Below, one piece after another: positions 1-64,000 of a stretch of 64,000 nt of DNA (within the stretch, counting starts at the first letter, position 1; every line of letters begins with the position of its first letter). The position numbers and the translations under genes are program-made. Source of the stretch: Acidobacteriota bacterium (GTDB lineage: Bacteria; Acidobacteriota; Vicinamibacteria; Vicinamibacterales; 2-12-FULL-66-21). The stretch is from positions 62,001 through 126,000 of the forward strand of contig QHWT01000043.1 in assembly GCA_003222675.1 (NCBI GenBank). Reading direction: 5' to 3'. The notes beneath the pieces are model-generated. The model was not told where the DNA came from, did no database searches, and saw only the letters and a list, made by a program, of their open reading frames with translations.

Positions 1-30
1 CGCGGAGTATACCGCGTGCATAGACAGCGG

Positions 31-183
31 ATCGCCAATCCCTTATCCCCGATCCTGGATCCCTGATCGCCATCGTGAATCCTCAATCCTTGGTCCCGAA
101 TCAGCGTACCGATTCGTGATGGGCGATCCAGGATAAAGATTGGCGATGAGGGATCCCGGATTAGGGATCAGCGATTGACGATG
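31..183. repeat. Degenerate tandem/inverted short-unit repeat
   Basis: The first ~180 bases hold no convincing gene. They consist of variants of gatccc, aatccc and gatcgcc: the left half is rich in the C-rich form and the right half in the complementary form (gggatcccgg, gggatcagcg). The whole is therefore a long imperfect palindrome lying just 3' of the gene at 195-965. It belongs to the class of intergenic repeats seen at many other gene boundaries here, each with a different unit. Confidence 0.6.
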
Positions 184-194
184 ACGCGTCTCGG

Positions 195-965
195 CTAGAT
201 GCGTTCCGGCGGCCAAGCGACCATATCCTGGCGCTTCGAGAAATGGAGCAACGGCGCCATTGACGGTAATCGGAGGCCGGCTGCCTCGGCCATCGTGTTC
301 GTGGAGATTTCCGCCTCCGCTGATTGCAGTGGCCACGGCGGATGATGGATGTCCAGCCGATACGGACGATTTCCATGATCGACGGCATAGAGGCAGTAGC
401 GCTCTGTCAGGAAGTACTCGAGTGTTCCGGGTTGTGGCGTGAGCACGGGATCAGTTGGCCGATACCGTCCGACGAATTCCGCCGTGGCGCCTTCGGAAGA
501 TGTGCGACGGCTGGCGTAGTGGACGTATCCATCGCGTGCGTCCACCTGCATTGATGCGGTGAAGTAGGGGAGGCGCAGCAGCGTGCGCGCGGCTCCCACC
601 GCGACCGGGTTGCCGGCATCGAGACTGAAGAAATACACACCAGGTTTTCCGTCCACCGTGACGTAGGTCCGCACGTTCATCTCGGGGAACGACGACACCC
701 AGGGCAGCGCCGGCATGAAGCGCGGCGCGACATTCGTCATGTAGAACGGGACGATTCCGAGCCACGCCTGATTCTCGAAGCGGTCGATTTCAAAGCCTGC
801 CGGCACTTTCTCAGCGAGCGCGTTCACACTGACCGGCCAGTGCGCAAACAGCAGGTCGTGCCAGGTTTGCGTCATGATCCAGGCCGACTGCGGCATCGGC
901 CAGGGCCGATGCGCGGTTTCCTGAAGGATGTCGTGATTGAAATCGTGCTGTGGAGCAGCGGTCAT
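195..965 (-). CDS. DUF2071 (YqjF-like) protein
   Basis: A 256-residue protein that matches the DUF2071/YqjF family by eye. It has the MTQTWHDLLFAHWPV segment near the N-terminus, a GIVPFYMTN motif, the NVRTYV strand, and a G-V-Y-F-F-S-L-D block in the middle, all typical of this family of unknown function. The start is an ATG at 965. The frame stays open far upstream, but the extra part has arginine-rich composition typical of antisense GC-rich DNA and overlaps other genes, so it was excluded. The gene is monocistronic. No signal peptide is seen, so the product is probably cytosolic. Confidence 0.85.
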   Translation of the reverse strand: MTAAPQHDFNHDILQETAHRPWPMPQSAWIMTQTWHDLLFAHWPVSVNALAEKVPAGFEIDRFENQAWLGIVPFYMTNVAPRFMPALPWVSSFPEMNVRTYVTVDGKPGVYFFSLDAGNPVAVGAARTLLRLPYFTASMQVDARDGYVHYASRRTSSEGATAEFVGRYRPTDPVLTPQPGTLEYFLTERYCLYAVDHGNRPYRLDIHHPPWPLQSAEAEISTNTMAEAAGLRLPSMAPLLHFSKRQDMVAWPPERI

Positions 966-1169
966 GGTTTCGAACAAGTTGCCGAGAAAGCAATATGAAT
1001 CACAGATGCTAAATGTTAAATCCCGGAAAGCCATCGAAGTTCTGGCATTGCGGATACGCATTCGGCATTCGGCATCGGCGTCCACGCGCTGTGTCTTCAG
1101 CAGCCCGCCTTTCCGAAAGCCCATCCGTTGCCCGGCACGATCCGTGATTACGCCCGCCGCGGAGGCTTC

Positions 1170-1334
1170 ATGCTGAGTGTCTTTGCGCGGATCCTGCTCG
1201 TGCTCCTGGTGGCCGTCACCCTCGCCGGCTGCGCTGCGATCGCCGGCATCTTCAAAGCCGGCTTCTGGGTCGGCATCGTCATCGCCGTCATTGTCGTCGT
1301 TGCGCTGTTCGCGCTGTTCGGACGACGGGGATAG
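1170..1334 (+). CDS. Small membrane protein, possible lipoprotein
   Basis: A 54-residue protein of two hydrophobic segments. The N-terminal one ends in L-A-G-C, which resembles a lipobox (cysteine around residue 20). The second, about residues 28-50, is a glycine/valine/isoleucine helix closing with F-G-R-R-G. The start is fixed by a ggagg Shine-Dalgarno at 1161-1165 four bases before the ATG. Upstream, at about 1051-1082, lies a short tandem of the unit cattcgg. Function is unknown. Small hydrophobic proteins with this GIFKAG-W-V-G-I pattern are common in environmental Acidobacteriota, as far as I recall. Confidence 0.6.
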   Translation: MLSVFARILLVLLVAVTLAGCAAIAGIFKAGFWVGIVIAVIVVVALFALFGRRG

Positions 1335-1405
1335 CGCGTCACTGTCGAGTGGCGGGATCACTGGCGCGAGCCTGTTGCGATTCCATGCCATAATCCCGCC
1401 ACACG

Positions 1406-1978
1406 ATGAAATCTGCCGGGGCCGCGCTCGCGGTTGCTGCGTTGCTGGCGGGCGTGGCGATGCTCGCATACGCCCGATGGACGCGCGACGTCGATCGCGC
1501 AGACGAGGCGCTTGCAGCAGGCCGGCTGGAAGAGGCGCTGGCCGCCTACAAGGCCGCGGACCTGGGATTCGATCGAGCGCCGGCCGCGCGTCAGATGTTC
1601 GGCGCCGACTACGATCGCGCGGTCGCGAATCATCTGTGGCTGCTGTATCGCCTGAAGCGGTACGACGAGACGATCGAGCTCGCCGAGCGCGCACCTGCTG
1701 CCGCACTGCCGCACTTCTGGTCCGGCTGCGCGTTCTTCGAAAAAGCGGTGGTCGAACCGAAGCCCGAGCCTCGGCTTGGCTGGCTCTCGAGGGCCGAGGA
1801 AGAATTCCGTAAAGCCGTTGAGGCCACGCCGGAAGACTGGGACACGAAGTACGACTTCGAGTTGACGTCGCGGCTCGCGGCGGAACTGCGGAAGCAGCCG
1901 AAGACACCGCCCCGTCAGTTGATGCAGCTCCTGCGTCCGCCATCGCCGACCGGCAAACCGGCGAGGTCTGTCGGATAG
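1406..1978 (+). CDS. TPR-like protein heading the Bat-type operon
   Basis: A 190-residue protein with an N-terminal membrane anchor (residues about 4-22, alanine/leucine-rich) followed by helical repeats of TPR type (DEALAAGRLEEALAAYKAAD, then a YDETIELAERAP helix pair and SRAEEEFRKAVEATPEDWDT). It lies 14 bases before a vWA gene and is the first member of a six-gene operon whose products resemble the Bacteroides aerotolerance (Bat) proteins. In that setting it corresponds in role to the TPR protein BatC/BatE, although it stands first here. It is likely a periplasm-facing scaffold for the vWA proteins. Confidence 0.75.
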   Translation: MKSAGAALAVAALLAGVAMLAYARWTRDVDRADEALAAGRLEEALAAYKAADLGFDRAPAARQMFGADYDRAVANHLWLLYRLKRYDETIELAERAPAAALPHFWSGCAFFEKAVVEPKPEPRLGWLSRAEEEFRKAVEATPEDWDTKYDFELTSRLAAELRKQPKTPPRQLMQLLRPPSPTGKPARSVG

Positions 1979-1992
1979 CCTGCTGTCCAGCG

Positions 1993-2981
1993 GTGATGCG
2001 TTTCCTTCGGCTCGAATATCTCTCGTGGTGGCAAATCCTTCCGCTCGCGATTGCGTGCTGGGGACTTCGCTGTCACTACCTGCGCAGCGCGGGCCGGAGA
2101 CTTCCGGTCGCGTCGCGGTTCTCGAGCTTGTCGCGGCGAACGACGTGGATGGGCGAGGTTTGCGTGCTCGTGCTCACGCTCGTCATGGGTGCAGCGATCG
2201 TCGCGGCGCTGCTGCGGCCGCAGGCCCTGCTCACCCGGCGCACGCCGGTCATCGAGCAACAGGACCTGATCCTCGTGCTCGATCGATCAGCGTCGATGCG
2301 CGCGCACGATATCGCGCCGTCCCGCTTCGCGCGCGCGACGAAGGAGATTCAGAATTTCATCGAGCACAAGCCGGAGGGGATCGGCCGCATCGGGCTCGTC
2401 GGCTTTGCGAGCGGATCGTTGATTCTCTCGTACCTGACGAACGACGTCGAAACCGTTTCGTTCTATCTCGACTGGATCAGCCACGATCCACAGACGCTGC
2501 TCGGCACCGATATCGGCGCGGCATTGAAGAATGCGCGCGAAGTGGCGCGCAAGGACGACCGCCGGACCCGCAAGCTGTTTCTCCTCGTCTCCGACGGGGA
2601 AGACTACGGTGGCGAGCTCGCGAGACAGGTGCAGAGTCTTCGCGCGGACGGTTACCGGGTGAACTGCATCGGGATCGGATCGGACACGCCGGTGCCAATC
2701 CCCGTTATCGAGCCGGACGGCCGGGAGACTTACCTGCGCGATGAACGCGGACAGATCGTGAAAACGAAATTCGAGGAAGCGACGCTCCGTCAGATCGCGG
2801 CGAACACCGGCGGACGCTACCTGCGATCCACGACCGGTGGGGAGCTGGCGACGAGCATCGACGACATCGTGAAAGGTGAGCGCAAGGTGCAGGGGTGGCG
2901 CACGACGACCGAGTATCAGGATCTTTACCCTCTGGCACTCGCGCTCGCCGCCGCCGCCGGCGCTGCGCTGTGGCTGTTGCT

Positions 2982-2985
<4 letters not shown>
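1993..2985 (+). CDS. vWA-domain membrane protein (BatA/BatB-like)
   Basis: A 330-residue protein with two N-terminal transmembrane helices (about 12-28 and 55-73), a von Willebrand factor A domain from about residue 91, and a C-terminal hydrophobic helix. The MIDAS metal site is intact: D-R-S-A-S at 97-101, a threonine at 171 (LGTDIG) and the aspartate of LLVSDGED at 200. The start is GTG (1993) followed at once by ATG (1996); either could be used. The stop overlaps the MoxR start by 4 bases (ATGA). With the second vWA gene at 5870 it forms the usual Bat pair, probably presenting two vWA domains to a periplasmic partner. Confidence 0.88.
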
Positions 2986-4012
<1,027 letters not shown>

Positions 4013-4016
<4 letters not shown>

Positions 4017-4894
4017 TCCCCGAGCACGTCATGCACGAACTACGCTACATCGAGGTGTACACCGCGAAGAAGATTCGCAACCAGCGCGTTGGCGTCTACC
4101 AGAGCCCGCTCCGCGGCGCAGGATTCGATTTCGACGAGCACCAGCCATATCGCCCAGGCGACGACGTGCGACGGATCGACTGGAACGTGACGGCGCGCAT
4201 GGGCGCGCCGTACGTCCGCCTCACGCACGCGGAGCGCGAGCTGAACGTGATGATCGTGATAGACGCGTCGCGATCGATGCTCCAGGGCTCGGCGGGCTAT
4301 TCGAAAAAAGAGGCGATGACCTTCATCACCGCATCGATTCTCTTCTCCGCGCTCTCGGATCAGATCAACGCGGGGTTCTGTGCGTTCTCTGACCGCCTCC
4401 TGGTGCACACGCCGCCGCGGCGCACGCGCGCGTCCGCATGGTCGATTCTCGAGGAATGCTGGACCCTGGCGCCCCGGGCGAAGCGGACACTGATGATCCC
4501 GGTCGTGCAGCACCTCCTGACGACTCTCAAGCGCATGACGATCATCTTCTTCGTATCCGATTTTGTGACGGATGACAACGTGCTGGAAAGCGGAGAACTG
4601 GCGCAGCTCGCTGTCCGCCACGATCTGATTGCCGTCGTGCCTGAGGATGCGACCGAGGCGCGACTTCCCGGCGGCGGCGGATACCTGCGCGTCCGCGATC
4701 TCGAAACAGGCAAGCGCGCAACGATCGGCCTTGGCCGCGCGGCTCGCGCCAAGTACGCGCAGGCAATGGGTCGGCGTCGCGAAGAGCTTGCGAGGGCGTT
4801 TTATCGCGTCCCTATGGACCATGTCTTCGTGCCTACGAACGAGGGCCCGGTCCTGCCGGTGCTTTCCCTGTTTGCCGCCAGGAAAATGGCGTGA
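4013..4894 (+). CDS. DUF58 domain protein
   Basis: A 293-residue DUF58 protein. The signature G-A-G-F-D-F-D-E, then Y-R-P-G-D-D-V-R-R-I-D-W-N-V-T-A-R, spans about residues 35-62. A vWA-like core follows, with I-D-A-S-R-S-M standing in for a MIDAS loop. DUF58 proteins nearly always accompany MoxR ATPases. The role is likely that of a substrate or adaptor of the ATPase. The ATG at 4013 overlaps the moxR stop (ATGA), and the stop overlaps the GTG of the next gene (GTGA). No transmembrane helix is obvious. Confidence 0.9.
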
Positions 4895-5865
4895 GGCTCG
4901 TGACCCGGTCGTGGAGCGTTGTGGCGTGTGCGGCAGTCGTGTCGTTCACGGCGGGTGCCAGCGCTCAGGCGCCCGCATCGATGCCCAAGCCGCAGGTCCG
5001 CATGTCTATAACTCGCACCGCCGTGTGGGTGGGCGATCGCGTCCGCTTCACGATCGACATCGACTGCCCGCGGGGCGTTGACGTGCTGGACGACGATCTG
5101 TCGAAAGACAAGCTGAAGGTCGAAGGCCTCGATATCGTCAGCAGCGACACCGGCCGCATCGATCATCCCGGCGAGACCACGACGCGCCGGTTCACCTACG
5201 AGTTGACGACGTACCGTGTCGACGTGCCGGCGCTCAGGATTGCGCCGCTGTCGGTGCGGTACTATGTTCGGCGTCCGGGGCAGCGGCTCGAGGATGCCGC
5301 GCCAGCGGGCGACGTGCAGATCCCTGGCACCTCGATTGCGTTCCGCAGCACGCTGCCGGAAGCGCAGGAGTACAACGTGCGCGATTCGAGGCCCGCGATG
5401 TCGCGGCCGCGGATCTTTGCGCTCGCGCAGCCGGTGGGGCTTGCGCTCGTGATCGTGTCCTTCGCGCCCGCGGCCTTCTGGACCCTCGCGGCCGTCGCAC
5501 GCCGCCGTCACCGGCCTGTCCACCGCTCGGTGCGGAGGGTCCGCAGCGATGAGCGCGCATCGCTCCAAGCCGCGCGGGAGCTCGATCTGGCGTCAGACGA
5601 GGCGCGGCGAGAGGCTTACACCAAGATAGACGTGCTGGTCCGTGAGCATCTCCGCGACGTGTGCGGCGTCGCCGGCGCGAGCCTTACGCCAGCCGAAGTG
5701 CAACCCGCGCTCGCCGGGCGGGAGGTCAGGATCGATGCCGAACGCGTGGCCGCCCTGCTCGCGGCCTGCGAACGTGCGCGATACGCGCCGAGGCACGCGG
5801 TCCCGTCGCCCGACGCGTGCCGTGAGGCAATGGCCGAAGCGGAGCAGCTGCTCGGCGCCGGATGA
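4891..5865 (+). CDS. BatD-like secreted/membrane protein
   Basis: A 324-residue protein starting at GTG 4891, coupled to the DUF58 gene by a GTGA overlap. It has a cleavable-looking signal peptide ending A-S-A-Q-A (about residue 26), a beta-rich region (VRMSITRTAVWVGDRVRFTI, then a TYELTTYRVDVPALRIAPLS strand set) and one transmembrane helix at about 180-205. A helical cytoplasmic tail follows. This layout matches BatD/BatD-like proteins of aerotolerance operons, which span the inner membrane with an Ig-like periplasmic part. Sequence identity to named BatD proteins cannot be judged here; the call rests on layout and neighbours. Confidence 0.75.
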   Translation: MRLVTRSWSVVACAAVVSFTAGASAQAPASMPKPQVRMSITRTAVWVGDRVRFTIDIDCPRGVDVLDDDLSKDKLKVEGLDIVSSDTGRIDHPGETTTRRFTYELTTYRVDVPALRIAPLSVRYYVRRPGQRLEDAAPAGDVQIPGTSIAFRSTLPEAQEYNVRDSRPAMSRPRIFALAQPVGLALVIVSFAPAAFWTLAAVARRRHRPVHRSVRRVRSDERASLQAARELDLASDEARREAYTKIDVLVREHLRDVCGVAGASLTPAEVQPALAGREVRIDAERVAALLAACERARYAPRHAVPSPDACREAMAEAEQLLGAG

Positions 5866-5869
5866 CGTG

Positions 5870-6853
5870 ATGATTCGATTTCTCCAGCCGTCGCTCGCTC
5901 CCTGGCTCCTCGCGGCGTTTGTGCTCGTGGCGCTGCTGAAGTGGCGGGTGCGATGGCGCTTTGCCGCCTCGACGATGGTCCGCTCGCTGGGGACCAGCGC
6001 TTACGGCGCGTCCATGTTCCGCAGGCTTCCGTTTGCGGTGCTCGCCGTCGCGCTGTTGTTAATCGGCACGGCGCTGCTGCGGCCCGTGATTCCGTACTCG
6101 CAGGCCGAAGTGCAGTCGCGCGGCCTCGACATCGTGGTCCTCCTGGACCTATCGTCGAGCATGCAGGAAGAGATGGGCGGAGCGAAAGTCAAGAGATCGA
6201 AGCCTGCCGTCGTGCGGACGCGCCTCGAGGCGACGAAGAACGCTATTCGAACCTTCATCGGCGCCCGCCGCGACGATCGCATCGGGCTGGTCGTGTTCTC
6301 CGACAACCCCTACGTCGTCAGTCCCTTGACGTTCGATCACAATTACCTGCTGCGCTATGTCGATTTGATCGACGATCAGATCCTGCAGAACGAGGGGCAG
6401 ACCGCGATTGGCGACGGGCTGGCGCTGTCGAATTACATGCTGTCGCGCCAGGCCAGAGAAGGATCGCACGGGCACCAGGTCATCGTGCTCTTCACGGATG
6501 GCGAGTACAACCGCGGACGCGATCCGATCGAGGTACTTGGGGAATCGAAGGATGCCGACATCCGCGTGCACGTCATCGGTGTGGACCTGGACCAGGAGGT
6601 CAAGGAGAAGCCCGCGGTGATGCAGTTGATGAACACCGTCGAGCGGAATGGCGGCAAGACCTATAACGCGGAATCGGAGCGCGACCTCGTGGCGGCATCG
6701 CGCGCGATCGATTCAATCGAGAAGTCGCTGTTGATCAGCAAGGTCTACGTGCAGGACGTGCCTGTCTACCAGTGGTTCGCCGTCCCTGCCCTCGTGTGTC
6801 TCGTCGCCGCGATGGGGCTGCGCGCCATTCCGTACTTCGTCGATCAGACGTGA
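5870..6853 (+). CDS. Second vWA-domain membrane protein (BatA/BatB-like)
   Basis: A 327-residue protein with two N-terminal transmembrane helices (about 8-24 and 53-70), a vWA domain with an intact D-L-S-S-S MIDAS motif (93-97) and F-T-D-G-E-Y, and a C-terminal transmembrane helix (V-P-A-L-V-C-L-V-A-A-M-G-L). The ATG at 5870 is preceded directly by an in-frame GTG. Only four bases separate it from the BatD-like stop. It is the last gene of the operon, and its 3' end overlaps the convergent radical SAM gene by 10 bp. The transmembrane-vWA-transmembrane plan is that of BatA. Confidence 0.88.
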   Translation: MIRFLQPSLAPWLLAAFVLVALLKWRVRWRFAASTMVRSLGTSAYGASMFRRLPFAVLAVALLLIGTALLRPVIPYSQAEVQSRGLDIVVLLDLSSSMQEEMGGAKVKRSKPAVVRTRLEATKNAIRTFIGARRDDRIGLVVFSDNPYVVSPLTFDHNYLLRYVDLIDDQILQNEGQTAIGDGLALSNYMLSRQAREGSHGHQVIVLFTDGEYNRGRDPIEVLGESKDADIRVHVIGVDLDQEVKEKPAVMQLMNTVERNGGKTYNAESERDLVAASRAIDSIEKSLLISKVYVQDVPVYQWFAVPALVCLVAAMGLRAIPYFVDQT

Positions 6854-8433
6854 TGGAAAGCCGCCTCCTGGGCTGCGCCCCCATCACCCGCCTCGTGGCT
6901 TCCGCCTTCAGGCGGAAGGAGCAGATCCCGCGGCATGTACTGCCGCTCGCGCTTTCTGATCTCTCGATACCGTTTGAACACGTCACGCGCGCTTTCGAGG
7001 CCGAGCGCCGATCGCCACGTGCTCCCGCGGAACGTATGCGCGAACATCCGGGGACCGTGCGTCAGCACGAACCGCGGGTAGTGCCGCAACACGACCGGCA
7101 TGTGACGGAGCTTCATCCATCGTTCCGCGCGCCACCGCATGAACTCGATCTCCTCGGCATCGAGATGCGCCGTCCGGACCACCGCCGTCGTGCCGTCGTA
7201 TTCCTCGACCCGCTCGTTGACGATCAGATTCCGCGCGCGGAAGTCCTCGGTCATCGGAGTGCCCGGATACGGCGTGGGGTGCTGGATGTACGGCCAATCG
7301 ACGTACTGCCGCGCGAACTCCAGATTGCGCTCGATCGAGTCCCTCGTGTCGTCTGGATTGCCGACGATGATGCCGCCCACCACGTACATGCCCTCGCGGT
7401 GCAGGTATTCGATCGCGCGGAGCGTGGCATTGCCCGTCGTGCGGCCGCCCTCCCGCGTCGCGTTCTTTGCGGCAGCCTTCAGAAACGCGAGGTCCTCGTC
7501 GAGAATGTTCTCGATGCCAAGGAACACGTAGCGGAATCCTGCCTTGCGCATCACAGGGGCCAGCGTCTCCCCGTGCGCCGCGATGGACGAGGTCATCGCC
7601 TGCACGATGTAGTGAGCGTCGTTGAGGCCGGCATCCACGATGGCGTGGCACAGCGCCTCGAAGCGCTGCACGTTGAGCGTGACATTGTCGTCGACGATGA
7701 AAATGGCGCGTGCGCCGCGCGCGCGCGCGTCAGCGATGTCGGCAAGCACGCGCTCGAACTGGAACGTGTGAAAGTTGCGGCCGCGCATCTCAATGATGGA
7801 GCAGAAGCTGCAGTCGTAGGTGCAGCCGCGCGACGTCTCGACGATGTCGATGGGACGGCCGAGGAACGTGTAGCCCGAGAGCACCCGCGCCGCCCGATTC
7901 GGCAGATTGATGGTGCCGCTCTCGAGCGTCGAGACGTGACGGGACGGGTTGTGAATGAACCGATCCGGCCGATTCGGAGAGCGGTGAGACAGGCCTTCGA
8001 CGCGTGCGGGGTCCTCGTCTCGTTCCAGCGCCCGCAGCAACTCGCGGAACGTCAGATCGCCTTCGCCGCGGACGATGAAATCGATAGCGGTGTCGGGCGG
8101 CTCGTACATCTCCGGTGCGAGGCTTGGGTCGTACCCGCCGGCGACGATCCGTGCCGCCGGCCTCATGCTGCGGACGAGGCGCGCAATCGCAAGTGCGGTG
8201 TGCCGCTGGAACGTCATGACCGATAGACCGATGACGTCCGGCTCGATTTCGCGCACGAGCCGCGCGACGGTACCGGCGACGTTGCCATGCGCAAGGATGA
8301 GGTCCGCGACCGCGACGCGGTGATGAGGATCCACGTTGCCGGCCAGCGAAGCGAGCGCGCCGTTCGGCATTCGCATCGTCAATACCGGCGTATGCTCGAA
8401 CGAGTCCGGCATGGACAGCAAGAGAACGTTCAT
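6844..8433 (-). CDS. B12-binding domain radical SAM protein
   Basis: A 529-residue protein with an N-terminal cobalamin-binding-like Rossmann domain (residues 1-140; L-L-L-S-M-P at the start, D-V-I-G-L-S-V-M, V-A-G-G-Y) and a radical SAM core whose cluster motif is C-T-Y-D-C-S-F-C (CxxxCxxC, near residue 205). Such class B enzymes act in methylations and in hopanoid, bacteriochlorophyll or tetrapyrrole chemistry; the substrate cannot be told here. The start is ATG 8433 (MNVLLLSMPD). The last ~26 residues (PPEGGSH...) are encoded by a copy of the dispersed palindromic repeat, so the repeat has been taken into the reading frame and supplies the C-terminus. Confidence 0.88.
   Translation of the reverse strand: MNVLLLSMPDSFEHTPVLTMRMPNGALASLAGNVDPHHRVAVADLILAHGNVAGTVARLVREIEPDVIGLSVMTFQRHTALAIARLVRSMRPAARIVAGGYDPSLAPEMYEPPDTAIDFIVRGEGDLTFRELLRALERDEDPARVEGLSHRSPNRPDRFIHNPSRHVSTLESGTINLPNRAARVLSGYTFLGRPIDIVETSRGCTYDCSFCSIIEMRGRNFHTFQFERVLADIADARARGARAIFIVDDNVTLNVQRFEALCHAIVDAGLNDAHYIVQAMTSSIAAHGETLAPVMRKAGFRYVFLGIENILDEDLAFLKAAAKNATREGGRTTGNATLRAIEYLHREGMYVVGGIIVGNPDDTRDSIERNLEFARQYVDWPYIQHPTPYPGTPMTEDFRARNLIVNERVEEYDGTTAVVRTAHLDAEEIEFMRWRAERWMKLRHMPVVLRHYPRFVLTHGPRMFAHTFRGSTWRSALGLESARDVFKRYREIRKRERQYMPRDLLLPPEGGSHEAGDGGAAQEAAFHHV
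6895..6918 (+). repeat. Dispersed palindromic repeat, copy 1
   Basis: The motif gtggcttccgcct + tc + aggcggaag forms a 9-bp hairpin (cttccgcct/aggcggaag). It lies inside the 3' end of the radical SAM gene. A 24-base identical copy lies in opposite orientation at 8450-8473, so the two flank the gene as inverted repeats. Related copies are at 51956 and 60638. Confidence 0.8.
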
Positions 8434-8449
8434 GCGTCGAGCCTCAAGT

Positions 8450-8473
8450 CTTCCGCCTGAAGGCGGAAGCCAC
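8450..8473 (-). repeat. Dispersed palindromic repeat, copy 2 (inverted)
   Basis: Exact reverse complement of 6895-6918 over 24 bases. It lies 17 bases upstream of the radical SAM start codon, on the 5' side of that gene, and is followed by a tandem of acctcgg. The same pairing of palindrome and ctcgg-type unit recurs near 51956-52000. Confidence 0.8.
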
Positions 8474-8480
8474 AAATGGG

Positions 8481-8526
8481 GGCTTACCTCGGACCTCGGA
8501 TCTCGGACCGACCTCGGACCTCGGAT
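8481..8526. repeat. Tandem of acctcgg/atctcgg units
   Basis: About six degenerate copies of a 7-base unit (acctcgg, atctcgg, gacctcgg) run up to the stop codon of the amidohydrolase remnant. The complementary unit (gaggtccgagatccgagg) recurs at about 51982-51999 next to another palindromic repeat copy. Confidence 0.7.
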
Positions 8527-9030
8527 TATTTCTCGTTACGGTAGATCGTTCCTGCTTTCATCACAAATGCCACCCGCCGCAGGGCAGTGAGATCAGTGAG
8601 CGGATCGCCGTCCGCGACGAGGTCTGCCTGCATGCCCGCGGCGATCGCGCCGATCGTGTCTTTCATCCGCAGGGCTTCCGCCGAGAGCGACGTCAACGAG
8701 ACGATCGCGTCCGTCGGCTTCTGGCCGCCGTCCTGCACCCGGACGATCGCCTCTTCAATGTTATGCCCGTGCGCGCCCGCCACGGCGTCAGTGCCGGCGG
8801 CCGTCCTTACCGAAGTGCCACAGGATGTGCACGTGCGTGTCGATAAACCCCGGCAGCACGGTCATGCGCGACAGATCGTAGGTCACGCCTGTTTCACCAG
8901 ATTCAACGCCTGTGATTTTGTCGCCGCTGATGCTGACGACGACATCGCGCGACGAGCCGCCGCGTCCATCGAGCAGGCGTCCCGCGCGGATTGTATGGAA
9001 TTCACCTTCTGCGGCCAGCGCATTCAGCAT
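8526..9030 (-). pseudogene. Imidazolonepropionase-like amidohydrolase, internally deleted
   Basis: Two pieces of one metal-dependent amidohydrolase lie in different frames. The N-terminal piece (9030 down to about 8788) reads TIRAGRLLDGRGG...VLPGFIDTHVHILWHF, with the metal-binding HVH. The C-terminal piece (about 8800 to 8526) reads AGAHGHNIEEAIVRV-D-G-G-Q-K-P-T-D-A-I, then AAGMQADLVADGDPLTD, the usual family end. Intact members are about 420 residues; here about 165 are left, so roughly 250 central residues, including the remaining metal ligands, are missing and the frame shifts at the junction. The expected signal peptide is also gone and the 5' end runs into a tandem of cattcag/cattgag (9021-9041). 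Not functional as read. Confidence 0.8.
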
Positions 9031-9049
9031 TGAGCATTGACTATTTAGG

Positions 9050-9451
9050 TCAGTGTCGTCCCGATTCGCGCGCGGAGCGCAGCACGCGCCGGATCTCCTC
9101 GACCAGCGCCTCCGGCTCTTCGATCTCCCGTGTGACGGAGATGATGGGGACCCCGGCCGTCGTGTTGTCGGCGCCCAGGCGTTCCCTGAACGCCGCATCG
9201 TCGCGCAGGTGCGACACGACGAGGTTAGGACGCAGCGCGTGCATGACGCGGAGCGCCTCCTCGGAGGAATGGGCGGGCGCCACGGCGAAACGAAGCGCCG
9301 CCAGGATGGCTTCACACCGGGCGCCGCTCCCGGCATCATCATCCGCAACGAGGACGAGCGGGGCGAAGCCGTCTTGATCCTCGGGGCGCCGCCCACCGCG
9401 GCCCTGGCGCCGACGATCCGATCCAAACCGCCGATCTGGAGTTGAGGTCAT
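9050..9451 (-). CDS. Degenerate receiver-domain protein
   Basis: A 133-residue protein with an arginine-rich N-terminus (S-D-R-R-R-Q-G-R-G-G-R-R) and a response-regulator-like fold (PLVLVADDDAGSGARCEAIL, then EEALRVMHALRPNLVVS). The acidic pocket D-D-D is present, but the phosphoacceptor aspartate is replaced by histidine at about residue 81 (LVVSHLRDD where VVSDL is expected), and the conserved lysine near the end is not seen (VTREIEEPEAL). It is probably a pseudo-receiver that works without phosphorylation. Start chosen at ATG 9451. Nothing convincing is seen between 9452 and about 9620. Confidence 0.65.
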   Translation of the reverse strand: MTSTPDRRFGSDRRRQGRGGRRPEDQDGFAPLVLVADDDAGSGARCEAILAALRFAVAPAHSSEEALRVMHALRPNLVVSHLRDDAAFRERLGADNTTAGVPIISVTREIEEPEALVEEIRRVLRSARESGRH

Positions 9452-9723
9452 GCCCGGGATACTACTACGGGTGGGACGGGGCACGTGTCCATCGGTTCCT
9501 CGCGAAGTCTAATGACAGCATCCTGTCGTGAACAAGCAGATCGCAAACGGATGACGGTATGGTTAGACCGTTGCCACTAAGGACGCGCGCCATGATGCAA
9601 GGATCGATCGCGAAAATGGGCCGGACTAGCGCGTGCAGGATTCCGGTTGTTTTCCCACTTCGAGGCACACGCGCTGCAAATAGCCGGCGAGCGCCGCGCG
9701 CTGGTTGATGACGGCGAATGCCG

Positions 9724-11046
9724 TCATCTGGCTCTCGCTGCCGGGCTTCGATGCACGATCAGCACCGACACTATTCCGTAGCGCGCGGGGAACGTGACGG
9801 GGGTTTCTATCTCGATGCTGCCGTGCGCGCGAATGGTACGGACAAACGTGCGGTGCATCGCCGGAAGGTTGCTCTCCGAGGCTGCGACCATGTTGATCGT
9901 GACGCCGCTGGCATCCGCATCTCCCATGTTCGCGACGAGAATGCGGAGCGGGGCCGGCACGCCGGGCACGATATTCGGCGACGCAACCGAGATCCCCGCA
10001 GCATTCACGACAAGTCGCGCGGACGGCCACCCTTCCTCCGGTTGCGTCAAATACTCGCGAACAGCCGCGAGCGGAACGCGGACGCGGAGCATGCCGCTGT
10101 GGATATACGCCGCTGTCAGCATCGGTGACTGACGCACCCACCGGCTTTCATCGCCGTCGTTCTTCAGGGTTCCGATCTTGATCCAAATCTCCGTGAATGA
10201 ATGATCCGGGCCACCACGGCGAGCGACGCCGCAGACGTCGCCCGGAAGGAGGCCCTCCTCCGACATGGACTCGTGCACGCCGCACCACTCGGTCCGCCAG
10301 TCCGTGACGACACCGTGGTCCGTCACGTCATGCGGAAGATCCGCCATCCACGAAGAGCGCGGAATGTCTGGCAGGGCGGGATCGAGCTGTGACGCGGAGA
10401 CGGACGCCACGGATTCAAAAAACGGGCGCACAGGATCTATGGCAGTTCTCGCCGGTCCCCACACGCCGTAGTGGACCGTCACCAGATCGCGAGTTTCTCG
10501 TCCCGGCATCCCGGCGGGAAGCTGACCGTATCGGATGCGCGCGCGGAGCGCGAGCGAGTGAAATCCTGGCGTGATGGCCGCAGCCGACGGCAGTAACTTG
10601 TCGAGCGATCGATACTCAGAGGCACCGGATCTGACGCGAAGAATCGGCTGCCATACACCGTTGTCCATCCGCGCTTCCACGTCGGCGGTGTAATCGACGG
10701 TCCACGGCAGCGTCAGCACGCGATCGGTTCGAAGATACAGCGCGCCGGGACGCGTGCGCGAGGACAGGGGACGCACAATCGTCGGCACGATCGGCAGAGC
10801 CGCTCGCGTCGCGAGCCACTGGAGCTCCGCGTCGGCGCGGGCCGCCAGCGCCTCTTTGAGTGCCGCGTCGAGCTCTTCCCCGTCGTCGTGCGTCACGTGG
10901 CGCGGTTCCCCCGTGCGCACCAGCCGCTCGAGCGCGCTCACGAGTTGCGGACGATCGGACAGCACCCGCGCGGCGTGGCTGCCGCCCACGAGCGGAAGAG
11001 TCCCACCGGCCATCAGCAGCGAGAGGACGATTGACGGGGGAATCAC
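9724..11046 (-). CDS. Secreted protein of unknown function, probable 3' frameshift
   Basis: A 440-residue protein with an N-terminal hydrophobic segment (IVLSLLMAGGTLPLVGG) that may be a signal peptide. The body has no motif I recognise; tryptophan-rich beta segments (WTVDYTADVEARMDNGVWQPIL) suggest a beta-sandwich, and two cysteines (E-W-C-G-V, D-V-C-G-V) could pair. The frame ends at 9724, but the adjacent frame continues with coding-like composition to a TAG at 9626, reading S-E-S-Q-M-T-A-F-A-V-I-N-Q-R-A-A-L. A single lost base near 9770 would join the two and lengthen the protein by about 30 residues. Function unknown. Confidence 0.6.
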   Translation of the reverse strand: MIPPSIVLSLLMAGGTLPLVGGSHAARVLSDRPQLVSALERLVRTGEPRHVTHDDGEELDAALKEALAARADAELQWLATRAALPIVPTIVRPLSSRTRPGALYLRTDRVLTLPWTVDYTADVEARMDNGVWQPILRVRSGASEYRSLDKLLPSAAAITPGFHSLALRARIRYGQLPAGMPGRETRDLVTVHYGVWGPARTAIDPVRPFFESVASVSASQLDPALPDIPRSSWMADLPHDVTDHGVVTDWRTEWCGVHESMSEEGLLPGDVCGVARRGGPDHSFTEIWIKIGTLKNDGDESRWVRQSPMLTAAYIHSGMLRVRVPLAAVREYLTQPEEGWPSARLVVNAAGISVASPNIVPGVPAPLRILVANMGDADASGVTINMVAASESNLPAMHRTFVRTIRAHGSIEIETPVTFPARYGIVSVLIVHRSPAARAR

Positions 11047-11147
11047 GCCACATCACGCGCAATCGCCGCGCCAGCGCCAAAATGCCCGCGATTTCAGCCG
11101 TTTGCGTCGTGCGCAGCCGTGTGCGCGTTACGATTTCGTCCGTGCCG

Positions 11148-11954
11148 TTACTTGAGCGTCACCAGCACGGGACGATGATCGGAGATCTGGGTATCGATGA
11201 CGCGCGCGGCGGAACAGTGCAGATCGCCCGTGAGAAACAGGTAATCGATTCGCTTGGCTGGGGCGTCGGCAGGATAGGTGAAGCCGTCACCCTGGCCACA
11301 TTCCGTCCACGCGTCGCGCAGCCCCGCACCGCGCAGCGTCTGCTGAACGGGATCGTCGGGCGTCGAATTGAAGTCGCCGCCGACAACCAATGGGATGCGT
11401 TCGGCTCGCTGCACCGCGATCGTCTCGACGAGATGTGCGACCTCCTGCGCGCGCGCCTGCGCGTCGGATGGATCGATGTGCGTGTTGAGCGCGCGCCAGT
11501 TGTCACCACGTACCAACGCAAGTACGAGCTGCGCAACGCGCGGCTCGTGCGAGCCCCCGGCGCGTGTCTGAAGCGGCGTCACTGGCAGCGGGATCGTCGA
11601 CCGGTAACCGATGCCGCCGCGCGAGAGCACCGCGATGCCGTACTCGCCGCCGTCGTAATCCAGCAGGCTCGCGCTGAACGCCGCGTCGTACTTCGTGTTC
11701 TTCTGGAGGACGTCGATTTGATCGACGCGGCCGGACCGGTTCGTGCCGCGATCGACCTCCTGCAGCAATACGAGGTCCGCATCGGTTGTCTTGACGAGCT
11801 CCGCCACGCCGTCGAGATTGGATTTTCCTCCCGCGTCTTTGCCGGCGTGCATGTTCAGCACGAGAATGCGGACTGTCGCGGCGGGGCGGGCGAGCGGTCC
11901 GGACGCCGTTCCCACGGCGATAGCGGCCATCGTGAAGAGCGTCCGAGCGTGCAT
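11148..11954 (-). CDS. Endonuclease/exonuclease/phosphatase family protein, secreted
   Basis: A 268-residue EEP-fold hydrolase. The expected motifs appear in order: L-N-M-H near the start, L-Q-E-V-D (metal-binding Glu), N-T-H-I-D, G-G-D-F-N-S-T (Asp/Asn), and the C-terminal S-D-H-R-P-V catalytic histidine. An N-terminal hydrophobic stretch ending near A-R-P-A looks like a signal peptide, so a periplasmic phosphodiesterase or nuclease is likely; the substrate is not predictable. It ends 101 bp from the start of the secreted unknown protein and begins 32 bp after the murJ stop, on the same strand. Confidence 0.85.
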   Translation of the reverse strand: MHARTLFTMAAIAVGTASGPLARPAATVRILVLNMHAGKDAGGKSNLDGVAELVKTTDADLVLLQEVDRGTNRSGRVDQIDVLQKNTKYDAAFSASLLDYDGGEYGIAVLSRGGIGYRSTIPLPVTPLQTRAGGSHEPRVAQLVLALVRGDNWRALNTHIDPSDAQARAQEVAHLVETIAVQRAERIPLVVGGDFNSTPDDPVQQTLRGAGLRDAWTECGQGDGFTYPADAPAKRIDYLFLTGDLHCSAARVIDTQISDHRPVLVTLK

Positions 11955-11986
11955 ATGTCAGGCTGTCCCCTTTTGCGGTGGCATTG

Positions 11987-13558
11987 TCAGCGTGGCCGCA
12001 GGCCCACGATTGGCACGCGGAGCAGGATCGCGAGGCCCAGGTACCCCGCTCCAAAGACCGGCAGCACGATCGCGCCGCGAACCAGCGGGTTCGACGTCGG
12101 AATCACGAGTTTGATGCCCCAGGCGATCAGGGCCGCGGCAATCCCCGATCCCCACAATCGCGCCATGTGACTCGCGAGCACGCCGGTCGGCCCGATCCGC
12201 GTGTTGATGCTGCGCCGAAGCAGCACGAACTCGACCCAGCCCGCGACGCCTGCGGACGCCGTCAACCCGGCCGCGCCCCATTCACGCGCGAGGCCGATCG
12301 CCGGCGGAAGCAGGATCGCGCACAGATATCCGAGCGTCGTGACCAGCACGAGGCGCACGAGCGCGTAGCGCAGCGGACGGCGAGTATCGCCGAGCGCGTA
12401 GTGCGCGACTGAATAGAGCCGCGCCATCGTCGTCGCCAGCAGTCCGATCGACGACCCTGCGAGGATACCCCAGACATAAAGCGAGTCTTCCGGTCTGAAA
12501 CGGCCGGTTTGGAGCAGTGTGGCCGCGACGACATCGCCGAGCGCCGCGAACGTGACGGCTGACGGGACGATGAAAAACGCGAGCCGCTGAAGTCCCGCGT
12601 CGATTCTCCTGCGCAACGCGTCGTTGCGACCGCCCGGCGCGCTGTCGCGCGCGGCGTCGCCCGACATTGCGGGCAGTTCGGCGGCCGAGATTGCGATGCC
12701 GAACAGGCTGACCGGAAGCGTGTAGAGGAGTTGCGCGTTCGTGAGCCCGCTGACGGCGCCGGTCGGCAGCAGGCTCGCGATCATCGCGTCGATGTACCCT
12801 GTAAGTTGCACGGCGCCGCGGCTGACGAGGACGGGCATGAAATTGCGCACGGCCCGACGCACCGGCGGAATCAACGATAGTCCTCCGGCTCCCCGCGAAA
12901 GCTTCCACGCAAACGGCGCCTGCACCCCGAACTGCAGGCCGCTTCCGACCACGGATCCCCACGCGAGATACAACGCGAGCGTATCGAGATCGCGTCCGTA
13001 GCCGAACAGCAGGAGCGTCGCGATCATCGCCGCGTTCCATGCAACGGGCGCCGTATAGGCGAGCAGGAAGCGGCCATGGCTGTTCAGGACGCCAAGACAC
13101 CAGGCCGAAATCACCAGAATGCCTGCGCCGGGAAACAGCACGCGCACGAGTTCCACAGTCAACACGCGCTTGTCGCCGTGAAATCCCGGCGCGATCGCAT
13201 CCACGAGAATGGGGGCGCTCAGCACACCGAGCAGCACCAGGATCGAAATGGCGAGCGCGAGCAGCGCGAACACCGTGCGCGCGGTCTGCGCGGCGGCATC
13301 GTGCTCGCCGCGCGCGCGCAGTCCGGCATGCACCGGGATGAACGATCCGGAGAGCGCGCCCTCGCCGAACAGGTTCTGGAGCAGGTTGGGAATGCGGAAC
13401 GCCGCGTTGAAGGCGTCTGCCGCGTCTCTCAGGCCGAAATAATGCGAGAAGATCCGCACGCGCACGAGCCCCGCGACGCGGCTGACGAGAATGCCGGCTG
13501 CGACGGCGGCGTCGGGGCGCGCGAAGCGACGCGCCAGTGATTGCAGCTTACCTGGCAC
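11987..13558 (-). CDS. murJ: Lipid II flippase MurJ (MviN family)
   Basis: A 523-residue polytopic membrane protein, the usual MurJ length (about 510-520), with roughly 14 hydrophobic helices. Recognisable segments are S-R-V-A-G-L-V-R, the family-typical A-F-R-I-P-N-L-L-Q-N-L-F-G-E-G-A-L-S-G-S-F-I-P-V and P-V-S-L-F-G-I-A-I-S-A-A-E-L-P. MurJ flips lipid II across the inner membrane for peptidoglycan synthesis. The start is taken as GTG 13558 (V-P-G-K-L-Q-S-L), overlapping the M28 peptidase stop by 11 bp; the longer frame upstream is antisense-like overlap. It is probably co-transcribed with the peptidase. Confidence 0.92.
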   Translation of the reverse strand: MPGKLQSLARRFARPDAAVAAGILVSRVAGLVRVRIFSHYFGLRDAADAFNAAFRIPNLLQNLFGEGALSGSFIPVHAGLRARGEHDAAAQTARTVFALLALAISILVLLGVLSAPILVDAIAPGFHGDKRVLTVELVRVLFPGAGILVISAWCLGVLNSHGRFLLAYTAPVAWNAAMIATLLLFGYGRDLDTLALYLAWGSVVGSGLQFGVQAPFAWKLSRGAGGLSLIPPVRRAVRNFMPVLVSRGAVQLTGYIDAMIASLLPTGAVSGLTNAQLLYTLPVSLFGIAISAAELPAMSGDAARDSAPGGRNDALRRRIDAGLQRLAFFIVPSAVTFAALGDVVAATLLQTGRFRPEDSLYVWGILAGSSIGLLATTMARLYSVAHYALGDTRRPLRYALVRLVLVTTLGYLCAILLPPAIGLAREWGAAGLTASAGVAGWVEFVLLRRSINTRIGPTGVLASHMARLWGSGIAAALIAWGIKLVIPTSNPLVRGAIVLPVFGAGYLGLAILLRVPIVGLRPR

Positions 13559-14963
13559 CCGGATCGGCCGGCCGCGGTATGCGCTCGGGCGTGTTCGCCG
13601 CCTGCAGCGCGAACCACGCGAGCACGATCGCGTTCTGTTTGAGGTCCTGTTCCCGCACCCGCTCGTACGTATCGACGTTTGTGTGGTGCGTGCGCATGTC
13701 GTAGGTGGCCTTGAAGCTGAGATGATCGGTGTTGCCAATTCCGGGGAGCACGTTGCGTCGCGCGCCAAGATCCTTGAAGGGCGCGAGCCATGCATCGAAC
13801 CGCGGCTTTACGTCAGCGGAATCCTCGAGGTACCACCCGTAGATCGGTCCCATCCCGGGATCGATGTTGAAGTAGATGAGATGGCGATCCCGGGTCGTCC
13901 TGTTGACGTCGCCCTCGAGATGCTGGCGTGCGTAGGCTTTCGATCCGAGAAGGCCCTCTTCTTCGCCGCCCCATAGCGCCACGCGGATCGTCCGTTTCGG
14001 GCGCGCACCGACGCTCTTCAGAATGCGCATCGCTTCGAGAACCGCTGCGGATCCGTCCGCGTTATCGGACGCACCCGTCCCTGTATGCCACGAATCCAGG
14101 TGAGCGCCGAGCAGCACGATCTCGTCCTTCAACACCGGATCCGTTCCCGGCAAGTCGGCAATGACGTTGTAGCTGTTCGGATCGTCGGTGAGAAAGCGCG
14201 CCTGCACGTTGATCTTGAGCTTGACGGGAATGCCGCGCTGCACCATTCGCGCGATCATGTTGTAGTGCTCCCCCGCGAGCACCACCGAAGGGACCGCGTC
14301 GTCGCCAAGGTCGCGTCCAAGGACGAATACGGTACCGTGCTCCCCGGCGCTCGTGCGCACGACAGCACCGACGCCCGCGTCATGCAATAACTGGACGATC
14401 TGGCGCGTCTCATTGGGGTTCGCGCGCGTCCCCGGATTGGGCGGCGCGCCGATGCGGACGGGACCATCGGCCGTGGTGGGCTGCGGGCGATCTTCGCGCA
14501 GGAATTGCGCTTCGGGCTGAGCGAGCACGATCGCGCCGGCCAGCGCGTCGCGCATCGCCTGCACCTCGGCCACGGACTTTCCTCCGATGAATACCGGAGT
14601 GGCGAGAACATCTCCCTTTGTTGGGGCGGACCATGCTTCCGCGTAACCGATGAGGGGCATGTAACGCGGCGCAACCATTTCGACGACAAGCTGCTCGAGC
14701 ACCCATCCGCGGCCGAACCGCCACGGTTCCAGCCGCGCGTTTTCGAGTCCGAACGCCCGCATCCGATCGCGCGCCCATTCCGCAGCCTCTTTGTAAGCAG
14801 GCGAGCCCGTGAGGCGCGGACCGAACCGGTCGGTCAGCGTGGCGAACATCGCCTGCGCCTGCGATCGATCGAGGCCTTCCTGTCGGATATGCGCGAGCGT
14901 ATCGGGATCGCCTGATTGTGCGGCCAGCGCGATCAGCGCTGCTGAAATGGCACGGGACTTCAC
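13548..14963 (-). CDS. M28-family zinc peptidase, secreted
   Basis: A 471-residue M28 (aminopeptidase Y/S-like) metallopeptidase with a short N-terminal hydrophobic signal (A-A-L-I-A-L-A-A-Q). A PA-type insert lies in the middle (S-V-V-L-A-G-E-H-Y). Zinc ligands are visible: G-A-H-L-D-S-W-H, G-A-S-D-N-A-D-G, G-G-E-E-E-G-L-L-G-S and a later histidine in R-T-H-H-T-N-V-D. It likely releases amino acids from peptides in the periplasm or outside the cell. Its start overlaps the preceding small gene by 4 bases (ATGA) and its end overlaps murJ. Confidence 0.88.
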   Translation of the reverse strand: MKSRAISAALIALAAQSGDPDTLAHIRQEGLDRSQAQAMFATLTDRFGPRLTGSPAYKEAAEWARDRMRAFGLENARLEPWRFGRGWVLEQLVVEMVAPRYMPLIGYAEAWSAPTKGDVLATPVFIGGKSVAEVQAMRDALAGAIVLAQPEAQFLREDRPQPTTADGPVRIGAPPNPGTRANPNETRQIVQLLHDAGVGAVVRTSAGEHGTVFVLGRDLGDDAVPSVVLAGEHYNMIARMVQRGIPVKLKINVQARFLTDDPNSYNVIADLPGTDPVLKDEIVLLGAHLDSWHTGTGASDNADGSAAVLEAMRILKSVGARPKRTIRVALWGGEEEGLLGSKAYARQHLEGDVNRTTRDRHLIYFNIDPGMGPIYGWYLEDSADVKPRFDAWLAPFKDLGARRNVLPGIGNTDHLSFKATYDMRTHHTNVDTYERVREQDLKQNAIVLAWFALQAANTPERIPRPADPGAR

Positions 14964-15283
14964 GAGTGCGGCCCCTCGACGGGGCTCGCCGCAGGCTCGC
15001 GAATGCGCCGGATCTTCGCATCACGATCCGAGGCAAACCGTTCGAGATCGCGGCGGTACTCGTCGTCGAGCGCCGCGCGTTCCTGCGGGTCGACGGTCGT
15101 CAGCACCTTGCCACGGTGCAGAATCTGGCGTTCCGCGACCTTCGCTTCGTACATCGAGCGCGCCTCCGCGATTGCCGCCTTCTGCTCATCAGTGAGCGTC
15201 TGTTCCGCGATTCCGGCGTCGGCGTCTTTCTTCCGCAGCCGCTCCATCACCAGTTCCAGCGCGCTCTTTGGTTGGTTGGTCAT
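14960..15283 (-). CDS. Small charged helical protein, unknown
   Basis: A 107-residue soluble protein, nearly all helix and strongly charged (ELVMERLRKKDADAG, then QKAAIAEARSMYEAKVAERQ and DEYRRDLERFASDRDAKIRR). The spacing of hydrophobic residues suggests a coiled coil or helical hairpin. There is no signal peptide. It is translationally coupled to the M28 peptidase (ATGA overlap). Function is unknown; the coupling suggests a shared expression context rather than a specific role. Confidence 0.75.
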   Translation of the reverse strand: MTNQPKSALELVMERLRKKDADAGIAEQTLTDEQKAAIAEARSMYEAKVAERQILHRGKVLTTVDPQERAALDDEYRRDLERFASDRDAKIRRIREPAASPVEGPHS

Positions 15284-15310
15284 ACGGTCCTGTCAGCGAT
15301 CGCGGCGGCG

Positions 15311-16033
15311 TCATCGTGCCGAACGCAAATCGTCCGGCAGCCAGACGACGATTATCTCCCACCGCCGGCCGCCATCTGTCTTATCCGCGAGGGCAATCGC
15401 GGCCCCATCGTCCGACCACGCCGGCAGCGTGAAATCTCCCTTCAAGAGCCGGCGCGCGCCCGATCCGGCCGACGATGCGACCCACAGATCGCCTTTGCCG
15501 TCGACGTATGTGATGCGGTTCAGTTCCGCAGGAGACCACGACCAGAACTCGCCGTCGTACGGCTCGACGCCACCCTCGCGCTCGAACAGGACGAGGCGGT
15601 TGAGGCGCAGCACGTGCTTCTGCTGCATGCCGCCCATATCGACCGCGTCATTGACGCGGCGCTCGAGCCCCCCAATGCCGTACATCGGCAGCCTGGCATC
15701 TGTCGACGACTCGATGCGCCCGAGTCCCGTCGGACTGACACGCTTTGATTTCCTGTTCCAGTAATCGACCGAGGCGTCGGTCTGCTGCTTCAAATGCGAT
15801 AGCGCCGTGGTCTTGGCGGGCACGACCACGTAGCGCGCCGACAAGGTGCCGTCGGGATTCGCGACGGCCCCCTGGAGCAGCAGTGCGCCGTTGTCCCAGG
15901 TGATCTCGGTCAGGATCCCGCCGTCCAATTCGGTCGGCGTGATCGTCAGCACCACCTGGCGCTCGATTGCCTGCTCGCCCGCTGCAGTCATGGGCGCGAT
16001 GCAGAGCACCGCGATGGCGGCGTTCATCAGCAT
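15311..16033 (-). CDS. Secreted beta-propeller-like protein
   Basis: A 240-residue exported protein: signal peptide at the N-terminus (A-A-I-A-V-L-C-I-A-P-M-T-A-A-G), then a mostly beta protein ending with two TolB/WD40-like strands (GDLWVASSAGSGARRLLKG and LPAWSDDGAAIALADK). Only a fraction of a propeller is present, so it may be a two- to three-blade fragment or a different beta fold. The start is ATG 16033 with a second ATG two codons later. The open frame upstream is built of the gcctgaag-type repeat and rejected. Function unknown. Confidence 0.65.
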   Translation of the reverse strand: MLMNAAIAVLCIAPMTAAGEQAIERQVVLTITPTELDGGILTEITWDNGALLLQGAVANPDGTLSARYVVVPAKTTALSHLKQQTDASVDYWNRKSKRVSPTGLGRIESSTDARLPMYGIGGLERRVNDAVDMGGMQQKHVLRLNRLVLFEREGGVEPYDGEFWSWSPAELNRITYVDGKGDLWVASSAGSGARRLLKGDFTLPAWSDDGAAIALADKTDGGRRWEIIVVWLPDDLRSAR

Positions 16034-16077
16034 GGCTTCCCGCGGATCATATACCGGTGAGCGATGTGCGAGGTGCG

Positions 16078-16134
16078 AGCCGCCGAGTCCGAGCCTGAAG
16101 CCTGAAGCCCCGGAAGCCTGAAGCCTGAAGCCCG
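16078..16134. repeat. Tandem of gcctgaa units
   Basis: A run of gcctgaagcctgaagcc, ccggaagcc, gcctgaagcctgaagcc between two minus-strand genes. The same unit, or its complement ggcttcagg, recurs at 40739-40826 and at 52704-52727. Confidence 0.75.
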
Positions 16135-16851
16135 TTACCACCCCGCCGCGGATTTGATGAGCAGACGCCAGGACGGCGCCAAGGCCCATTTCAACAGCAC
16201 GTCGACGAGCAAACCGGCGGCGGCGAGCAGAATCCACCGACGCTGTTCACTGAGCCGGTACCCGAAACCGAAGGCGCGCGCGAGGACGGGTCCGCCGAGA
16301 ACGACGCCGAGCGTGACGAAACTCGCGATCCTGACCAGCGACCACGGCACCCATGCCAGTGCGAGCGCGCGCCATGGATGGACGCTGGCCACGCCGAGTG
16401 CGCCAACGTAGTGCCCCATGTAATTCATCAGCATGGCACCCAACGGCATTGCCAGCGCACCGCCGGTCGCGAGCGCGAGACCACAGAACATCGCCGCATG
16501 CGCGGCATGCTGCGGCAGGAATTGCCGGATGTCCCCTTCCGCCCCGTGCCCGGTGAGGACGAACAAAAACATTTCGCGTCGATACGCATCCGCATGAATG
16601 AACAGCCGGCCCGTTTCCACCGGCGCCAGATACGAGGCGGTCGTCGCGCAGGCGGCCAGCGCGGCGGCCCAGACGAGCATGCGGCCGACCGCTTCGCCAA
16701 CACGCTGATGACCGAGCGAGTCGATCATGAACGGAAAGGCCGGGACGACGTTCAGGATCGGCACCAGCGCCGGGACTCCGATAAGGGCACCGGCGACATA
16801 CGACAACGCGGTCCCGAAGACGATCGAGACCGGCGCAAGCGCGGGATTCAT
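16135..16851 (-). CDS. Polytopic membrane protein, unknown
   Basis: A 238-residue integral membrane protein with about five hydrophobic helices (SYVAGALIGVPALVPILNVV; RMLVWAAALAACATTASYLA; FCGLALATGGALAMPLGAML; VRIASFVTLGVVLGG; WILLAAAGLLVDVLL). A histidine-rich loop (Q-H-A-A-H-A-A) and the M-L-M-N-Y-M-G-H-Y motif lie between helices 2 and 4. I do not recognise the family; the layout is like Yip1 or other small membrane scaffolds. It is divergent from the lipoprotein gene, with about 40 bp between the two. Confidence 0.6.
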   Translation of the reverse strand: MNPALAPVSIVFGTALSYVAGALIGVPALVPILNVVPAFPFMIDSLGHQRVGEAVGRMLVWAAALAACATTASYLAPVETGRLFIHADAYRREMFLFVLTGHGAEGDIRQFLPQHAAHAAMFCGLALATGGALAMPLGAMLMNYMGHYVGALGVASVHPWRALALAWVPWSLVRIASFVTLGVVLGGPVLARAFGFGYRLSEQRRWILLAAAGLLVDVLLKWALAPSWRLLIKSAAGW

Positions 16852-16893
16852 CGTGAAGGACTATACTCCGCGTATGAGACAGCTGACGGCCTG

Positions 16894-17568
16894 GTGGCGC
16901 TAGTGTGCACGCTGATGCTGCAGGCGTGCTTGTCGAGCAGCGTCGCGCTGCAGGTTTCACCGGACGGCAGCGGACGCGCGGTGGTCACCTCGCGGTTGTA
17001 CGAGCAGGCGCTCCAGTACTTCGAGACGATCTTTTCTGTCGCTCCGGCGGAACGAAAGACCGCCGAAGAGAGCATGCCCCCGCCGAGCGAAGCGTACCTT
17101 TCGTCGCAGTTCGGCACGGCGGTGCGGCTCGAGTCCACGGAACTCGAGAAGACCGTGGACGGCGTCATCAGGAAAACGATCCTCACGTTCCCCGACATTA
17201 CGCAGGTGCGCGTTGTGGCGTCGGACATCGCACGATCGCTGCAACCGGTTCCCGGCGGTCACACAATCAGGTTCGTGCAGCGCGAGCGATCCGCCGATAC
17301 GACGAGGCTGCTGATCGAGGAACTGAATCCGGCAACCGGGGAGATCGAGCTGCTCACGGCTGCGGTCGCCGGCGGTGATGAGGCGGACCTGGCATGGACG
17401 CCGGATGGCACGCTGTTGATGGCGCGCGGCGACGTTGTGTATGCGTGGCGGCGCGGTGATGCGGAATGGAAGCAGATCGCGGCGCTCGATCGTCTGGGCC
17501 TCACGCGCGTCTCGAGGATAGCGGTGAGCCCGGGAGGAGACCGGATTGCGCTGATAGGGACGTCGTAA
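16894..17568 (+). CDS. Lipoprotein with beta-propeller-like end; 5' frameshift suspected
   Basis: About 224 residues. Near the N-terminus lies L-M-L-Q-A-C, a lipobox, followed by a beta-rich body and two TolB-like blades at the end (EADLAWTPDGTLLMARGDVV and RIAVSPGGDRIALIGTS), which indicates an exported lipid-anchored protein. The 5' end is odd: in the given frame the only starts (GTG 16894 or 16903) give a signal without positive charge. A good ATG at 16874 reads M-R-Q-L-T-A-W-W-R and then stops. One extra base near 16899 would fuse this basic start to the lipobox, so a one-base deletion (biological or assembly) is likely. Confidence 0.65.
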   Translation: MALVCTLMLQACLSSSVALQVSPDGSGRAVVTSRLYEQALQYFETIFSVAPAERKTAEESMPPPSEAYLSSQFGTAVRLESTELEKTVDGVIRKTILTFPDITQVRVVASDIARSLQPVPGGHTIRFVQRERSADTTRLLIEELNPATGEIELLTAAVAGGDEADLAWTPDGTLLMARGDVVYAWRRGDAEWKQIAALDRLGLTRVSRIAVSPGGDRIALIGTS

Positions 17569-17623
17569 ACCGCTGCGCTTCAAAGGCTCCGAACAGGGTT
17601 GCGGCTGTTATACTGGCCGTCGC

Positions 17624-18028
17624 GTGGGCTTCTCCCCTGGGCGGGTCGTGCTGCTTGTCGAGGATGATCGGGTCGGGCGTCAGCTGTTTGCCGCTCTGCT
17701 CGAAAACGCCGGATATCAGGTCGTCGAAGCGCATAACGGTCTTCAGGCGCTCGAACGCGCCGTCGATTTGCGTCCCGACATCGTGGTGACCGACCTCAAT
17801 ATTCCGGGCATCGACGGCTACGAGCTGACGCGTCGTCTGAAAAGCGATCCCCGAACGGATGCCATTCCGATCCTGGCGGTGACGGGGTATGTCGCGTTCA
17901 CCCGGGAGCCCGGCCGCGCCGAGCGCGCCGGTTGCAACGCGATCCTTCCGAAACCCTGCTCAGCTGAGGATCTCGAACACGCGATTCAATCGCTCATCGA
18001 GGAGGCACGGCGGCCGCGTTCCGCCTGA
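17624..18028 (+). CDS. Single-domain response regulator 1
   Basis: A 134-residue CheY-like receiver with no output domain. The acidic pair E-D-D is at 13-15, the phosphoacceptor D57 lies in VVTDLNIPG, T/S appears as A-V-T-G-Y and the conserved lysine in ILPKP. The start is GTG 17624. A TATACT-like -10 box lies only ten bases upstream, so the message may be nearly leaderless. It is the first of three such genes in tight tandem; no histidine kinase lies next to them. Confidence 0.88.
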   Translation: MGFSPGRVVLLVEDDRVGRQLFAALLENAGYQVVEAHNGLQALERAVDLRPDIVVTDLNIPGIDGYELTRRLKSDPRTDAIPILAVTGYVAFTREPGRAERAGCNAILPKPCSAEDLEHAIQSLIEEARRPRSA

Positions 18029-18031
18029 CTC

Positions 18032-18457
18032 ATGCGAACCAAGGCAGTGATTCTGCTCGTCGAAGACTTCGCCGATGCGCGCGATATGTACCGCGAGTAT
18101 CTGGAGTTCTCCGGCTTCACCGTCGAGACCGCCTGTGACGGGTATGAAGCCATCGCGAAGGCGAACGAGCACAATCCGGATCTCATCCTGATGGATCTGT
18201 CATTGCCGGGCCTCGACGGCTGGGAAGCGACCAAGCGTCTGCGCGCCGATCCGGCGACCGCGCATCTCACGATCGTTGCGCTGAGCGCGCACGCGCTCGC
18301 CGCCGACTGGGAGCGTGCGCGGCAGGCGGGTTGCGACGGATTCATTGCCAAGCCGTGCCTGCCGCAGGATCTCGTCGATGAAATGACGGGGTACCTGCGC
18401 GCCGCGCGGGCGGGCAGCATCCCGTCGACCGGCCGCCGCTCGAAAAAGAGTTTCTGA
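18032..18457 (+). CDS. Single-domain response regulator 2
   Basis: A 141-residue receiver-only protein. E-D-F supplies part of the acid pocket (the usual second aspartate is phenylalanine), D55 (LILMDLSLPG) is the phosphoacceptor, and the lysine sits in FIAKP. It lies three bases after the first regulator and ends in a TGATG overlap with the third. A short basic tail (R-R-S-K-K-S-F) follows the domain. It probably acts as a phospho-shuttle or as a protein-protein switch. Confidence 0.88.
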   Translation: MRTKAVILLVEDFADARDMYREYLEFSGFTVETACDGYEAIAKANEHNPDLILMDLSLPGLDGWEATKRLRADPATAHLTIVALSAHALAADWERARQAGCDGFIAKPCLPQDLVDEMTGYLRAARAGSIPSTGRRSKKSF

Positions 18458-18825
18458 TGCCGGCGGTGTTGATCGTCGAGGACGACCGCGACACGCGCGA
18501 GATGCTCGGCCGCTTCCTCGAGCTCGAAGGTTTCGACGTGCACACGGCGGCCAACGGCCGGCAGGCGCTCGATTCGCTGAGAGCCGGCGACCAAGCGTCC
18601 GTGATTCTGCTCGACCTGATGATGCCGGTGATGGATGGGTGGCAATTCCGCGCCGCGCAGGCCAACGATCCGCGGTTGTCGCACATACCGGTGGTGGTCG
18701 TCACCGCGGCCGGCGCCCGCGAAAAGATTCCGCCAATCAGCGCCGATGGCTGGCTCTCGAAGCCGATCGATCTGGATCGGCTGCTCGCGACGATTCGTCC
18801 GCTGGTCGAGCGCCCGCCGGCGTAG
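18457..18825 (+). CDS. Single-domain response regulator 3
   Basis: A 122-residue receiver-only protein. The acid pocket is E-D-D, the phosphoacceptor is D53 in ILLDLMMPVMDG, and the lysine lies in LSKPID. The ATG shares its A with the stop codon of regulator 2 (TGATG), so translation is coupled. The three paralogs differ well beyond recent duplication, so they are likely to serve different steps of one signalling chain. Confidence 0.88.
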   Translation: MPAVLIVEDDRDTREMLGRFLELEGFDVHTAANGRQALDSLRAGDQASVILLDLMMPVMDGWQFRAAQANDPRLSHIPVVVVTAAGAREKIPPISADGWLSKPIDLDRLLATIRPLVERPPA

Positions 18826-18831
18826 AATCCA

Positions 18832-18856
18832 AGAGCGGCGCCTCTAAGGCCGCTCT
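18832..18856 (+). terminator. Hairpin after the regulator trio
   Basis: A perfect 8-bp stem (agagcggc / gccgctct) with a 9-base loop lies seven bases after the stop of the third regulator. There is no T-run, so it could be a Rho-dependent end or an mRNA 3' stabiliser rather than a classical intrinsic terminator. Confidence 0.4.
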
Positions 18857-18913
18857 ACACTCGTCTGCAGGCCGGATCTTCAGACCTGGCAAAGTCGAGA
18901 ACTCCGATATTCG

Positions 18914-20644
18914 CTAAGTCGGCCTCTTCACCAGAGTGTTCAGATCACTTGCGGCGCTCGCGGCGGCGTGCTCCTTCAGCCGCGTCAGCCGCTCAGCGAG
19001 CGTCTGCGTCTGCCGGCCGTCGACGCCGTACACGTCGTTGCGGAACTGCAGGATGCCGTCAGGCGAGACACGCGCCGTCCAGTAACCGAGATATACCGGT
19101 ATCGGCTGTCGCAGCTTGACCGTCGTCTCCTGCCCCCCGTGCATCGCCGCCTGGATCTTCTCCGGCGTCCAAGACGGCTGATCCGCCAGCACGTATCGAG
19201 CGAGCGCTTCGGGCTGTTCGAGCCGCACGCAGCCGTGACTCAAGGATCGCGTCGCGCGAGCAAACAGCGAGTCGGCGGGCGTGTCGTGCAGATACACGTT
19301 GAAGGTGTTGGGGAACATGAATTTCACGAGGCCAAGCGAGTTCGATGTCCCCGGCCGCTGACGGAAGCGATAGCCGGCGGGATTGCTCAGATCAACGGAC
19401 TCGGGATCGACGGGGTTACCTTTTGTGTCGACCACTTCCATGTTCGTCCGCTCGAGAAATGCGGGGTCGCGCATGACCGACGGCAGCGTTTCATTCTGGA
19501 CGATGTCGGCCGGCACGTTCCAGTAGGGCGCGAACACCAGATATGTCATCTCGTCTGAGAATATCGGCGTCGGCGTGTCCTTCTTGCCGACCACGACGCG
19601 CATGGCGAGCGGCACGCGGCCGTGGTCCCACACCTCGAGGCGGTACTCCGGAATGTTCACGATGATGTGGCGGTCGCCGAGATTATGGGGCAGCCAGCGC
19701 CACCGCTCCAGGTTCAACTCGATCTGCCGCACCCGCGCGTCGGCGGGCACATTCATCTGTGCGACGATCGCGGGGCCAATCGCGCCGTCAGGTTCGAGTC
19801 CGTGGCGCCGCTGGAACCGCTTCACCGCTTCCTGCAATTCGGGACCGTAGACCGTGTCCGTGTCAGCGACGCTTCCCGTGAAGTCTCCCGTCACCGCCAG
19901 GCGCTTGCCGAGCGCGGGCACGACAGCATTGTGCTGCCCGGGCTTGAGCTTGAGTTTCGCCGGCACCACCGGCCATCCGCCCTTCGACGCGAGATCGCGA
20001 TACTGGGCGAGCGCCTTGCGGAGCGTGTCGTACTGAGGATCGTGGGGCAGCAGATCGTCGAGCGAACGCGCCACGGTATTGTGCTCGAGCGCGTCGGAGA
20101 GATTCGCCAGCGGATCGAAATCCTGGCCGCGAATCTGCCAGTTCGGATCGACGTGTGCGAGATCGGAAATGCCGTTGGCAAGATCCGACGCGTACTGCAT
20201 ATAGAGGTATGTCAGCCAGGCATCGAGGCTGACCGCCTCGACTTCATTGAAGCCCTTCTTCGATAGAAAACCCTTGGTCGCTTCGCTGCGGCGCGCCGCC
20301 AGCGTCGACGCGTTGTACAGCGACGGGTCGAGCCCTTCACGATCCGCATGCTGCAGCGCGCCAATCAACTCGTCCATCTCAGGGCGCGGGGACCTGCCGT
20401 CGATCCACGCGGCCTCGTAGACGCGCTTCTGATAGAACTGTTTGACCAGTCCCCACAGGCGCGCGCCTTCGCGGTCGCGCGTCACGAAGCCGGGCGTCTG
20501 TTTTGCGTTCAGGAATGCTTCGAGCGCTTGCGCCGACGCGGCGTCGCGTGTCTGGTGCGCCTGCTGTTTGACTTCGGGCAGCTTGCCGCACGACGTGCTC
20601 AGCAGCACTCCTGCGACCGTCGCCGCGAGTAATCTTCCGGGCAT
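18914..20644 (-). CDS. L,D-transpeptidase, YcbB-like, lipoprotein
   Basis: A 576-residue exported enzyme. The N-terminus has a signal with lipobox L-L-S-T-S-C. A scaffold region follows, with a peptidoglycan-binding motif (AVKRFQRRHGLEPDGAIG, about 275-295), then the YkuD catalytic domain (HIIVNIPEYRLEVW, M-R-V-V-V-G) and the active-site S-H-G-C-V-R-L near residue 490. Large YcbB/LdtD-type enzymes of this plan make 3-3 crosslinks in peptidoglycan. The start is ATG 20644, backed by a ggagg sequence just upstream; an earlier in-frame start nine codons up is less likely. The gene stands alone, convergent with the regulator trio. Confidence 0.9.
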   Translation of the reverse strand: MPGRLLAATVAGVLLSTSCGKLPEVKQQAHQTRDAASAQALEAFLNAKQTPGFVTRDREGARLWGLVKQFYQKRVYEAAWIDGRSPRPEMDELIGALQHADREGLDPSLYNASTLAARRSEATKGFLSKKGFNEVEAVSLDAWLTYLYMQYASDLANGISDLAHVDPNWQIRGQDFDPLANLSDALEHNTVARSLDDLLPHDPQYDTLRKALAQYRDLASKGGWPVVPAKLKLKPGQHNAVVPALGKRLAVTGDFTGSVADTDTVYGPELQEAVKRFQRRHGLEPDGAIGPAIVAQMNVPADARVRQIELNLERWRWLPHNLGDRHIIVNIPEYRLEVWDHGRVPLAMRVVVGKKDTPTPIFSDEMTYLVFAPYWNVPADIVQNETLPSVMRDPAFLERTNMEVVDTKGNPVDPESVDLSNPAGYRFRQRPGTSNSLGLVKFMFPNTFNVYLHDTPADSLFARATRSLSHGCVRLEQPEALARYVLADQPSWTPEKIQAAMHGGQETTVKLRQPIPVYLGYWTARVSPDGILQFRNDVYGVDGRQTQTLAERLTRLKEHAAASAASDLNTLVKRPT

Positions 20645-20754
20645 CCGTCCTCCGCGGAGGGTATTGAGCAAGCGGGGTGCCGATCGGTCCGGCTGGGAGA
20701 AGACGTGGCAGCAGAATCGTTTAGGGAAATGGTTGTCCGTGTCGCGATGCGAGT

Positions 20755-21957
20755 GTGAACTTGGTTACCCAGCGAACACCGGCATCTCGAGCTCTGCACA
20801 CGGCCATCGAGGAGGATCTGAACATCGTCGCAGCGGGGTTGCTGCAGGACATCGCCCTCGTTCAGAGCAACGAACGTAGCCGTTTTGGTTACAAGCGCGC
20901 CGCGAAGATCATCGCGGCGGCGATCGATCGGTCCGTCCGCGATCTGATCGAGGAGGGCACGCTGCGCGATGTGCCGTTTCTCGGCGCGTCGACCGAGCGG
21001 ATCGTGGCCGAGCTCGTCCGCGGCGGCGAGTCGCCATCCGTGAAGAAGGCGCTGGCGGCGTACGGAAAGCGGTCCGACATAGAGAAGCGCCGGGGGTTTC
21101 GGCGCGCGTACTTGAGCCGGCACACGATGCGGCGTGCGCTCGACGCGCCGCTCGGTCCGTCGATCGTATCCACGAAGCAGTTTCGCGGCGATCTGCAGAT
21201 GCATTCCACATGGAGTGACGGCATCGAATCCATCGCAGCCCTGGCGGGCGCGGCCGAGGCGCTGGGCTGGTCGCGCATAGGGATCACGGATCACTCTTAC
21301 GGCCTCCCGATCGCGCGGGGCATGAGCATGGAGGCCGCGGCGCGGCAGGGGATCGAGATCGACGGCGTCAACGAGGCGTTCGCCGGGCGGGTGCGCGTCT
21401 ACAAGGGAGTCGAGGCAAATATTCTCGCCGACGGTTCACTCGATCTGGATGAGGACGAGCGCCGCGTGTTCGAATATGTGATTGCGTCGCCGCATTCGCT
21501 GCTGCGCCGCGACACCGATCAGACGGCGCGCATGGTCAATGCCGTCCGGCAGCGAGGGGTCGCGATACTCGGGCACCCGCAGGGGCGGATGTACAACAGC
21601 CGTCCGGGGGTGGCCGCCGACTGGATCGCCGTATTCCGCGAGGCCGCGCGCCACGGCGTCGCGATCGAGATCGACGGCAACTGGCATCGACAGGACGTCG
21701 ATTACGAGCTCGCCGCGCTCGCGATGGACGCGGATTGCTTTTTTGCGCTCGACAGCGACGCCCACAGCATCGCGGAGCTTGCATTTACGGATTACTCGAT
21801 TGCGCACGCGCGAGTCGCCGGCGTGCCGGCGGACAGGGTGGTCAATTGCTGGGAACAGAAGAAGTTCGAGGACTGGCTCGCCGATCGTCAAGGCGGCCCG
21901 CGCACCCGGCGTCGCCACGACGTTCACAAAGCGACGAAGGCCACGAAGATGTCATGA
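20755..21957 (+). CDS. HhH-PHP phosphoesterase (PolX-like without polymerase core)
   Basis: A 400-residue protein. The N-terminal ~110 residues are helical, with a PolX-like helix-hairpin pattern (DIALVQSNERSRFGYKRAA, then GTLRDVPFLG). The PHP domain begins at about 145 with D-L-Q-M-H-S-T-W-S-D-G, then I-T-D-H-S-Y-G-L, G-V-E-A-N-I-L, A-S-P-H-S-L, G-H-P-Q-G-R and D-S-D-A-H-S, so the metal-binding histidines and aspartates are present. No nucleotidyltransferase domain is seen between them, unlike bacterial DNA polymerase X. It is likely a histidinol-phosphatase/PolX-type phosphoesterase. GTG start 20755. Its 3' end overlaps the convergent HMG-CoA lyase remnant by 6 bp, and 109 bp of it are copied into that gene. 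Confidence 0.8.
   Translation: MNLVTQRTPASRALHTAIEEDLNIVAAGLLQDIALVQSNERSRFGYKRAAKIIAAAIDRSVRDLIEEGTLRDVPFLGASTERIVAELVRGGESPSVKKALAAYGKRSDIEKRRGFRRAYLSRHTMRRALDAPLGPSIVSTKQFRGDLQMHSTWSDGIESIAALAGAAEALGWSRIGITDHSYGLPIARGMSMEAAARQGIEIDGVNEAFAGRVRVYKGVEANILADGSLDLDEDERRVFEYVIASPHSLLRRDTDQTARMVNAVRQRGVAILGHPQGRMYNSRPGVAADWIAVFREAARHGVAIEIDGNWHRQDVDYELAALAMDADCFFALDSDAHSIAELAFTDYSIAHARVAGVPADRVVNCWEQKKFEDWLADRQGGPRTRRRHDVHKATKATKMS
21332..21440 (+). repeat. 109-bp donor segment inside the PHP gene
   Basis: Identical base for base to 22365-22473. Here it is in frame and codes part of the PHP domain, including I-E-I-D-G-V-N-E-A-F and V-E-A-N-I-L-A-D-G-S, so this is the original copy. Confidence 0.95.
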
Positions 21958-22832
21958 GCCGTGGGTCGCTTTCTGTGCAGCCGCATAGCGTGAAGCGAGC
22001 GGGTGACCGATCTTCTGCTCCATGAAACCTGATGCCGCAAGCACCTTCTCGAGACTCACGCCAGTCTCGATCCCGAAGCCGTTGAGCATATAGAGCAGAT
22101 CCTCGGTCGCGAGATTACCCGTCGCGCCTGGAGCGTACGGGCACCCGCCGAGACCACCCGCGGAGGCGTCGAATGTCTTGACGCCGAGCTGAAGGGCCAT
22201 CAGGACGTTCGCGAGGGCGGTACCGCGAGTGTCATGGAAGTGCAACGCGATGCGCTCCAGCGGCACGCGTTTGGTGACCTCATCAAGGACCGACGCGACC
22301 TGCGCGGGGTGCGCGATGCCGATCGTGTCGCTGATTGCGACCTCGTAGGCGCCCATATTGATCAAGGCCGCGGCGCGGCAGGGGATCGAGATCGACGGCG
22401 TCAACGAGGCGTTCGCCGGGCGGGTGCGCGTCTACAAGGGAGTCGAGGCAAATATTCTCGCCGACGGTTCACTTCGAGTGACTCGGCAATCGTCTGGTTG
22501 ATGTTCTTCCTGCTGAAGGATTCGGATGCGGCGGCGAAAATTGCGACCTCGTCGGCCTGCGCATCGATCGCTCGCGCGAGTCCGGCGAGATTCGGGACGA
22601 GCGCGGTATAGCGCGTGCCCCGCCGCCGAGTGATTCCGGCGAACACCTGGGCGGCGTCCGCCATCCGCGGCACCCACGTCGGGCTGACGAACGCCGAGAC
22701 CTCGATCACCTTGTGTCCCGCCTCGCTGAGACGGTCGACGAAGGCGATCTTGTCGCCCGTCGAGATCGAGGCGGCTTCATTCTGCAGTCCGTCGCGCGGC
22801 CCGACCTCCACGACGTTCACGGTCGTCAGCAT
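21952..22832 (-). pseudogene. Hydroxymethylglutaryl-CoA lyase, disrupted
   Basis: The N-terminal part (22832 to about 22474) is a good HMG-CoA lyase: VNVVEVGPRDGLQNE with catalytic R-D, V-S-P-T-W-V-P-R-M-A-D, and SESFSRKNINQTIAESLE. The C-terminal part (about 22364 to 21952) resumes at LINMGAYEVAISDTIG with H-F-H-D-T-R-G, A-G-L-G-G-C-P-Y-A-P-G-A-T-G-N-L-A-T-E-D. Between them some 43 residues of the family (the R-G-Y-V-S-C...G-C-P-Y-E-G stretch) are missing and replaced by 109 bp copied from the PHP gene, antisense to this gene, with a frameshift. The enzyme cleaves HMG-CoA to acetoacetate and acetyl-CoA, the last step of leucine breakdown. It is last in a five-gene operon. As read it cannot give a whole enzyme. 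Confidence 0.9.
22365..22473 (+). repeat. 109-bp copy of PHP gene inserted in HMG-CoA lyase
   Basis: An exact copy of 21332-21440, direct orientation on the + strand, 1033 bp away. The bases on both flanks differ from the donor flanks, so the copy has sharp ends. 109 is not a multiple of three, hence the frameshift in the recipient gene. Confidence 0.95.
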
Positions 22833-22833
22833 G

Positions 22834-23241
22834 TCAATCCAGGTCAATCAGGCTGACGCCCGGCTGTACGAGCTCACCGGGGCGGCAATGAATTGACTCG
22901 ACGGTCCCGTTCCCGGGCGCGCGCACGGGCAGTTCCATCTTCATCGCCTCCAGCACGATCAGGATGTCACCACGCTTCACCTCGTCGCCCGGTTGCACGT
23001 TGATCGTGACGACCGTGGCGGGCATCGGGGCCATCAGCGATCCATGATGTTGCGTGCCGCGCAGCCTCGTGCCCGTGCCGTTCCCGGACGCGATCTCGTA
23101 GACCGAACCATCGTGAAATACCCACGTCGTCTCTCCCGCGACAACCGCATAGACGCGCTCGATTCGCTCTCCGCGTGTCGCTACGTACTCGCCAGGCGCA
23201 GCGCCGCGCGTGACGATGATGAGGCGCCTCTCGTCGCTCAT
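22834..23241 (-). CDS. Biotin carboxyl carrier subunit of acyl-CoA carboxylase
   Basis: A 135-residue protein with a C-terminal biotinyl domain: M-A-P-M-P-A-T-V, then E-A-M-K-M-E with the biotin-accepting lysine near residue 101, and the paired G-D-E-V-K-R-G-D strands. The N-terminal half matches the region between the biotin carboxylase and carrier domains of fused methylcrotonyl- or propionyl-CoA carboxylase alpha subunits. Alpha is thus split in two genes here. The ATG at 23241 overlaps the carboxylase stop by 4 bases, and the gene ends one base before the lyase start codon. Confidence 0.88.
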   Translation of the reverse strand: MSDERRLIIVTRGAAPGEYVATRGERIERVYAVVAGETTWVFHDGSVYEIASGNGTGTRLRGTQHHGSLMAPMPATVVTINVQPGDEVKRGDILIVLEAMKMELPVRAPGNGTVESIHCRPGELVQPGVSLIDLD

Positions 23242-24725
23242 CGTCCCCATCGCGAGATCGTCGACCACGGATCGTTCCCGTGCTCGGCGGTGCGCGCGCT
23301 TGGTGCGGGCTGCGCACTCCGCGCGAAGGCCGCCACCGCGGACACGACGTCGTCGGTGGCTCGAGCTTCGAGAAGATTATTGATGTGTTCGTCGATGAAG
23401 CCGGTGTGCACATCGCCGGCGGCAAATGCGGGGTGCTCGAGCACGTTCATCAGGAACCGGACGTTGGTGCGCACCCCGAGGATCGGGAACGAACGAAGGG
23501 CGGCGATCGCGCGCTTTCTTGCCGCGTCGCGTGATTCGCCGCTGGCAATCACCTTCGCGAGCATCGGATCGTACTGCACCGGCACGCGCGCCCCCTCCTC
23601 GACGCCGCTGTCGATGCGGATACCGGGAGCGGACGGCTCACGGTAAAGGTGGAGCTGACCAGCCTGGGGAAGGAATCCGCTCGACGGATCCTCCGCATAG
23701 ACGCGGCACTCGATCGCGTGCCCGCGTTGGGTGAGATCCTGCTGCTGCCATGGCAACCGCCCGCCCATCGCGACGAGCAGCTGCGCGCGAACGAGATCGA
23801 CGCCTGTGATCGCCTCGGTGACGGGATGTTCCACCTGCAGCCTGGTGTTCATTTCGAGAAAGTAGAAACGCGCGTCGTCCCCGCAGCCCTCGACCAGGAA
23901 CTCGAGCGTGCCGGCATTCTGATAGCCGGCGCTGCGCGCGGCGGCAATCGCCGCCTCCCCCAAACGCTTGCGCAGCGGAACGGTGAGCGCGGTCGACGGG
24001 CTTTCCTCGACTATCTTCTGATGACGCCGCTGCACGGAGCACTCGCGCTCGAAAAGGTGCACGACGCTGCCGTGCGCGTCGGCAAACACCTGCATCTCGA
24101 CGTGCCGCGGCTTCTGCACGAGGCGTTCGATGTACAACGTGCCATCGCCGAATGCCGCCTGTGCTTCGCGGCGCGCCGCCGGTACGGCGTCGGCCAGCGA
24201 TCGTGCGTCGAGCGCGACGCGCATGCCTTTGCCGCCTCCACCCGCCGAGGCCTTCACCAGCACGGGGAAGCCGACGGCGTCAGCGGCCATCGCCACACTC
24301 GCATCGCTCTGATCGGCGGGCGTACGCCCCGGCACGACCGGTACCCCCGCGCGGTCCATCAACGCGCGCGCCGCGATCTTCGATCCCATGCGCTCCATCG
24401 CGTCCGCCGGCGGACCGACGAACGTGATCGCTGCGCTCGCACAGGCGCGCGCGAATGCGGCGTTCTCGGACAGAAATCCGTACCCTGGATGGATCGCGTC
24501 GGCGCCGGACCGGCGCGCCGCGTCGATGACCGCGTCGATGTTCAGATAGCTGTCTGGCGCCGCGGCCGGACCGATCCGGATAGCGATGTCCGCGGCGCGG
24601 ACGTGCCGCGCGCCGACGTCCGCGTCGGAGTACACGGCGACCGGCTGGATGTCCATCTCGCGGCACGCGCGGATCACACGCAGCGCGATCTCTCCACGGT
24701 TCGCGACGAGCAGCCGCTTGATCAC
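23238..24725 (-). CDS. Biotin carboxylase subunit of acyl-CoA carboxylase
   Basis: A 495-residue ATP-grasp enzyme: N-terminal IKRLLVANRGEIALRVIRA, the carboxylase hallmark G-Y-G-F-L-S-E-N, the glycine-rich A-S-A-G-G-G-G-K-G-M-R-V, E-R-E-C-S-V-Q-R-R-H-Q-K and E-M-N-T-R-L-Q-V-E-H-P-V-T-E. It carboxylates biotin on the carrier with ATP and bicarbonate. Neighbours (carboxylase beta, methylglutaconyl-CoA hydratase-like, HMG-CoA lyase) point to 3-methylcrotonyl-CoA carboxylase of leucine breakdown. The start is GTG 24725, overlapping the hydratase stop by 4 bases; the long frame upstream of it is antisense-like. Confidence 0.9.
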   Translation of the reverse strand: MIKRLLVANRGEIALRVIRACREMDIQPVAVYSDADVGARHVRAADIAIRIGPAAAPDSYLNIDAVIDAARRSGADAIHPGYGFLSENAAFARACASAAITFVGPPADAMERMGSKIAARALMDRAGVPVVPGRTPADQSDASVAMAADAVGFPVLVKASAGGGGKGMRVALDARSLADAVPAARREAQAAFGDGTLYIERLVQKPRHVEMQVFADAHGSVVHLFERECSVQRRHQKIVEESPSTALTVPLRKRLGEAAIAAARSAGYQNAGTLEFLVEGCGDDARFYFLEMNTRLQVEHPVTEAITGVDLVRAQLLVAMGGRLPWQQQDLTQRGHAIECRVYAEDPSSGFLPQAGQLHLYREPSAPGIRIDSGVEEGARVPVQYDPMLAKVIASGESRDAARKRAIAALRSFPILGVRTNVRFLMNVLEHPAFAAGDVHTGFIDEHINNLLEARATDDVVSAVAAFARSAQPAPSARTAEHGNDPWSTISRWGR

Positions 24726-25498
24726 GGTGTCCAGGACGGCTTGCGCTTGTCGAGAAACGCGCGCATGCCCTCCTGGCCCTCGGCGGAGACGCGCTGCACT
24801 GCGATCGTGTCGATGCTGTATTCCGTCGCAGCGGTGCGATCCTGCCGGGAGACCTCGGCGATCAGCTTCTTCGCCGCCGCGACGGCCTGTGGACCCGCCG
24901 TCTGTACTTCGTTCACGTAGCGCGTGATCATCCGATCGAGATCCCCTTCTGCGCCAATCGCGTGCACGAGTCCGATCTCTTTGGCGCGTGCTGCCGAGAA
25001 GCGCCCACCCGTCAAGAACAGCTCGCGCGCGGCGGACGCACCCGTCTTCGCGATCACGTACGGCGAAATCACGGCGGGCACGATTCCCAGCTTGACCTCC
25101 GTGAAGCCAAACGCCGTATCCTCCGCCGCGACCACGATGTCGCAGACCGCGGCAAGTCCCGCGCCGCCGCCCAGCGCGGCGCCGTGCACGCGGCCGATGA
25201 GTGGAATCGGCAGTTGGTCGAGCGCCTCGAACAGCGTGGCCATCGCCCGCGCATCGCGGACGTTCTCGTCGTGCGAGTAGGCAATCATCTTCGACATCCA
25301 TGCGAGATCCGCGCCCGCACAGAAGCATCGCCCCGTGCCCGTCAGCACCGCCACGCGCGTCTCCGCGCCCGGCTTCACTGATCTCGCCCACGTGGTGAGC
25401 TCAGCGATCAGTTCCTCGTTGAATGCATTGCGCACGTCAGGGCGGTTGAGCGTGACGCGCACCACCGGGCCGACATGCTCCACCAGGAGATGGGACAT
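24722..25498 (-). CDS. Enoyl-CoA hydratase family, likely methylglutaconyl-CoA hydratase
   Basis: A 258-residue crotonase-fold protein: LNRPDVRNAFNEELI, the oxyanion-hole loops A-G-A-D-L-A-W-M and G-A-A-L-G-G-G-A-G-L, and F-G-F-T-E-V-K-L-G-I-V-P-A. The A-D-L-x-W-M stretch followed by M-I-A-Y-S is common in methylglutaconyl-CoA hydratases, and the operon supports hydration of 3-methylglutaconyl-CoA to HMG-CoA. The start is ATG 25498 (a GTG three codons upstream is possible). It lies 130 bp downstream of the carboxylase beta gene, the only sizeable gap in the operon. Confidence 0.85.
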   Translation of the reverse strand: MSHLLVEHVGPVVRVTLNRPDVRNAFNEELIAELTTWARSVKPGAETRVAVLTGTGRCFCAGADLAWMSKMIAYSHDENVRDARAMATLFEALDQLPIPLIGRVHGAALGGGAGLAAVCDIVVAAEDTAFGFTEVKLGIVPAVISPYVIAKTGASAARELFLTGGRFSAARAKEIGLVHAIGAEGDLDRMITRYVNEVQTAGPQAVAAAKKLIAEVSRQDRTAATEYSIDTIAVQRVSAEGQEGMRAFLDKRKPSWTP

Positions 25499-25519
25499 CG
25501 CAGTCACGCCCTTACGGGC

Positions 25520-25628
25520 CTCTCGCGACGATGAAGATCATGAAGAGACGAAGACCACGAAGTCCTCTTCGTGATCTTCGAGGTCTCCGTGAACTTCGCG
25601 CATGAGCCGTGGGCCGTCATCGTGATCT
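25520..25628. repeat. Low-complexity gaag/cgaag unit gap
   Basis: The gap between the hydratase and the carboxylase beta gene holds acgatgaagatcatgaag, agacgaagaccacgaag and then complementary cttcgtgatcttcg. This gives a degenerate inverted structure of the same type as at 21920-21950 (acaaagcgacgaaggccacg) and 56135-56215. Confidence 0.6.
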
Positions 25629-27236
25629 TCACATTCTGAAGACGCCGAACTTCGCCTCTGGAATCGGCGCGTTGAATGCTGCCGACAAGCCCAGCGCGAG
25701 GGCCTGTCTCGTTTGCGCCGGATCGAGAATTCCATCATCCCAGACCCGCGCCGTCGAGTAGTACGGCGAACCCTCGCGCTCGTATTTCTCGAGCAGCGGC
25801 TTCCGAATGGACGCTTCTTCTTCGGCGCCGAGCGCCTTGCCCTCGCGGGCGAGCTGATCGCGCTTGACGGTGGTGAGCACCCCCGCCGCCTGCTCGCCGC
25901 CCATGACCGAGATGCGAGCATTCGGCCACATCCAGAGCAGCCGTGGTTCGTACGCCCGGCCGCACATCCCGTAATTGCCAGCCCCGAACGAGCCTCCGAT
26001 GATCACCGTGAACTTCGGCACGACCGAGTTCGCGACCGCGTGGACCATCTTCGCGCCGTCCTTCGCGATCCCGGCGCGCTCGTATTGCCGTCCGACGATG
26101 AAGCCCGTGATGTTCTGCAGGAAGACGAGCGGCACGCCCCGCAGGTTGCACAACTCGATGAAATGCGTGGCCTTCAGCGCCGATTCAGAGAAGAGGACCC
26201 CGTTGTTCGCGATGATGCCGATCAGCAACCCGTGCAGGCGCGCGAAGCCCGTCACCAGCGTGGAGCCGTAACGCTCCTTGAATTCGTCGAAGCGCGAAGC
26301 GTCGACGACCCGCGCGATGATTTCGCGGACCTCATACGGCTTGCGCGTGTCGAGGTTGACGATGCCGTAAATCTCCTGGGGATCGTAAGCCGGTTCTTCA
26401 GTGGTTGTGACATCGGCCGGCATGCGCTTGACGCTATTGAGCGTGCTCACGATGGTCCTTGCGATCTGAAGCGCATGCACGTCGTCTTCCGCCAGGTAAT
26501 CGGCGACGCCGGACAGCCGCGTGTGGATGTCCGCGCCGCCCAGTTCCTCCGCGGTGACTTCTTCACCAGTCGCCGCCTTCACGAGTGGCGGGCCGCCAAG
26601 AAAAATCGTCCCCGTATTCTTCACGATGATCGTCTCGTCCGACATCGCTGGCACGTACGCGCCGCCGGCCGTGCACGAGCCCATGACCACCGCGACCTGA
26701 GGAATGCGCTCGGCGGACATGCGTGCCTGATTGAAGAAGATGCGGCCGAAGTGATCGCGATCGGGAAAGACATCCGCCTGGAGGGGAAGGAACGCGCCGC
26801 CCGAGTCGACGAGGTAGACGCAGGGGAGCCGGTTCTGCAGCGCCACTTCCTGCGCGCGCACATGCTTCTTTACGGTAATCGGATAGTAGGTTCCGCCCTT
26901 TACCGTCGCATCGTTTGCGACGATCACCACTTCGCGGCCGGCAACCCGTCCGATGCCCGTGACGATTCCAGCCGACGGCGCATCGTTGTCGTATAGATCC
27001 CACGCTGCGAGCGGGGAGAGCTCGAGCAGCGGCGATTCCGGATCGAGCAGCTTGTCGATGCGCTCGCGCACCGGAAGCTTCCCCTGCTCGCGATGGCGTT
27101 GCAGGTATCGCTCTCCACCGCCTTGCCGGGCGACGGCCACGCGCTCGCGCAGCTCGGTCACGAGTGCGGTCATGCGATTGCTGTTGCGCTGAAAGTCGCC
27201 GCTCGCGGGATCGATGTGCGTCTCGAGGCGATCCAT
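25629..27236 (-). CDS. Acyl-CoA carboxylase beta subunit (methylcrotonyl-CoA carboxylase type)
   Basis: A 535-residue carboxyltransferase: [22 protein letters not shown], the oxyanion regions V-D-S-G-G-A-F-L-P and [36 protein letters not shown], and [13 protein letters not shown]. The length and the early F-x-R-N segment ([14 protein letters not shown]) fit MccB and geranyl-CoA carboxylase rather than propionyl-CoA carboxylase. It carboxylates 3-methylcrotonyl-CoA with the biotin subunits encoded downstream. The start is ATG 27236; the region upstream of it is intergenic repeat. Confidence 0.9.
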
Positions 27237-27376
27237 GTCAATGCTGAATGGCGGATGCTGAATCCATGTCAATTCTGAATGGTAAATGCTGAATGCTGAA
27301 GCTATTCAGAGAAGCGTCGCACGCCGGCATTCGCATCCGTTCCGTTTCAGCATTTGGCCTTCAGCATTGAGCATTG
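27237..27376. repeat. Inverted block of aatgctg / cattcag units
   Basis: On one side the run reads aatgctgaatggcggatgctg and then aatgctgaatgctgaag; on the other it reads ttcagcatttgg and ccttcagcattgagcattg. Direct block and inverted block can pair into a long imperfect hairpin. The right end (cattgagcattgac) is the same as the unit at 9021-9041. Confidence 0.75.
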
Positions 27377-27394
27377 ACAAAGATCATGCTTCCG

Positions 27395-27565
27395 TTACCA
27401 GCCGCAGCAGTCGGTTTTGAACCCGCACGAGGGGCACCGCCATACGGCGTGCATGCGAAACATCTCGGCGCCGCAGCGCTCGCAAAGGACTTTATCGGCG
27501 GTGCTCGAAGGATTCGGGCGATCCGGCGGGGGCGGCGGCGGCGCCGGGTGCGTCGGTTCAGGCAT
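27395..27565 (-). CDS. 56-residue zinc-ribbon protein, probably leaderless
   Basis: A very short protein: proline-rich start (PTHPAPPPPPPDRPNPSS), then C-E-R-C-G-A-E-M-F, R-C-P-S-C-G-F-K-T-D-C-C-G-W. Two CxxC pairs make a zinc ribbon, with an extra C-C pair at the end. On the minus strand a TATAAT box (27573-27578) ends seven bases before the ATG, which suggests a leaderless message. Function is unknown; RNA or ribosome binding is typical of such ribbons. It is divergent from the NtrC-type regulator. Confidence 0.65.
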   Translation of the reverse strand: MPEPTHPAPPPPPPDRPNPSSTADKVLCERCGAEMFRMHAVWRCPSCGFKTDCCGW

Positions 27566-27655
27566 CGCAAAAATTATATCCCCCGCCTGTACGGCTTGCG
27601 GGGGCTGGCGAATTGGCCGGAAATTGCGTATTGATTCCCAACAAATGTCAGCATA

Positions 27656-27683
27656 TGGACAGTTTTGGTCCGATGTGTATACT
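27656..27683 (+). promoter_or_regulatory. Sigma-70-like promoter of the NtrC-type regulator
   Basis: TGGACA (27656-27661), a 16-base spacer and TATACT (27678-27683), twelve bases before the ATG. The -35 and -10 each match the consensus at five of six positions. The spacer contains a ggac/gtcc inverted repeat. Confidence 0.55.
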
Positions 27684-27694
27684 TTGTGAGTGAA

Positions 27695-29098
27695 ATGACG
27701 ATGACGAAGCGGAAGTACCGGGTGCTGGCGGTCGACGACGAGCCGGCGATGATCGAGTGGCTGAAGATCCTGCTCGAACACGAGGGCTACGAGGTAAGGA
27801 CCGCCATGATCGGCACTCGGGGCGAGGAGATCTTCAAGACCTGGAAGCCGGACGTCGTCATTACCGACATGATGCTGCCCGACGTGGACGGCCTCGAGTT
27901 GCTACGAAAGTTCAAGCAGACGCACGCGGACACCGAAGTCATCGTCGTCACCGGCCACGGCAGCGTGCCCAAAGCGGTCGAGGCGATGAAGGGGGGCGCG
28001 CACAGCTTCGTCGAAAAGCCGATCGAGCCGGACACGCTGCTGGCGATGCTCGAGCGCGCGATCGAGCGACGGGATCTCGTCAGCGAGAACCTGCTGCTCA
28101 AACAGAAGGTTGAAGGGCAGTTCCGTTTCGGCAACATCATCGGCAAGAGCAAGAAGATGCACGAGGTGCTCGAGCTGGTGGAGAGCGTCGCCGGCAGCGA
28201 CGCCAATATCCTGATTCAAGGGGAGAACGGCACCGGCAAGGAGCTCATCGCCAACGCGATTCATTACAACAGCAAGCGGGCCAAGGGGCCGTTCATCAAG
28301 ATCAATTGCGCGGCAATTCCCAAGGACCTGATCGAATCCGAGCTCTTCGGCTACAAGAAAGGCGCGTTCACCGGCGCGCAGACTGATAAAGAAGGTCTCT
28401 TCGAAATGGCCGAAGGGGGGTCGCTGTTACTGGACGAGATCGGCGAGATGCCGCCATATCTCCAGACGAAGCTCCTTCGCGTGCTGCAGGAGCGTGAGTA
28501 CCGTCCCATCGGCAGCGACCGCATCGTCCGCGTCGACTTCCGGCTCGTCTGCGCGACGAACATCGATCTGGATGCAGCGTTGCGCGACGGGAAGCTGCGC
28601 GAGGATCTCTACTTCCGCATCAACACGATCACGCTGCGCGTGCCGCCGCTGCGCGAGCGCACCGAGGACATTCCGCTGCTCTGCGAGCACTTCCTCGAAA
28701 AGTACCGCCAGCGGCACCAGCGTAACGTGAAGTCCATCGCGCCGGCGGCGTATCACGTCCTGATTCGGCATCGATGGCCCGGCAACGTGCGCGAGCTGGA
28801 AAACGTCATCGAACGCGGCGTGCTGGTCGCGAAGGGAGCAGAGATCACGGTCAACGATTTGCCGGAATCCCTGCGGACCGAGAGCGCCACGACGACCGAG
28901 TTCGTGATCCCGCCGCATCGGACCCTCGCCGAGATCGAAAAGATGGCAATCGTGCAGACGCTGCATCGCACGAACTGGAACAAGCAGGAAGCCGCGCAGA
29001 TCCTGGGCCTGTACCGGCCGACCCTCTACAGCAAGATGAAAAAGCATGACATTCAGGACGGCGGAAAGTCGGGCGCGCGCAGGGCAGTGGGGGCCTAG
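27695..29098 (+). CDS. Sigma-54-dependent response regulator (NtrC family)
   Basis: A 467-residue regulator with three domains. The receiver (1-125) has phosphoacceptor D58 in VVITDMMLPD. The AAA+ domain (about 140-375) has Walker A GENGTGKE, the sigma-54-contacting GAFTGA loop, L-L-L-D-E-I-G-E-M and R-E-D-L-Y-F-R-I-N. The C-terminal Fis-type HTH reads NKQEAAQILGLYRPTLYSKM. It activates sigma-54 promoters when phosphorylated. No kinase gene is adjacent. The start is ATG 27695, although an in-frame GTG lies upstream. Confidence 0.92.
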   Translation: MTMTKRKYRVLAVDDEPAMIEWLKILLEHEGYEVRTAMIGTRGEEIFKTWKPDVVITDMMLPDVDGLELLRKFKQTHADTEVIVVTGHGSVPKAVEAMKGGAHSFVEKPIEPDTLLAMLERAIERRDLVSENLLLKQKVEGQFRFGNIIGKSKKMHEVLELVESVAGSDANILIQGENGTGKELIANAIHYNSKRAKGPFIKINCAAIPKDLIESELFGYKKGAFTGAQTDKEGLFEMAEGGSLLLDEIGEMPPYLQTKLLRVLQEREYRPIGSDRIVRVDFRLVCATNIDLDAALRDGKLREDLYFRINTITLRVPPLRERTEDIPLLCEHFLEKYRQRHQRNVKSIAPAAYHVLIRHRWPGNVRELENVIERGVLVAKGAEITVNDLPESLRTESATTTEFVIPPHRTLAEIEKMAIVQTLHRTNWNKQEAAQILGLYRPTLYSKMKKHDIQDGGKSGARRAVGA

Positions 29099-29106
29099 CG
29101 CCGCCG

Positions 29107-29214
29107 CAATGTTCAATGCTCGATGTTCAAGGGTGCAGGTGTCGACGAACACCTGAGCTTCGTTGCGCTCGGCATTCGAGCTCGTTGAACATTGATTGAC
29201 ATTGAACATTGCCG
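29107..29214. repeat. Inverted block of aatgttc / gaacatt units
   Basis: caatgttcaatgctcgatgt on the left and ttgaacattgattgacattg on the right can fold back on each other, with a ~50-base centre that itself holds a caggtgtcgacgaacacctg palindrome. It fills the gap between the regulator and the mlaE-like gene. Confidence 0.75.
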
Positions 29215-29248
29215 CAGGTTTGGCATCTGAGATGCAGCCTCAGCCGAT

Positions 29249-30034
29249 GTGTTGGATGCCACCGGCCGAATCATCGCAACGGTTGCTGGAGAAGCCGGAG
29301 AACTCTCGCTGTTCGGCTTCCGCGCGATGCGCGATGCGTTTCGTCCTCCCTTCGAAGTTGGCGAAGTCTTCCGACAAGTACACGAGCTGGGTCTTCGATC
29401 GGCGCCGCTGATCGCGGTGTCGGGCGTCGCGGTGGGCGTCGTGCTCTCGATGCACACCCGTGCGTCGCTCGAGCGCTTCGGCGCCGAATCAATGATTCCG
29501 GCCGGTCTTGCGATAGCGCTGGTGCGGGAGACGGGTCCCCTGACGGCCGCGCTCCTCTTGTCGGGACGCATCGGCGCCGGCATCGGCGCGGAGATCGGCG
29601 CCATGCGCGTCACCGAGCAGATCGACGCGCTCGAAGCGTCGGCAGTCGACGCGTTCAAGTATCTGGTCGTCACGCGCGCGCTGGCCTGCGTCATCGCCCT
29701 GCCAATCCTCACGACCGTCATGAACTTCTGCGGGATGCTGGGAGGCTTCCTCGCCGAGCACGCCGCATCGGGCATGTCGCTGCGGCTCTACTTCGATCGG
29801 TCCTTCTCTCTGATCGACGTGGCCGACTACGTCCCCGCCACGTTGAAGACGATGGTGTTTGGCTTCATCATCGCGGTGACCTCCTCATACCTCGGATTCA
29901 CCACGACCAGCGGGACCGAAGGGGTCGGACGCGCGTCGACCCGGTCCGTCGTCTTCTCCTCGATCCTGATCATCGTGTCCAACGTGATCCTCGTCCGGCT
30001 GATCTTCTTCTTCTTTCCGGGACTCCAGTCGTGA
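29249..30034 (+). CDS. mlaE: MlaE-family ABC transporter permease
   Basis: A 261-residue permease: N-terminal amphipathic helix, V-S-G-V-A-V-G-V-V-L-S-M-H, then the MlaE core R-E-T-G-P-L-T-A-A-L-L-L-S-G-R-I-G-A-G-I and A-E-I-G-A-M-R-V-T-E-Q-I-D-A-L-E, and about five membrane helices. MlaE is the membrane part of the phospholipid transporter that maintains outer-membrane asymmetry. The start is GTG 29249. The stop overlaps the GTG of the ATPase gene (GTGA), so the mla genes form an operon. Confidence 0.92.
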   Translation: MLDATGRIIATVAGEAGELSLFGFRAMRDAFRPPFEVGEVFRQVHELGLRSAPLIAVSGVAVGVVLSMHTRASLERFGAESMIPAGLAIALVRETGPLTAALLLSGRIGAGIGAEIGAMRVTEQIDALEASAVDAFKYLVVTRALACVIALPILTTVMNFCGMLGGFLAEHAASGMSLRLYFDRSFSLIDVADYVPATLKTMVFGFIIAVTSSYLGFTTTSGTEGVGRASTRSVVFSSILIIVSNVILVRLIFFFFPGLQS

Positions 30035-30822
30035 CGGCGATCGCAGGCGTGCGTGACGAAAGGCCGGCGGTTCGCGCTGCCGTCAGTGTCGCCGTGCAAC
30101 TCGATCGCGTAAGTAAGTCGTTCGGAGGGAAGCATGTCCTCCAGCAGGTGTCGTTTTCCGTGGCGAAGGGAACCGGCGTGGCGATCCTGGGACGAAGCGG
30201 AACCGGCAAGAGCGTGACGCTGCGGACGATTATCGGTCTCGTGCGCCCGGACAGCGGTCGCGTGCTGGTGGACGGGGAGGACGTGTGCGGCATGACGCGC
30301 GAGCACCTCAACACGACGCGGCGACGCATCGGATTTCTCTTTCAAACGGCGGCGCTCTTCGATTCCATCACGGTGGGTGAGAACGTCGCGTTCCCGCTTC
30401 GCCGGCACACGGACCTCAAGGAGCGCGAGATCCGGGACAAGGCAAGAGAAAAGCTCGAGCAGGTCGGACTCGAATCCGAATACAACAAGATGCCGGGCGC
30501 GCTCTCGGGCGGCATGCGCAAGCGCGCCGGGCTCGCGCGCGCGATGGCGCTCGATCCGCCGCTGCTGCTCGTCGACGAGCCGAGCGCCGGCCTCGATCCG
30601 CTCACCACCGACGAGATCGACGATCTGCTGGCGTCGTTGAAGGAAGACGCGAAGACCACGCTGGTCGTCGTGACGCACAACATTACCAGCGCGCGCAAGC
30701 TCGCGGACCGGCTGGTCATGCTGCACGAGGGCCGCGTGGAGGCGGAGGGGACCATCGCGGAATTCGAGCGCAGCGACAACCCGCTCGTACGCGCGTTCAT
30801 GACATCGGAGCACGCGGGCTGA
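30031..30822 (+). CDS. mlaF: MlaF-family ABC transporter ATPase
   Basis: A 263-residue ATPase with Walker A G-R-S-G-T-G-K-S, Q-loop F-L-F-Q-T-A-A-L-F-D-S, signature L-S-G-G-M-R-K-R and Walker B L-L-L-V-D-E-P-S-A-G-L-D-P. The M-R-K-R form of the signature is characteristic of MlaF and MCE-transport ATPases. It powers the MlaE permease. The first ~23 residues before the fold are extra. GTG start overlapping the mlaE stop; two bases separate it from mlaD. Confidence 0.93.
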   Translation: MTAIAGVRDERPAVRAAVSVAVQLDRVSKSFGGKHVLQQVSFSVAKGTGVAILGRSGTGKSVTLRTIIGLVRPDSGRVLVDGEDVCGMTREHLNTTRRRIGFLFQTAALFDSITVGENVAFPLRRHTDLKEREIRDKAREKLEQVGLESEYNKMPGALSGGMRKRAGLARAMALDPPLLLVDEPSAGLDPLTTDEIDDLLASLKEDAKTTLVVVTHNITSARKLADRLVMLHEGRVEAEGTIAEFERSDNPLVRAFMTSEHAG

Positions 30823-30824
30823 TC

Positions 30825-32216
30825 ATGACTATACCGCGCGCGCGGGCGATCGGCGTCGGCGCGTTCGTCATCGGCGGGCTGGTGCTGTTCTCGGTCGGCC
30901 TGTTCCTGATCGGGGATCGCCGGATGTTTTTCAGGAAAACGTTCGACGTGCGATCGCAGTTCTCGCGGATCTCGGGGCTTCAGACAGGCGCCAAGGTGCG
31001 CGTCGCCGGGCTGGACGCCGGCGAAGTCACGGAGATCCACGTGCCGGTCGGGCCGAGTGCGAAGTTCGTGGTGGTGATGAAGGTGCGCGAGGACGTCAGG
31101 CCGATCATCCGCACCGACTCCGTCGCCTCGATCCAGAACGACGGGCTCGTCGGCAACAAGTTCGTCCAGATCGAGGCGGGAACCGACGCGGCGCCGGTGG
31201 TTGCGGACAAGGGCACCATCCGCGGTGAAGAGCCGTTCGACTTCGCCGACCTGCTGCAGAAGATGAGCGAGACGATCGACGTCGTGAACGACACGATCGG
31301 GAGCGTGCGCACGGAGCTCGAGGAGGCGCTCGCCGCCGTCACCGATACCGCACACTCCGCGCAGGCGGTCGTCCGTGCTGCGAGCACGGACGTGCGCGCC
31401 ATTGCCGCCTCCGGCCGTAAGGCGACGACTGACATCGCGACGATTGTCGCGAACCTGAAGTCGGGCCGCGGCAGCGTCGGCAAGCTGCTGACCGACGATG
31501 CGCTGTACAAGCAGGCGCGCGGCATTTCCGATCAGGCTCAGAAGGCCGTCGCGAACCTGCGCGAGGCGAGCGAAAAGGCCAAGGACGCGATCGCCGACTT
31601 CCGCGGCGAAGGCGGGCCGATGAAAGGGCTGACCGGCAATCTGTCGCAGACGCTCGAGCACGCGCGCGATGCCATGCAGGATCTTGCGGAGAACACCGAG
31701 GCCCTGAAACACAACTTCTTGTTCCGCGGATACTTCAACCGTCGCGGCTATTTCGATCTCAGCGGCGTCAGCGTGCAGCAGTATCGGTCGGGCCTGCTCG
31801 AGCAGGCAGGACGGGTTCCGTTACGGATCTGGCTGCAGTCATCTGTACTGTTCACACGCGATGCAACAAGGAAAGAAATGCTGACAGATGTCGGTCGCGC
31901 CCGGATCGGTTCAGCGATGTCGATGTTCGTGCGGTATCCGAAAGACAGCCCGCTGGTCATCGAAGGGTACGGCGTGGAAGCCACCGGAGATCAGCAGTTT
32001 CTGTTGAGCCGCGGGCGCGCGACGATCGTGAGAGACTACGTCGTGTCGCGATTCGGGCTCGACCCGGGTGTGGTTGCCGTCATGCCGATGGGCGCCGAAG
32101 CCACAGGCAGCCCGTCTGGCGACACATGGGACGGCGTCGCGTTGACACTTTTCGTGTCGAAGTCGGCTTTCGCGGCGCCGAAAGCCGTGGCACAGGGTTT
32201 GATTGATCACAAGTGA
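30825..32216 (+). CDS. mlaD: MlaD-like MCE protein with OmpA-like C-terminal domain
   Basis: A 463-residue protein. One N-terminal transmembrane helix (about 8-28) is followed by a single MCE domain (about 35-125; GLQTGAKVRVAGLDAGEVTE, N-D-G-L-V-G-N-K-F-V-Q-I). A long helical or coiled region (about 130-300) includes the G-R-G-S-V-G-K-L-L motif common in MCE proteins. The C-terminal ~110 residues resemble an OmpA-type peptidoglycan-binding fold: L-V-I-E-G-Y-G-V-E, then LSRGRATIVRDYVVSRFGL. The fusion could tie the lipid channel to the cell wall. The core OmpA residues should be checked structurally. Confidence 0.85.
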   Translation: MTIPRARAIGVGAFVIGGLVLFSVGLFLIGDRRMFFRKTFDVRSQFSRISGLQTGAKVRVAGLDAGEVTEIHVPVGPSAKFVVVMKVREDVRPIIRTDSVASIQNDGLVGNKFVQIEAGTDAAPVVADKGTIRGEEPFDFADLLQKMSETIDVVNDTIGSVRTELEEALAAVTDTAHSAQAVVRAASTDVRAIAASGRKATTDIATIVANLKSGRGSVGKLLTDDALYKQARGISDQAQKAVANLREASEKAKDAIADFRGEGGPMKGLTGNLSQTLEHARDAMQDLAENTEALKHNFLFRGYFNRRGYFDLSGVSVQQYRSGLLEQAGRVPLRIWLQSSVLFTRDATRKEMLTDVGRARIGSAMSMFVRYPKDSPLVIEGYGVEATGDQQFLLSRGRATIVRDYVVSRFGLDPGVVAVMPMGAEATGSPSGDTWDGVALTLFVSKSAFAAPKAVAQGLIDHK

Positions 32217-32277
32217 TGCGCGGCGCGCGACGTGTGTAATCGGCCGAAGCATCCTTGGAAATTTGAAGGAGGTCGAC

Positions 32278-32529
32278 GTGGACGAGCGATCGCGTGTATT
32301 GCTGGCCACCTTGCTCGGAGCAGTGGCGGGCGGCGTGTGGGGATGGCTCTACATGACGGAAAGCGGACGGCGGATGCGTAGTCAGATCGAGCCGAAGCTC
32401 GACGATTTCATGCGCGAGCTCGCCAACGTGCGCGGAACGGTTGAGAAGGCGCGAACGGCGGCGAATGAAGGATGGCGCTCGCTGGGCGAGCTCACAGGCA
32501 ACCCGGGCCAGGGCCGCTGGTCGGCATAG
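32278..32529 (+). CDS. Small membrane-anchored helical protein
   Basis: An 83-residue protein with an aaggagg Shine-Dalgarno (32267-32273) just before GTG 32278, which fixes the start. One hydrophobic helix (LLATLLGAVAGGVWGWLYM) is followed by a charged helix (MRSQIEPKLDDFMRELANV). This resembles YtxH-type proteins. Function unknown. It heads a run of four small envelope genes after mlaD. Confidence 0.75.
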   Translation: MDERSRVLLATLLGAVAGGVWGWLYMTESGRRMRSQIEPKLDDFMRELANVRGTVEKARTAANEGWRSLGELTGNPGQGRWSA

Positions 32530-32539
32530 GAGATCAGCA

Positions 32540-32959
32540 ATGCCCGATCTGCATACGACCAACGTCCTGCTCGGCATCATGGCCGCGACGAGCGTGCTCG
32601 AAGCGCTGCTGGTGATCGGCATGGGCGTCGGCGGATTCGTCGCGTACCGGCGTGTCATGCAGCTGGTCACCGACCTCGAGGCGCGCCAGATTACGCCGCT
32701 GCGTGAGAAGGTCGATGCCATTCTGCTGGACGTCAAGTCCGTGACGGCGCGCGTGAGCCAGCAGTCCGAGCGTGTCGATCATGCCATCAGCGGAACGATG
32801 GAACGGGTGGATGAAACGGCGGGTCGCGTGCGGTCCAGCGTGCGCGAACGGGTGGCGCAGGCGATCGGGATCGTCCACGGCGTGCGCGCGATCCTGATTT
32901 CGATCCTGCACCATGACTCGCGGCCGAAGCCCACGGCGACTGCGGCGGGCCGCGCGTGA
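32540..32959 (+). CDS. DUF948-like membrane protein
   Basis: A 139-residue protein with an N-terminal transmembrane helix (residues about 9-35, glycine-rich end) and a long heptad-patterned segment (VTDLEARQITPLREKVDAIL, then VTARVSQQSERVDHAISGTM). DUF948 proteins have this plan and occur beside YtxH proteins in many bacteria, as here. It lies 10 bases after the preceding gene. Confidence 0.75.
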   Translation: MPDLHTTNVLLGIMAATSVLEALLVIGMGVGGFVAYRRVMQLVTDLEARQITPLREKVDAILLDVKSVTARVSQQSERVDHAISGTMERVDETAGRVRSSVRERVAQAIGIVHGVRAILISILHHDSRPKPTATAAGRA

Positions 32960-33047
32960 ACGACACCGATCACACGGAATAGCGGATCGGATCGAGGGCT
33001 ATCCGTGAGATCCGGCTCTTAATGTTCAAATTTGCTCAGGAGGGTAC

Positions 33048-33425
33048 ATGGCGTACGAATACGATCGCTTGGAGCGGGAAGAAGGCGGCGGCTCGTTTCT
33101 GATGGGACTGCTCGCCGGGACGGTGCTCGGTGCGGGGCTCGGCATGTTGTTCGCGCCGAAGGCGGGTTCGGAGCTGCGGTCGCAGTTGACGGAGTCGGCC
33201 GGACAGCTGCGCTCCAAGGCGGGCGACATCAGCCAGCAGGCATCGGAGAAGGTGAGCCAGATCGTCGATCGCGGCCGCGAGGCCTACGATCGCGCGCGCT
33301 CGAGCGTCAGCGAGATGGCGTCGACTGGCACGTCCGGCTCGATCGGCCCGACCGGCAACACGAGTGGCCCAGGCAACTTGACCAGCACGCCCGGTACGAC
33401 GAGCACGTCGGGCGGAGCGTACTGA
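33048..33425 (+). CDS. YtxH-domain protein
   Basis: A 125-residue protein with a strong aggaggg ribosome site eight bases before ATG. A glycine-rich membrane helix (SFLMGLLAGTVLGAGLGMLFAPKAGSE in part) ends with the YtxH hallmark F-A-P-K-A-G-S-E. It is followed by a helix of Q, S and K residues and a low-complexity S/T/G/P tail (T-G-T-S-G-S-I-G-P-T-G). YtxH proteins are envelope-stress or general-stress proteins with no known activity. Confidence 0.85.
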   Translation: MAYEYDRLEREEGGGSFLMGLLAGTVLGAGLGMLFAPKAGSELRSQLTESAGQLRSKAGDISQQASEKVSQIVDRGREAYDRARSSVSEMASTGTSGSIGPTGNTSGPGNLTSTPGTTSTSGGAY

Positions 33426-33500
33426 ACAGGACGAGAGAAGGAAGAAGAAGGAACGAACCGAGCAAGTACTTCCGTCCTCCGTCTTGTGTCTCTTCCGCTC

Positions 33501-33800
33501 ATGACTGAAGTGCAGGCGCGCACGACAGCAAACGTCGTACTTGCGGCGGTGGTGATCGGCGCCGCCTATTACGTGCTGAAGACGCCCCCGCTGCGCCGCA
33601 AGGCGTGGCAGGTGGCGCGATTGTGGGCGGCGGGTCCGCTCGCGGCGTGGACCGCGACGGAAGTCCGCCGCGCCTGGGATGAATCCGCCTCCGCGCGGGC
33701 TACGGCGTCATACATTCCGCCTCCGCCGGCATCCGGCACTCGGTGGGGCATGGCGGAGCCGGTCCGCCTCCACCCGCAACTACCGCGAGGCAAGCGATAA
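33501..33800 (+). CDS. Small membrane protein, unknown
   Basis: A 99-residue protein with one transmembrane helix (NVVLAAVVIGAAYYVLKTP), then a basic stretch (L-R-R-K-A-W-Q-V-A-R) and a proline-rich tail. It lies 75 bases after the YtxH gene and 9 bases before the BrkB-like gene, so it is likely co-transcribed. Start taken at ATG 33501; an in-frame GTG at 33486 is possible. Function unknown. Confidence 0.6.
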   Translation: MTEVQARTTANVVLAAVVIGAAYYVLKTPPLRRKAWQVARLWAAGPLAAWTATEVRRAWDESASARATASYIPPPPASGTRWGMAEPVRLHPQLPRGKR

Positions 33801-33809
33801 GATGACGAC

Positions 33810-34715
33810 GTGAGTGTGGTCGGCCGCGCCGCTGCGCGCATTCGCGGAGAAGTCCGGCTCACCGGTCTCGCGATCTGGCGCGGCGTGGTCGGCATCTACA
33901 ACAGCAACGACCTCACGTTCGCCTCATCCATCGCGTACTACGCACTGCTCTCCCTGTTCCCGTTTTTTCTTCTCGCCTTTTCCATTCTCGGCAGCGTCAC
34001 CGCGAACCAGGGCGATCGCGCGTCGATTCTGAGTTTCGTGCTGCGCTATTTTCCGCGGCAGTTCGACTTCGTCACGACGCAGCTCGACGCGCTGCAGCAG
34101 GCGCGCGTGCGCCTCGGCATCGCGGGCAGCATGCTGATGATCTGGGCTGCGATGGGCGTGTTTGGCGCCATAACGTCCGCGATCAACCATGCCTGGGGCG
34201 TCGACAGGCAACCGAGCTACTTCAAGCACAAGCTTATCTCGTTCGTGATGCTCGTCGCGGCCTCGCTGCTGCTGCTCACCGGGCTGCTGCTCGTCAGCGC
34301 CGTCAACGTGATCGAGGCGCGCTGGTTTTCGGTCGTCGTTGTCCGCACGCCGGGCCTGCTCGTCCTCAGTCATTTTGCGGTGAGGTGGGCCAGCACCGTC
34401 GTCTTCATCCTCGTCGTCGGATTGATCTTCTACTTTGTGCCCAACGCTAAGGTGCGCTTCCGAGATGTGTGGGTCGGCGCTGTCGTGACGGGGCTCCTCT
34501 GGCGCGGTGCGCTCTGGGGCTTCTCCTGGTACGTGCACGATATGACGCGGTTCAACAACGTCCATGGATCCGTGGCCGCAGTAGTCGTGTTTCTGATCTG
34601 GGTTTATATTTCGGCGGTGTTGTTGCTTTACGGCGTGGAGGTCACGGCTGCCAACGCACGGCTGCGCCGCCACAGGCCGGAGGCGATTCCGGCCGCGCCG
34701 GCCCCACGGGTGTAG
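33810..34715 (+). CDS. YihY/BrkB-family membrane protein
   Basis: A 301-residue protein with six hydrophobic segments. The family motifs are visible: S-I-A-Y-Y-A-L-L-S-L-F-P-F-F at about 45-58, then I-N-H-A-W-G-V, F-Y-F-V-P-N-A-K-V-R-F-R-D-V-W-V-G-A and a late I-W-V-Y-I-S-A-V-L-L-L-Y-G-V-E-V. This is the UPF0761/YihY family, formerly annotated ribonuclease BN, with an unclear role in envelope function. GTG start. Confidence 0.9.
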   Translation: MSVVGRAAARIRGEVRLTGLAIWRGVVGIYNSNDLTFASSIAYYALLSLFPFFLLAFSILGSVTANQGDRASILSFVLRYFPRQFDFVTTQLDALQQARVRLGIAGSMLMIWAAMGVFGAITSAINHAWGVDRQPSYFKHKLISFVMLVAASLLLLTGLLLVSAVNVIEARWFSVVVVRTPGLLVLSHFAVRWASTVVFILVVGLIFYFVPNAKVRFRDVWVGAVVTGLLWRGALWGFSWYVHDMTRFNNVHGSVAAVVVFLIWVYISAVLLLYGVEVTAANARLRRHRPEAIPAAPAPRV

Positions 34716-34718
34716 TCG

Positions 34719-35528
34719 ATGGTTCATAGGGTTCTCTCTCTCGCTCTTTCCGCAGTTCTCAGTGACGCTTCGGTAGGCGGCATCAAGCTCATCTCGGTGG
34801 CCGACGAAATCAAGCTCGGTCGGCAAGCACAAAAAGAAGTGAAGTCGGAGATCCCGGAAGTCGGCGGCGCTCCCGGGGTCTATGTGTCGGCCATCGGGCG
34901 GAAGCTCGCCGCGGCCGCGCGAGGACCGAAGTATCCGTACAACTTCTCGATCGCGAACTACCGCGAGATCAACGCGTTCGCGCTCCCGGGCGGGCCTGTG
35001 TGGGTGCACCGCGGCGCGATACAGGCTGCGGCGAACGAGTCACAGCTCGCGGGCGTTCTTGCTCACGAGATCGCGCACATCGCGCAGCGCCACGCAGCGG
35101 ATCAGATATCGAAGGGTGTCATTGCGAACGGCCTGCTCGGCCTGCTCGGCGCCGTCCTCGGGATCTCCGGCGGCGCGCGCACGGCGCAGACCGGCGCCGA
35201 GATTCTCGCGGGCGGCTACATGATGAAGTTCAGCCGTGACGACGAGCGGGAAGCTGATCGCGTGGGCGTGGAGATCATGCGACGAGCAGGCTGGGACGCC
35301 CGCGGCATGGTCGAGTTCATGCAAACGTTGCGTACGCGTGCAGGACGCGATCCCGGATCGGTCGAGGTGTTTCTCTCGACCCACCCGTCGCCATCGGATC
35401 GCGTCGAGCGTCTGCGTGCGCAACTGCGCGGCGTACGTGCCGGCGGCCGACGTGATAGTGCAGAGTTCGCGCGGATCCACGCGACCCTCGCGCACATGGC
35501 TCCCGCCCGCGCAATGCCGAAGCGGTGA
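34719..35528 (+). CDS. M48-family metalloprotease, exported
   Basis: A 269-residue protease, three bases after the BrkB-like gene. It has a short N-terminal hydrophobic segment (VLSLALSAVL). The zinc site is H-E-I-A-H (about 112-116), with the third ligand in D-E-R-E-A-D; NAFALPGGPVWVHRG is the usual substrate-side strand. It resembles BepA/LoiP-type periplasmic proteases that take part in outer-membrane quality control, which fits with the mla and stress genes upstream. C-terminal TPRs of BepA are absent. Confidence 0.88.
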   Translation: MVHRVLSLALSAVLSDASVGGIKLISVADEIKLGRQAQKEVKSEIPEVGGAPGVYVSAIGRKLAAAARGPKYPYNFSIANYREINAFALPGGPVWVHRGAIQAAANESQLAGVLAHEIAHIAQRHAADQISKGVIANGLLGLLGAVLGISGGARTAQTGAEILAGGYMMKFSRDDEREADRVGVEIMRRAGWDARGMVEFMQTLRTRAGRDPGSVEVFLSTHPSPSDRVERLRAQLRGVRAGGRRDSAEFARIHATLAHMAPARAMPKR

Positions 35529-35601
35529 AGCCTTGGTGTTGCAGTTCGGCCAGAATACACGGATGAAACCCCCGGCCCAGCCGGAGGAAGTCGCGCCGTC
35601 G

Positions 35602-37137
35602 CTAGGTGACGCGCTCGAGATCCCTCGGCGACGGGCCGTTGAACATGGCGCCGAATTTGTCGAAGCGCGATCCGTGACAGGGGCAGTCCCACGATGACGC
35701 GGCGGAGTTCCAGGCGACGATGCATCCGAGGTGCGGGCAGACGGCCGATCGCTTGTGGATCTCTCCGCGTTCGTCTTTGAACACGGCAACCTTCCGTCCG
35801 TGATCGACGATGACGGCGCCGGTGTTCGGCGCGATCTGATCGATCGAGGAGACTTCGCCGGGCGTCAGCCACGAGGCGTACTGGAGCGCCACGTTCAGGT
35901 TTTCTTTCACCCACTCGACGGCGGCGCCGCTGCGCACACGCGAGGGATCGTACAGATCCGTCCACGGATTCGAGCGACCCAGAATCAAATCGGTGAGCAG
36001 GATGCCCGCGATGGTGCCGTGCGTCATCCCCATGCCTGAATCGCCGGTGGCCACGTAGACGTTGCCCGCGTCCAGCGGGTTGCGTCCGATGAAGCCAAGG
36101 CCGTCGACCGTCTCCATGACCTGGCCGGACCAGCGAAACTCTTCCTCACGCGCGGCCGGAAAGCGCTCGCGCGTCCAGGTCGCGAGCCGCTGGAAACGTT
36201 CGTCAGCGTCTTTGGCCTGCCCGGCCTTGTGATCCTCACCGCCGGCGATGAGGATGTCGACCGGGTCATCGTTGTCTCCGCCGAGTTCGCGATTGGTGGT
36301 TCGCTGCAATCGGACGTAGTGATACGGATCTTCCGTGTCCCAGTACAGCGCGTGAGTGATAGCGCCCGGCGGAACGCGCAGGCCAAGGGCATAGGTGTGA
36401 TACGGCGCCTGCTTGGTATGGATCGTGACGAGATCGTTGAACGGGGAATTCGTCGCGATCACCGCGGCGGCTGCCTCAACAGCGATGTGGTCGGCGGTGC
36501 GGACGATCGCAGGCTGCCCGCCTTCGACGGTAACCGCCTTCGTGCCCGTATAAATCTGTCCGCCCAACCGCTGTAAGGCGTTCGCCATCCCCTGGAGGTA
36601 TTTCATGGGATGGAACTGCCCCTGCTGCCGGAACCGGAGGCAGGGGCCACTCTGGAATCCCTGCACCGGTGCCGCGGGCAGCTTGTCCACCTCCACGCCC
36701 GCGGCCCGTGCCGCTTCGAGCTCGCGATCCAGGTCTTTTTCCTTCGCACGCTTGCCAAGGAAGAGATAGCCATCAATCCGCTCGAAGGCGCATGTCAGGT
36801 TCTCGAGCTCGCAGATCGCCTGGATTCGATCGATGGCCGCGCGATGGCTGTCGCAGGCGAGACGCGCACCGTCCGGCCCGTGCAGCCGCAGAATCTCTTC
36901 GTAGCTGTCGTCGATCTGGTTCGACAGGTGCGCGGTCGTGACGGAGGTCTGCCCCGCGCCAATCGCGACCGCGTCGATGACGATTACGGATCGTCCTTCA
37001 CGCGCGAGTTGATACGCGGTTGTGAGGCCCGCGATCCCCGCACCGATCACACACACATCGGCGCGCGCATGCTTGCGCAACGGCGCTGTCGTGACAGCGT
37101 TCGTCGTGTGGTGCCAAAGCGAGTGGCTTCGCGGCAT
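35602..37137 (-). CDS. FAD-dependent oxidoreductase with C-terminal Rieske domain
   Basis: A 511-residue fusion. The N-terminal DAO-type FAD fold has the dinucleotide motif V-I-G-A-G-I-A-G-L-T-T (about 30-40) and a late F-I-G-R-N-P. The Rieske [2Fe-2S] domain near 465-490 has ligands C-P-H-L-G-C and C-P-C-H-G-S. Such FAD-Rieske fusions are widespread but their substrates are not established; amine or amino-acid oxidation is suspected. The last residues run close to the M48 gene, tail to tail. Start ATG 37137. Confidence 0.9.
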   Translation of the reverse strand: MPRSHSLWHHTTNAVTTAPLRKHARADVCVIGAGIAGLTTAYQLAREGRSVIVIDAVAIGAGQTSVTTAHLSNQIDDSYEEILRLHGPDGARLACDSHRAAIDRIQAICELENLTCAFERIDGYLFLGKRAKEKDLDRELEAARAAGVEVDKLPAAPVQGFQSGPCLRFRQQGQFHPMKYLQGMANALQRLGGQIYTGTKAVTVEGGQPAIVRTADHIAVEAAAAVIATNSPFNDLVTIHTKQAPYHTYALGLRVPPGAITHALYWDTEDPYHYVRLQRTTNRELGGDNDDPVDILIAGGEDHKAGQAKDADERFQRLATWTRERFPAAREEEFRWSGQVMETVDGLGFIGRNPLDAGNVYVATGDSGMGMTHGTIAGILLTDLILGRSNPWTDLYDPSRVRSGAAVEWVKENLNVALQYASWLTPGEVSSIDQIAPNTGAVIVDHGRKVAVFKDERGEIHKRSAVCPHLGCIVAWNSAASSWDCPCHGSRFDKFGAMFNGPSPRDLERVT

Positions 37138-37162
37138 AACGGTGAACGAGCAAAATCAGTGC

Positions 37163-37296
37163 TAGGTCGTCGGTGCTCGGTGCACTTAGCATCCGAGCAC
37201 GGAGCGCCTGAGCACGGAGCACCTGAGCACTTAGCACCGGAAGCACCGAGCACCGGAAGCGCCGAGCATCCAGCACTTGGCACCCTTGCACCCAGC
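37163..37296. repeat. Inverted block of ggtgctc / gagcacc units
   Basis: cggtgctcggtgcacttagc at the left and complementary gcaccgagcacc further right, with many gagcacggagc and cctgagcac units between. The same unit, ggtgctcggtgc, appears at 39193-39240. Confidence 0.75.
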
Positions 37297-37576
37297 CCCA
37301 CGAACGAAGACCGTACATGGCAGGACAGGGAGGTCCGAAGACGCTCCCTGCAGCCTGGTGGCAGGGTGGTGGTGGCGGGTCGGTTGCTCCGGCGGAACGC
37401 CGAGGCGGTAAGTTGCCACCCTAAGGAGCAAGCGCGGTGCCACGTGAATTGGCCGAATTCCGATGAAAAGCGCGGAAACCGAAGGTGGAAATGGTAGCGC
37501 GTTACTTCTGCCCTGCGAGCTCGGGGGTAACGCGCGTTATAGAGGGCATGAATCTGCCATCGCGACTAAAGAGGGC
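37297..37576. other. Gene-free region with G-rich inverted repeat
   Basis: No coding frame here is convincing. It holds a G-rich stretch (ctggtggcagggtggtggtg) whose agggtgg can pair with ccaccct about 50 bases later, and paired gcgcgttac / gtaacgcgc at about 37496-37546. It could be a structured RNA or the 5' or 3' end of a transcript. I do not recognise a riboswitch or known RNA family. Confidence 0.35.
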
Positions 37577-38047
37577 TCATTGGCCAGCGTTGCGCGGCGG
37601 TTCGGTTGTGGGGTTGTCCACTGATGGGCCAGGGAAAACATGCGGATCGTGCTGCGCTAACAGGACGCCATTGAAGAACACCGCGGCGCCAAGCGCCGCG
37701 AGGCCGCCGCCGATCCCGATCCCGACGTTCGGCGCACCGGCCGCGAACGCCAGCAGAAGCAGCATCGCGATTCCCAGGCCCATCAACATGACGCCGGCGC
37801 TGCGGTAGCGCTGCGCTGTCGCGCTCACCGGCCGCTTCGCTGAGCTGGTGAGCCGCTCGAAACGCACGGGATCCACTTCGGGCGCCGGCAGAAGGCCCTT
37901 TTCGATGAGCGCGATGCGCTCGCGCACGGCCAGCTCGCGCAGTCGCTGGCGCGCGGTGAAGGCGTACGCGACGAGCCAGAACCCGCCGATCACGATCGCG
38001 CCGAACACGATCGTCCAGATGATGAAAACCGCGTCGCTGTCGTCCAA
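37577..38047 (-). CDS. Small membrane protein with two helices, unknown
   Basis: A 156-residue protein. Helix 1 is FIIWTIVFGAIVIGGFWLVA; a basic stretch (RQRLRELAVRERIALIEKGL) follows, then a second hairpin (MLMGLGIAMLLLLAFAAGAP, G-I-G-I-G-G-G-L-A-A-L-G-A). The A-x-R-E-R-x-A-L-I-E-K-G motif is typical of small DUF6249-like membrane proteins. Start chosen as TTG 38047 because an aggagg site (complement of 38052-38057) sits four bases upstream; an in-frame ATG at 38074 is the alternative. Divergent from the sigma factor gene, with which it may be co-regulated. Confidence 0.65.
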   Translation of the reverse strand: MDDSDAVFIIWTIVFGAIVIGGFWLVAYAFTARQRLRELAVRERIALIEKGLLPAPEVDPVRFERLTSSAKRPVSATAQRYRSAGVMLMGLGIAMLLLLAFAAGAPNVGIGIGGGLAALGAAVFFNGVLLAQHDPHVFPGPSVDNPTTEPPRNAGQ

Positions 38048-38125
38048 TGATCCTCCTGGCGCGTCTGGCTGCATTAGACTGGCCGTCAGGTGGCTTTGTT
38101 TCAGGGCCCGATGTAAATAATCCGC

Positions 38126-38156
38126 TGAAACAATCGGGTTCCCGGCGCGCTCTAAT
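38126..38156 (+). promoter_or_regulatory. Possible ECF-type promoter
   Basis: tgaaac (38126-38131) and tctaat (38151-38156), 19 bases apart, lie just before the sigma factor gene. The -35 resembles ECF elements, the spacing is a little long. Autoregulation is plausible but weakly supported. Confidence 0.25.
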
Positions 38157-38167
38157 GCTGGTGGCGG

Positions 38168-38707
38168 ATGGCGGACTCCGATGAACAGACGCTCATCGAG
38201 CGTTGCCGGCAGGGTGATGACACCGCGTTCACCGAACTGATCGATCGCTACAAAGATCTGGTCTACGGAATGATCTGGCGGCTCGCACCGGACCGGACAC
38301 AGGTGGACGATCTGGCGCAGGACGTGTTCCTGAAAGTGCATCGCGGCCTCCCGTACTTTCGCGGCGAGGCCCGCCTCTCGACGTGGATCTACCGCATCGT
38401 CGCCAACGTCTGCGCGCAGGCGCGCGGCCGGCCCGTGCGCGAGGTGCCGCTCGAGCGCGGGCCGGAGAAGCCGCCGATCGATCCGCCGTCCATCGATGGT
38501 TCGTTCGCGGCTATCGAGCTGCGCGATCGCCTGGAAAAAGCCATCGCGCGGCTGCCGGAGCAGTACCGGTTTCTGATCGCCGCGCACCATCTGCGCGGCG
38601 TGCAGTATGAAGCGCTCGCGGAAGCGCTCGATGTGCCGCTTGGCACCGTGAAGACGCACCTGCACCGCGCCAAGCGCCGCCTGCGGGAGCTGTTATCTGA
38701 AACGTGA
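38168..38707 (+). CDS. ECF RNA polymerase sigma factor
   Basis: A 179-residue sigma factor with region 2 (AFTELIDRYKDLVYGMIWRL, D-D-L-A-Q-D-V-F-L-K-V-H-R-G-L, F-R-G-E-A-R-L-S-T-W-I-Y-R-I) and region 4 (IARLPEQYRFLIAAHHLRGV, L-G-T-V-K-T-H-L-H-R-A-K-R-R-L). The short linker has no anti-sigma-like part. The gene directly before the zinc-finger anti-sigma at 38712 is its usual partner arrangement. The target regulon cannot be read from this sequence. Confidence 0.93.
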   Translation: MADSDEQTLIERCRQGDDTAFTELIDRYKDLVYGMIWRLAPDRTQVDDLAQDVFLKVHRGLPYFRGEARLSTWIYRIVANVCAQARGRPVREVPLERGPEKPPIDPPSIDGSFAAIELRDRLEKAIARLPEQYRFLIAAHHLRGVQYEALAEALDVPLGTVKTHLHRAKRRLRELLSET

Positions 38708-38711
38708 CGCG

Positions 38712-39191
38712 ATGACGTGCCGGGACGTTCTCGATCGTATCGAAGCGCTGGCGGCGGGTGATGAGGCCGCGACGGCGGAGCTCCGCGCGCATCTCGAAGG
38801 CTGTCTCGCGTGCGCGGCGGCCCTCGCGGAGGCACGACGGATTGAAGCCGTGCTGGCCTCCCGTCCGGCGCCGCCCGCGCCCGCCCGGTTCAGCGCAGCC
38901 GTCACGAGCCGCATTCGCCAGGAGCGCTGGCGATCGGAGCAGCACGTCGATCGCCTGTTCAATGTCGTGCTCCTGGCCGGCGTGCTTGCGATCGCCGTCG
39001 GTGTGCTCGCGTTGTTCAACGTCAACGCGATGGCGGCGGCGTTTACCGGCGGCCTTGCGCTCCTGAATCGGTTGAGCGGGGAAATCGTCGTGCAGGCGAC
39101 GCCTGCGTTTTCAACGTATCTCGGCGCGGCGGGGTTCCTCGTCACGGCGCTGTTCGTGTGGTGGTGGGCGGAGCGGAGACTGTCGCTCTAG
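38712..39191 (+). CDS. Zinc-finger anti-sigma factor
   Basis: A 159-residue protein four bases after the sigma gene. The N-terminal zf-HC2 domain (M-T-C-R-D-V, then H-L-E-G-C-L-A-C, HxxxCxxC) holds the sigma factor. Two hydrophobic helices (NVVLLAGVLAIAVGVLALF and TYLGAAGFLVTALFVWWW) anchor it in the membrane, so release by proteolysis or redox is possible. Confidence 0.88.
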   Translation: MTCRDVLDRIEALAAGDEAATAELRAHLEGCLACAAALAEARRIEAVLASRPAPPAPARFSAAVTSRIRQERWRSEQHVDRLFNVVLLAGVLAIAVGVLALFNVNAMAAAFTGGLALLNRLSGEIVVQATPAFSTYLGAAGFLVTALFVWWWAERRLSL

Positions 39192-39192
39192 G

Positions 39193-39240
39193 CGCTGGGT
39201 GCCAGGCGCTACGTGCCGGGTGCTCGGTGCTACGACGCCC
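39193..39240. repeat. Tandem of ggtgct / gggtgcc units
   Basis: gcgctgggtgccaggcgcta, cgtgccgggtgctcggtgct and related units fill the gap between the anti-sigma gene and the recQ stop codon. Same family as 37163-37296. Confidence 0.65.
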
Positions 39241-40708
39241 GAAGTCTCTGCTCTAACGGTTCGCGGCAGTTGTCGCACTCGCCGCAGCGCTCGAAGTCCT
39301 CGCCTTCGCCAAAATAATCGAGCAGGAGCTTCCAGCGGCACGCGGCGCTCTGCGCGTATTGCGCCATGCGTTCGAGCTTCGTTCGATCCGCCTCCTGCCT
39401 TGCAGCATACTGCCGGCCTACTTCTTCGATTCGCTCGATCGGAGGCTCCGTGCCGTTGAGCAGCTGAAAGCGTGAACCGCGGATCTCCCGCACGAGCTTC
39501 AATTCTTTCATCATCGAGAGGATGGATCGCACCTTCGTTTTTGCGACGGTGGAGGCGAGCTCCTGCACGCGCGCGAGCGTGACGGGCGCGTCGCCGGCGG
39601 CGGCCGTGATGAGCGCGTCGCGCACGGCGAGCAGTGCGTCGGCACCCGGGTACTTGCCGCCCATGAAGAACTGATGCGTGCGCCGATCCTCCACGCGGTA
39701 CAGCAGCACACAATCCGCGGGATCGCCGTCGCGGCCCGCGCGTCCGGATTCCTGGTAGTACGATTCGAGCGAACCCGGCATGTCGTAATGCACGACGAAG
39801 CGGATGTCCGCCTTGTCGATGCCCATGCCGAACGCGTTCGTCGCGACGATGGCTTTCAGATCGCCCGCCATGAACCGATCCTGCGTGTCGTGGCGAGCGC
39901 GCGCGGCGAGCCGTCCGTGATACGGCGCGACAGCGAGCCCTTCCGTCTCCAGCATCCGCGTGACGGTTTCGCAGTGCTTCACGGTCGCAACGTAGACGAT
40001 TCCACCGCCCTCGACCGAGCGAAGCCGCTCGATCAGCGTTCGATCCTTCTTCTGCTCGTTCGCGGTGTGCTCGACGCGGTAATGCAGATTGGGACGATAC
40101 ACGCCGAGATTCACAATCGCCGGATCGCGCAGCGCGAGCTGGGTCACGACATCCTGGATTACGTTCTCGGTCGCCGTCGCCGTGAGCGCCAGCACCGGCG
40201 GATGCCTCAATGCCTTGATCGCGCTCCCCAGGGAGAGAAATGCCGGCCTGAAATCGTGTCCCCACTCAGACAGGCAGTGGGCCTCGTCGACGACGAACAG
40301 ATCGATCTCGAGCTTCGAGAGCGTGCCGAGGAAGGCGGCATCTTCGAGGCGTTCCGGCGTCGCGAACACGAAATCGATTGCTCCCGCGGCGATCTCCTCC
40401 ATGGCCCGATCGACGTCCCGCTGCGGGATTGTCGAGTTGACCTCCCGCGCCGAGACCTTCAGCTCCCTGAGTTTGTCCGCCTGATCCTTCATCAGCGCGA
40501 TGAGCGGCGAGACGACGATGGTTGTTCCGGGAAGATGCAAGGCAGGAAGCTGGTAACAGAGCGACTTGCCCGCGCCGGTGGGCATGATCGCGACCGTGTC
40601 GCGTCCGTCGAGAATCGAGCGGATGACTTCCTGCTGACCCGGACGAAAGTCAGACAAGCCGAACGTTCCGCGCATGAGGCGCTTCAGGGATGCAAGCGGG
40701 CGACGCAC
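39230..40708 (-). CDS. recQ: ATP-dependent DNA helicase RecQ
   Basis: A 492-residue helicase: F-R-P-G-Q-Q-E-V-I, Walker [49 protein letters not shown]. The RecQ zinc-binding site is at the end ([19 protein letters not shown]). No HRDC domain follows, so this is a short RecQ. GTG 40708 is chosen as start; the frame continues 40 codons upstream through ggcttcagg repeats, whose peptide has no RecQ character. Role in recombination and repair. Confidence 0.9.
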
Positions 40709-40738
40709 GGGCGTCAACCGAGCAACCTGCGTGCCGCA

Positions 40739-40826
40739 GGGCAGGCTTCGGGCTTCAGGCTCCAGGCTTGAGACTTCAGGGGTTCGCGGTTTTTCCGAAG
40801 CCTGAGGCCCGAAGCCAGAAGCCAGC
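40739..40826. repeat. Tandem/inverted gcttcagg units
   Basis: caggcttcgggcttcaggct, ccaggcttgagacttcaggg, then inverted cgaagcctgaggcccgaagc and cagaagccagc. Same unit as at 16078-16134 and 52704-52727. It can fold back and lies between recQ and the ABC permease. Confidence 0.75.
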
Positions 40827-40827
40827 A

Positions 40828-42519
40828 TCAGTAATACTGTGCGAGGGTCTCACACCGGCTTGCCACGAGGCGGCGGACGGGAATGAAGAGCAGCCTCGAA
40901 ACGATCCACGCCGCGACGAGCCAGACCGCGAGCAGCAACGGCGTGAACTCCGGGCGATGAAGTAGATGCACCGCGAACAGCGCGAGCAGGGCGGACGGCG
41001 CCGCTGAGACGACGAACGAGAGCAGGCCGAGGAGACCTGCCGCCTGATGCGCGTTGCTGCCGTTGCCGATGCTGCTCAGGTCGACGCTTCGTGGAAACAC
41101 TGCCGAGAGCGCGGCGGCAACGGGTGCGACGAGGATGTAGGTTGCCGCGAGCGCGATGAGAAGCGCGAGCCACAGCGCAGGGCTGCCACCCGGAAATAAC
41201 ACCGCGGACAGCGCAAAGCAGCATACGGCGGGTAACGCCGCCACCAGGCCATTGCCGACTGCCTTGCCGGCGAGCAGCTCGCCGAGGCTGAGCGGCAAAA
41301 GCATCTGACGGGTGAACCCCGCCTTGTCGATCGCGAACTGGTTCATCGCGAATGGCAGGATCGACAAGACCGAAATGAACGCCATGAATGTCGCCAGGCT
41401 CAACCCCGTGTCGATACGCACGCCCACGAACGGCATTTCGCCGGTGCGCCGGATCAGGAAGCCGAACACCAGCAGCATCAGCAGCGGCGCGGCGAGCATC
41501 GACCGTCCGCGCGGCGTGCGCATGGCGAGCCGGACATGCGCGAGCGCCACGGCCGATGCGGCAGGCGTCAAACCGGGAATCCTGCGCGACCACAATCCGC
41601 CAAACGCGCCCGCGCGACGTGCGCCGAGTGACTGCGGCATGTCGAGCATCCGTTTGAATGCGCCGAACCCGAGCGCCTGCACGGCGAACGCGATCGCGGC
41701 GAGACCCGCAAGCGGGAAGACGACCGAGCGTCGCGTGCCAGTGCCGGCGGTCGCAACTTTCGTGTACAGCTCGGACGGCAGGTATGCGTATGCACGACGG
41801 GCAGCGATCTCCATGACGGCTGGCGCGTGGGGACTCGGGCGGCGCCCCGCCGACTTCTCCGCGATCCGTTCTGACGCGCGCTGTGCCGTCACGATCGTGG
41901 GGACCAGGCCCAGCATCGGGAGGGCCACCACCAGAAACAGCATCACCAAATCACTGCGCCGGCGATCGCGCAACAGCAAGTGGATCGCCGACGAGATCAG
42001 TGATGTCAGACCGATGATGATCAGCAGGAACGCCGTCCCCGCGATGAGCGCGGAAGCTGCCGACAGCAGGCGTCCGCCGGCGGCAAGGCCGATCGGGATC
42101 GTAGCGAGCGGCGGCATGGTCAGAAGGACCCATGGATCGGCGAGCGCCGCGGTCACGTGCGCCATGTACAATGCGAGTCGCGGAATTGGCAGCAGCAGGA
42201 ACCGGATGGCGTTTCCACCATCGCGCATCGGCAGGATGATCGGACCGATCAACGTGAACGCCGTCGACGCGAGCAGGAAATAGCGCACCAGCGCCATGGG
42301 CAGGAGCCATTCGCCCGTCGCCGTGCCGTGGCCGGCGATCAGCCCGAGCGCCGCCAGCGCGAAACTCGACGGAACCAGCAGCACGAGCGCCATAATCGGG
42401 CCGAGCTTCTCGGTTGCCAGGGAGAACCGCTCGATTGTGTCGCGTGCGCCGGTGCGCTCGAGCGAGTTGACCAGCACCCGCCAGCGCAGCCACAGGAAAG
42501 CGCGGAAGATGCGTGTCAT
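40828..42519 (-). CDS. ABC transporter permease, large multi-pass
   Basis: A 563-residue membrane protein with about twelve hydrophobic segments (such as [54 protein letters not shown]). It begins one base after the stop of the ATPase gene, so they form a two-gene ABC exporter of the type annotated ABC-2. The start ATG 42519 follows the [13 protein letters not shown] pattern. Substrate unknown. Confidence 0.8.
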
Positions 42520-42520
42520 G

Positions 42521-43279
42521 TCAGAGCCAGTCGAAATCGGCCGCAGCGCGCTCGCCGCCAACGAGATCGATGAACAATTCTTCCAGCGTCTTGCCGACGG
42601 CGGCGCCCGACCGCACGTCCGCCAGCGACCCTTGGGCGACGAGGCGTCCCTGCGCAATCACGCCGATGTGTGTCGACAGCCGCTCGACGATTTCGAGAAT
42701 GTGCGACGTGAGAAAGATCGTCCCGCCACGCGCGACGAAGGAGTGCAGCAGATCCTTGATTTGCCGCGAGGCGACTGCATCGATCCCTTCGAAGGGCTCG
42801 TCGAGAAACAGCAGCCGCGGCGCCGGCAGCAACGCGGCCGCGAGCGCAAGCTTCTTGCGCATCCCGTGAGAGAAATCGGCAACCAATGTGGTCGCGGCGG
42901 AATTCAGATCCATCAGCGACAAGAGGTCCGCCGACCGTGACTTGAACGTCTCGTCGGCCATGCCGTGCACCTGGCCGATGAACATCAGCATCTCTGATGC
43001 GGTCAATCGCTCGAACAGCGCGAGGTCCTCGGGAACGACCCCGATGCGGCGCTTGACCGATACGGGATCGGCGATCGGATCGATGCCGAGGATCCGCATG
43101 TCGCCAGCGGTCGGCCGGAGCAGGCCCGTCAGGCACTTGATGGTGGTCGATTTGCCGGCGCCGTTCGGACCGAGGAAACCGTAGAAGCTCCCGGTCGGGA
43201 CGTGGAGATCGATACCGTCCACGGCACGCAGCGATCCAAACGTTCGCGCGAGACCGCGCGTCTCGACGGCGAATTCCAT
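42521..43279 (-). CDS. ABC transporter ATP-binding protein
   Basis: A 252-residue ATPase: Walker A G-P-N-G-A-G-K-S-T-T, Q-loop V-V-P-E-D-L, signature F-S-H-G-M-R-K-K (a variant of LSGGQ), Walker B L-L-F-L-D-E-P-F-E-G-I-D. The Y-G-F-L-G-P-N-G-A-G-K start is typical of ABC-2-type exporters. Partner of the permease at 40828-42519. Its start lies 30 bases from the divergent DUF255 gene. Confidence 0.9.
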   Translation of the reverse strand: MEFAVETRGLARTFGSLRAVDGIDLHVPTGSFYGFLGPNGAGKSTTIKCLTGLLRPTAGDMRILGIDPIADPVSVKRRIGVVPEDLALFERLTASEMLMFIGQVHGMADETFKSRSADLLSLMDLNSAATTLVADFSHGMRKKLALAAALLPAPRLLFLDEPFEGIDAVASRQIKDLLHSFVARGGTIFLTSHILEIVERLSTHIGVIAQGRLVAQGSLADVRSGAAVGKTLEELFIDLVGGERAAADFDWL

Positions 43280-43309
43280 TCACCATGAATTGTATGTCAG
43301 CATGACGGG

Positions 43310-45436
43310 ATGAACCGGCTCGCAGCCGAGCGCAGTCCCTACCTTCTGCAACACGCGGAGAACCCCGTCGACTGGTACCCGTGGGGCGCGGAGGCGTTCG
43401 AGAAAGCCCGGCGCGAGAACAAGCCCATCTTTTTGTCGGTTGGCTATTCGACGTGTCACTGGTGCCACGTCATGGAACACGAGTCGTTCGAGAACGCGGC
43501 CGTCGCGGCCGCGCTCAACGCCGACTTCGTTTCGATCAAGGTCGATCGAGAAGAACGGCCTGACGTGGATCGCGTCTACATGACGTTCGTGCAGTCGACG
43601 AGCGGCTCGGGCGGCTGGCCGATGACAGTGTTTCTTACGCCGGAGCTCAAACCCTTCTTCGGCGGCACGTACTTTCCGCCCACCTCGCGCTGGGGCCGGC
43701 CCGGGTTTCTCGACCTCCTGCAGGAACTGTCGCGCGCGTGGAAGGACGACCGCGCGCGCGTCGATTCCGCGGCGGCGGAGTTGTTCGATCGATTGAAGAC
43801 CGTGACCGGCAGCGATGGTCGTTCGAAGGCGCAGTGCTGGCTTGCGGGACCTGACACGCTTGCCGAGGCGGTGGAGCAGTTCCAGACCGCGTTCGATCGC
43901 CGCAACGGCGGCTTCGGAGAGGCGCCGAAATTTCCGCGACCCGCCGAATTGCTGTTGCTGCTGCGCGAGCACTCGCGCACCCGCACCGCGCCGCCGCTGG
44001 TGATGGCGCTCGATACGCTTCGTGCGATGGCGCTCGGGGGGATGCGCGATCACGTCGGCGGCGGCTTTCATCGATATTCCGTCGACGCCCAGTGGCGCGT
44101 GCCGCATTTCGAGAAGATGTTGTACGACCAGGCGCAGCTCGCGCTCGCGTATCTCGAAGCCGGGCAGGCGACGAACGACGGGTTCTACTCCGCGATCGCC
44201 GAGGACACGCTCGGCTACGTGCTCCGCGATCTGCGGAGCCCCGAGGGGGGCTTTTACTCCGCTGAAGACGCGGACAGCCTGCCGTCGGACGGCAGCGGCG
44301 AGAAACGCGAAGGCGCCTTCTACGTGTGGACCGATGAAGAGATCGGCACGCTGCTTGGCGACGACGCGGAGTTCGTGCGGAAGCGGTTCGGCATCGAACC
44401 GGGAGGCAATGCGCCGCAGGATCCGCAGCAGGAGTTCACGAACCAGAACCTCTTCTACACGGCGCGATCCATCGAAGATATCGCGGCGCGCACCGGGCGC
44501 ACTCCGGATGAAGTCATCGACGCGATAGGGCGATCGCGTCAGGTACTGTTCGAGGCCCGCGCGAAGCGCCACCGGCCGCACCTGGACGACAAGATCATCA
44601 CGTCGTGGAACGGGATGATGATCGCGGCATTCGCACGCGCCGCCCGCGTGCTGCCCACGTGTCCCGACACGCAGGAGTACCTCGCGACGGCGCGATCGGC
44701 CGCCGAGTTCATCAAGGGCGGGCTGTGGAACGGCGCCGAACAGCGGCTTCTGCGGCGATACCGTGACGGTGAGGCGGCCATTGACGCGTATGCGGAAGAT
44801 TACGCGTCGCTCATCTGGGGACTGATCGAGCTGTTCCAGGCCGACGGGGATCCCGCGTGGCTCGAATGGGCGCGAGACCTGCAGGCCCGTCAGGATGCGC
44901 TCTTCTGGGACGAAGCGGAAGCAGGATGGTTCAGTACGACCGGAAAGGACCCCTCTGTGCTGCTGCGGTTGAAAGAGGACTACGACGGCGCTGAACCCTC
45001 GGCGAGCGCGATCTCCGTGCTCAACCTGATCGCACTCGCGCACCTGCTGGACGACGAGGATGCACGGCGAAAGGCGGAGCGCACGCTCGCGCGGTACGGT
45101 CCGAACGCAGGACGCGCGGGACGCGTGATCCCGTTGATGCTCGCGGGCTTGTCCACGTGGCACGCGGCAGCGTCACAGGTGGTGGTGCTCGGTGAACGTG
45201 ACGGTCAGGACACCACGGCGCTGAAGGCCGAGATCTCACGTCACTACCTGCCATTCGCCGTTGTGATTCCCGTGGATCCTGGGGAGCAGCAGGCGCGCCT
45301 CGCGACGCTGATGCCGTTCATCGGCGCGATGCGCATGCAGGACGGCGGTGCGGCGGCGTTCGTATGCCGCAATTTTGCTTGTAAGGCCCCCGTTTCGACG
45401 CCGGAGACTCTGGGGAGCCAACTCGAGGAACCTTGA
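43310..45436 (+). CDS. DUF255 thioredoxin-domain protein (YyaL/SSP411-like)
   Basis: A 708-residue protein with an N-terminal thioredoxin-like domain beginning [20 protein letters not shown] and the active-site motif S-T-C-H-W-C-H-V-M. An alpha/alpha toroid like that of N-acylglucosamine 2-epimerases follows ([23 protein letters not shown]). This is the full family plan and usual length. Proposed roles include redox or sugar-linked functions; none is proven. Confidence 0.93.
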
Positions 45437-45437
45437 G

Positions 45438-46211
45438 ATGCCCGCCTCCCTGCAGGTTGCGTTCAACTGCGACCAGACGCGTGCCGCGTTCCACCTGTTT
45501 CACCCCAAAGGCAACATCATCACCGCCGAGATCATCGCGGCGTTGTCTGCCGCGCTCGATTCCGTCTCCGAGAATCCGCACCTGAAGCTGATCACGATTG
45601 AAGGTGAGGGAAGCGACTTCAGTTTCGGCGCGAGCGTGCCCGAGCACACCGCGGCAGAGATCGAACGCGTCCTTCCCGCGATGCACGAATTGATCTACGC
45701 GTGGCTGGACGTCGACGCCGTGACCGCGGCCATCGTCCGAGGGCGTTGTCTCGGCGGAGGATTCGAGCTCGCGATGGCCTGCGATTTCATTTTTGCGTCG
45801 GAAGATGCGACGTTCGGGCTGCCGGAGATCGCGCTTGGCGTGTTTCCACCGACGGCGTGCGCGATCCTCCCGGCGCGCGTCGGCTCCGCGCGCGCGACGA
45901 GCGCGATCGTCACGGGCACGCCTCGTTCGGCGGCAGCGTGGCGCGACATGGGACTCGTGGAATTCGTCAGCCGCGGTGCGACGCTCTCGGCGGACGTGGA
46001 CGCATGGTTCAATCAGCACCTGGCGTCGCGATCCGCGGCAGCGTTACGCTACGCGGCAGCTGCGGCGCGTCTCGGGCTGCGGGCGCACGTTCGCGCGGTG
46101 CTGCCGCAGCTCGAAAGGCTATACTTGAATGACGTGATGCGAACCGAGGACGCCGCCGAGGGGGTGGCCGCCTTCCTCGAGAAGCGCGCGCCGCGATGGA
46201 AGGACCGCTGA
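45438..46211 (+). CDS. Enoyl-CoA hydratase family, dienoyl-CoA hydratase-like
   Basis: A 257-residue crotonase-fold protein with G-N-I-I-T-A-E-I-I-A-A-L, LKLITIEGEGSDFSFGASV, then R-G-R-C-L-G-G-G-F-E-L-A-M-A-C-D and F-G-L-P-E-I-A-L-G-V-F-P-P. The G-N-I-I-T-A-E and F-S-F-G-A-S-V forms are close to cyclohexa-1,5-dienecarbonyl-CoA hydratases of benzoyl-CoA degradation, but no other such genes are nearby. ATG 45438, two bases after the DUF255 stop. Confidence 0.75.
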   Translation: MPASLQVAFNCDQTRAAFHLFHPKGNIITAEIIAALSAALDSVSENPHLKLITIEGEGSDFSFGASVPEHTAAEIERVLPAMHELIYAWLDVDAVTAAIVRGRCLGGGFELAMACDFIFASEDATFGLPEIALGVFPPTACAILPARVGSARATSAIVTGTPRSAAAWRDMGLVEFVSRGATLSADVDAWFNQHLASRSAAALRYAAAAARLGLRAHVRAVLPQLERLYLNDVMRTEDAAEGVAAFLEKRAPRWKDR

Positions 46212-46220
46212 GAGAGACGC

Positions 46221-46571
46221 ATGACGTTTGATGTAGAAATCGTGCTGCGCGAACGCAATTACGCCGTCACGGAACGGATCGAACATGGCGTCGAGCCGCA
46301 CCGCTGGCGCGAGTCGGACGTCGAGGCGGTGCTGAAGCAAATACTTCTGGCGATTGACCGGGCGAAGAATCCCACGGCCCGATCCGGCGTCGTGGCGCTC
46401 AGGGGATTCAGCTGGATTGTCGAGCCCATGGACGGCAATGTCGTGATCGCCATCGAAATCCCCATGGGCGCCGCCGTGGCCGGTCCGTTTGCCATCGGCC
46501 AGGATCGGCTCGACGCGATGATCCGCCGGGTCATTGCTGCGGCCGCACTACCCAGTCCGACCATCCACTGA
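46221..46571 (+). CDS. Conserved-looking protein of unknown function
   Basis: A 116-residue soluble protein without signal or membrane helix. The segment EIVLRERNYAVTERI and the later WIVEPMDGNVVIAIEIP suggest an alpha/beta fold, and the GC-rich third-position pattern fits a real gene. It follows the hydratase by 10 bases, so it is probably in the same operon. No family is recognised. Confidence 0.6.
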   Translation: MTFDVEIVLRERNYAVTERIEHGVEPHRWRESDVEAVLKQILLAIDRAKNPTARSGVVALRGFSWIVEPMDGNVVIAIEIPMGAAVAGPFAIGQDRLDAMIRRVIAAAALPSPTIH

Positions 46572-46610
46572 TTTCAATCCTGTTGCTCGCATTGACAAAA
46601 CTGCGTGCCC

Positions 46611-46630
46611 TCCGCCGACGAGTCGGCGGA
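46611..46630. other. 9-bp perfect hairpin
   Basis: tccgccgac-ga-gtcggcgga is a perfect palindrome 40 bases after the preceding gene. No T-run follows. It may be a Rho-dependent terminator element or a protein binding site upstream of the receiver-PilZ gene. Confidence 0.35.
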
Positions 46631-46716
46631 ATTCCGGCAGAAATTGCGGGAGCTGATTCGGCATCGCAATTGCGACCTGTACGGCATACCCCTAGGGCTC
46701 AGCTCCCGGCCCGATC

Positions 46717-47388
46717 ATGAAGCTACCTTTCCGAATCCTCGTCCTCGACGACGACGAGCACGCGCTGTCCGGGATCGTGGAGCTCCTCCGCGACGCGGGA
46801 CATCATGTGACCGGCGCCGCCACCTACGATGCGGCCAAGCGTCTGCTGGCGCTCGGCACGTTCGACCTGCTTGTGTCCGACGTCCGGCTGCGCGCGTTCA
46901 ATGGCCTGCACCTCGTCATGCAGAGCCGCACCGATCATCCAGACATGGCGGTCATCATCATTACCGGTTACGACGAGCCGATGATGGAGATGGAGGCGAG
47001 CCGCTATCACGCAGCGTTCGTCCGCAAGCCCATTAAGCCCGCCGAGTTCCTGAAGGTCGTGGCGGATTCGTTGTCGAACGTCCGGCGGCAGCGCCGATGG
47101 CCACGTAAGCGCGTGATCGGCGGGTTCCGCGTGACGGCGGCCGGCCGCACCGCCGCAGTGGTCGACGTGTCGTACGGCGGCTTGCGCCTCGAGCTGCCGG
47201 ATCGCGGGCGCCTGCCCGAAACGTTCGACGTGGAGGTTGCCGGCATCGGCCTGCACCTCGAGGTGGAGCCAGTATGGTCGCAGCCCTCGAGCGACACGGG
47301 AGGAACGCTGTGCGGCGCGGCCCTCGCCGCGGAACACACGCCCGCCGCGCGCACCTGGCGCGCGATCGTGGATCGGCTGACGGCGTAA
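46717..47388 (+). CDS. Response regulator with PilZ-like output domain
   Basis: A 223-residue protein. The receiver (1-120) has acidic D-D-D at 11-13, phosphoacceptor D55 in LLVSDVRLR, T in I-I-T-G-Y and K in V-R-K-P-I-K. The C-terminal ~100 residues look like PilZ: a basic R-R-W-P-R-K-R-V before the fold and D-V-S-Y-G-G-L-R-L, close to the c-di-GMP-binding RxxxR and D/NxSxxG motifs. It may join phosphorelay and c-di-GMP input. The stop TAA is the first base triplet of the following tandem repeat. Confidence 0.78.
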   Translation: MKLPFRILVLDDDEHALSGIVELLRDAGHHVTGAATYDAAKRLLALGTFDLLVSDVRLRAFNGLHLVMQSRTDHPDMAVIIITGYDEPMMEMEASRYHAAFVRKPIKPAEFLKVVADSLSNVRRQRRWPRKRVIGGFRVTAAGRTAAVVDVSYGGLRLELPDRGRLPETFDVEVAGIGLHLEVEPVWSQPSSDTGGTLCGAALAAEHTPAARTWRAIVDRLTA

Positions 47389-47480
47389 TCGGGTAATCGG
47401 GTAATCGGGTAATCGGGTAATCGAGTAATCGAGTAATCGAGTAATTTAATTACTCAATTACCGGATTATCCAATTACCCA
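47386..47480. repeat. 8-bp tandem taatcggg with inverted arm
   Basis: Four taatcggg and three taatcgag units in perfect register are followed by an inverted half built of attactc, attaccgg, attatcc and attaccc. The intergenic space is all repeat: its first TAA is the stop codon of the upstream gene and its last base touches the ATG of the amidase. A ~95-base hairpin could form. Confidence 0.9.
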
Positions 47481-49046
47481 ATGCTCAGACTCACCGCCTT
47501 TGTGTCGTTCTTCGCCCTCTTCGCCCAAGCCCCTCCGGCGTCCTTCCCGCTCGAGGAAGCGAGCGTGGCGCAGCTGCAGGAGTGGATGACGTCGGGCCGC
47601 TACACCGCGCGACAAATCACCGACCTGTACCTGAAGCGGATCGAGGAGATCGATCGACGCGGCCCCGAGCTGCGAGCGGTGATCGAGATCAATCCCGACG
47701 CGACGTCGATCGCGGACGGTCTCGATGCGGAGCGGCTGGCCAAGGGTCCGCGAGGGCCGCTGCACGGAATTCCGGTTCTGATTAAAGACAACATCGATAC
47801 TGCGGATCGCATGCAGACGACCGCAGGGTCACTGGCGCTCGAAGGAGAACCCGCTCTCGTCGATGCCTTTCTGGTGCAGCGGCTACGCGCGGCGGGCGTC
47901 GTCGTGATCGGAAAGACGAACCTCAGTGAGTGGGCGAACTTTCGTTCGACACATTCATCGAGCGGATGGAGCGGCCGCGGCGGCCAGGTAAAGAATCCGT
48001 ACGCATTGGATCGCAATCCGTGCGGGTCGAGCTCAGGCACTGGCGCGGCCATCGCGGCGAACCTCGCCGCGGTCGGCGTTGGGACCGAAACGGACGGATC
48101 CATCGTGTGCCCCTCGGCCGCGATCGGACTCGTGGGCATCAAGCCGACGCTCGGCCTCGTCAGTCGCACGGGCATCGTTCCGATCGCGCACAGCCAGGAC
48201 ACCGCCGGCTCGATGGCGCGCTCCGTGGCGGACGCGGCGGCGCTGCTCACCGCCATGACGGGCGTGGATCCGGCGGACCCTGATTCCGTGCGGAGCCGCG
48301 GGCATATCGCGCGGGATTACACGTCCTCGCTCGACGCGGGCGCGCTCAAAGGCGCGCGCGTTGGCGTCGCGCGGAAGCAATACTTTGGCTACAGCGCGGC
48401 AACCGACGAACTCATGGATCGCGCGATTGCCGATCTGAAGGCGCAGGGCGCCACGATCGTCGATCCGGCCGACATTCCAACCGCATCGAAGCTGGACGCG
48501 TGCGAGAACGAGGTCCTGCTGTACGAGTTCAAGGCCGACGTGAAGAAGTACCTGGCCGCCCGCGGAAGATCGGTCCGCGTGCATTCGCTCGAGGAGCTGA
48601 TTGCGTTCAACGAGCGGGAAAAGACTCGCGAGATGCCCTATTTCGGCCAGGAGCTGTTCATCCAGGCGCAGAAGAAAGGCCCGCTGACCTCACCGGCCTA
48701 TCGCGCCGCGCTCACGAAATGCCGCGCGCTCGCACGTCAGCAGGGGATCGACCTCGTCATGGGTCGGCACACCCTGGACGCGCTGATCGCACCAACCGGA
48801 TCGCCGGCGTGGACGACCGACCTGGTGAATGGGGATCATTTTCTCGGCGCGAGCTCGACCCCCGGCGCGGTCGCCGGGTATCCGAGCATCACGGTGCCCG
48901 CGGGCGATGTGCGGGGCCTTCCGGTAGGCATCTCGTTCATCGGCCGCGCCTGGTCGGAGCCACGCTTGATTGCGCTGGCATATGCGTATGAACAGGCGAC
49001 GAAACACAGGCGTGTGCCTCAGTTCAAAGCGGGCGTGGATCAGTAA
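47481..49046 (+). CDS. Secreted amidase-signature family amidase
   Basis: A 521-residue protein with an N-terminal signal (TAFVSFFALFAQAPPASF). The amidase Ser-cisSer-Lys triad is visible: K in V-L-I-K-D-N-I-D, the serine-rich G-S-S-S-G-T-G-A and T-E-T-D-G-S-I-V-C-P-S. The C-terminal part has Y-P-S-I-T-V-P-A-G. It is close in layout to bacterial fatty-acid-amide or peptide amidases. The start ATG abuts the repeat tract, so its 5' untranslated region would be a hairpin. Confidence 0.9.
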   Translation: MLRLTAFVSFFALFAQAPPASFPLEEASVAQLQEWMTSGRYTARQITDLYLKRIEEIDRRGPELRAVIEINPDATSIADGLDAERLAKGPRGPLHGIPVLIKDNIDTADRMQTTAGSLALEGEPALVDAFLVQRLRAAGVVVIGKTNLSEWANFRSTHSSSGWSGRGGQVKNPYALDRNPCGSSSGTGAAIAANLAAVGVGTETDGSIVCPSAAIGLVGIKPTLGLVSRTGIVPIAHSQDTAGSMARSVADAAALLTAMTGVDPADPDSVRSRGHIARDYTSSLDAGALKGARVGVARKQYFGYSAATDELMDRAIADLKAQGATIVDPADIPTASKLDACENEVLLYEFKADVKKYLAARGRSVRVHSLEELIAFNEREKTREMPYFGQELFIQAQKKGPLTSPAYRAALTKCRALARQQGIDLVMGRHTLDALIAPTGSPAWTTDLVNGDHFLGASSTPGAVAGYPSITVPAGDVRGLPVGISFIGRAWSEPRLIALAYAYEQATKHRRVPQFKAGVDQ

Positions 49047-49081
49047 CGAGTAGCCGGTTGCGGGTTGTCGGTTGCCGGTAG

Positions 49082-49469
49082 CTAAGCGGCGCCAGAACAC
49101 AATGTTGCAATCACCGTATCGGTGTAGGTGCCGACGGACACGTTCTGGCGGGCGGTCACGCGCCCGTACACCGTCACATTCACCGGCGGACCGAGTGCGG
49201 CAAGGGTGGAAGTCCGTCATGCGGCGAGTGGAGCCCGACGCGTTGCCGCCGGTATCCATACCGACCGTCGCGCCCGTGCCCTTGGTGCACGTCACCTGGA
49301 ACGTCCCCGCCTGATCCTCGTTCGAGGCGGACGTGGGATCGTAGCTGCCGAACGACACCGAGCCTGACGTCACACTGCAGCTCGAGACCACCGTCGCGCT
49401 GACGGTCAGGGTGCCGGAAGCAGTGGCGGCATTCGCCGCAGGCGCGGCGACGGCGAGTAACGCGATCAC
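49082..49469 (-). pseudogene. Spore coat U (SCPU)/Csu-type protein, internally deleted
   Basis: The N-terminal part reads VIALLAVAAPAANA (signal), then G-T-L-T-V-S-A-T-V-V-S-S-C-S-V-T, FGSYDPTSASNEDQAGTF and G-N-A-S-G-S-T-R-R-M, typical of SCPU domains. The end, in another frame, reads V-N-V-T-V-Y-G-R-V-T-A-R-Q-N-V-S-V-G-T-Y then T-D-T-V-I-A-T-L, the normal family C-terminus. Some 40 central residues are missing and the frame is lost at about 49220. Such proteins form secreted pili or coats. No chaperone-usher genes are nearby. Confidence 0.75.
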
Positions 49470-49727
49470 GACGCGGATGCTCCAAAGGCTCTCAAGGTCA
49501 TAGGTCCTCTGACACAATGCTGGTAAACTGCCGCGATTGGGTGACCATACTCCACCAAACCTGCTGCCATGTGCGTGCCGGAGCGCCGGCAACTCGCTGT
49601 AATCCACGACGCCAGCACACGTGTGGCGGCTCCGCGCACGGCCGCACACGCGCGATCGCGTGTCTCGTGCCGGGACGCTGCGGATCAAGATTGTCAGGAG
49701 CGGCGCGAATCTGAGCCATCGACGCGC

Positions 49728-49814
49728 GCCGGGGTGGCGGAACTGGCAGACGCATCGGACTTAAAATCCGAAGGTCCCACAAGGACCGTGCGGGTTCGAT
49801 TCCCGCCCCCGGCA
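49728..49814 (+). tRNA. tRNA-Leu (anticodon UAA)
   Basis: An 87-nt tRNA. The acceptor stem GCCGGGG pairs with CCCCGGC, discriminator A. The anticodon arm cggacttaaaatccg places TAA in the loop. A long variable arm (ggtcccacaaggacc) is of the class II type typical for leucine, and the T-loop is ggttcgattcc. CCA is not encoded. The prefix gatcgcggcg upstream gives no clear promoter. Confidence 0.95.
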
Positions 49815-49831
49815 TTTCATAGAATAAAAAC

Positions 49832-50053
49832 GTGAGTCCCACTCGTCTTCGTATTCGTGAGGCCCAGACGCTCATCCGGCAAGCGCGCGAACGTACGCGG
49901 CTATCAATCCAATCCGTGCTCGAGACCGCCAACCGCATCCTCACGTTCCAACTCCACAGCCCGGACCTCCTCCCCGGCACATGGATCCTGTATCAGCGCA
50001 TCGTGAGCCCGTCCGAATCCCGGCCGTTCTCTCGCGAGACGAGCGAGTTGTAA
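49832..50053 (+). CDS. Short protein of unknown function
   Basis: A 73-residue frame starting at GTG, 18 bases after the tRNA, ending three bases before the next gene. It is rich in arginine, helix-forming at first (LRIREAQTLIRQARERTRLS) and has no signal or recognised motif. The close packing supports it as a gene, the composition does not strongly. Confidence 0.35.
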   Translation: MSPTRLRIREAQTLIRQARERTRLSIQSVLETANRILTFQLHSPDLLPGTWILYQRIVSPSESRPFSRETSEL

Positions 50054-50056
50054 GAG

Positions 50057-50368
50057 GTGAACTGCCCGAACTGCGGCGCCACGATGGCGCTGCTCGAGAC
50101 GCGTCCGTGCTGGCAATGCGAACATTGTGCGACGCTCGTATGTCCTGAGGGTGCAACGCCTGACGGCGTCCGCGTGCTCGGGGCGCGGCAGGACGGTCTC
50201 GCGCGTGCGTGTCCCTCGTGCGGCGGTCCGATGTTGACCGACTGGTATTACGGCCCTGGACACATCGTGATCGACTCGTGCCCCACGTGCGACGCCCGTG
50301 TGGCTCGACGCGGGAGAACTGCAACGCGTCGTCGATGCGCCCGGCGGCGACCGGCGATCCTGACGTGA
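50057..50368 (+). CDS. TFIIB-type zinc-finger protein, C-terminus frameshifted
   Basis: A zinc-ribbon protein ([10 protein letters not shown], then [16 protein letters not shown] and S-C-P-T-C-D-A). The usual family end is W-L-D-A-G-E-L. That very sequence, [12 protein letters not shown], is present in the next frame, followed by a stop at 50361-50363. One extra C in the run gacgcccgtg at about 50290 accounts for the switch. If the base is real, the last ~24 residues are changed; if it is an error, the true gene is 50057-50363. GTG start. Confidence 0.75.
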
Positions 50369-51789
50369 CCGCGCCGTTCTCCGAACCGCGTCTCCTCAGT
50401 GTACTGGTGCCCGTGTACAACGAGTCGCGCACGCTACGGACGATCATCGCGCGCGTGCTCGCGAGCCCTGTCGAACTCCCGATGGAGATCGTCTGCGTGG
50501 ACGATGGCAGCCGCGATCAGTCGGTGGCGATCCTCGAGTCGCTCGCGGCGGCGGATCCGCGAATCCGGGTGATCCGACAACCGCGGAACATGGGGAAAGG
50601 CGCGGCAATCCGCAGGGCGATCCAGGAGATGCGCGGCGACATCGGCCTGATTCAGGATGCGGACCTCGAGTACGATCCCGCCGATTACCCGGCGCTGCTC
50701 GCACCGATCCTTCAGGGCAAAGCCGATGCGGTCTTCGGATCGCGGTTCGCCGCCGCGTCACAACGCAAGGTGCTGCTGTACTGGCACGGCGTGGCGAATC
50801 GATTCCTCACGTGGATGACCAACATCCTCAACGATATCAACCTGACCGATATGGAGACCTGCTACAAGGCGGTCAGAGCCGATGTGCTGAAGCAGACGCC
50901 GCTCCAGAGCGACCGGTTCGGGATCGAGCCGGAGCTGACGACCCGCCTCGCACAGTGGAACGTCCGCCTTTACGAAGTGCCGGTCAGCTACCACGGCCGG
51001 ACGGTCGCGGAAGGCAAGAAGATCGGGTGGAAGGACGCGGTGTCGGCAGTCTGGACCCTGTTCAAATTCCGGTTCATCGACATCCGTTTCACGTCCCACG
51101 ACGGCTACTACGTGCTGCAGAGCATGCGGCGCGCGCGTGGCCTGAACAAATGGATCCTCGAACAGTTCCGGCCATACGTCGGGCAGCGCGTGCTTGAGGC
51201 GGGCTGTGGGATCGGCAATTTTACCGAGCTCCTGCTCGATCGCGAGCGCCTGATTTGCCTCGACAACGATCCGTTGTACGTCGAGATGCTCAAGTGGCGT
51301 CTCGGCCATCTCGAGAACGTCAGCACCCTGCAGTTCGATCTCGCGGACATCGAAGGATACGGCCGGCTGCAGCCCGAACGGGTCGACACGATCGTGTGCC
51401 TCAATGTGCTCGAGCACATCGCGCCGGATGAACAGGTGCTCCGCGCGTACCACGATCTGCTGCAGCCCGGCGGCCATGCGATCGTCCTGGTGCCCGCGCA
51501 TCCGTCTCTGTACGGGCCGTGCGATGCCGCGCTCGGTCATCATCGCCGCTACACGACCATCGAGCTGCATACGAAGATGCAAAACGCGGGGTTCGAGGTG
51601 GTGAGCCTCGAAGAGTTCAACCGTCTTGGCGTTCCCGGCTGGTGGTTGAACAAGAAGCTGGGGCGCCGGGACTTGAACCCGCGGCAGATGCGCGCGTTCG
51701 AGTGGCTCCTGCCGGTCGCGAAAGGGATGGAAGCGTTGAAGCTGGGGCGCGGCCTCAGCCTGATCGGCATCGGCCGGCGGCCGGCGTAG
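50365..51789 (+). CDS. Glycosyltransferase family 2 - methyltransferase fusion
   Basis: A 474-residue two-domain protein. Residues 1-250 are a GT2/DPM1-like domain: [45 protein letters not shown], with a dolichol-phosphate-mannose-synthase-like order. Residues 275-460 are a class I SAM methyltransferase ([26 protein letters not shown]). It is probably a glycolipid or polyprenyl-phosphate sugar enzyme that acts in cell-envelope synthesis. GTG 50365 directly follows the zinc-finger gene. Confidence 0.88.
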
Positions 51790-51797
51790 CAGGTTAT

Positions 51798-51925
51798 GCC
51801 GTAAGCGGGCTGCGGGATACGGGGTGCGGGGTACGGGGTGCGGGGTGCGGGGTGCGGGGTGCGGGGTGCGGGGTGCGGGGCGCGGGGCGCGGGATGAGGC
51901 TGCGGGCTGCGGAATGCGACGCGGG
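51798..51925. repeat. GC-rich gcggggt tandem
   Basis: About eleven imperfect units of the 7-base gcggggt (from tacggggtgc through cgcggggcgcgg) form a strongly biased, G-rich tract, and the tail units change to gctgcgg. A G-quadruplex on one strand is possible. It lies between the GT-methyltransferase gene and the next gene. Confidence 0.85.
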
Positions 51926-51955
51926 ACGCGAAACTCTCACTCTCCTTCCCACTCT

Positions 51956-51980
51956 CGTGGCTTCGCCTTTAGGCGGAAGA
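51956..51980 (+). repeat. Dispersed palindromic repeat, copy 3 (variant)
   Basis: cgtggcttcgcctttaggcg gaaga, a copy with one base missing in the left arm and a TT loop. It is followed at once by acgaggtccgagatccgagg, the complement of the unit at 8481-8526. Confidence 0.7.
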
Positions 51981-52086
51981 ACGAGGTCCGAGATCCGAGG
52001 CCAGCCGCCGCTTCCCATGCACGCGACGTTGACCAAATGCGCAGACCCACGGACACGTGACTCATGATGTGACCTATGATGAGCCG

Positions 52087-52713
52087 ATGGCCGAGCGACC
52101 GTATCGCGCGGGAGATTCCCTCGAAGATAGTTGCCGCGTGTGCAAGACGGACCGCCTGCATACGGTGATCGCGGCGGACGCGGATGGCACACCGCTTCGC
52201 GTCTCGTGCGGCTACTGCGGAAGCGAACACAATTTCCGCGGCGGCGCGCGCATCGCGACCGTGTCGGCGGCAGCGTCCGTTCCCCGCGTGAGTGCGCCGA
52301 GATCAACCGCGTCGCGGCCGGCTCGCGACCCGTTTCCGCTCGTCGGCGATCGAGAAAGGATCAGTGACGTGGATATCGAGCTGTTGCTGCGGCGTGTGAT
52401 TCGCGAAGAGTCGGGGTTGACGCCCGCGGTCCCCGCCGACAAGTGGCGGGATGGTACGCTTATCCTCCGGCCTGGCACCGCGGGACTGCAGGAAAAGACC
52501 TGGCCGATCGAAACGTTCTTTCACAAGATCGTGATGCTGCGGAACCGGCTTCGCACGCTGGAACAGCAAGTCAACGCGCTCGACGCGCCGGAAGACGTCA
52601 AGGTGAAGCTGCAGGGCTATATCACCGGCTGTTACGGATCGCTCACGAGCTTCAACGTGCTGTTCGCGGAAGAAGAGGATCAGTTCCGTGGCTCTGGCAG
52701 TCCCGAAGCCTGA
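52087..52713 (+). CDS. Two-cysteine-pair zinc protein of unknown function
   Basis: A 208-residue protein with a zinc site near the N-terminus (C-R-V-C at 16-19, C-G-Y-C at 41-44). A linker follows, then a helical domain (IEETFFHKIVMLRNRLRTL type) with V-D-I-E-L-L-L-R-R-V-I-R-E-E-S-G. Proteins of this build are conserved in Acidobacteriota and may bind DNA or RNA; the function is unknown. The last residues (R-G-S-G-S-P-E-A) run into the cgaagcctgaagcc repeat. Confidence 0.65.
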   Translation: MAERPYRAGDSLEDSCRVCKTDRLHTVIAADADGTPLRVSCGYCGSEHNFRGGARIATVSAAASVPRVSAPRSTASRPARDPFPLVGDRERISDVDIELLLRRVIREESGLTPAVPADKWRDGTLILRPGTAGLQEKTWPIETFFHKIVMLRNRLRTLEQQVNALDAPEDVKVKLQGYITGCYGSLTSFNVLFAEEEDQFRGSGSPEA

Positions 52714-52726
52714 AGCCCGAAGCCTT

Positions 52727-53305
52727 CTACGGATACAACCGGCTCGTCGTCCAGAATCCGCCGCTCTTCAGATACAACACCCGATCGTGCAGGCGATCGG
52801 GACGGCCGTACCAGAACTCCATTCGATCGGGAACGACGCGGAGGCCCCCCCAGTACGGCGGGCGTGGCACCGCGCGTCCGTCGAAACGCTCTTCGATTTC
52901 GCGTGTTCGCGCCTCGAGCGCGGCGCGTGACGGCAGGTCCGCGCTCTGTTCCGATGCCCACGCGCCGATCTGGCTCCCGCGCGGGCGCGCGTCGAAGTAC
53001 GCGTCCGATTCTTCCGGCGGGACGCGCTCGACGCGCCCTTCGATTCTGATCTGCTCCTCGAGTGCAGGCCAGTGGATGCACAGCGCGGCGTATGGATTCC
53101 CCGACAGTTCAGTCCCCTTGCGGCTGTTGTAGTTCGTATGGAACACGAATCCTCGATCGTCCACGTGACGGATCAAGACAATGCGCACGGCTGGGCGTCC
53201 GCCGAGGTCGGCCGTTCCCAGCGCCGCTGGCGCCGTATCGACGCCGCGTTGTTCCGCACGAGCCGCGGCGCGGATGTACTCAGCGATGGGATCGGCGATG
53301 GTCAT
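52727..53305 (-). CDS. pdxH: Pyridoxamine 5'-phosphate oxidase-like protein
   Basis: A 192-residue protein with the PdxH family motifs: [42 protein letters not shown], and [14 protein letters not shown]. It oxidises pyridoxine/pyridoxamine phosphate to pyridoxal phosphate with FMN. Slightly shorter at the N-terminus than the E. coli enzyme. ATG 53305 (an in-frame upstream start is possible). Divergent from the BON-domain gene. Confidence 0.88.
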
Positions 53306-53410
53306 CCATTCGATGTTCGCATGAAAGCGCAACACGGCGCGAAGGCCAGGGGCGCGTTGGATGCCGGTACGGAAGCTGCACAAGATTGCACAGAGCTTGG
53401 AGGGATCACC

Positions 53411-53839
53411 ATGTTCAGGGGACTTGTGAAACTCGTGCTGGTTATCGTCATCGTCGTCGCGGCAGCCGCGTTTTTCCTCGGGTGGTACAGCGGCGGCCGC
53501 GGTCACGCCCCGGTGCAGGCGCCAGCGGTTGGAACCAGCGGTCACGTCGACGCGTCGCGTGCGCGCGAAGTCGGCGCGAAGGTGGGGCAGACGACGGCGG
53601 ACGCGGCAAATCGCGCAGGCGAATTACTCAGCGACGGCAGCCTGACGGCGAAGATCAAGACGAAAATGACACTCGATGATCTCGTGCAGGCGCGTTCGAT
53701 CGATGTGACGACGACGAATCACGTTGTCACCTTGAAGGGCAGCGTGCGGTCGCAGGCGGAACACGAACGGGCGGTCCAGCTTGCGCGCGAGACCGCAGGC
53801 GTTACCCGCGTCGTGGACAATCTTACGGTTTCACGCTGA
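53411..53839 (+). CDS. BON-domain exported protein
   Basis: A 142-residue protein. An N-terminal membrane helix ([20 protein letters not shown]) is followed by a linker and a C-terminal BON domain ([20 protein letters not shown], then [18 protein letters not shown]). BON domains bind lipid or peptidoglycan and are found in OsmY-type stress proteins. The 3' end overlaps the convergent gene by 17 bp. Confidence 0.85.
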
Positions 53840-54167
53840 CGCTGCGATTGGGGCGCGGGAAGGGCTCCGGCCGGCTGTCGCCGTTGCCGAGCAGGAGCCG
53901 TGCGAAGAACGATCGCTTCTGCGCCCGCGGCGGTGTGGTGCGTACCATCGAGTGCGCGGCGGACGCTGGGGCGCGAGGTGATGCGACTGTCGGGACCGCG
54001 ACCACCTCAGTCAATATCGATACGGATGCATTCCGCCGTTCCGGCGTCGCGGCCTGTCTGGATGAGACAGCCTGAACGGATTCGACCGGCGCCGTCGAGC
54101 GCAGGGCGAACCCTCCGCCAACCAGCAGGGCAGTAGTGCCCATCATGAGCAGCACGCGCGAGCGCAT
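53823..54167 (-). CDS. Single-pass membrane protein, unknown
   Basis: A 114-residue protein with one N-terminal helix (VLLMMGTTALLVGGGFAL) and a serine/proline/arginine-rich tail with no recognised motif (P-E-P-F-P-R-P-N-R-S near the end). The 3' overlap with the BON gene is unusual. Start ATG 54167. Moderately sure that it is coding. Confidence 0.45.
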   Translation of the reverse strand: MRSRVLLMMGTTALLVGGGFALRSTAPVESVQAVSSRQAATPERRNASVSILTEVVAVPTVASPRAPASAAHSMVRTTPPRAQKRSFFARLLLGNGDSRPEPFPRPNRSVSVKP

Positions 54168-54327
54168 ACGGCCGATTCTACCAGCGAAGGGCCTGCCTGC
54201 TTTCGCCCCGCCGGAGCTCTCGCGTACGTGAGGCGTCGGCTTGGCAACCCGCCTCTGCGCGAGAGCCAGACACCGCGAAGCGGCTGTCGTCGCCTGGCCG
54301 GCGCGATCGCATACATCAGGCGAAGGC

Positions 54328-54370
54328 TGGCGAAAAGTCCAGATATGGACTATCATCTCCACATATGGAC
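54328..54370 (+). promoter_or_regulatory. Promoter with tandem TCCA-N4-TGGA operators
   Basis: Two palindromes of the same type: gtcca-gata-tggac (54337-54350) and tcca-cata-tgga (54358-54369). Centres are ~20 bp apart, about two helical turns. The first lies in the spacer of a putative promoter (TGGCGA 54328-54333, 17 bp, TATCAT 54351-54356), the second covers the ATG of the antitoxin. This is what one expects for autorepression by the Xre-type antitoxin. Confidence 0.6.
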
Positions 54371-54811
54371 ACACGAGCCTCGCGTCTCCGCCGCGATTCC
54401 ATGCCCGCGATACCGGTCGCGCACCGGCCCGACCCGGCGGTCCGGCGCCGGATGTCGGGACCCGCGCTGGTCACATTTTTCAAAGTCGCGGAGGCGTGGG
54501 GTCTGAGTGTCGCAGATCAGCGCGCGCTGCTTGGCTGGCCGGCCGCGTCAACCTTCCACAAGTACAAAGGCGGAGAGCACGGCACGCTGGCGTTCGACAC
54601 GCTGACGCGCATCTCGCTGGTGCTCGGCATCTACAAGGCGCTGCAGGTGTTGTATCCGGATGTGACGCTCGCGGACGGCTGGGTCCGTCTCCCGAACACC
54701 AATCCGATCTTCGGGGGCCGGCCTGCCCTCACGTTGATGGTTGAGGGTGGCATCGACGGTCTGTTGCAGGTTCGTCGACTGCTCGACGCACGGCGCGGCG
54801 GACTGAGCTGA
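54365..54811 (+). CDS. Xre/MbcA/ParS-family antitoxin
   Basis: A 148-residue protein with a helix-turn-helix-like N-terminal part (VTFFKVAEAWGLSVADQRAL, L-G-W-P-A-A-S-T-F-H-K-Y-K-G) and a C-terminal MbcA/ParS/Xre antitoxin region (ISLVLGIYKALQVLYPD, then N-P-I-F-G-G-R-P-A-L-T-L-M). It ends four bases before the RES toxin gene. In RES-Xre modules this protein neutralises the toxin and represses its own promoter. Confidence 0.88.
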   Translation: MDTRASRLRRDSMPAIPVAHRPDPAVRRRMSGPALVTFFKVAEAWGLSVADQRALLGWPAASTFHKYKGGEHGTLAFDTLTRISLVLGIYKALQVLYPDVTLADGWVRLPNTNPIFGGRPALTLMVEGGIDGLLQVRRLLDARRGGLS

Positions 54812-54815
54812 ACGA

Positions 54816-55499
54816 ATGACCGCTCCGCCGACCGCGCGCATCAGCTGGCGCGATACGGCGCGTTTGGTGCCGAGCCGCTACCCCTCCGCCGGCTTGTTCG
54901 ATAAGGTGGCGTCAGCCGACGACCTGGAGCTCGTGATCGAGCTCGAAGCATGGACGAACGATCGCGTGAACACCGAGGTCGGTTTGGTTCACGCGGTGCC
55001 GCCGGAGGAGTGGATCGCAGGCAAGCCGATGTCGTCGGTGATCATGGCGGCGTTCTGTCATCCGAACCCGCTCGGCAGCCGCTTCTCGAGCCCGCAGCGT
55101 GGGGCATGGTACGCCGGCCGGCACCTCGACACGGCGATCGCCGAGTCGCTCTTTCACCGCGGCCGCGAACTGGAGGAAGTCGGCGTCACCGATGCGCGCA
55201 TGGAAATGCGGCTTTATCGCGCCGATTTCAGGAACACGTTTCACGATCTGCGCGGTGGGGATCCGTCGTTTGCACGTTTCCTCGATCCCGACTCCTACGC
55301 CGCATCGCAGGCGCTCGCCGCGCGACTGCTCGCCAGCGGATCGAATGGGCTGGTCTACCCATGCGTCCGTTCGGCTGGCGGCGAGTGCATCGCGTGTTTC
55401 CGTCCACCGCTGGTAGCGGGCGTGCGGACCGGCGGTCATTATGAATTCCGCTGGCAGGCGGACGCCGCTCCCCTGGTGCGCCGCATCGCGACCGGCTGA
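54816..55499 (+). CDS. RES-domain toxin (NAD-degrading type)
   Basis: A 227-residue RES protein: R-Y-P-S-A-G-L-F near the N-terminus, GRHLDTAIAESLFHR, and the S-N-G-L-V-Y-P-C-V-R-S-A-G-G-E-C-I-A-C-F-R-P region. The RES domain is named for conserved Arg, Glu and Ser; R, E and S are all in plausible places. Known members degrade NAD+ and cause growth arrest. Start ATG 54816, four bases after the antitoxin stop. The module could be a chromosomal stress or phage-defence unit. Confidence 0.88.
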   Translation: MTAPPTARISWRDTARLVPSRYPSAGLFDKVASADDLELVIELEAWTNDRVNTEVGLVHAVPPEEWIAGKPMSSVIMAAFCHPNPLGSRFSSPQRGAWYAGRHLDTAIAESLFHRGRELEEVGVTDARMEMRLYRADFRNTFHDLRGGDPSFARFLDPDSYAASQALAARLLASGSNGLVYPCVRSAGGECIACFRPPLVAGVRTGGHYEFRWQADAAPLVRRIATG

Positions 55500-55522
55500 T
55501 ACACTCGGTCGGGGGAACGCAC

Positions 55523-55783
55523 ATGCGTTGTGAGCACGTGAATCAGGTTCGTGACGTCCAGCCGCGCACGCCACAGGGATGCGAGGAGTGCCTGGCGATC
55601 GGCAGCCGCTGGGTCCATTTGCGATTGTGCCGCAGTTGCGGCCACGTAGGCTGCTGCGACTCGTCGCCGAACAAGCATGCGACGAAGCATTTCCACGCCA
55701 CGCACCATCCAATCATCACGTCATTCGAACCGGGTGAGGACTGGTCGTGGTGCTACGTGGATCAGGACGAGGTCGAGGTGTGA
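55523..55783 (+). CDS. UBP-type zinc-finger protein
   Basis: An 86-residue zf-UBP protein: C-E-H-V near the start, then C-E-E-C, L-C-R-S-C-G-H-V-G-C-C-D and H-A-T-K-H-F-H-A-T-H-H-P-I. All the Cys/His ligands of the ubiquitin-binding zinc finger fold are seen. Bacterial copies are common and do not act on ubiquitin; partner unknown. ATG 55523. Confidence 0.9.
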   Translation: MRCEHVNQVRDVQPRTPQGCEECLAIGSRWVHLRLCRSCGHVGCCDSSPNKHATKHFHATHHPIITSFEPGEDWSWCYVDQDEVEV

Positions 55784-55815
55784 TGATAAGGCGCGCGTGT
55801 GCGCGAGGGCTGCGA

Positions 55816-56100
55816 TTATCGGGCGATCACGACCTTCTCGTCGCGTCTGAGGAGTCCGAACTCGCGGCGCGCAACGGCCTCGATCGTTGCGGGGTCGTTC
55901 TTCAGCGCCTGCGCGCGTGCGCGAAGCCTTGCGTTCCCGGCGCGCAGCGAATCAATCTCCGCGGTGAGCGCGGCGCGGTCGTGGCGCGCGCGCACCGTCG
56001 CCGTCAATCCGCGGTCGCCCGCCAGCGCGTTCCCCAGCAGGATCGCCGCCGCGAAAATGATCAACAGCCGGCCGCCGCGCATGTCGCGTTGCTTCATCAT
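55816..56100 (-). CDS. FtsB/DivIC-like septum formation protein
   Basis: A 94-residue protein with a short N-terminal tail, one membrane helix (LLIIFAAAILLGNALAG) and a periplasmic coiled coil (LTAEIDSLRAGNARLRARAQ) ending with E-A-V-A-R-R-E-F-G-L-L-R-R-D-E-K-V-V, the usual FtsB/DivIC C-terminus. It takes part in the divisome. Alone here, without ftsL or eno beside it. Confidence 0.8.
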   Translation of the reverse strand: MMKQRDMRGGRLLIIFAAAILLGNALAGDRGLTATVRARHDRAALTAEIDSLRAGNARLRARAQALKNDPATIEAVARREFGLLRRDEKVVIAR

Positions 56101-56268
56101 CAGCTCGCGAAACTACCAGAAGGCGATCGAAAGTACAAGTTCTTTGTGACCACGGAAGGACACGGAAGAACGCGGATAAGAAGCGGTTTCCGTGTCACCC
56201 CGTGTACATCGGTGGTCGACTACGCTTCGATCGATATCAGCGGGTGCCGAGATCGAGGTGCGTTGCCG
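56101..56268. repeat. Degenerate cacgga-type repeat before the VanZ-like gene
   Basis: gaccacggaaggacacggaa and then gtttccgtgtcacc can pair; the same unit as ccacggatcccacggatccc at 60588-60615. No gene is supported here. Confidence 0.5.
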
Positions 56269-56649
56269 ATGCGCGATGTGCGGTTGTGGAAGTGGTGGGT
56301 CCTGGTGGTGTTGATCATCAGCGGACCCTGGTTCGGATTCGTGTCGCGGCCACAATGGCGCGACGTGAACTGGGTGCCGTTCGCCGATCCCGTGGACAAG
56401 CCCCGCGACCTTCTTCAGAACCTATTTCTCTTCGTGCCGTTCGGCTGGTCGTACGCATCTACGCGTCGGAACAGAGTCGCGCTCGCTGGCGCTCTCGCGC
56501 TCGCTCTGGCGATCTCGTCGATCGCGGAGTCCACCCAACTATTCAGCACCGAGCGGTATCCGTCGGCAACCGATGTTCTGATGGCGCTCTTCGGCACCGC
56601 GCTTGGATTCAGCGGCGCCTTTGCGTGGCGCAATCGAGAGCTGCCGTGA
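56269..56649 (+). CDS. VanZ-like membrane protein
   Basis: A 126-residue protein with four hydrophobic helices and the VanZ-family core: D-L-L-Q-N-L-F-L-F-V-P-F-G and E-S-T-Q-L-F-S-T-E-R-Y-P-S-A-T-D-V-L-M-A-L-F-G-T. VanZ proteins are small membrane proteins, one of which gives teicoplanin resistance; the role here is open. Start ATG 56269; the open frame continues upstream in repeat DNA. Confidence 0.85.
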   Translation: MRDVRLWKWWVLVVLIISGPWFGFVSRPQWRDVNWVPFADPVDKPRDLLQNLFLFVPFGWSYASTRRNRVALAGALALALAISSIAESTQLFSTERYPSATDVLMALFGTALGFSGAFAWRNRELP

Positions 56650-57038
56650 CGAGCGTCACTCGAGCTTGAGGCCTTCGAGCGGCGCGACAGGCGTACTTGA
56701 CGCCGGGGACCTGGCGACAGGGCGGCGACGAATCAGCTCCAGTCGGCGCGTTGTTCAGCGAGCACGCCTTGGACGGTATTCGCACGAAATTGGTTGGCGG
56801 AGGATTGACGTCGGCCAAGCCACCTCCGAGGGGTTGGTTAGGGCGATTGCCCGTCGGGGCTTGGACGTGCCGTCCAATCCGGTCAACCGAAGGACCCGAG
56901 AGCGTATGGAAGGGCATTGCGCCGGCATGCCGGTTATGGTACAACCCGCACCGGCAACTGAGATATCAGTCTGCCGGCCCCTATCGCACCTTCAGGTCAG
57001 ACAACGGTCCCGCGTCTCGACCCTTCAGGAGGCTGGAC
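56650..57038 (+). promoter_or_regulatory. 389-bp leader region of the TonB-dependent receptor gene
   Basis: No convincing gene in either strand. Near the gene the DNA contains a tatggtacaac stretch and an aggagg ribosome site (57027-57032) just before the ATG at 57039. Inverted segments such as ggaggattgacgtcggcc and ggccaagccacctccg near 56800 may make a leader hairpin. Confidence 0.4.
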
Positions 57039-60000
57039 ATGTCCGTTCGCCGAATCCCCTGGGTAATGGGCGTACTCCTCTTACTTCCCGCGCTCCTGCT
57101 CGCGCAGAGCTTCAACGGCGCGATCACCGGCGTGGTCCGCGACAGCTCCCACGCGGTGGTCCCTGACGCCGCGCTGACGCTGCGAAACGTCGCGACGGAT
57201 CAGACGGTCGCCGCGACGGTCTCGGGATCTGACGGCGAGTATTCGTTCCGGAACCTCGCACCCGCCAAGTACGAAGTCACCGCGACGAAGGCGGGCTTCC
57301 GGCAGGTGATTTTGCCCAACATCGACGTGACGCTCAGTTCCGTGCAGCGCGTCGAGATCGAGTTGCCGGTCGGCGCACAGAGCGAGCGCGTCGAGGTCGT
57401 CGGCGGTTCCTCGGTGCTCAGCACGAGCGGCACGCAGGAACACGGCATCTCCCCCGAGACCCTGCAGGAACTGCCGCTGCTCATGAATAGCGGTCCGCGT
57501 GCAGCTGCAAGCTTTGCGATCCTCATGCCCGGCGTCAGCACAGGCGGACGCGCGAACGCGTTCGACGCGCGGATCAATGGAGGCCTGCAGTCTGGCGACG
57601 AGGCGACTGTCGACGGCGTCAGCATGCAGCAGGGCTTCATGAGCCAGGGCGGCATGGTGTCGATCTTCCAGGACTTCCCGATGTCGCCGGACATGGTGAG
57701 CGAAGTGAAGGTTCTCACGTCGAACTATGCCCCTGAATATGGGAACTCGCTCTCGGGGCAGATCATGGCGGTCACCAAGTCGGGCGGCAGCACCTTCCAT
57801 GGGGCCGTGTTCGACTTCCATCGCGACAATTCGCTGAGCGCGAGGCAGTGGGGCGCCGCTGAGGCGAGTCCGTTCAACAGGAACAATTACGGGGCGAATA
57901 TCGGCGGTCCCGTAAAGGTGCCCGTGCTCTGGTCCGATCGGATGAAGAGCTACTTCTACTTCAACTACGAAGGGTATCGACAGGTCGGAGGCGCGAACCA
58001 GCCGACGTTGTCAATCCCATCGCTCGCCGAGCGGAACGGCGACTTCAGAGACTGGCGGGATTCCGCCGGAAACCTGATTCCGATCTACGACCCCTCGACG
58101 ATCAGGCCCGACGGGCAGGGCGGATTCCTCAAAGATCCGTTCATGGGATGTGATGGAAATACTCCGAATGTTATTTGCCCAACGCGCATCGACCCGACCG
58201 TGAAGGCATGGCTGGCCGCGCTGCCACAGCCGACGAGCGGCGGTCCGCTCAACAATTTCCTGGGACCCGCGATCCCCGACACGATTCTGGGCAACTCGGA
58301 CTACTACATGGGGCGCTACGATCTGCAGATCGGCAACAAGGATCATGCGTTCCTGAGCATCTGGCATCAGCGTGCGCCCGCGAAATTCGTCTCTACGCTC
58401 CCGCAGCCGATTGCCAACGAAACGTATTCCGATCCGCAGAACTCGTGGGTCAGCCGGTTCAACTACGACCGTGCGTTCTCCTCGACGCTCCTGAATCACA
58501 TGTCGATGGGATATTTGAATCGGAACGAGGGGTACGGTTCCGTCAACGCGAAATTCGTGGACGACTTTGCAAAAATCGCCGGCGTTGCGGGGCACAACGT
58601 GCCGCCGCAATTCCAGTTCAGTGACGGATTCACGCAACTCGGACAGAACGCGGGCGTCAACGTCGGCAACATCACGACTCGTCCGACGTTCATCATCAAC
58701 GACCTGGTGACGTGGACCCGCAATAGGCACACGTTGAAGTTCGGGATGGAGTACCGCAAGATCATGGGGAACCTCCATGCGAACACCAATCAGGCCGGCA
58801 CCTTCAACTTCGGTCGCGGCGCGACGGGCCTCCTCGGGATCAACAGCGGCAGCCCCGTCGCCAGTTTCCTGTTGGGCGCCGTCGATAATGGCAACGTTGC
58901 CTTCCGGTCCGTTGACTCGTGGTATGCCCGACAGCACGCGTGGGTCCTTCACGCTGGCGACACGTGGCGCGCGAATGAGAAACTGACCCTCGACTACGGC
59001 CTGCGGTGGGACTATTTCTCGCCGTCGAGCGAGAAATACGATCACTCGTCTTTCTTCGATCCTGTGGGCGCCAACCCGGGCGCGGGTGGCCGTCCGGGGC
59101 GCCTGGCATTCGCCGGCACGGGTTACGGCGAGGCGAGCTACGGCGCCCGTTACCCCGAAAAGGCGTGGTACGGCGGCTACGCGCCGAGACTCGGCGCCGT
59201 CTACTCGCTGAATGACAAGACGGTGGTTCGAGGCGGCTACGGGATTTTCTACACTCAGGCGTTCTATCCCGGCTGGGGCGGGGGCATCGGGCTGGATGGG
59301 TTCTCAGCGAACCCGTCGTTTTCGAGCACTCTGGGTGGGATTCAACCAGCCTTCCTGCTGTCGCAGGGTTTCCCCCAGAACTTCCAGTCGCCTCCAACCA
59401 TCCAATCCGATTTCCAAAACGGACAGGGCATCCTGTACCGGCCGCTCGACGCCAACAAGCGGTCCTATTCGCACCAGTGGAATATCACCGTCGAACGCGA
59501 GCTGCTCAAGAACATCTCGTTGAGCGTCGCGTATGTCGGGACCGCCGGACGCCGGTTGCCGTCGAGCATCGACGCCGACAATGCGATCGATCCGAAGTTC
59601 CTCTCGATGGGCAGCGCGCTCTATGACGAGTTCCAGCCGGGTATGACGAGCCTGGACGGCGTGGCGCTTCCCTATGCCGGCTGGGTCGAGCAGATGACCG
59701 GCTGCGCGCCGTCAGTGGCGCAGGCGCTCAGACCGTTCCCGCAGTACTGCGACAGTCTCGCGGGCCTGAACCAGAATCGCGGCGAGTCGCAGTACCATTC
59801 GCTGCAGACGAAACTGGAACGGCGATTTACGAATGGCTTCTACGCGCTCGTCTCGTACACGCTCTCGCGGACGGTGTCGAACGGCTCGGACAACACGCAG
59901 AACGAAGCGACGACGTGGAGCGGGGCGCACGGCGTGATCTCTCCGTTCGAAAAGAGTCGAACGAAGGCCGTCACCATGGACGATTCGCCGCACGTGTTGT

Positions 60001-60587
60001 CGGCAGCCTTCGTCTACGAGCTGCCTGTCGGATCCGGGAAGAAGTATCTGAACCAGGCCGGCGCGGCCAATGTGTTGCTTGGCGGCTGGCAGGTCAGCAC
60101 GATTTTCCGGTATTCGTCGGGGCTGCCGTTCTTCTTCCGTGTGAACGGAACGGCGTGCAACGTGCCGGGCCAGTTCCGGGCTGGATGCATCCCTGCGATC
60201 GTCAAGCCCGACGCAGTCTTCGCGCAAGATAAAGGCAGCTACGATCCGAACGCGGGGCCGCTGTTCAACAGAGATGCGTTCGAGCCCTTGTCGGCGTTCA
60301 ACTTCTATTTCGGTCGCGGCAACCGTATCGAAGAAAACGCCCGCGGGTTCGCATACCGCAATCAGGACCTGTCGTTCATCAAGAACACCAGACTGCCGGG
60401 CGGCAGGAACGTGCAATTGAGGCTGGAGCTGTTCAACATGTGGAACTGGCACGTGTTCGGCTCGAGTGGGTTCGACGCCTCAACGGGTGCCTTCGACGTC
60501 GACCTGTCAAGCCCGACGTTCGGCAAGTGGAAGGGAGGCGTGAGCGACCCGAGGAGCATCCAGATTGCGGCGCGGATTGAGTTCTAA
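57039..60587 (+). CDS. Oar-like TonB-dependent outer-membrane receptor
   Basis: A 1182-residue protein. It has a signal peptide (VMGVLLLLPALLLAQ), then a carboxypeptidase-regulatory-like domain (SFNGAITGVVRDSSHAVVPDA to about residue 105), a plug domain with D-A-R-I-N-G-G and V-D-G-V-S-M-Q-Q-G, and a long beta-barrel (N-R-N-N-Y-G-A-N-I-G-G-P; R-G-G-Y-G-I-F-Y; closing I-A-A-R-I-E-F, ending in aromatic F). Such Oar-like receptors are expanded in Acidobacteriota and import or secrete unknown ligands, probably glycans or peptides. Start ATG 57039, supported by aggagg. The paired TPR genes follow. Confidence 0.93.
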   Translation: MSVRRIPWVMGVLLLLPALLLAQSFNGAITGVVRDSSHAVVPDAALTLRNVATDQTVAATVSGSDGEYSFRNLAPAKYEVTATKAGFRQVILPNIDVTLSSVQRVEIELPVGAQSERVEVVGGSSVLSTSGTQEHGISPETLQELPLLMNSGPRAAASFAILMPGVSTGGRANAFDARINGGLQSGDEATVDGVSMQQGFMSQGGMVSIFQDFPMSPDMVSEVKVLTSNYAPEYGNSLSGQIMAVTKSGGSTFHGAVFDFHRDNSLSARQWGAAEASPFNRNNYGANIGGPVKVPVLWSDRMKSYFYFNYEGYRQVGGANQPTLSIPSLAERNGDFRDWRDSAGNLIPIYDPSTIRPDGQGGFLKDPFMGCDGNTPNVICPTRIDPTVKAWLAALPQPTSGGPLNNFLGPAIPDTILGNSDYYMGRYDLQIGNKDHAFLSIWHQRAPAKFVSTLPQPIANETYSDPQNSWVSRFNYDRAFSSTLLNHMSMGYLNRNEGYGSVNAKFVDDFAKIAGVAGHNVPPQFQFSDGFTQLGQNAGVNVGNITTRPTFIINDLVTWTRNRHTLKFGMEYRKIMGNLHANTNQAGTFNFGRGATGLLGINSGSPVASFLLGAVDNGNVAFRSVDSWYARQHAWVLHAGDTWRANEKLTLDYGLRWDYFSPSSEKYDHSSFFDPVGANPGAGGRPGRLAFAGTGYGEASYGARYPEKAWYGGYAPRLGAVYSLNDKTVVRGGYGIFYTQAFYPGWGGGIGLDGFSANPSFSSTLGGIQPAFLLSQGFPQNFQSPPTIQSDFQNGQGILYRPLDANKRSYSHQWNITVERELLKNISLSVAYVGTAGRRLPSSIDADNAIDPKFLSMGSALYDEFQPGMTSLDGVALPYAGWVEQMTGCAPSVAQALRPFPQYCDSLAGLNQNRGESQYHSLQTKLERRFTNGFYALVSYTLSRTVSNGSDNTQNEATTWSGAHGVISPFEKSRTKAVTMDDSPHVLSAAFVYELPVGSGKKYLNQAGAANVLLGGWQVSTIFRYSSGLPFFFRVNGTACNVPGQFRAGCIPAIVKPDAVFAQDKGSYDPNAGPLFNRDAFEPLSAFNFYFGRGNRIEENARGFAYRNQDLSFIKNTRLPGGRNVQLRLELFNMWNWHVFGSSGFDASTGAFDVDLSSPTFGKWKGGVSDPRSIQIAARIEF

Positions 60588-60637
60588 CCACGGATCCCAC
60601 GGATCCCACGGATGAAGAGCTTCTAGCGCTTCCGAGT
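60588..60637. repeat. Short ggatcccac tandem
   Basis: ccacggatcccacggatccc acggatg, a short tandem after the receptor stop codon. Same family as near 56135. Confidence 0.5.
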
Positions 60638-60671
60638 CTCGTGGCTTCCAGCCTAAACTGGAAGCCACGAG
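60638..60671. repeat. Dispersed palindromic repeat, copy 4 (perfect 14-bp hairpin)
   Basis: ctcgtggcttccag + cctaaa + ctggaagccacgag: a perfect 14-bp stem and 6-base loop between the receptor and the first TPR gene. The outer arm tcgtggcttcc is shared with copies at 6895, 8450 and 51956; the inner bases differ. It could act as terminator or attenuator between the two genes. Confidence 0.85.
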
Positions 60672-60679
60672 CAGCTCCT

Positions 60680-62416
60680 ATGGATGCGCGGCTTCGCTCC
60701 ACGGTCACTCTCCTCCTCGTTCTGCTGACGACAATCCTTGTTGGCGCGCAGGATCTGGCGCCTGCAGTCGCGGAACGCTTCTCCCAGGGCGTTGCCGATC
60801 TCAAGGCTGGTCAGCTCGATACCGCCGAAGCGGCATTCCGCGAGGTCCTCCGCTCGGGCGGCGAGCGCGCATTCGTCCATCACAATCTCGGCCTCGTCCT
60901 GCGTGAGCGCGGCCGTGACGCCGACGCGCTCAGCGAATTTCGCGCGGCAGTGAAGCTGGACCCGTCGTTCGGACCGGCGCGGCTGCTCGCCGGCACGACC
61001 CTGCTGGCGCTCAAGCGCGTCCGCGAAGCGCGATCGGAGCTCGAGAGCGCGGTCCGCCTGATGCCGCGCGAAGTCGCGGCGCATCTCCAGCTCGCCGAGG
61101 CGTGCCAGCGTCTCGCCGACCGCGCATGCGTCGCGGACACGTATGGCCGCGTCGTCCAGCTTGCGCCTGCCGACCCGGAATATGTCTACCGGCTCGGCTC
61201 GGCATATTTGAGTCTCTCCGAGTGGGCGCACGAACGCCTCGCGAAGGTCGCTCCAGATTCCGCCCGCGTGCAACAGGCTCTCGGCCGCGAGTACATGCGC
61301 CAGGGGCAGACCGATCGCGCCGTGGACGCCTTGCACCGCGGCGTCGAGGCGGATCCAACACTGCCGGATCTTCATTTGATGCTCGCCCGGATTCATTTCG
61401 ACGCCGGACGGCTGGAGGATGCATCGCACGAGATCGCAGGGGAACTGGCCCTCGTTCCTTTCAGCAAGGACGCGCTCCAGCTGAAGGATCGGATAGAAGC
61501 GGAGCGCAATCCGGCACCGGTCAAAATTTCTGACCCTCTCCTGTCGCCATCGTCAACGGCGCTGTCCTCATCTGATCGACGGGAAATTGACGCGGCAATC
61601 GGCGCGCGAGACTGGGAGCGTGCCGAGCGGCTCCTGGCGAACCAGATTGAGCGCCAGCCGGCCGGGCAGTCGCGGGACTTGCTCATCCTCATCGCGCGCG
61701 TGTTCTTTCTCGACGGAAAACCGCTGAACACGGCCGTCGCCCTCAAGAAAGCGGATGCGATAGCGCCGCTCGATCGCGACGCGCGCTTCACGCTTGCGCT
61801 TGCCTACGTGCGCCTCGGCCGCGCCGACTGGGCCAGACCCGAGCTCGAAAAACTGGTCCAATCAGATCCGAACAGCGCCGAGTGCCGGTACTGGCTTGGA
61901 CGCCTCGACTACGACGCCGGGCAATATGCCGCCGCGATCGCGCGTTTCAACGAAGCACTGGCGCGTGACGCGACGTTCATGCGGGCGCACGACAACCTGG
62001 GACTCTGCTACGAAGCCCTCAACGACGCCGACCAGGCGATCGTGCACTATCGCGAGGCGATTCGCCTGAACCGCGAGGCACAGACGAAGTCACCGTGGCC
62101 GCCAACGAATCTCGGCATCCTGCTCGGTCAACGCGGGGCGCTCGAGGAAGCCGGCGCGCTGTTGCGTGAAGCGCTTGGCTACGACGACAACTTCGCGAAC
62201 GCGCACTACCAACTGGGGAAACTTCTGGAGCAGCAAGGGCAGACCGAGCAGGCAATAGCGGCGCTCAAGCGCGCCGTCGCGCTCGATCCGACCTACCCGG
62301 AGCCTCATTACGTCCTCGCGCGCATCTATCGCCGCCTGGGTCAGACGGCGCAAGCCGATGAAGCGCTCGCGACGTTCTTACGTCTTCGCGCGGCGCGCGA
62401 TGAGAAGCCGCGATGA
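60680..62416 (+). CDS. Secreted TPR-repeat protein 1
   Basis: A 578-residue protein with an N-terminal signal (VTLLLVLLTTILVGAQ) and two blocks of tetratricopeptide repeats (residues about 30-270 and 330-570; helix pairs like AEAAFREVLRSGGERAFVHH and ALKRAVALDPTYPEPHYVLA). In Acidobacteriota such TPR proteins accompany Oar-like receptors and CRTAC1 proteins. ATG 60680; the GTG start at 60641 lies in the hairpin repeat and is less likely. The stop overlaps the next start (ATGA). Confidence 0.85.
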   Translation: MDARLRSTVTLLLVLLTTILVGAQDLAPAVAERFSQGVADLKAGQLDTAEAAFREVLRSGGERAFVHHNLGLVLRERGRDADALSEFRAAVKLDPSFGPARLLAGTTLLALKRVREARSELESAVRLMPREVAAHLQLAEACQRLADRACVADTYGRVVQLAPADPEYVYRLGSAYLSLSEWAHERLAKVAPDSARVQQALGREYMRQGQTDRAVDALHRGVEADPTLPDLHLMLARIHFDAGRLEDASHEIAGELALVPFSKDALQLKDRIEAERNPAPVKISDPLLSPSSTALSSSDRREIDAAIGARDWERAERLLANQIERQPAGQSRDLLILIARVFFLDGKPLNTAVALKKADAIAPLDRDARFTLALAYVRLGRADWARPELEKLVQSDPNSAECRYWLGRLDYDAGQYAAAIARFNEALARDATFMRAHDNLGLCYEALNDADQAIVHYREAIRLNREAQTKSPWPPTNLGILLGQRGALEEAGALLREALGYDDNFANAHYQLGKLLEQQGQTEQAIAALKRAVALDPTYPEPHYVLARIYRRLGQTAQADEALATFLRLRAARDEKPR

Positions 62417-63984
62417 GCGCCGTATCGCTTCACAGCATTTTCGTGGTCGCGGCCGCGCTGTTATTCGGACAGCCGCCCTCCGACGTCCGCGCGCCTCGAG
62501 TCCCTGCGCAACTGGTGGAAGAACTCACGGCCTTGCTGGATTCAGGTGAACTGACGCCTGCCAAGGCGCGGGTGGAGCAGGCGCTTCGGCGATATCCGTC
62601 CGATGCAACCCTGCACAACATCGCCGGTGCCATCGAAGCGCAGCAGGGCGCGTACGGAGCGGCCGAACGTCATTTCCGCTTGGCGATGCACGCGCAGCCG
62701 CGTATGGCGCCCGCATACCTCAACCTTGGGCGGCTCTATCAGGAGCACGCGCGAGAGGATGCCGCCGCGCTGCCGAAGGCGCTGGCCGTTTACCGGGAGC
62801 TGTTGCGGTTTGATCCTGCGAATGCCGAAGGCCTGTATCAGGCGGCCTACGTGGCTGCCTGCACCAGCGATTGGGAAGCATCACGCGCGCTCCTCGAACG
62901 GCTGCCTGACGCGTCGCGATCCGGACCCCAGGCACTCGCACTGCTCGCAATTGATCTCGCGGCTCTCGGGGATCGTGCTCGCGCCGCGCAGGTCGCTGCC
63001 AGGCTGCTCGCACATCCCGGCTTGACGGACGAGGACGTGCGCGCGGTCATCGGTCGCACGACAGACGATGATCTCGTGGAGCGGCTGCTGACGGGCCTCG
63101 ATGAACGTGGGCTCGCGTCAGCGGACTCCCTTCGTCAGCTCGGCCTGCTCGAAACGCGCCGCGAGCGATTCGATCGCGCACGCGACCTGCTGGAACGCGC
63201 GATGAGGGCTGCGGCAGGCGCGACGGCGCCGCTGCTGCTCGATCTGGCCCGGGCAGCATACAAGCAGAAGGATTTCCAGGGCGCCCTGGGTTACCTGGCG
63301 CACGCTCGTGAGCTGGAGCCGCAGAATGCGGAGGTTCATTTCTTTTTTGGCATCGCCTGCGTCGAGCTCAATCTTGGGAGCGAAGCGTACGACGCACTGA
63401 AGAAAGCCGTTACGTTGGCGCCCGACAACGCATCCGTCAACTACGCGATGGGAGCGGTTGCGATCCATCGCCATGAACCATCCGAGGCCCTGCCGTACTT
63501 CGAGGCGTACGTCCGCCTCAGGCCCGAGGACCCACGCGGCCGGTTCGCTCTCGGCGCCGCGCGCTTTTATAGCAACGAGCTCGACGCCGCTCGCGCCGAT
63601 CTCGATCGGGCTGCGCGGTTCGCCGAAACGGCCGCCGGTGCGCACTACTTTCTCGCAAAGATCGCGCGGCAGCTGAACGAGTACGAGAAGGCCCGCGAGG
63701 AAATCGATCAGGCGTTGAAGGCGGACCCGGAGTATGCGGACGCGTGGTCGGAGCTGGGTTACCTGCAGACGCGAAGCGGTGAGTACCAAGCGGCGGACCA
63801 ATCGCTCATGAAGGCCATCGCCAGAGACCCGGGCAACTATGCCGCTGCCGTGAATCTGGCGGCGCTCTACGCGCGCACCCGAGATCCACGCCGTGAAGAG
63901 CAGGCGGCACGGCTCGCGGCGCTGCAGGAAAAACGATCGCTTGCCGCCCAGGAGTTTCTCCGGATCATTCAGGTGGTGCAGTAA
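62413..63984 (+). CDS. Secreted TPR-repeat protein 2
   Basis: A 523-residue protein with an N-terminal hydrophobic signal (SIFVVAAALLFGQPP) and at least eight TPR motifs (such as AERHFRLAMHAQPRMAPAYL, ALGYLAHARELEPQNAEVHF and AREEIDQALKADPEYADAWS). Translationally coupled to TPR protein 1 by a 4-base overlap (ATGA). It may act as a periplasmic scaffold for the receptor upstream. Confidence 0.87.
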   Translation: MSAVSLHSIFVVAAALLFGQPPSDVRAPRVPAQLVEELTALLDSGELTPAKARVEQALRRYPSDATLHNIAGAIEAQQGAYGAAERHFRLAMHAQPRMAPAYLNLGRLYQEHAREDAAALPKALAVYRELLRFDPANAEGLYQAAYVAACTSDWEASRALLERLPDASRSGPQALALLAIDLAALGDRARAAQVAARLLAHPGLTDEDVRAVIGRTTDDDLVERLLTGLDERGLASADSLRQLGLLETRRERFDRARDLLERAMRAAAGATAPLLLDLARAAYKQKDFQGALGYLAHARELEPQNAEVHFFFGIACVELNLGSEAYDALKKAVTLAPDNASVNYAMGAVAIHRHEPSEALPYFEAYVRLRPEDPRGRFALGAARFYSNELDAARADLDRAARFAETAAGAHYFLAKIARQLNEYEKAREEIDQALKADPEYADAWSELGYLQTRSGEYQAADQSLMKAIARDPGNYAAAVNLAALYARTRDPRREEQAARLAALQEKRSLAAQEFLRIIQVVQ

Positions 63985-63986
63985 AC

Positions 63987-64000
63987 ATGATGGCTGGCTC
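63987..64000 (+). CDS. Start of a further gene, cut by the window end
   Basis: ATG ATG GCT GGC follows the TPR stop codon by two bases; the window ends four codons in. By analogy with other Acidobacteriota loci a CRTAC1-type protein could follow, but the sequence does not show it. Confidence 0.3.

Follow-up and report, generated by a model that had tools for sequence, protein, structure and literature searches.

An MlaD-type MCE protein with a predicted OmpA-fold C-terminal domain in Acidobacteriota

Introduction

The locus described here raises the question of how, in the absence of MlaA and MlaC, an MCE needle reaches the outer membrane and keeps hold of it. The MlaD of Escherichia coli has 183 aa, is without a long helical region and relies on the shuttle MlaC and the lipoprotein MlaA (PMC10665443, PMC12436622). 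In the former study, 85% of MlaD homologues are long, with an average of 374 aa, and in systems that consist of MlaEFD only, about 10% of long MlaD sequences end in a membrane barrel, the far end of the others being often disordered (PMC10665443). An earlier note on the present DNA, made from its sequence alone, took ordinary MlaD to end after the MCE domain and a short helix, which is true of the E. coli type but not of most homologues.

We analyzed a window, that is, a whole stretch of 64,000 nucleotides from an Acidobacteriota bacterium, that contains an mla operon whose MCE protein the earlier note proposed to be fused to an OmpA-like domain. Pfam matches, profile comparisons and a structural model agree with this proposal of an OmpA-fold C-terminal domain in one chain with the MCE part. 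The titles and abstracts of the literature searched, mostly outside subscription journals, contained no description of an MCE/MlaD-OmpA fusion. The word OmpA is absent from the main texts of the Veillonella (PMC10665443), Brucella and Isom papers, and the words Acidobacteri and peptidoglycan are absent from the main text of the first. No account of an OmpA-type end domain fused to a long MlaD was thus found in the literature searched.

Results

The MCE-OmpA gene is the third gene of an mla cluster and encodes, in a frame without an inner stop, a protein of 463 aa (Table 1). The order of genes in the window is mlaE, mlaF and then the MCE-OmpA gene. The mlaF neighbour is shared by the two lineages of fusion genes described below: a relative of mlaF lies upstream on the same strand in 34 of 34 lineage-1 and 9 of 9 lineage-2 genes with room for it. 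Two traits of the MlaD/MCE family, an N-terminal membrane helix and an operon with mlaE and mlaF, are present. The three small genes that follow possibly encode accessory envelope proteins. Relatives of the YtxH-like gene, the coiled-coil-like gene and the YtxH gene occur near 18 of 36, 14 of 34 and 14 of 32 lineage-1 genes with room, respectively, and none were found beside lineage-2 genes.

Table 1. Features of the mla locus and of the MCE-OmpA protein, in window positions
Feature	Position	Strand	Basis or remark
mlaE permease	29249..30034	+	PF02405, E 3.6e-66
mlaF ATPase, start approximate	30064..30822	+	PF00005, E 2.7e-32; best NCBIfam match PRK11831 MlaF, under its cut-off
mlaD-like gene, MCE protein with OmpA-like C-terminal domain, 463 aa	30825..32216	+	starts two bases past the mlaF stop
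N-terminal membrane helix, residues ~8-30	30846..30914	+	hydrophobic stretch; helix 5-36 in model
MCE (MlaD) domain, residues 41-119	30945..31181	+	PF02470, E 6.4e-15
Helical linker, residues 138-285 (~150)	31236..31679	+	mostly pLDDT <50; 36% mean pairwise identity
Tip motif, residues 286-312, EALKHNFLFRGYFNRRG region	31680..31760	+	70% mean pairwise identity; dN/dS 0.06
OmpA-like domain, residues 330-446	31812..32162	+	Pfam, PDB profile, profile-profile comparison, model
V384, aligned to the diaminopimelate-binding Asp of OmpA (lost)	31974..31976	+	alignment
R398, aligned to the diaminopimelate-binding Arg of OmpA	32016..32018	+	Arg in 36/37 lineage-1 proteins
YtxH-like small membrane protein, start approximate	32203..32529	+	PF12732, E 4.2e-7, under cut-off; ORF overlaps the end of the MCE gene
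Small membrane-anchored coiled-coil-like protein	32540..32959	+	no family match above cut-off
YtxH family protein	33048..33425	+	PF12732, E 4.2e-17

Upstream of mlaE on the same strand, positions 27665-29098 encode a sigma-54-dependent response regulator (PF00072, PF00158, HTH_8), which possibly regulates the mla operon. Downstream of the cluster, positions 33810-35528 encode a BrkB-family membrane protein and an M48 peptidase.

The MCE domain scores 55.6 bits against PF02470, above the curated cut-off of 25.1, and the whole protein reaches 71.8 bits against the equivalog TIGR04430 (OM_asym_MlaD), under the required 135. The earlier note had counted about 110 extra C-terminal residues; this number proved too low, since the MCE domain is followed by about 330 residues, some 117-130 of them OmpA-like. 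The linker is the least conserved large segment of the protein, and the linkers of some lineage-2 proteins are much shorter. Just ahead of the OmpA-like domain lies an aromatic-basic tip motif (NFLFRGFFNRRG). A strict pattern for this motif matched 30 of 37 lineage-1 and 9 of 9 lineage-2 proteins and was found in none of the frames of 19 plain-MCE loci. Among the seven lineage-1 proteins missed by the pattern, at least one (L053) has a close variant by eye. In the AlphaFold model of the full-length protein (pTM 0.36), the MCE and OmpA-like parts are confident and most of the linker has a pLDDT below 50. The best Foldseek matches of this model were Mce1 and MlaD structures, with Mce1 (8fed, 8fef) at E 3.9e-13; because the rmsd of the Mce1 match is near 60, these matches support the order of the parts and the MCE fold and not the overall shape.

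The identity of the C-terminal domain emerges from families and profiles more clearly than from the single sequence. OmpA was not among the families listed in Pfam and NCBIfam scans of the whole protein, and the C-terminal 163 residues alone matched PF00691 (OmpA) at E 0.0014, with 19.4 bits against a cut-off of 27.2. We aligned 16 orthologues, the 463-aa protein included, over the full length (A1) and over the C-terminal part (A2). PF00691 was matched at E up to 1 by 14 of the 16 orthologous C-terminal pieces, the best at 7.3e-8. Searched against the PDB, the A2 profile found OprF (1.3e-4), OmpA (1.5e-4) and Pal (0.0036), whereas the weaker single-sequence search found OprF only, at E 0.025. 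Moreover, profile-profile comparison with eight OmpA-type domains, six from the same genome plus E. coli OmpA and Pal, gave a probability of 96.9% (E 1.5e-10). In lineage 2 the match is direct: member L059 scores 38.5 bits against PF00691, above the cut-off, and all six founding members match the family.

The AlphaFold model of the C-terminal domain, built from A2, has a mean pLDDT of 86.2 and shows the mixed alpha/beta fold of OmpA instead of a C-terminal membrane beta-barrel. Foldseek placed the OmpA-like domain of A. baumannii first (E 1.7e-6), and VIA-align superposed the model on Salmonella OmpA (4rha) with Z 13.4 and an rmsd of 2.6 A over 113 residues. The structure prediction and profile comparison suggested in the earlier note thus both return OmpA (Z 13.4; 96.9% probability), and the C-terminal motifs that it quoted are present in the order given. 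By sequence profiles and predicted structure, we consider the OmpA-like domain confirmed and the MCE-OmpA fusion real. Separately, a Pfam match to EAD5 (E 0.05) was rejected as the identity of the domain, as only two of the 16 members match it.

The full-length protein is present in 16 of 40 genomes, its own included; a single-protein scan of 40 contig stretches confirmed one relative, at 76% identity. The C-terminal domain occurs at E up to 1e-12 in 52 of 149 genomes of the order, a survey in which 30 places became loci and the MCE part was checked in these 30 alone. Across the phylum, lineage 1 was found in at least 18 of 396 genomes (E under 1e-20) and the more diverged lineage 2, detected with profile A3, in at least 9 of 396 (E under 1e-50), six of the nine being founders of the profile; both thresholds were our choice and the counts are lower bounds. 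Weaker matches mostly cover the OmpA core alone and were taken as ordinary OmpA proteins. The Acidobacteriota survey that the earlier note had called for thus finds the fusion in two lineages and, with these joined, in at least 26 of 396 genomes, 25 with an unbroken fusion and one (G372) with the parts split. The MCE profile A4 matched proteins at 1e-10 in 365 of the 396 genomes, so the MCE-OmpA fusion is a minority form. The own genome also encodes an MCE paralogue of 348 aa without an OmpA-like domain (L001). One genome (G118) holds both fusion lineages, on different contigs (L054, L079).

Both parts lie in one frame in 35 of 37 lineage-1 and 9 of 9 lineage-2 distinct reading frames, nearly all from different genomes. 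The two exceptions are L117, which begins at a contig end, and L056, which is split by an in-frame stop. The stop in L056 (G372, positions 1486-2877, minus strand) falls between the MCE part and the OmpA-like part, and the locus is either a damaged gene or a pair that is naturally split.

In a tree of MCE domains, lineage 1 forms one clade (support 100/100), with a family from another class among its members. Lineages 1 and 2 lie together on one side of a branch with support of 71/66, which is not significant. An alignment of their C-terminal regions, spanning the tip motif and the OmpA part, has a probability of 99.6%. However, certain ordinary OmpA proteins (G153, 2.4e-13) are as good a match to the lineage-2 profile as lineage-1 proteins are.

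Conservation along the protein indicates that the end domain is used. In A1, mean pairwise identity amounts to 65% in the membrane helix, 53% in the MCE domain, 36% in the linker, 70% in the tip motif and 48% in the OmpA-like domain. No part is better conserved than the tip motif, which is ahead of the MCE domain (70% vs 53%). Against L033, which is 76% identical, dN/dS is 0.11 for the helix, 0.16 for the MCE domain, 0.27 for the linker, 0.06 for the tip, 0.14 for the OmpA-like domain and 0.57 for the last 17 residues; these values come from one gene pair by simple counting, with dS exceeding 1 for the tip and the OmpA-like domain. By this pair, the OmpA-like domain is under purifying selection.

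The site that holds diaminopimelate in OmpA proteins is changed. In A. baumannii OmpA it is held by D271 and R286 (PMC6572160), and the peptidoglycan motif of OmpA domains has been given as TD(x)7NxxLSxxRA (PMC5104382). The 463-aa protein does not carry this full motif with its Asp, Asn and Arg. As aligned, Asp stands at the site in 3 of 37 lineage-1 and 1 of 9 lineage-2 proteins, the motif Asn in 0 of 37 and 5 of 9, and Arg in 36 of 37 and 5 of 9; Asp and Arg occur together in 3 of 37 and 0 of 9. Loss of the diaminopimelate residues had been named in the earlier note as a finding that would refute its proposal, and half of it is seen: Asp (V384) and Asn are gone, whereas Arg (R398) is kept. 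Canonical peptidoglycan binding, for which the note had proposed a test, is not supported by these alignments (Asp 3/37, Asn 0/37 in lineage 1), and the reading of the domain as a canonical peptidoglycan anchor is weakened. In 18 of 37 lineage-1 proteins, including the 463-aa protein (E385), the residue in the Asp column or in the one after it is acidic, and the loop of this protein is one residue shorter than that of OmpA, which leaves some slack in the placement of Asp. The diaminopimelate site may thus be shifted or retained.

Ordinary OmpA-type domains of the same genome keep the site. Among the six aligned, Asp is present in five and Arg in all six, and both E. coli controls keep both residues; a seventh domain (L040, with a match under the Pfam cut-off) was left out of this alignment. 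The wall of the organism therefore probably still offers diaminopimelate, and the loss of Asp is probably specific to the MCE proteins. The genome's best Pfam OmpA match, L034 on contig C38, reads GHTC where Asp is expected.

Finally, MlaC (PF05494) and MlaA (PF04333) were each found in 0 of 20 genomes, the own genome included and 10 of the 20 carrying the fusion, whereas the E. coli and Caulobacter controls were positive. Judged by these two genes, neither of which was found, the system is not a canonical E. coli-type Mla pathway.

Discussion

We propose that the protein is the MCE subunit of a shuttle-free, MlaEFD-type system and that its crown of OmpA-fold domains docks the needle to a partner or joins the tips, rather than gripping the wall in the manner of OmpA and Pal; we consider the chances of this proposal to be evenly balanced. 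Six copies would form the usual MCE ring on the permease, and the linker helices would extend as a needle towards the outer membrane. The OmpA-fold domains would sit as a crown at the far end of the needle, where the crown would either attach it to a partner protein at the wall or the outer membrane or keep the six tips together. The loss of Asp and Asn, together with conservation of the fold and of one Arg, makes docking or tip-holding the most likely role, rather than gripping of peptidoglycan. A bridge to the outer membrane or the wall is plausible from the length of the protein and from the searches in which MlaA and MlaC were not found. Several points speak against this proposal: no partner gene was identified, the small neighbours being near only part of lineage 1 and none in lineage 2; the Arg of 36 of 37 lineage-1 proteins fits a retained ligand site, as the acidic residues around the Asp column may fit a shifted one; and the linker is modelled with low confidence and is much shorter in some lineage-2 proteins.

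This Arg also belongs to the strongest rival explanation, a true peptidoglycan anchor with altered chemistry, in which Arg and a remodelled pocket bind a component of the wall, such as another carboxylate or a stem peptide in another pose, and so clamp each needle at the wall. The OmpA fold, the acidic residue that 18 of 37 proteins have in or beside the Asp column, the three of 37 with both Asp and Arg, and the periplasmic location that follows from the membrane helix are consistent with it. However, as aligned, Asp is absent from 34 of 37 and Asn from 37 of 37 lineage-1 proteins, and lineage 2, with Asn and Arg in 5 of 9 each, has Asp and Arg together in 0 of 9. Moreover, the same genome keeps canonical domains, which makes a change in wall chemistry an unlikely cause. 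There is also a precedent in Treponema pallidum Tp0624, whose divergent OmpA-like domain has likewise kept Arg and lost Asp and in which diaminopimelate binding was not seen (PMC5104382). We regard such an anchor as doubtful, though worth serious consideration.

Alternatively, the OmpA-like piece could be a passive cap or spacer gained by ordinary domain accretion, with the transporter working like other long MlaD proteins. Long MlaD proteins with other end domains or none are indeed widespread in the account of PMC10665443, the own genome has its 348-aa paralogue without the domain, and the fusion is a minority form in the phylum (at least 26 of 396 genomes). A passive piece is nevertheless improbable, given that the identity of the OmpA-like domain (48%) is near that of the MCE domain (53%), that its dN/dS is 0.14 and that the domain has been kept in two lineages and across at least two classes. 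An artefact of assembly or gene calling that joined two neighbouring genes, for which only the stop between the two parts of L056 could be cited, is refuted by 35 of 37 lineage-1 and 9 of 9 lineage-2 distinct genes, in which the two parts share one frame and stand in the same order, and has practically no standing.

Several known systems resemble the protein in part. The closest is the long MlaD of Veillonella parvula, which likewise has a membrane helix, an MCE domain, a long helical region and an extra C-terminal domain and is encoded in an mla operon with MlaEFD and without MlaA and MlaC; its C-terminal domain is an outer-membrane beta-barrel, unlike the OmpA-type domain of the 463-aa protein (PMC10665443). 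With E. coli MlaD the protein shares the MCE domain and a gene that adjoins mlaE and mlaF. Mce1 of Mycobacterium smegmatis resembles it in joining MCE domains to long helices that form a needle. No OmpA-type domain is known to us in Mce1. Mce1 further differs as a heterohexamer whose tip is a small barrel with one strand per chain (PMC10665443). PqiB, together with the lipoprotein PqiC, also forms a helical needle that is anchored at the outer membrane, but there the anchor is a separate lipoprotein ring, whereas the anchor-like domain is fused in the 463-aa protein (PMC12436622). The periplasmic domains of OmpA, Pal and MotB share its fold and the conserved S-x-x-R-A stretch, from which the 463-aa protein departs in having lost the motif Asp, the Asn and the terminal NRR. 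Tp0624 is likewise a multidomain envelope protein, with other partner domains and without an MCE part (PMC5104382).

In a broader and more tentative reading, which may well prove wrong, these proteins would constitute a distinct class of trans-envelope lipid conduit, an MCE needle with a crown of six OmpA-fold domains that once bound the wall and now serve to keep the tip in place at the wall or the outer membrane. The class would have arisen by one or two fusion events in Acidobacteriota, and NFLFRGFFNRRG may be a lipid exit or a membrane-touching element. The locus bears on the way in which an MCE needle can extend to the outer membrane and be held there with neither MlaA nor MlaC, in a phylum that goes unnamed in the main texts of the Mla papers searched (Veillonella, Isom). 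It would add a far-end arrangement to the Veillonella barrel and the ring that PqiC forms separately, and appears to show selection preserving an OmpA-type domain that has lost part of the classical ligand site. Because the end domain is fused, it can be cut off, swapped or mutated, which makes the docking step testable.

The origin of the fusion may be reflected in the tip motif. A plasmid collection yielded one Bacteroidota MCE protein, from a Hymenobacter plasmid, that has the tip motif and no OmpA-like domain and ends about 15 residues past the motif. Judging from this one outside example, the OmpA-like domain looks to have been added behind an older needle end. When used as a query, the Hymenobacter protein matched three actinobacterial plasmids.
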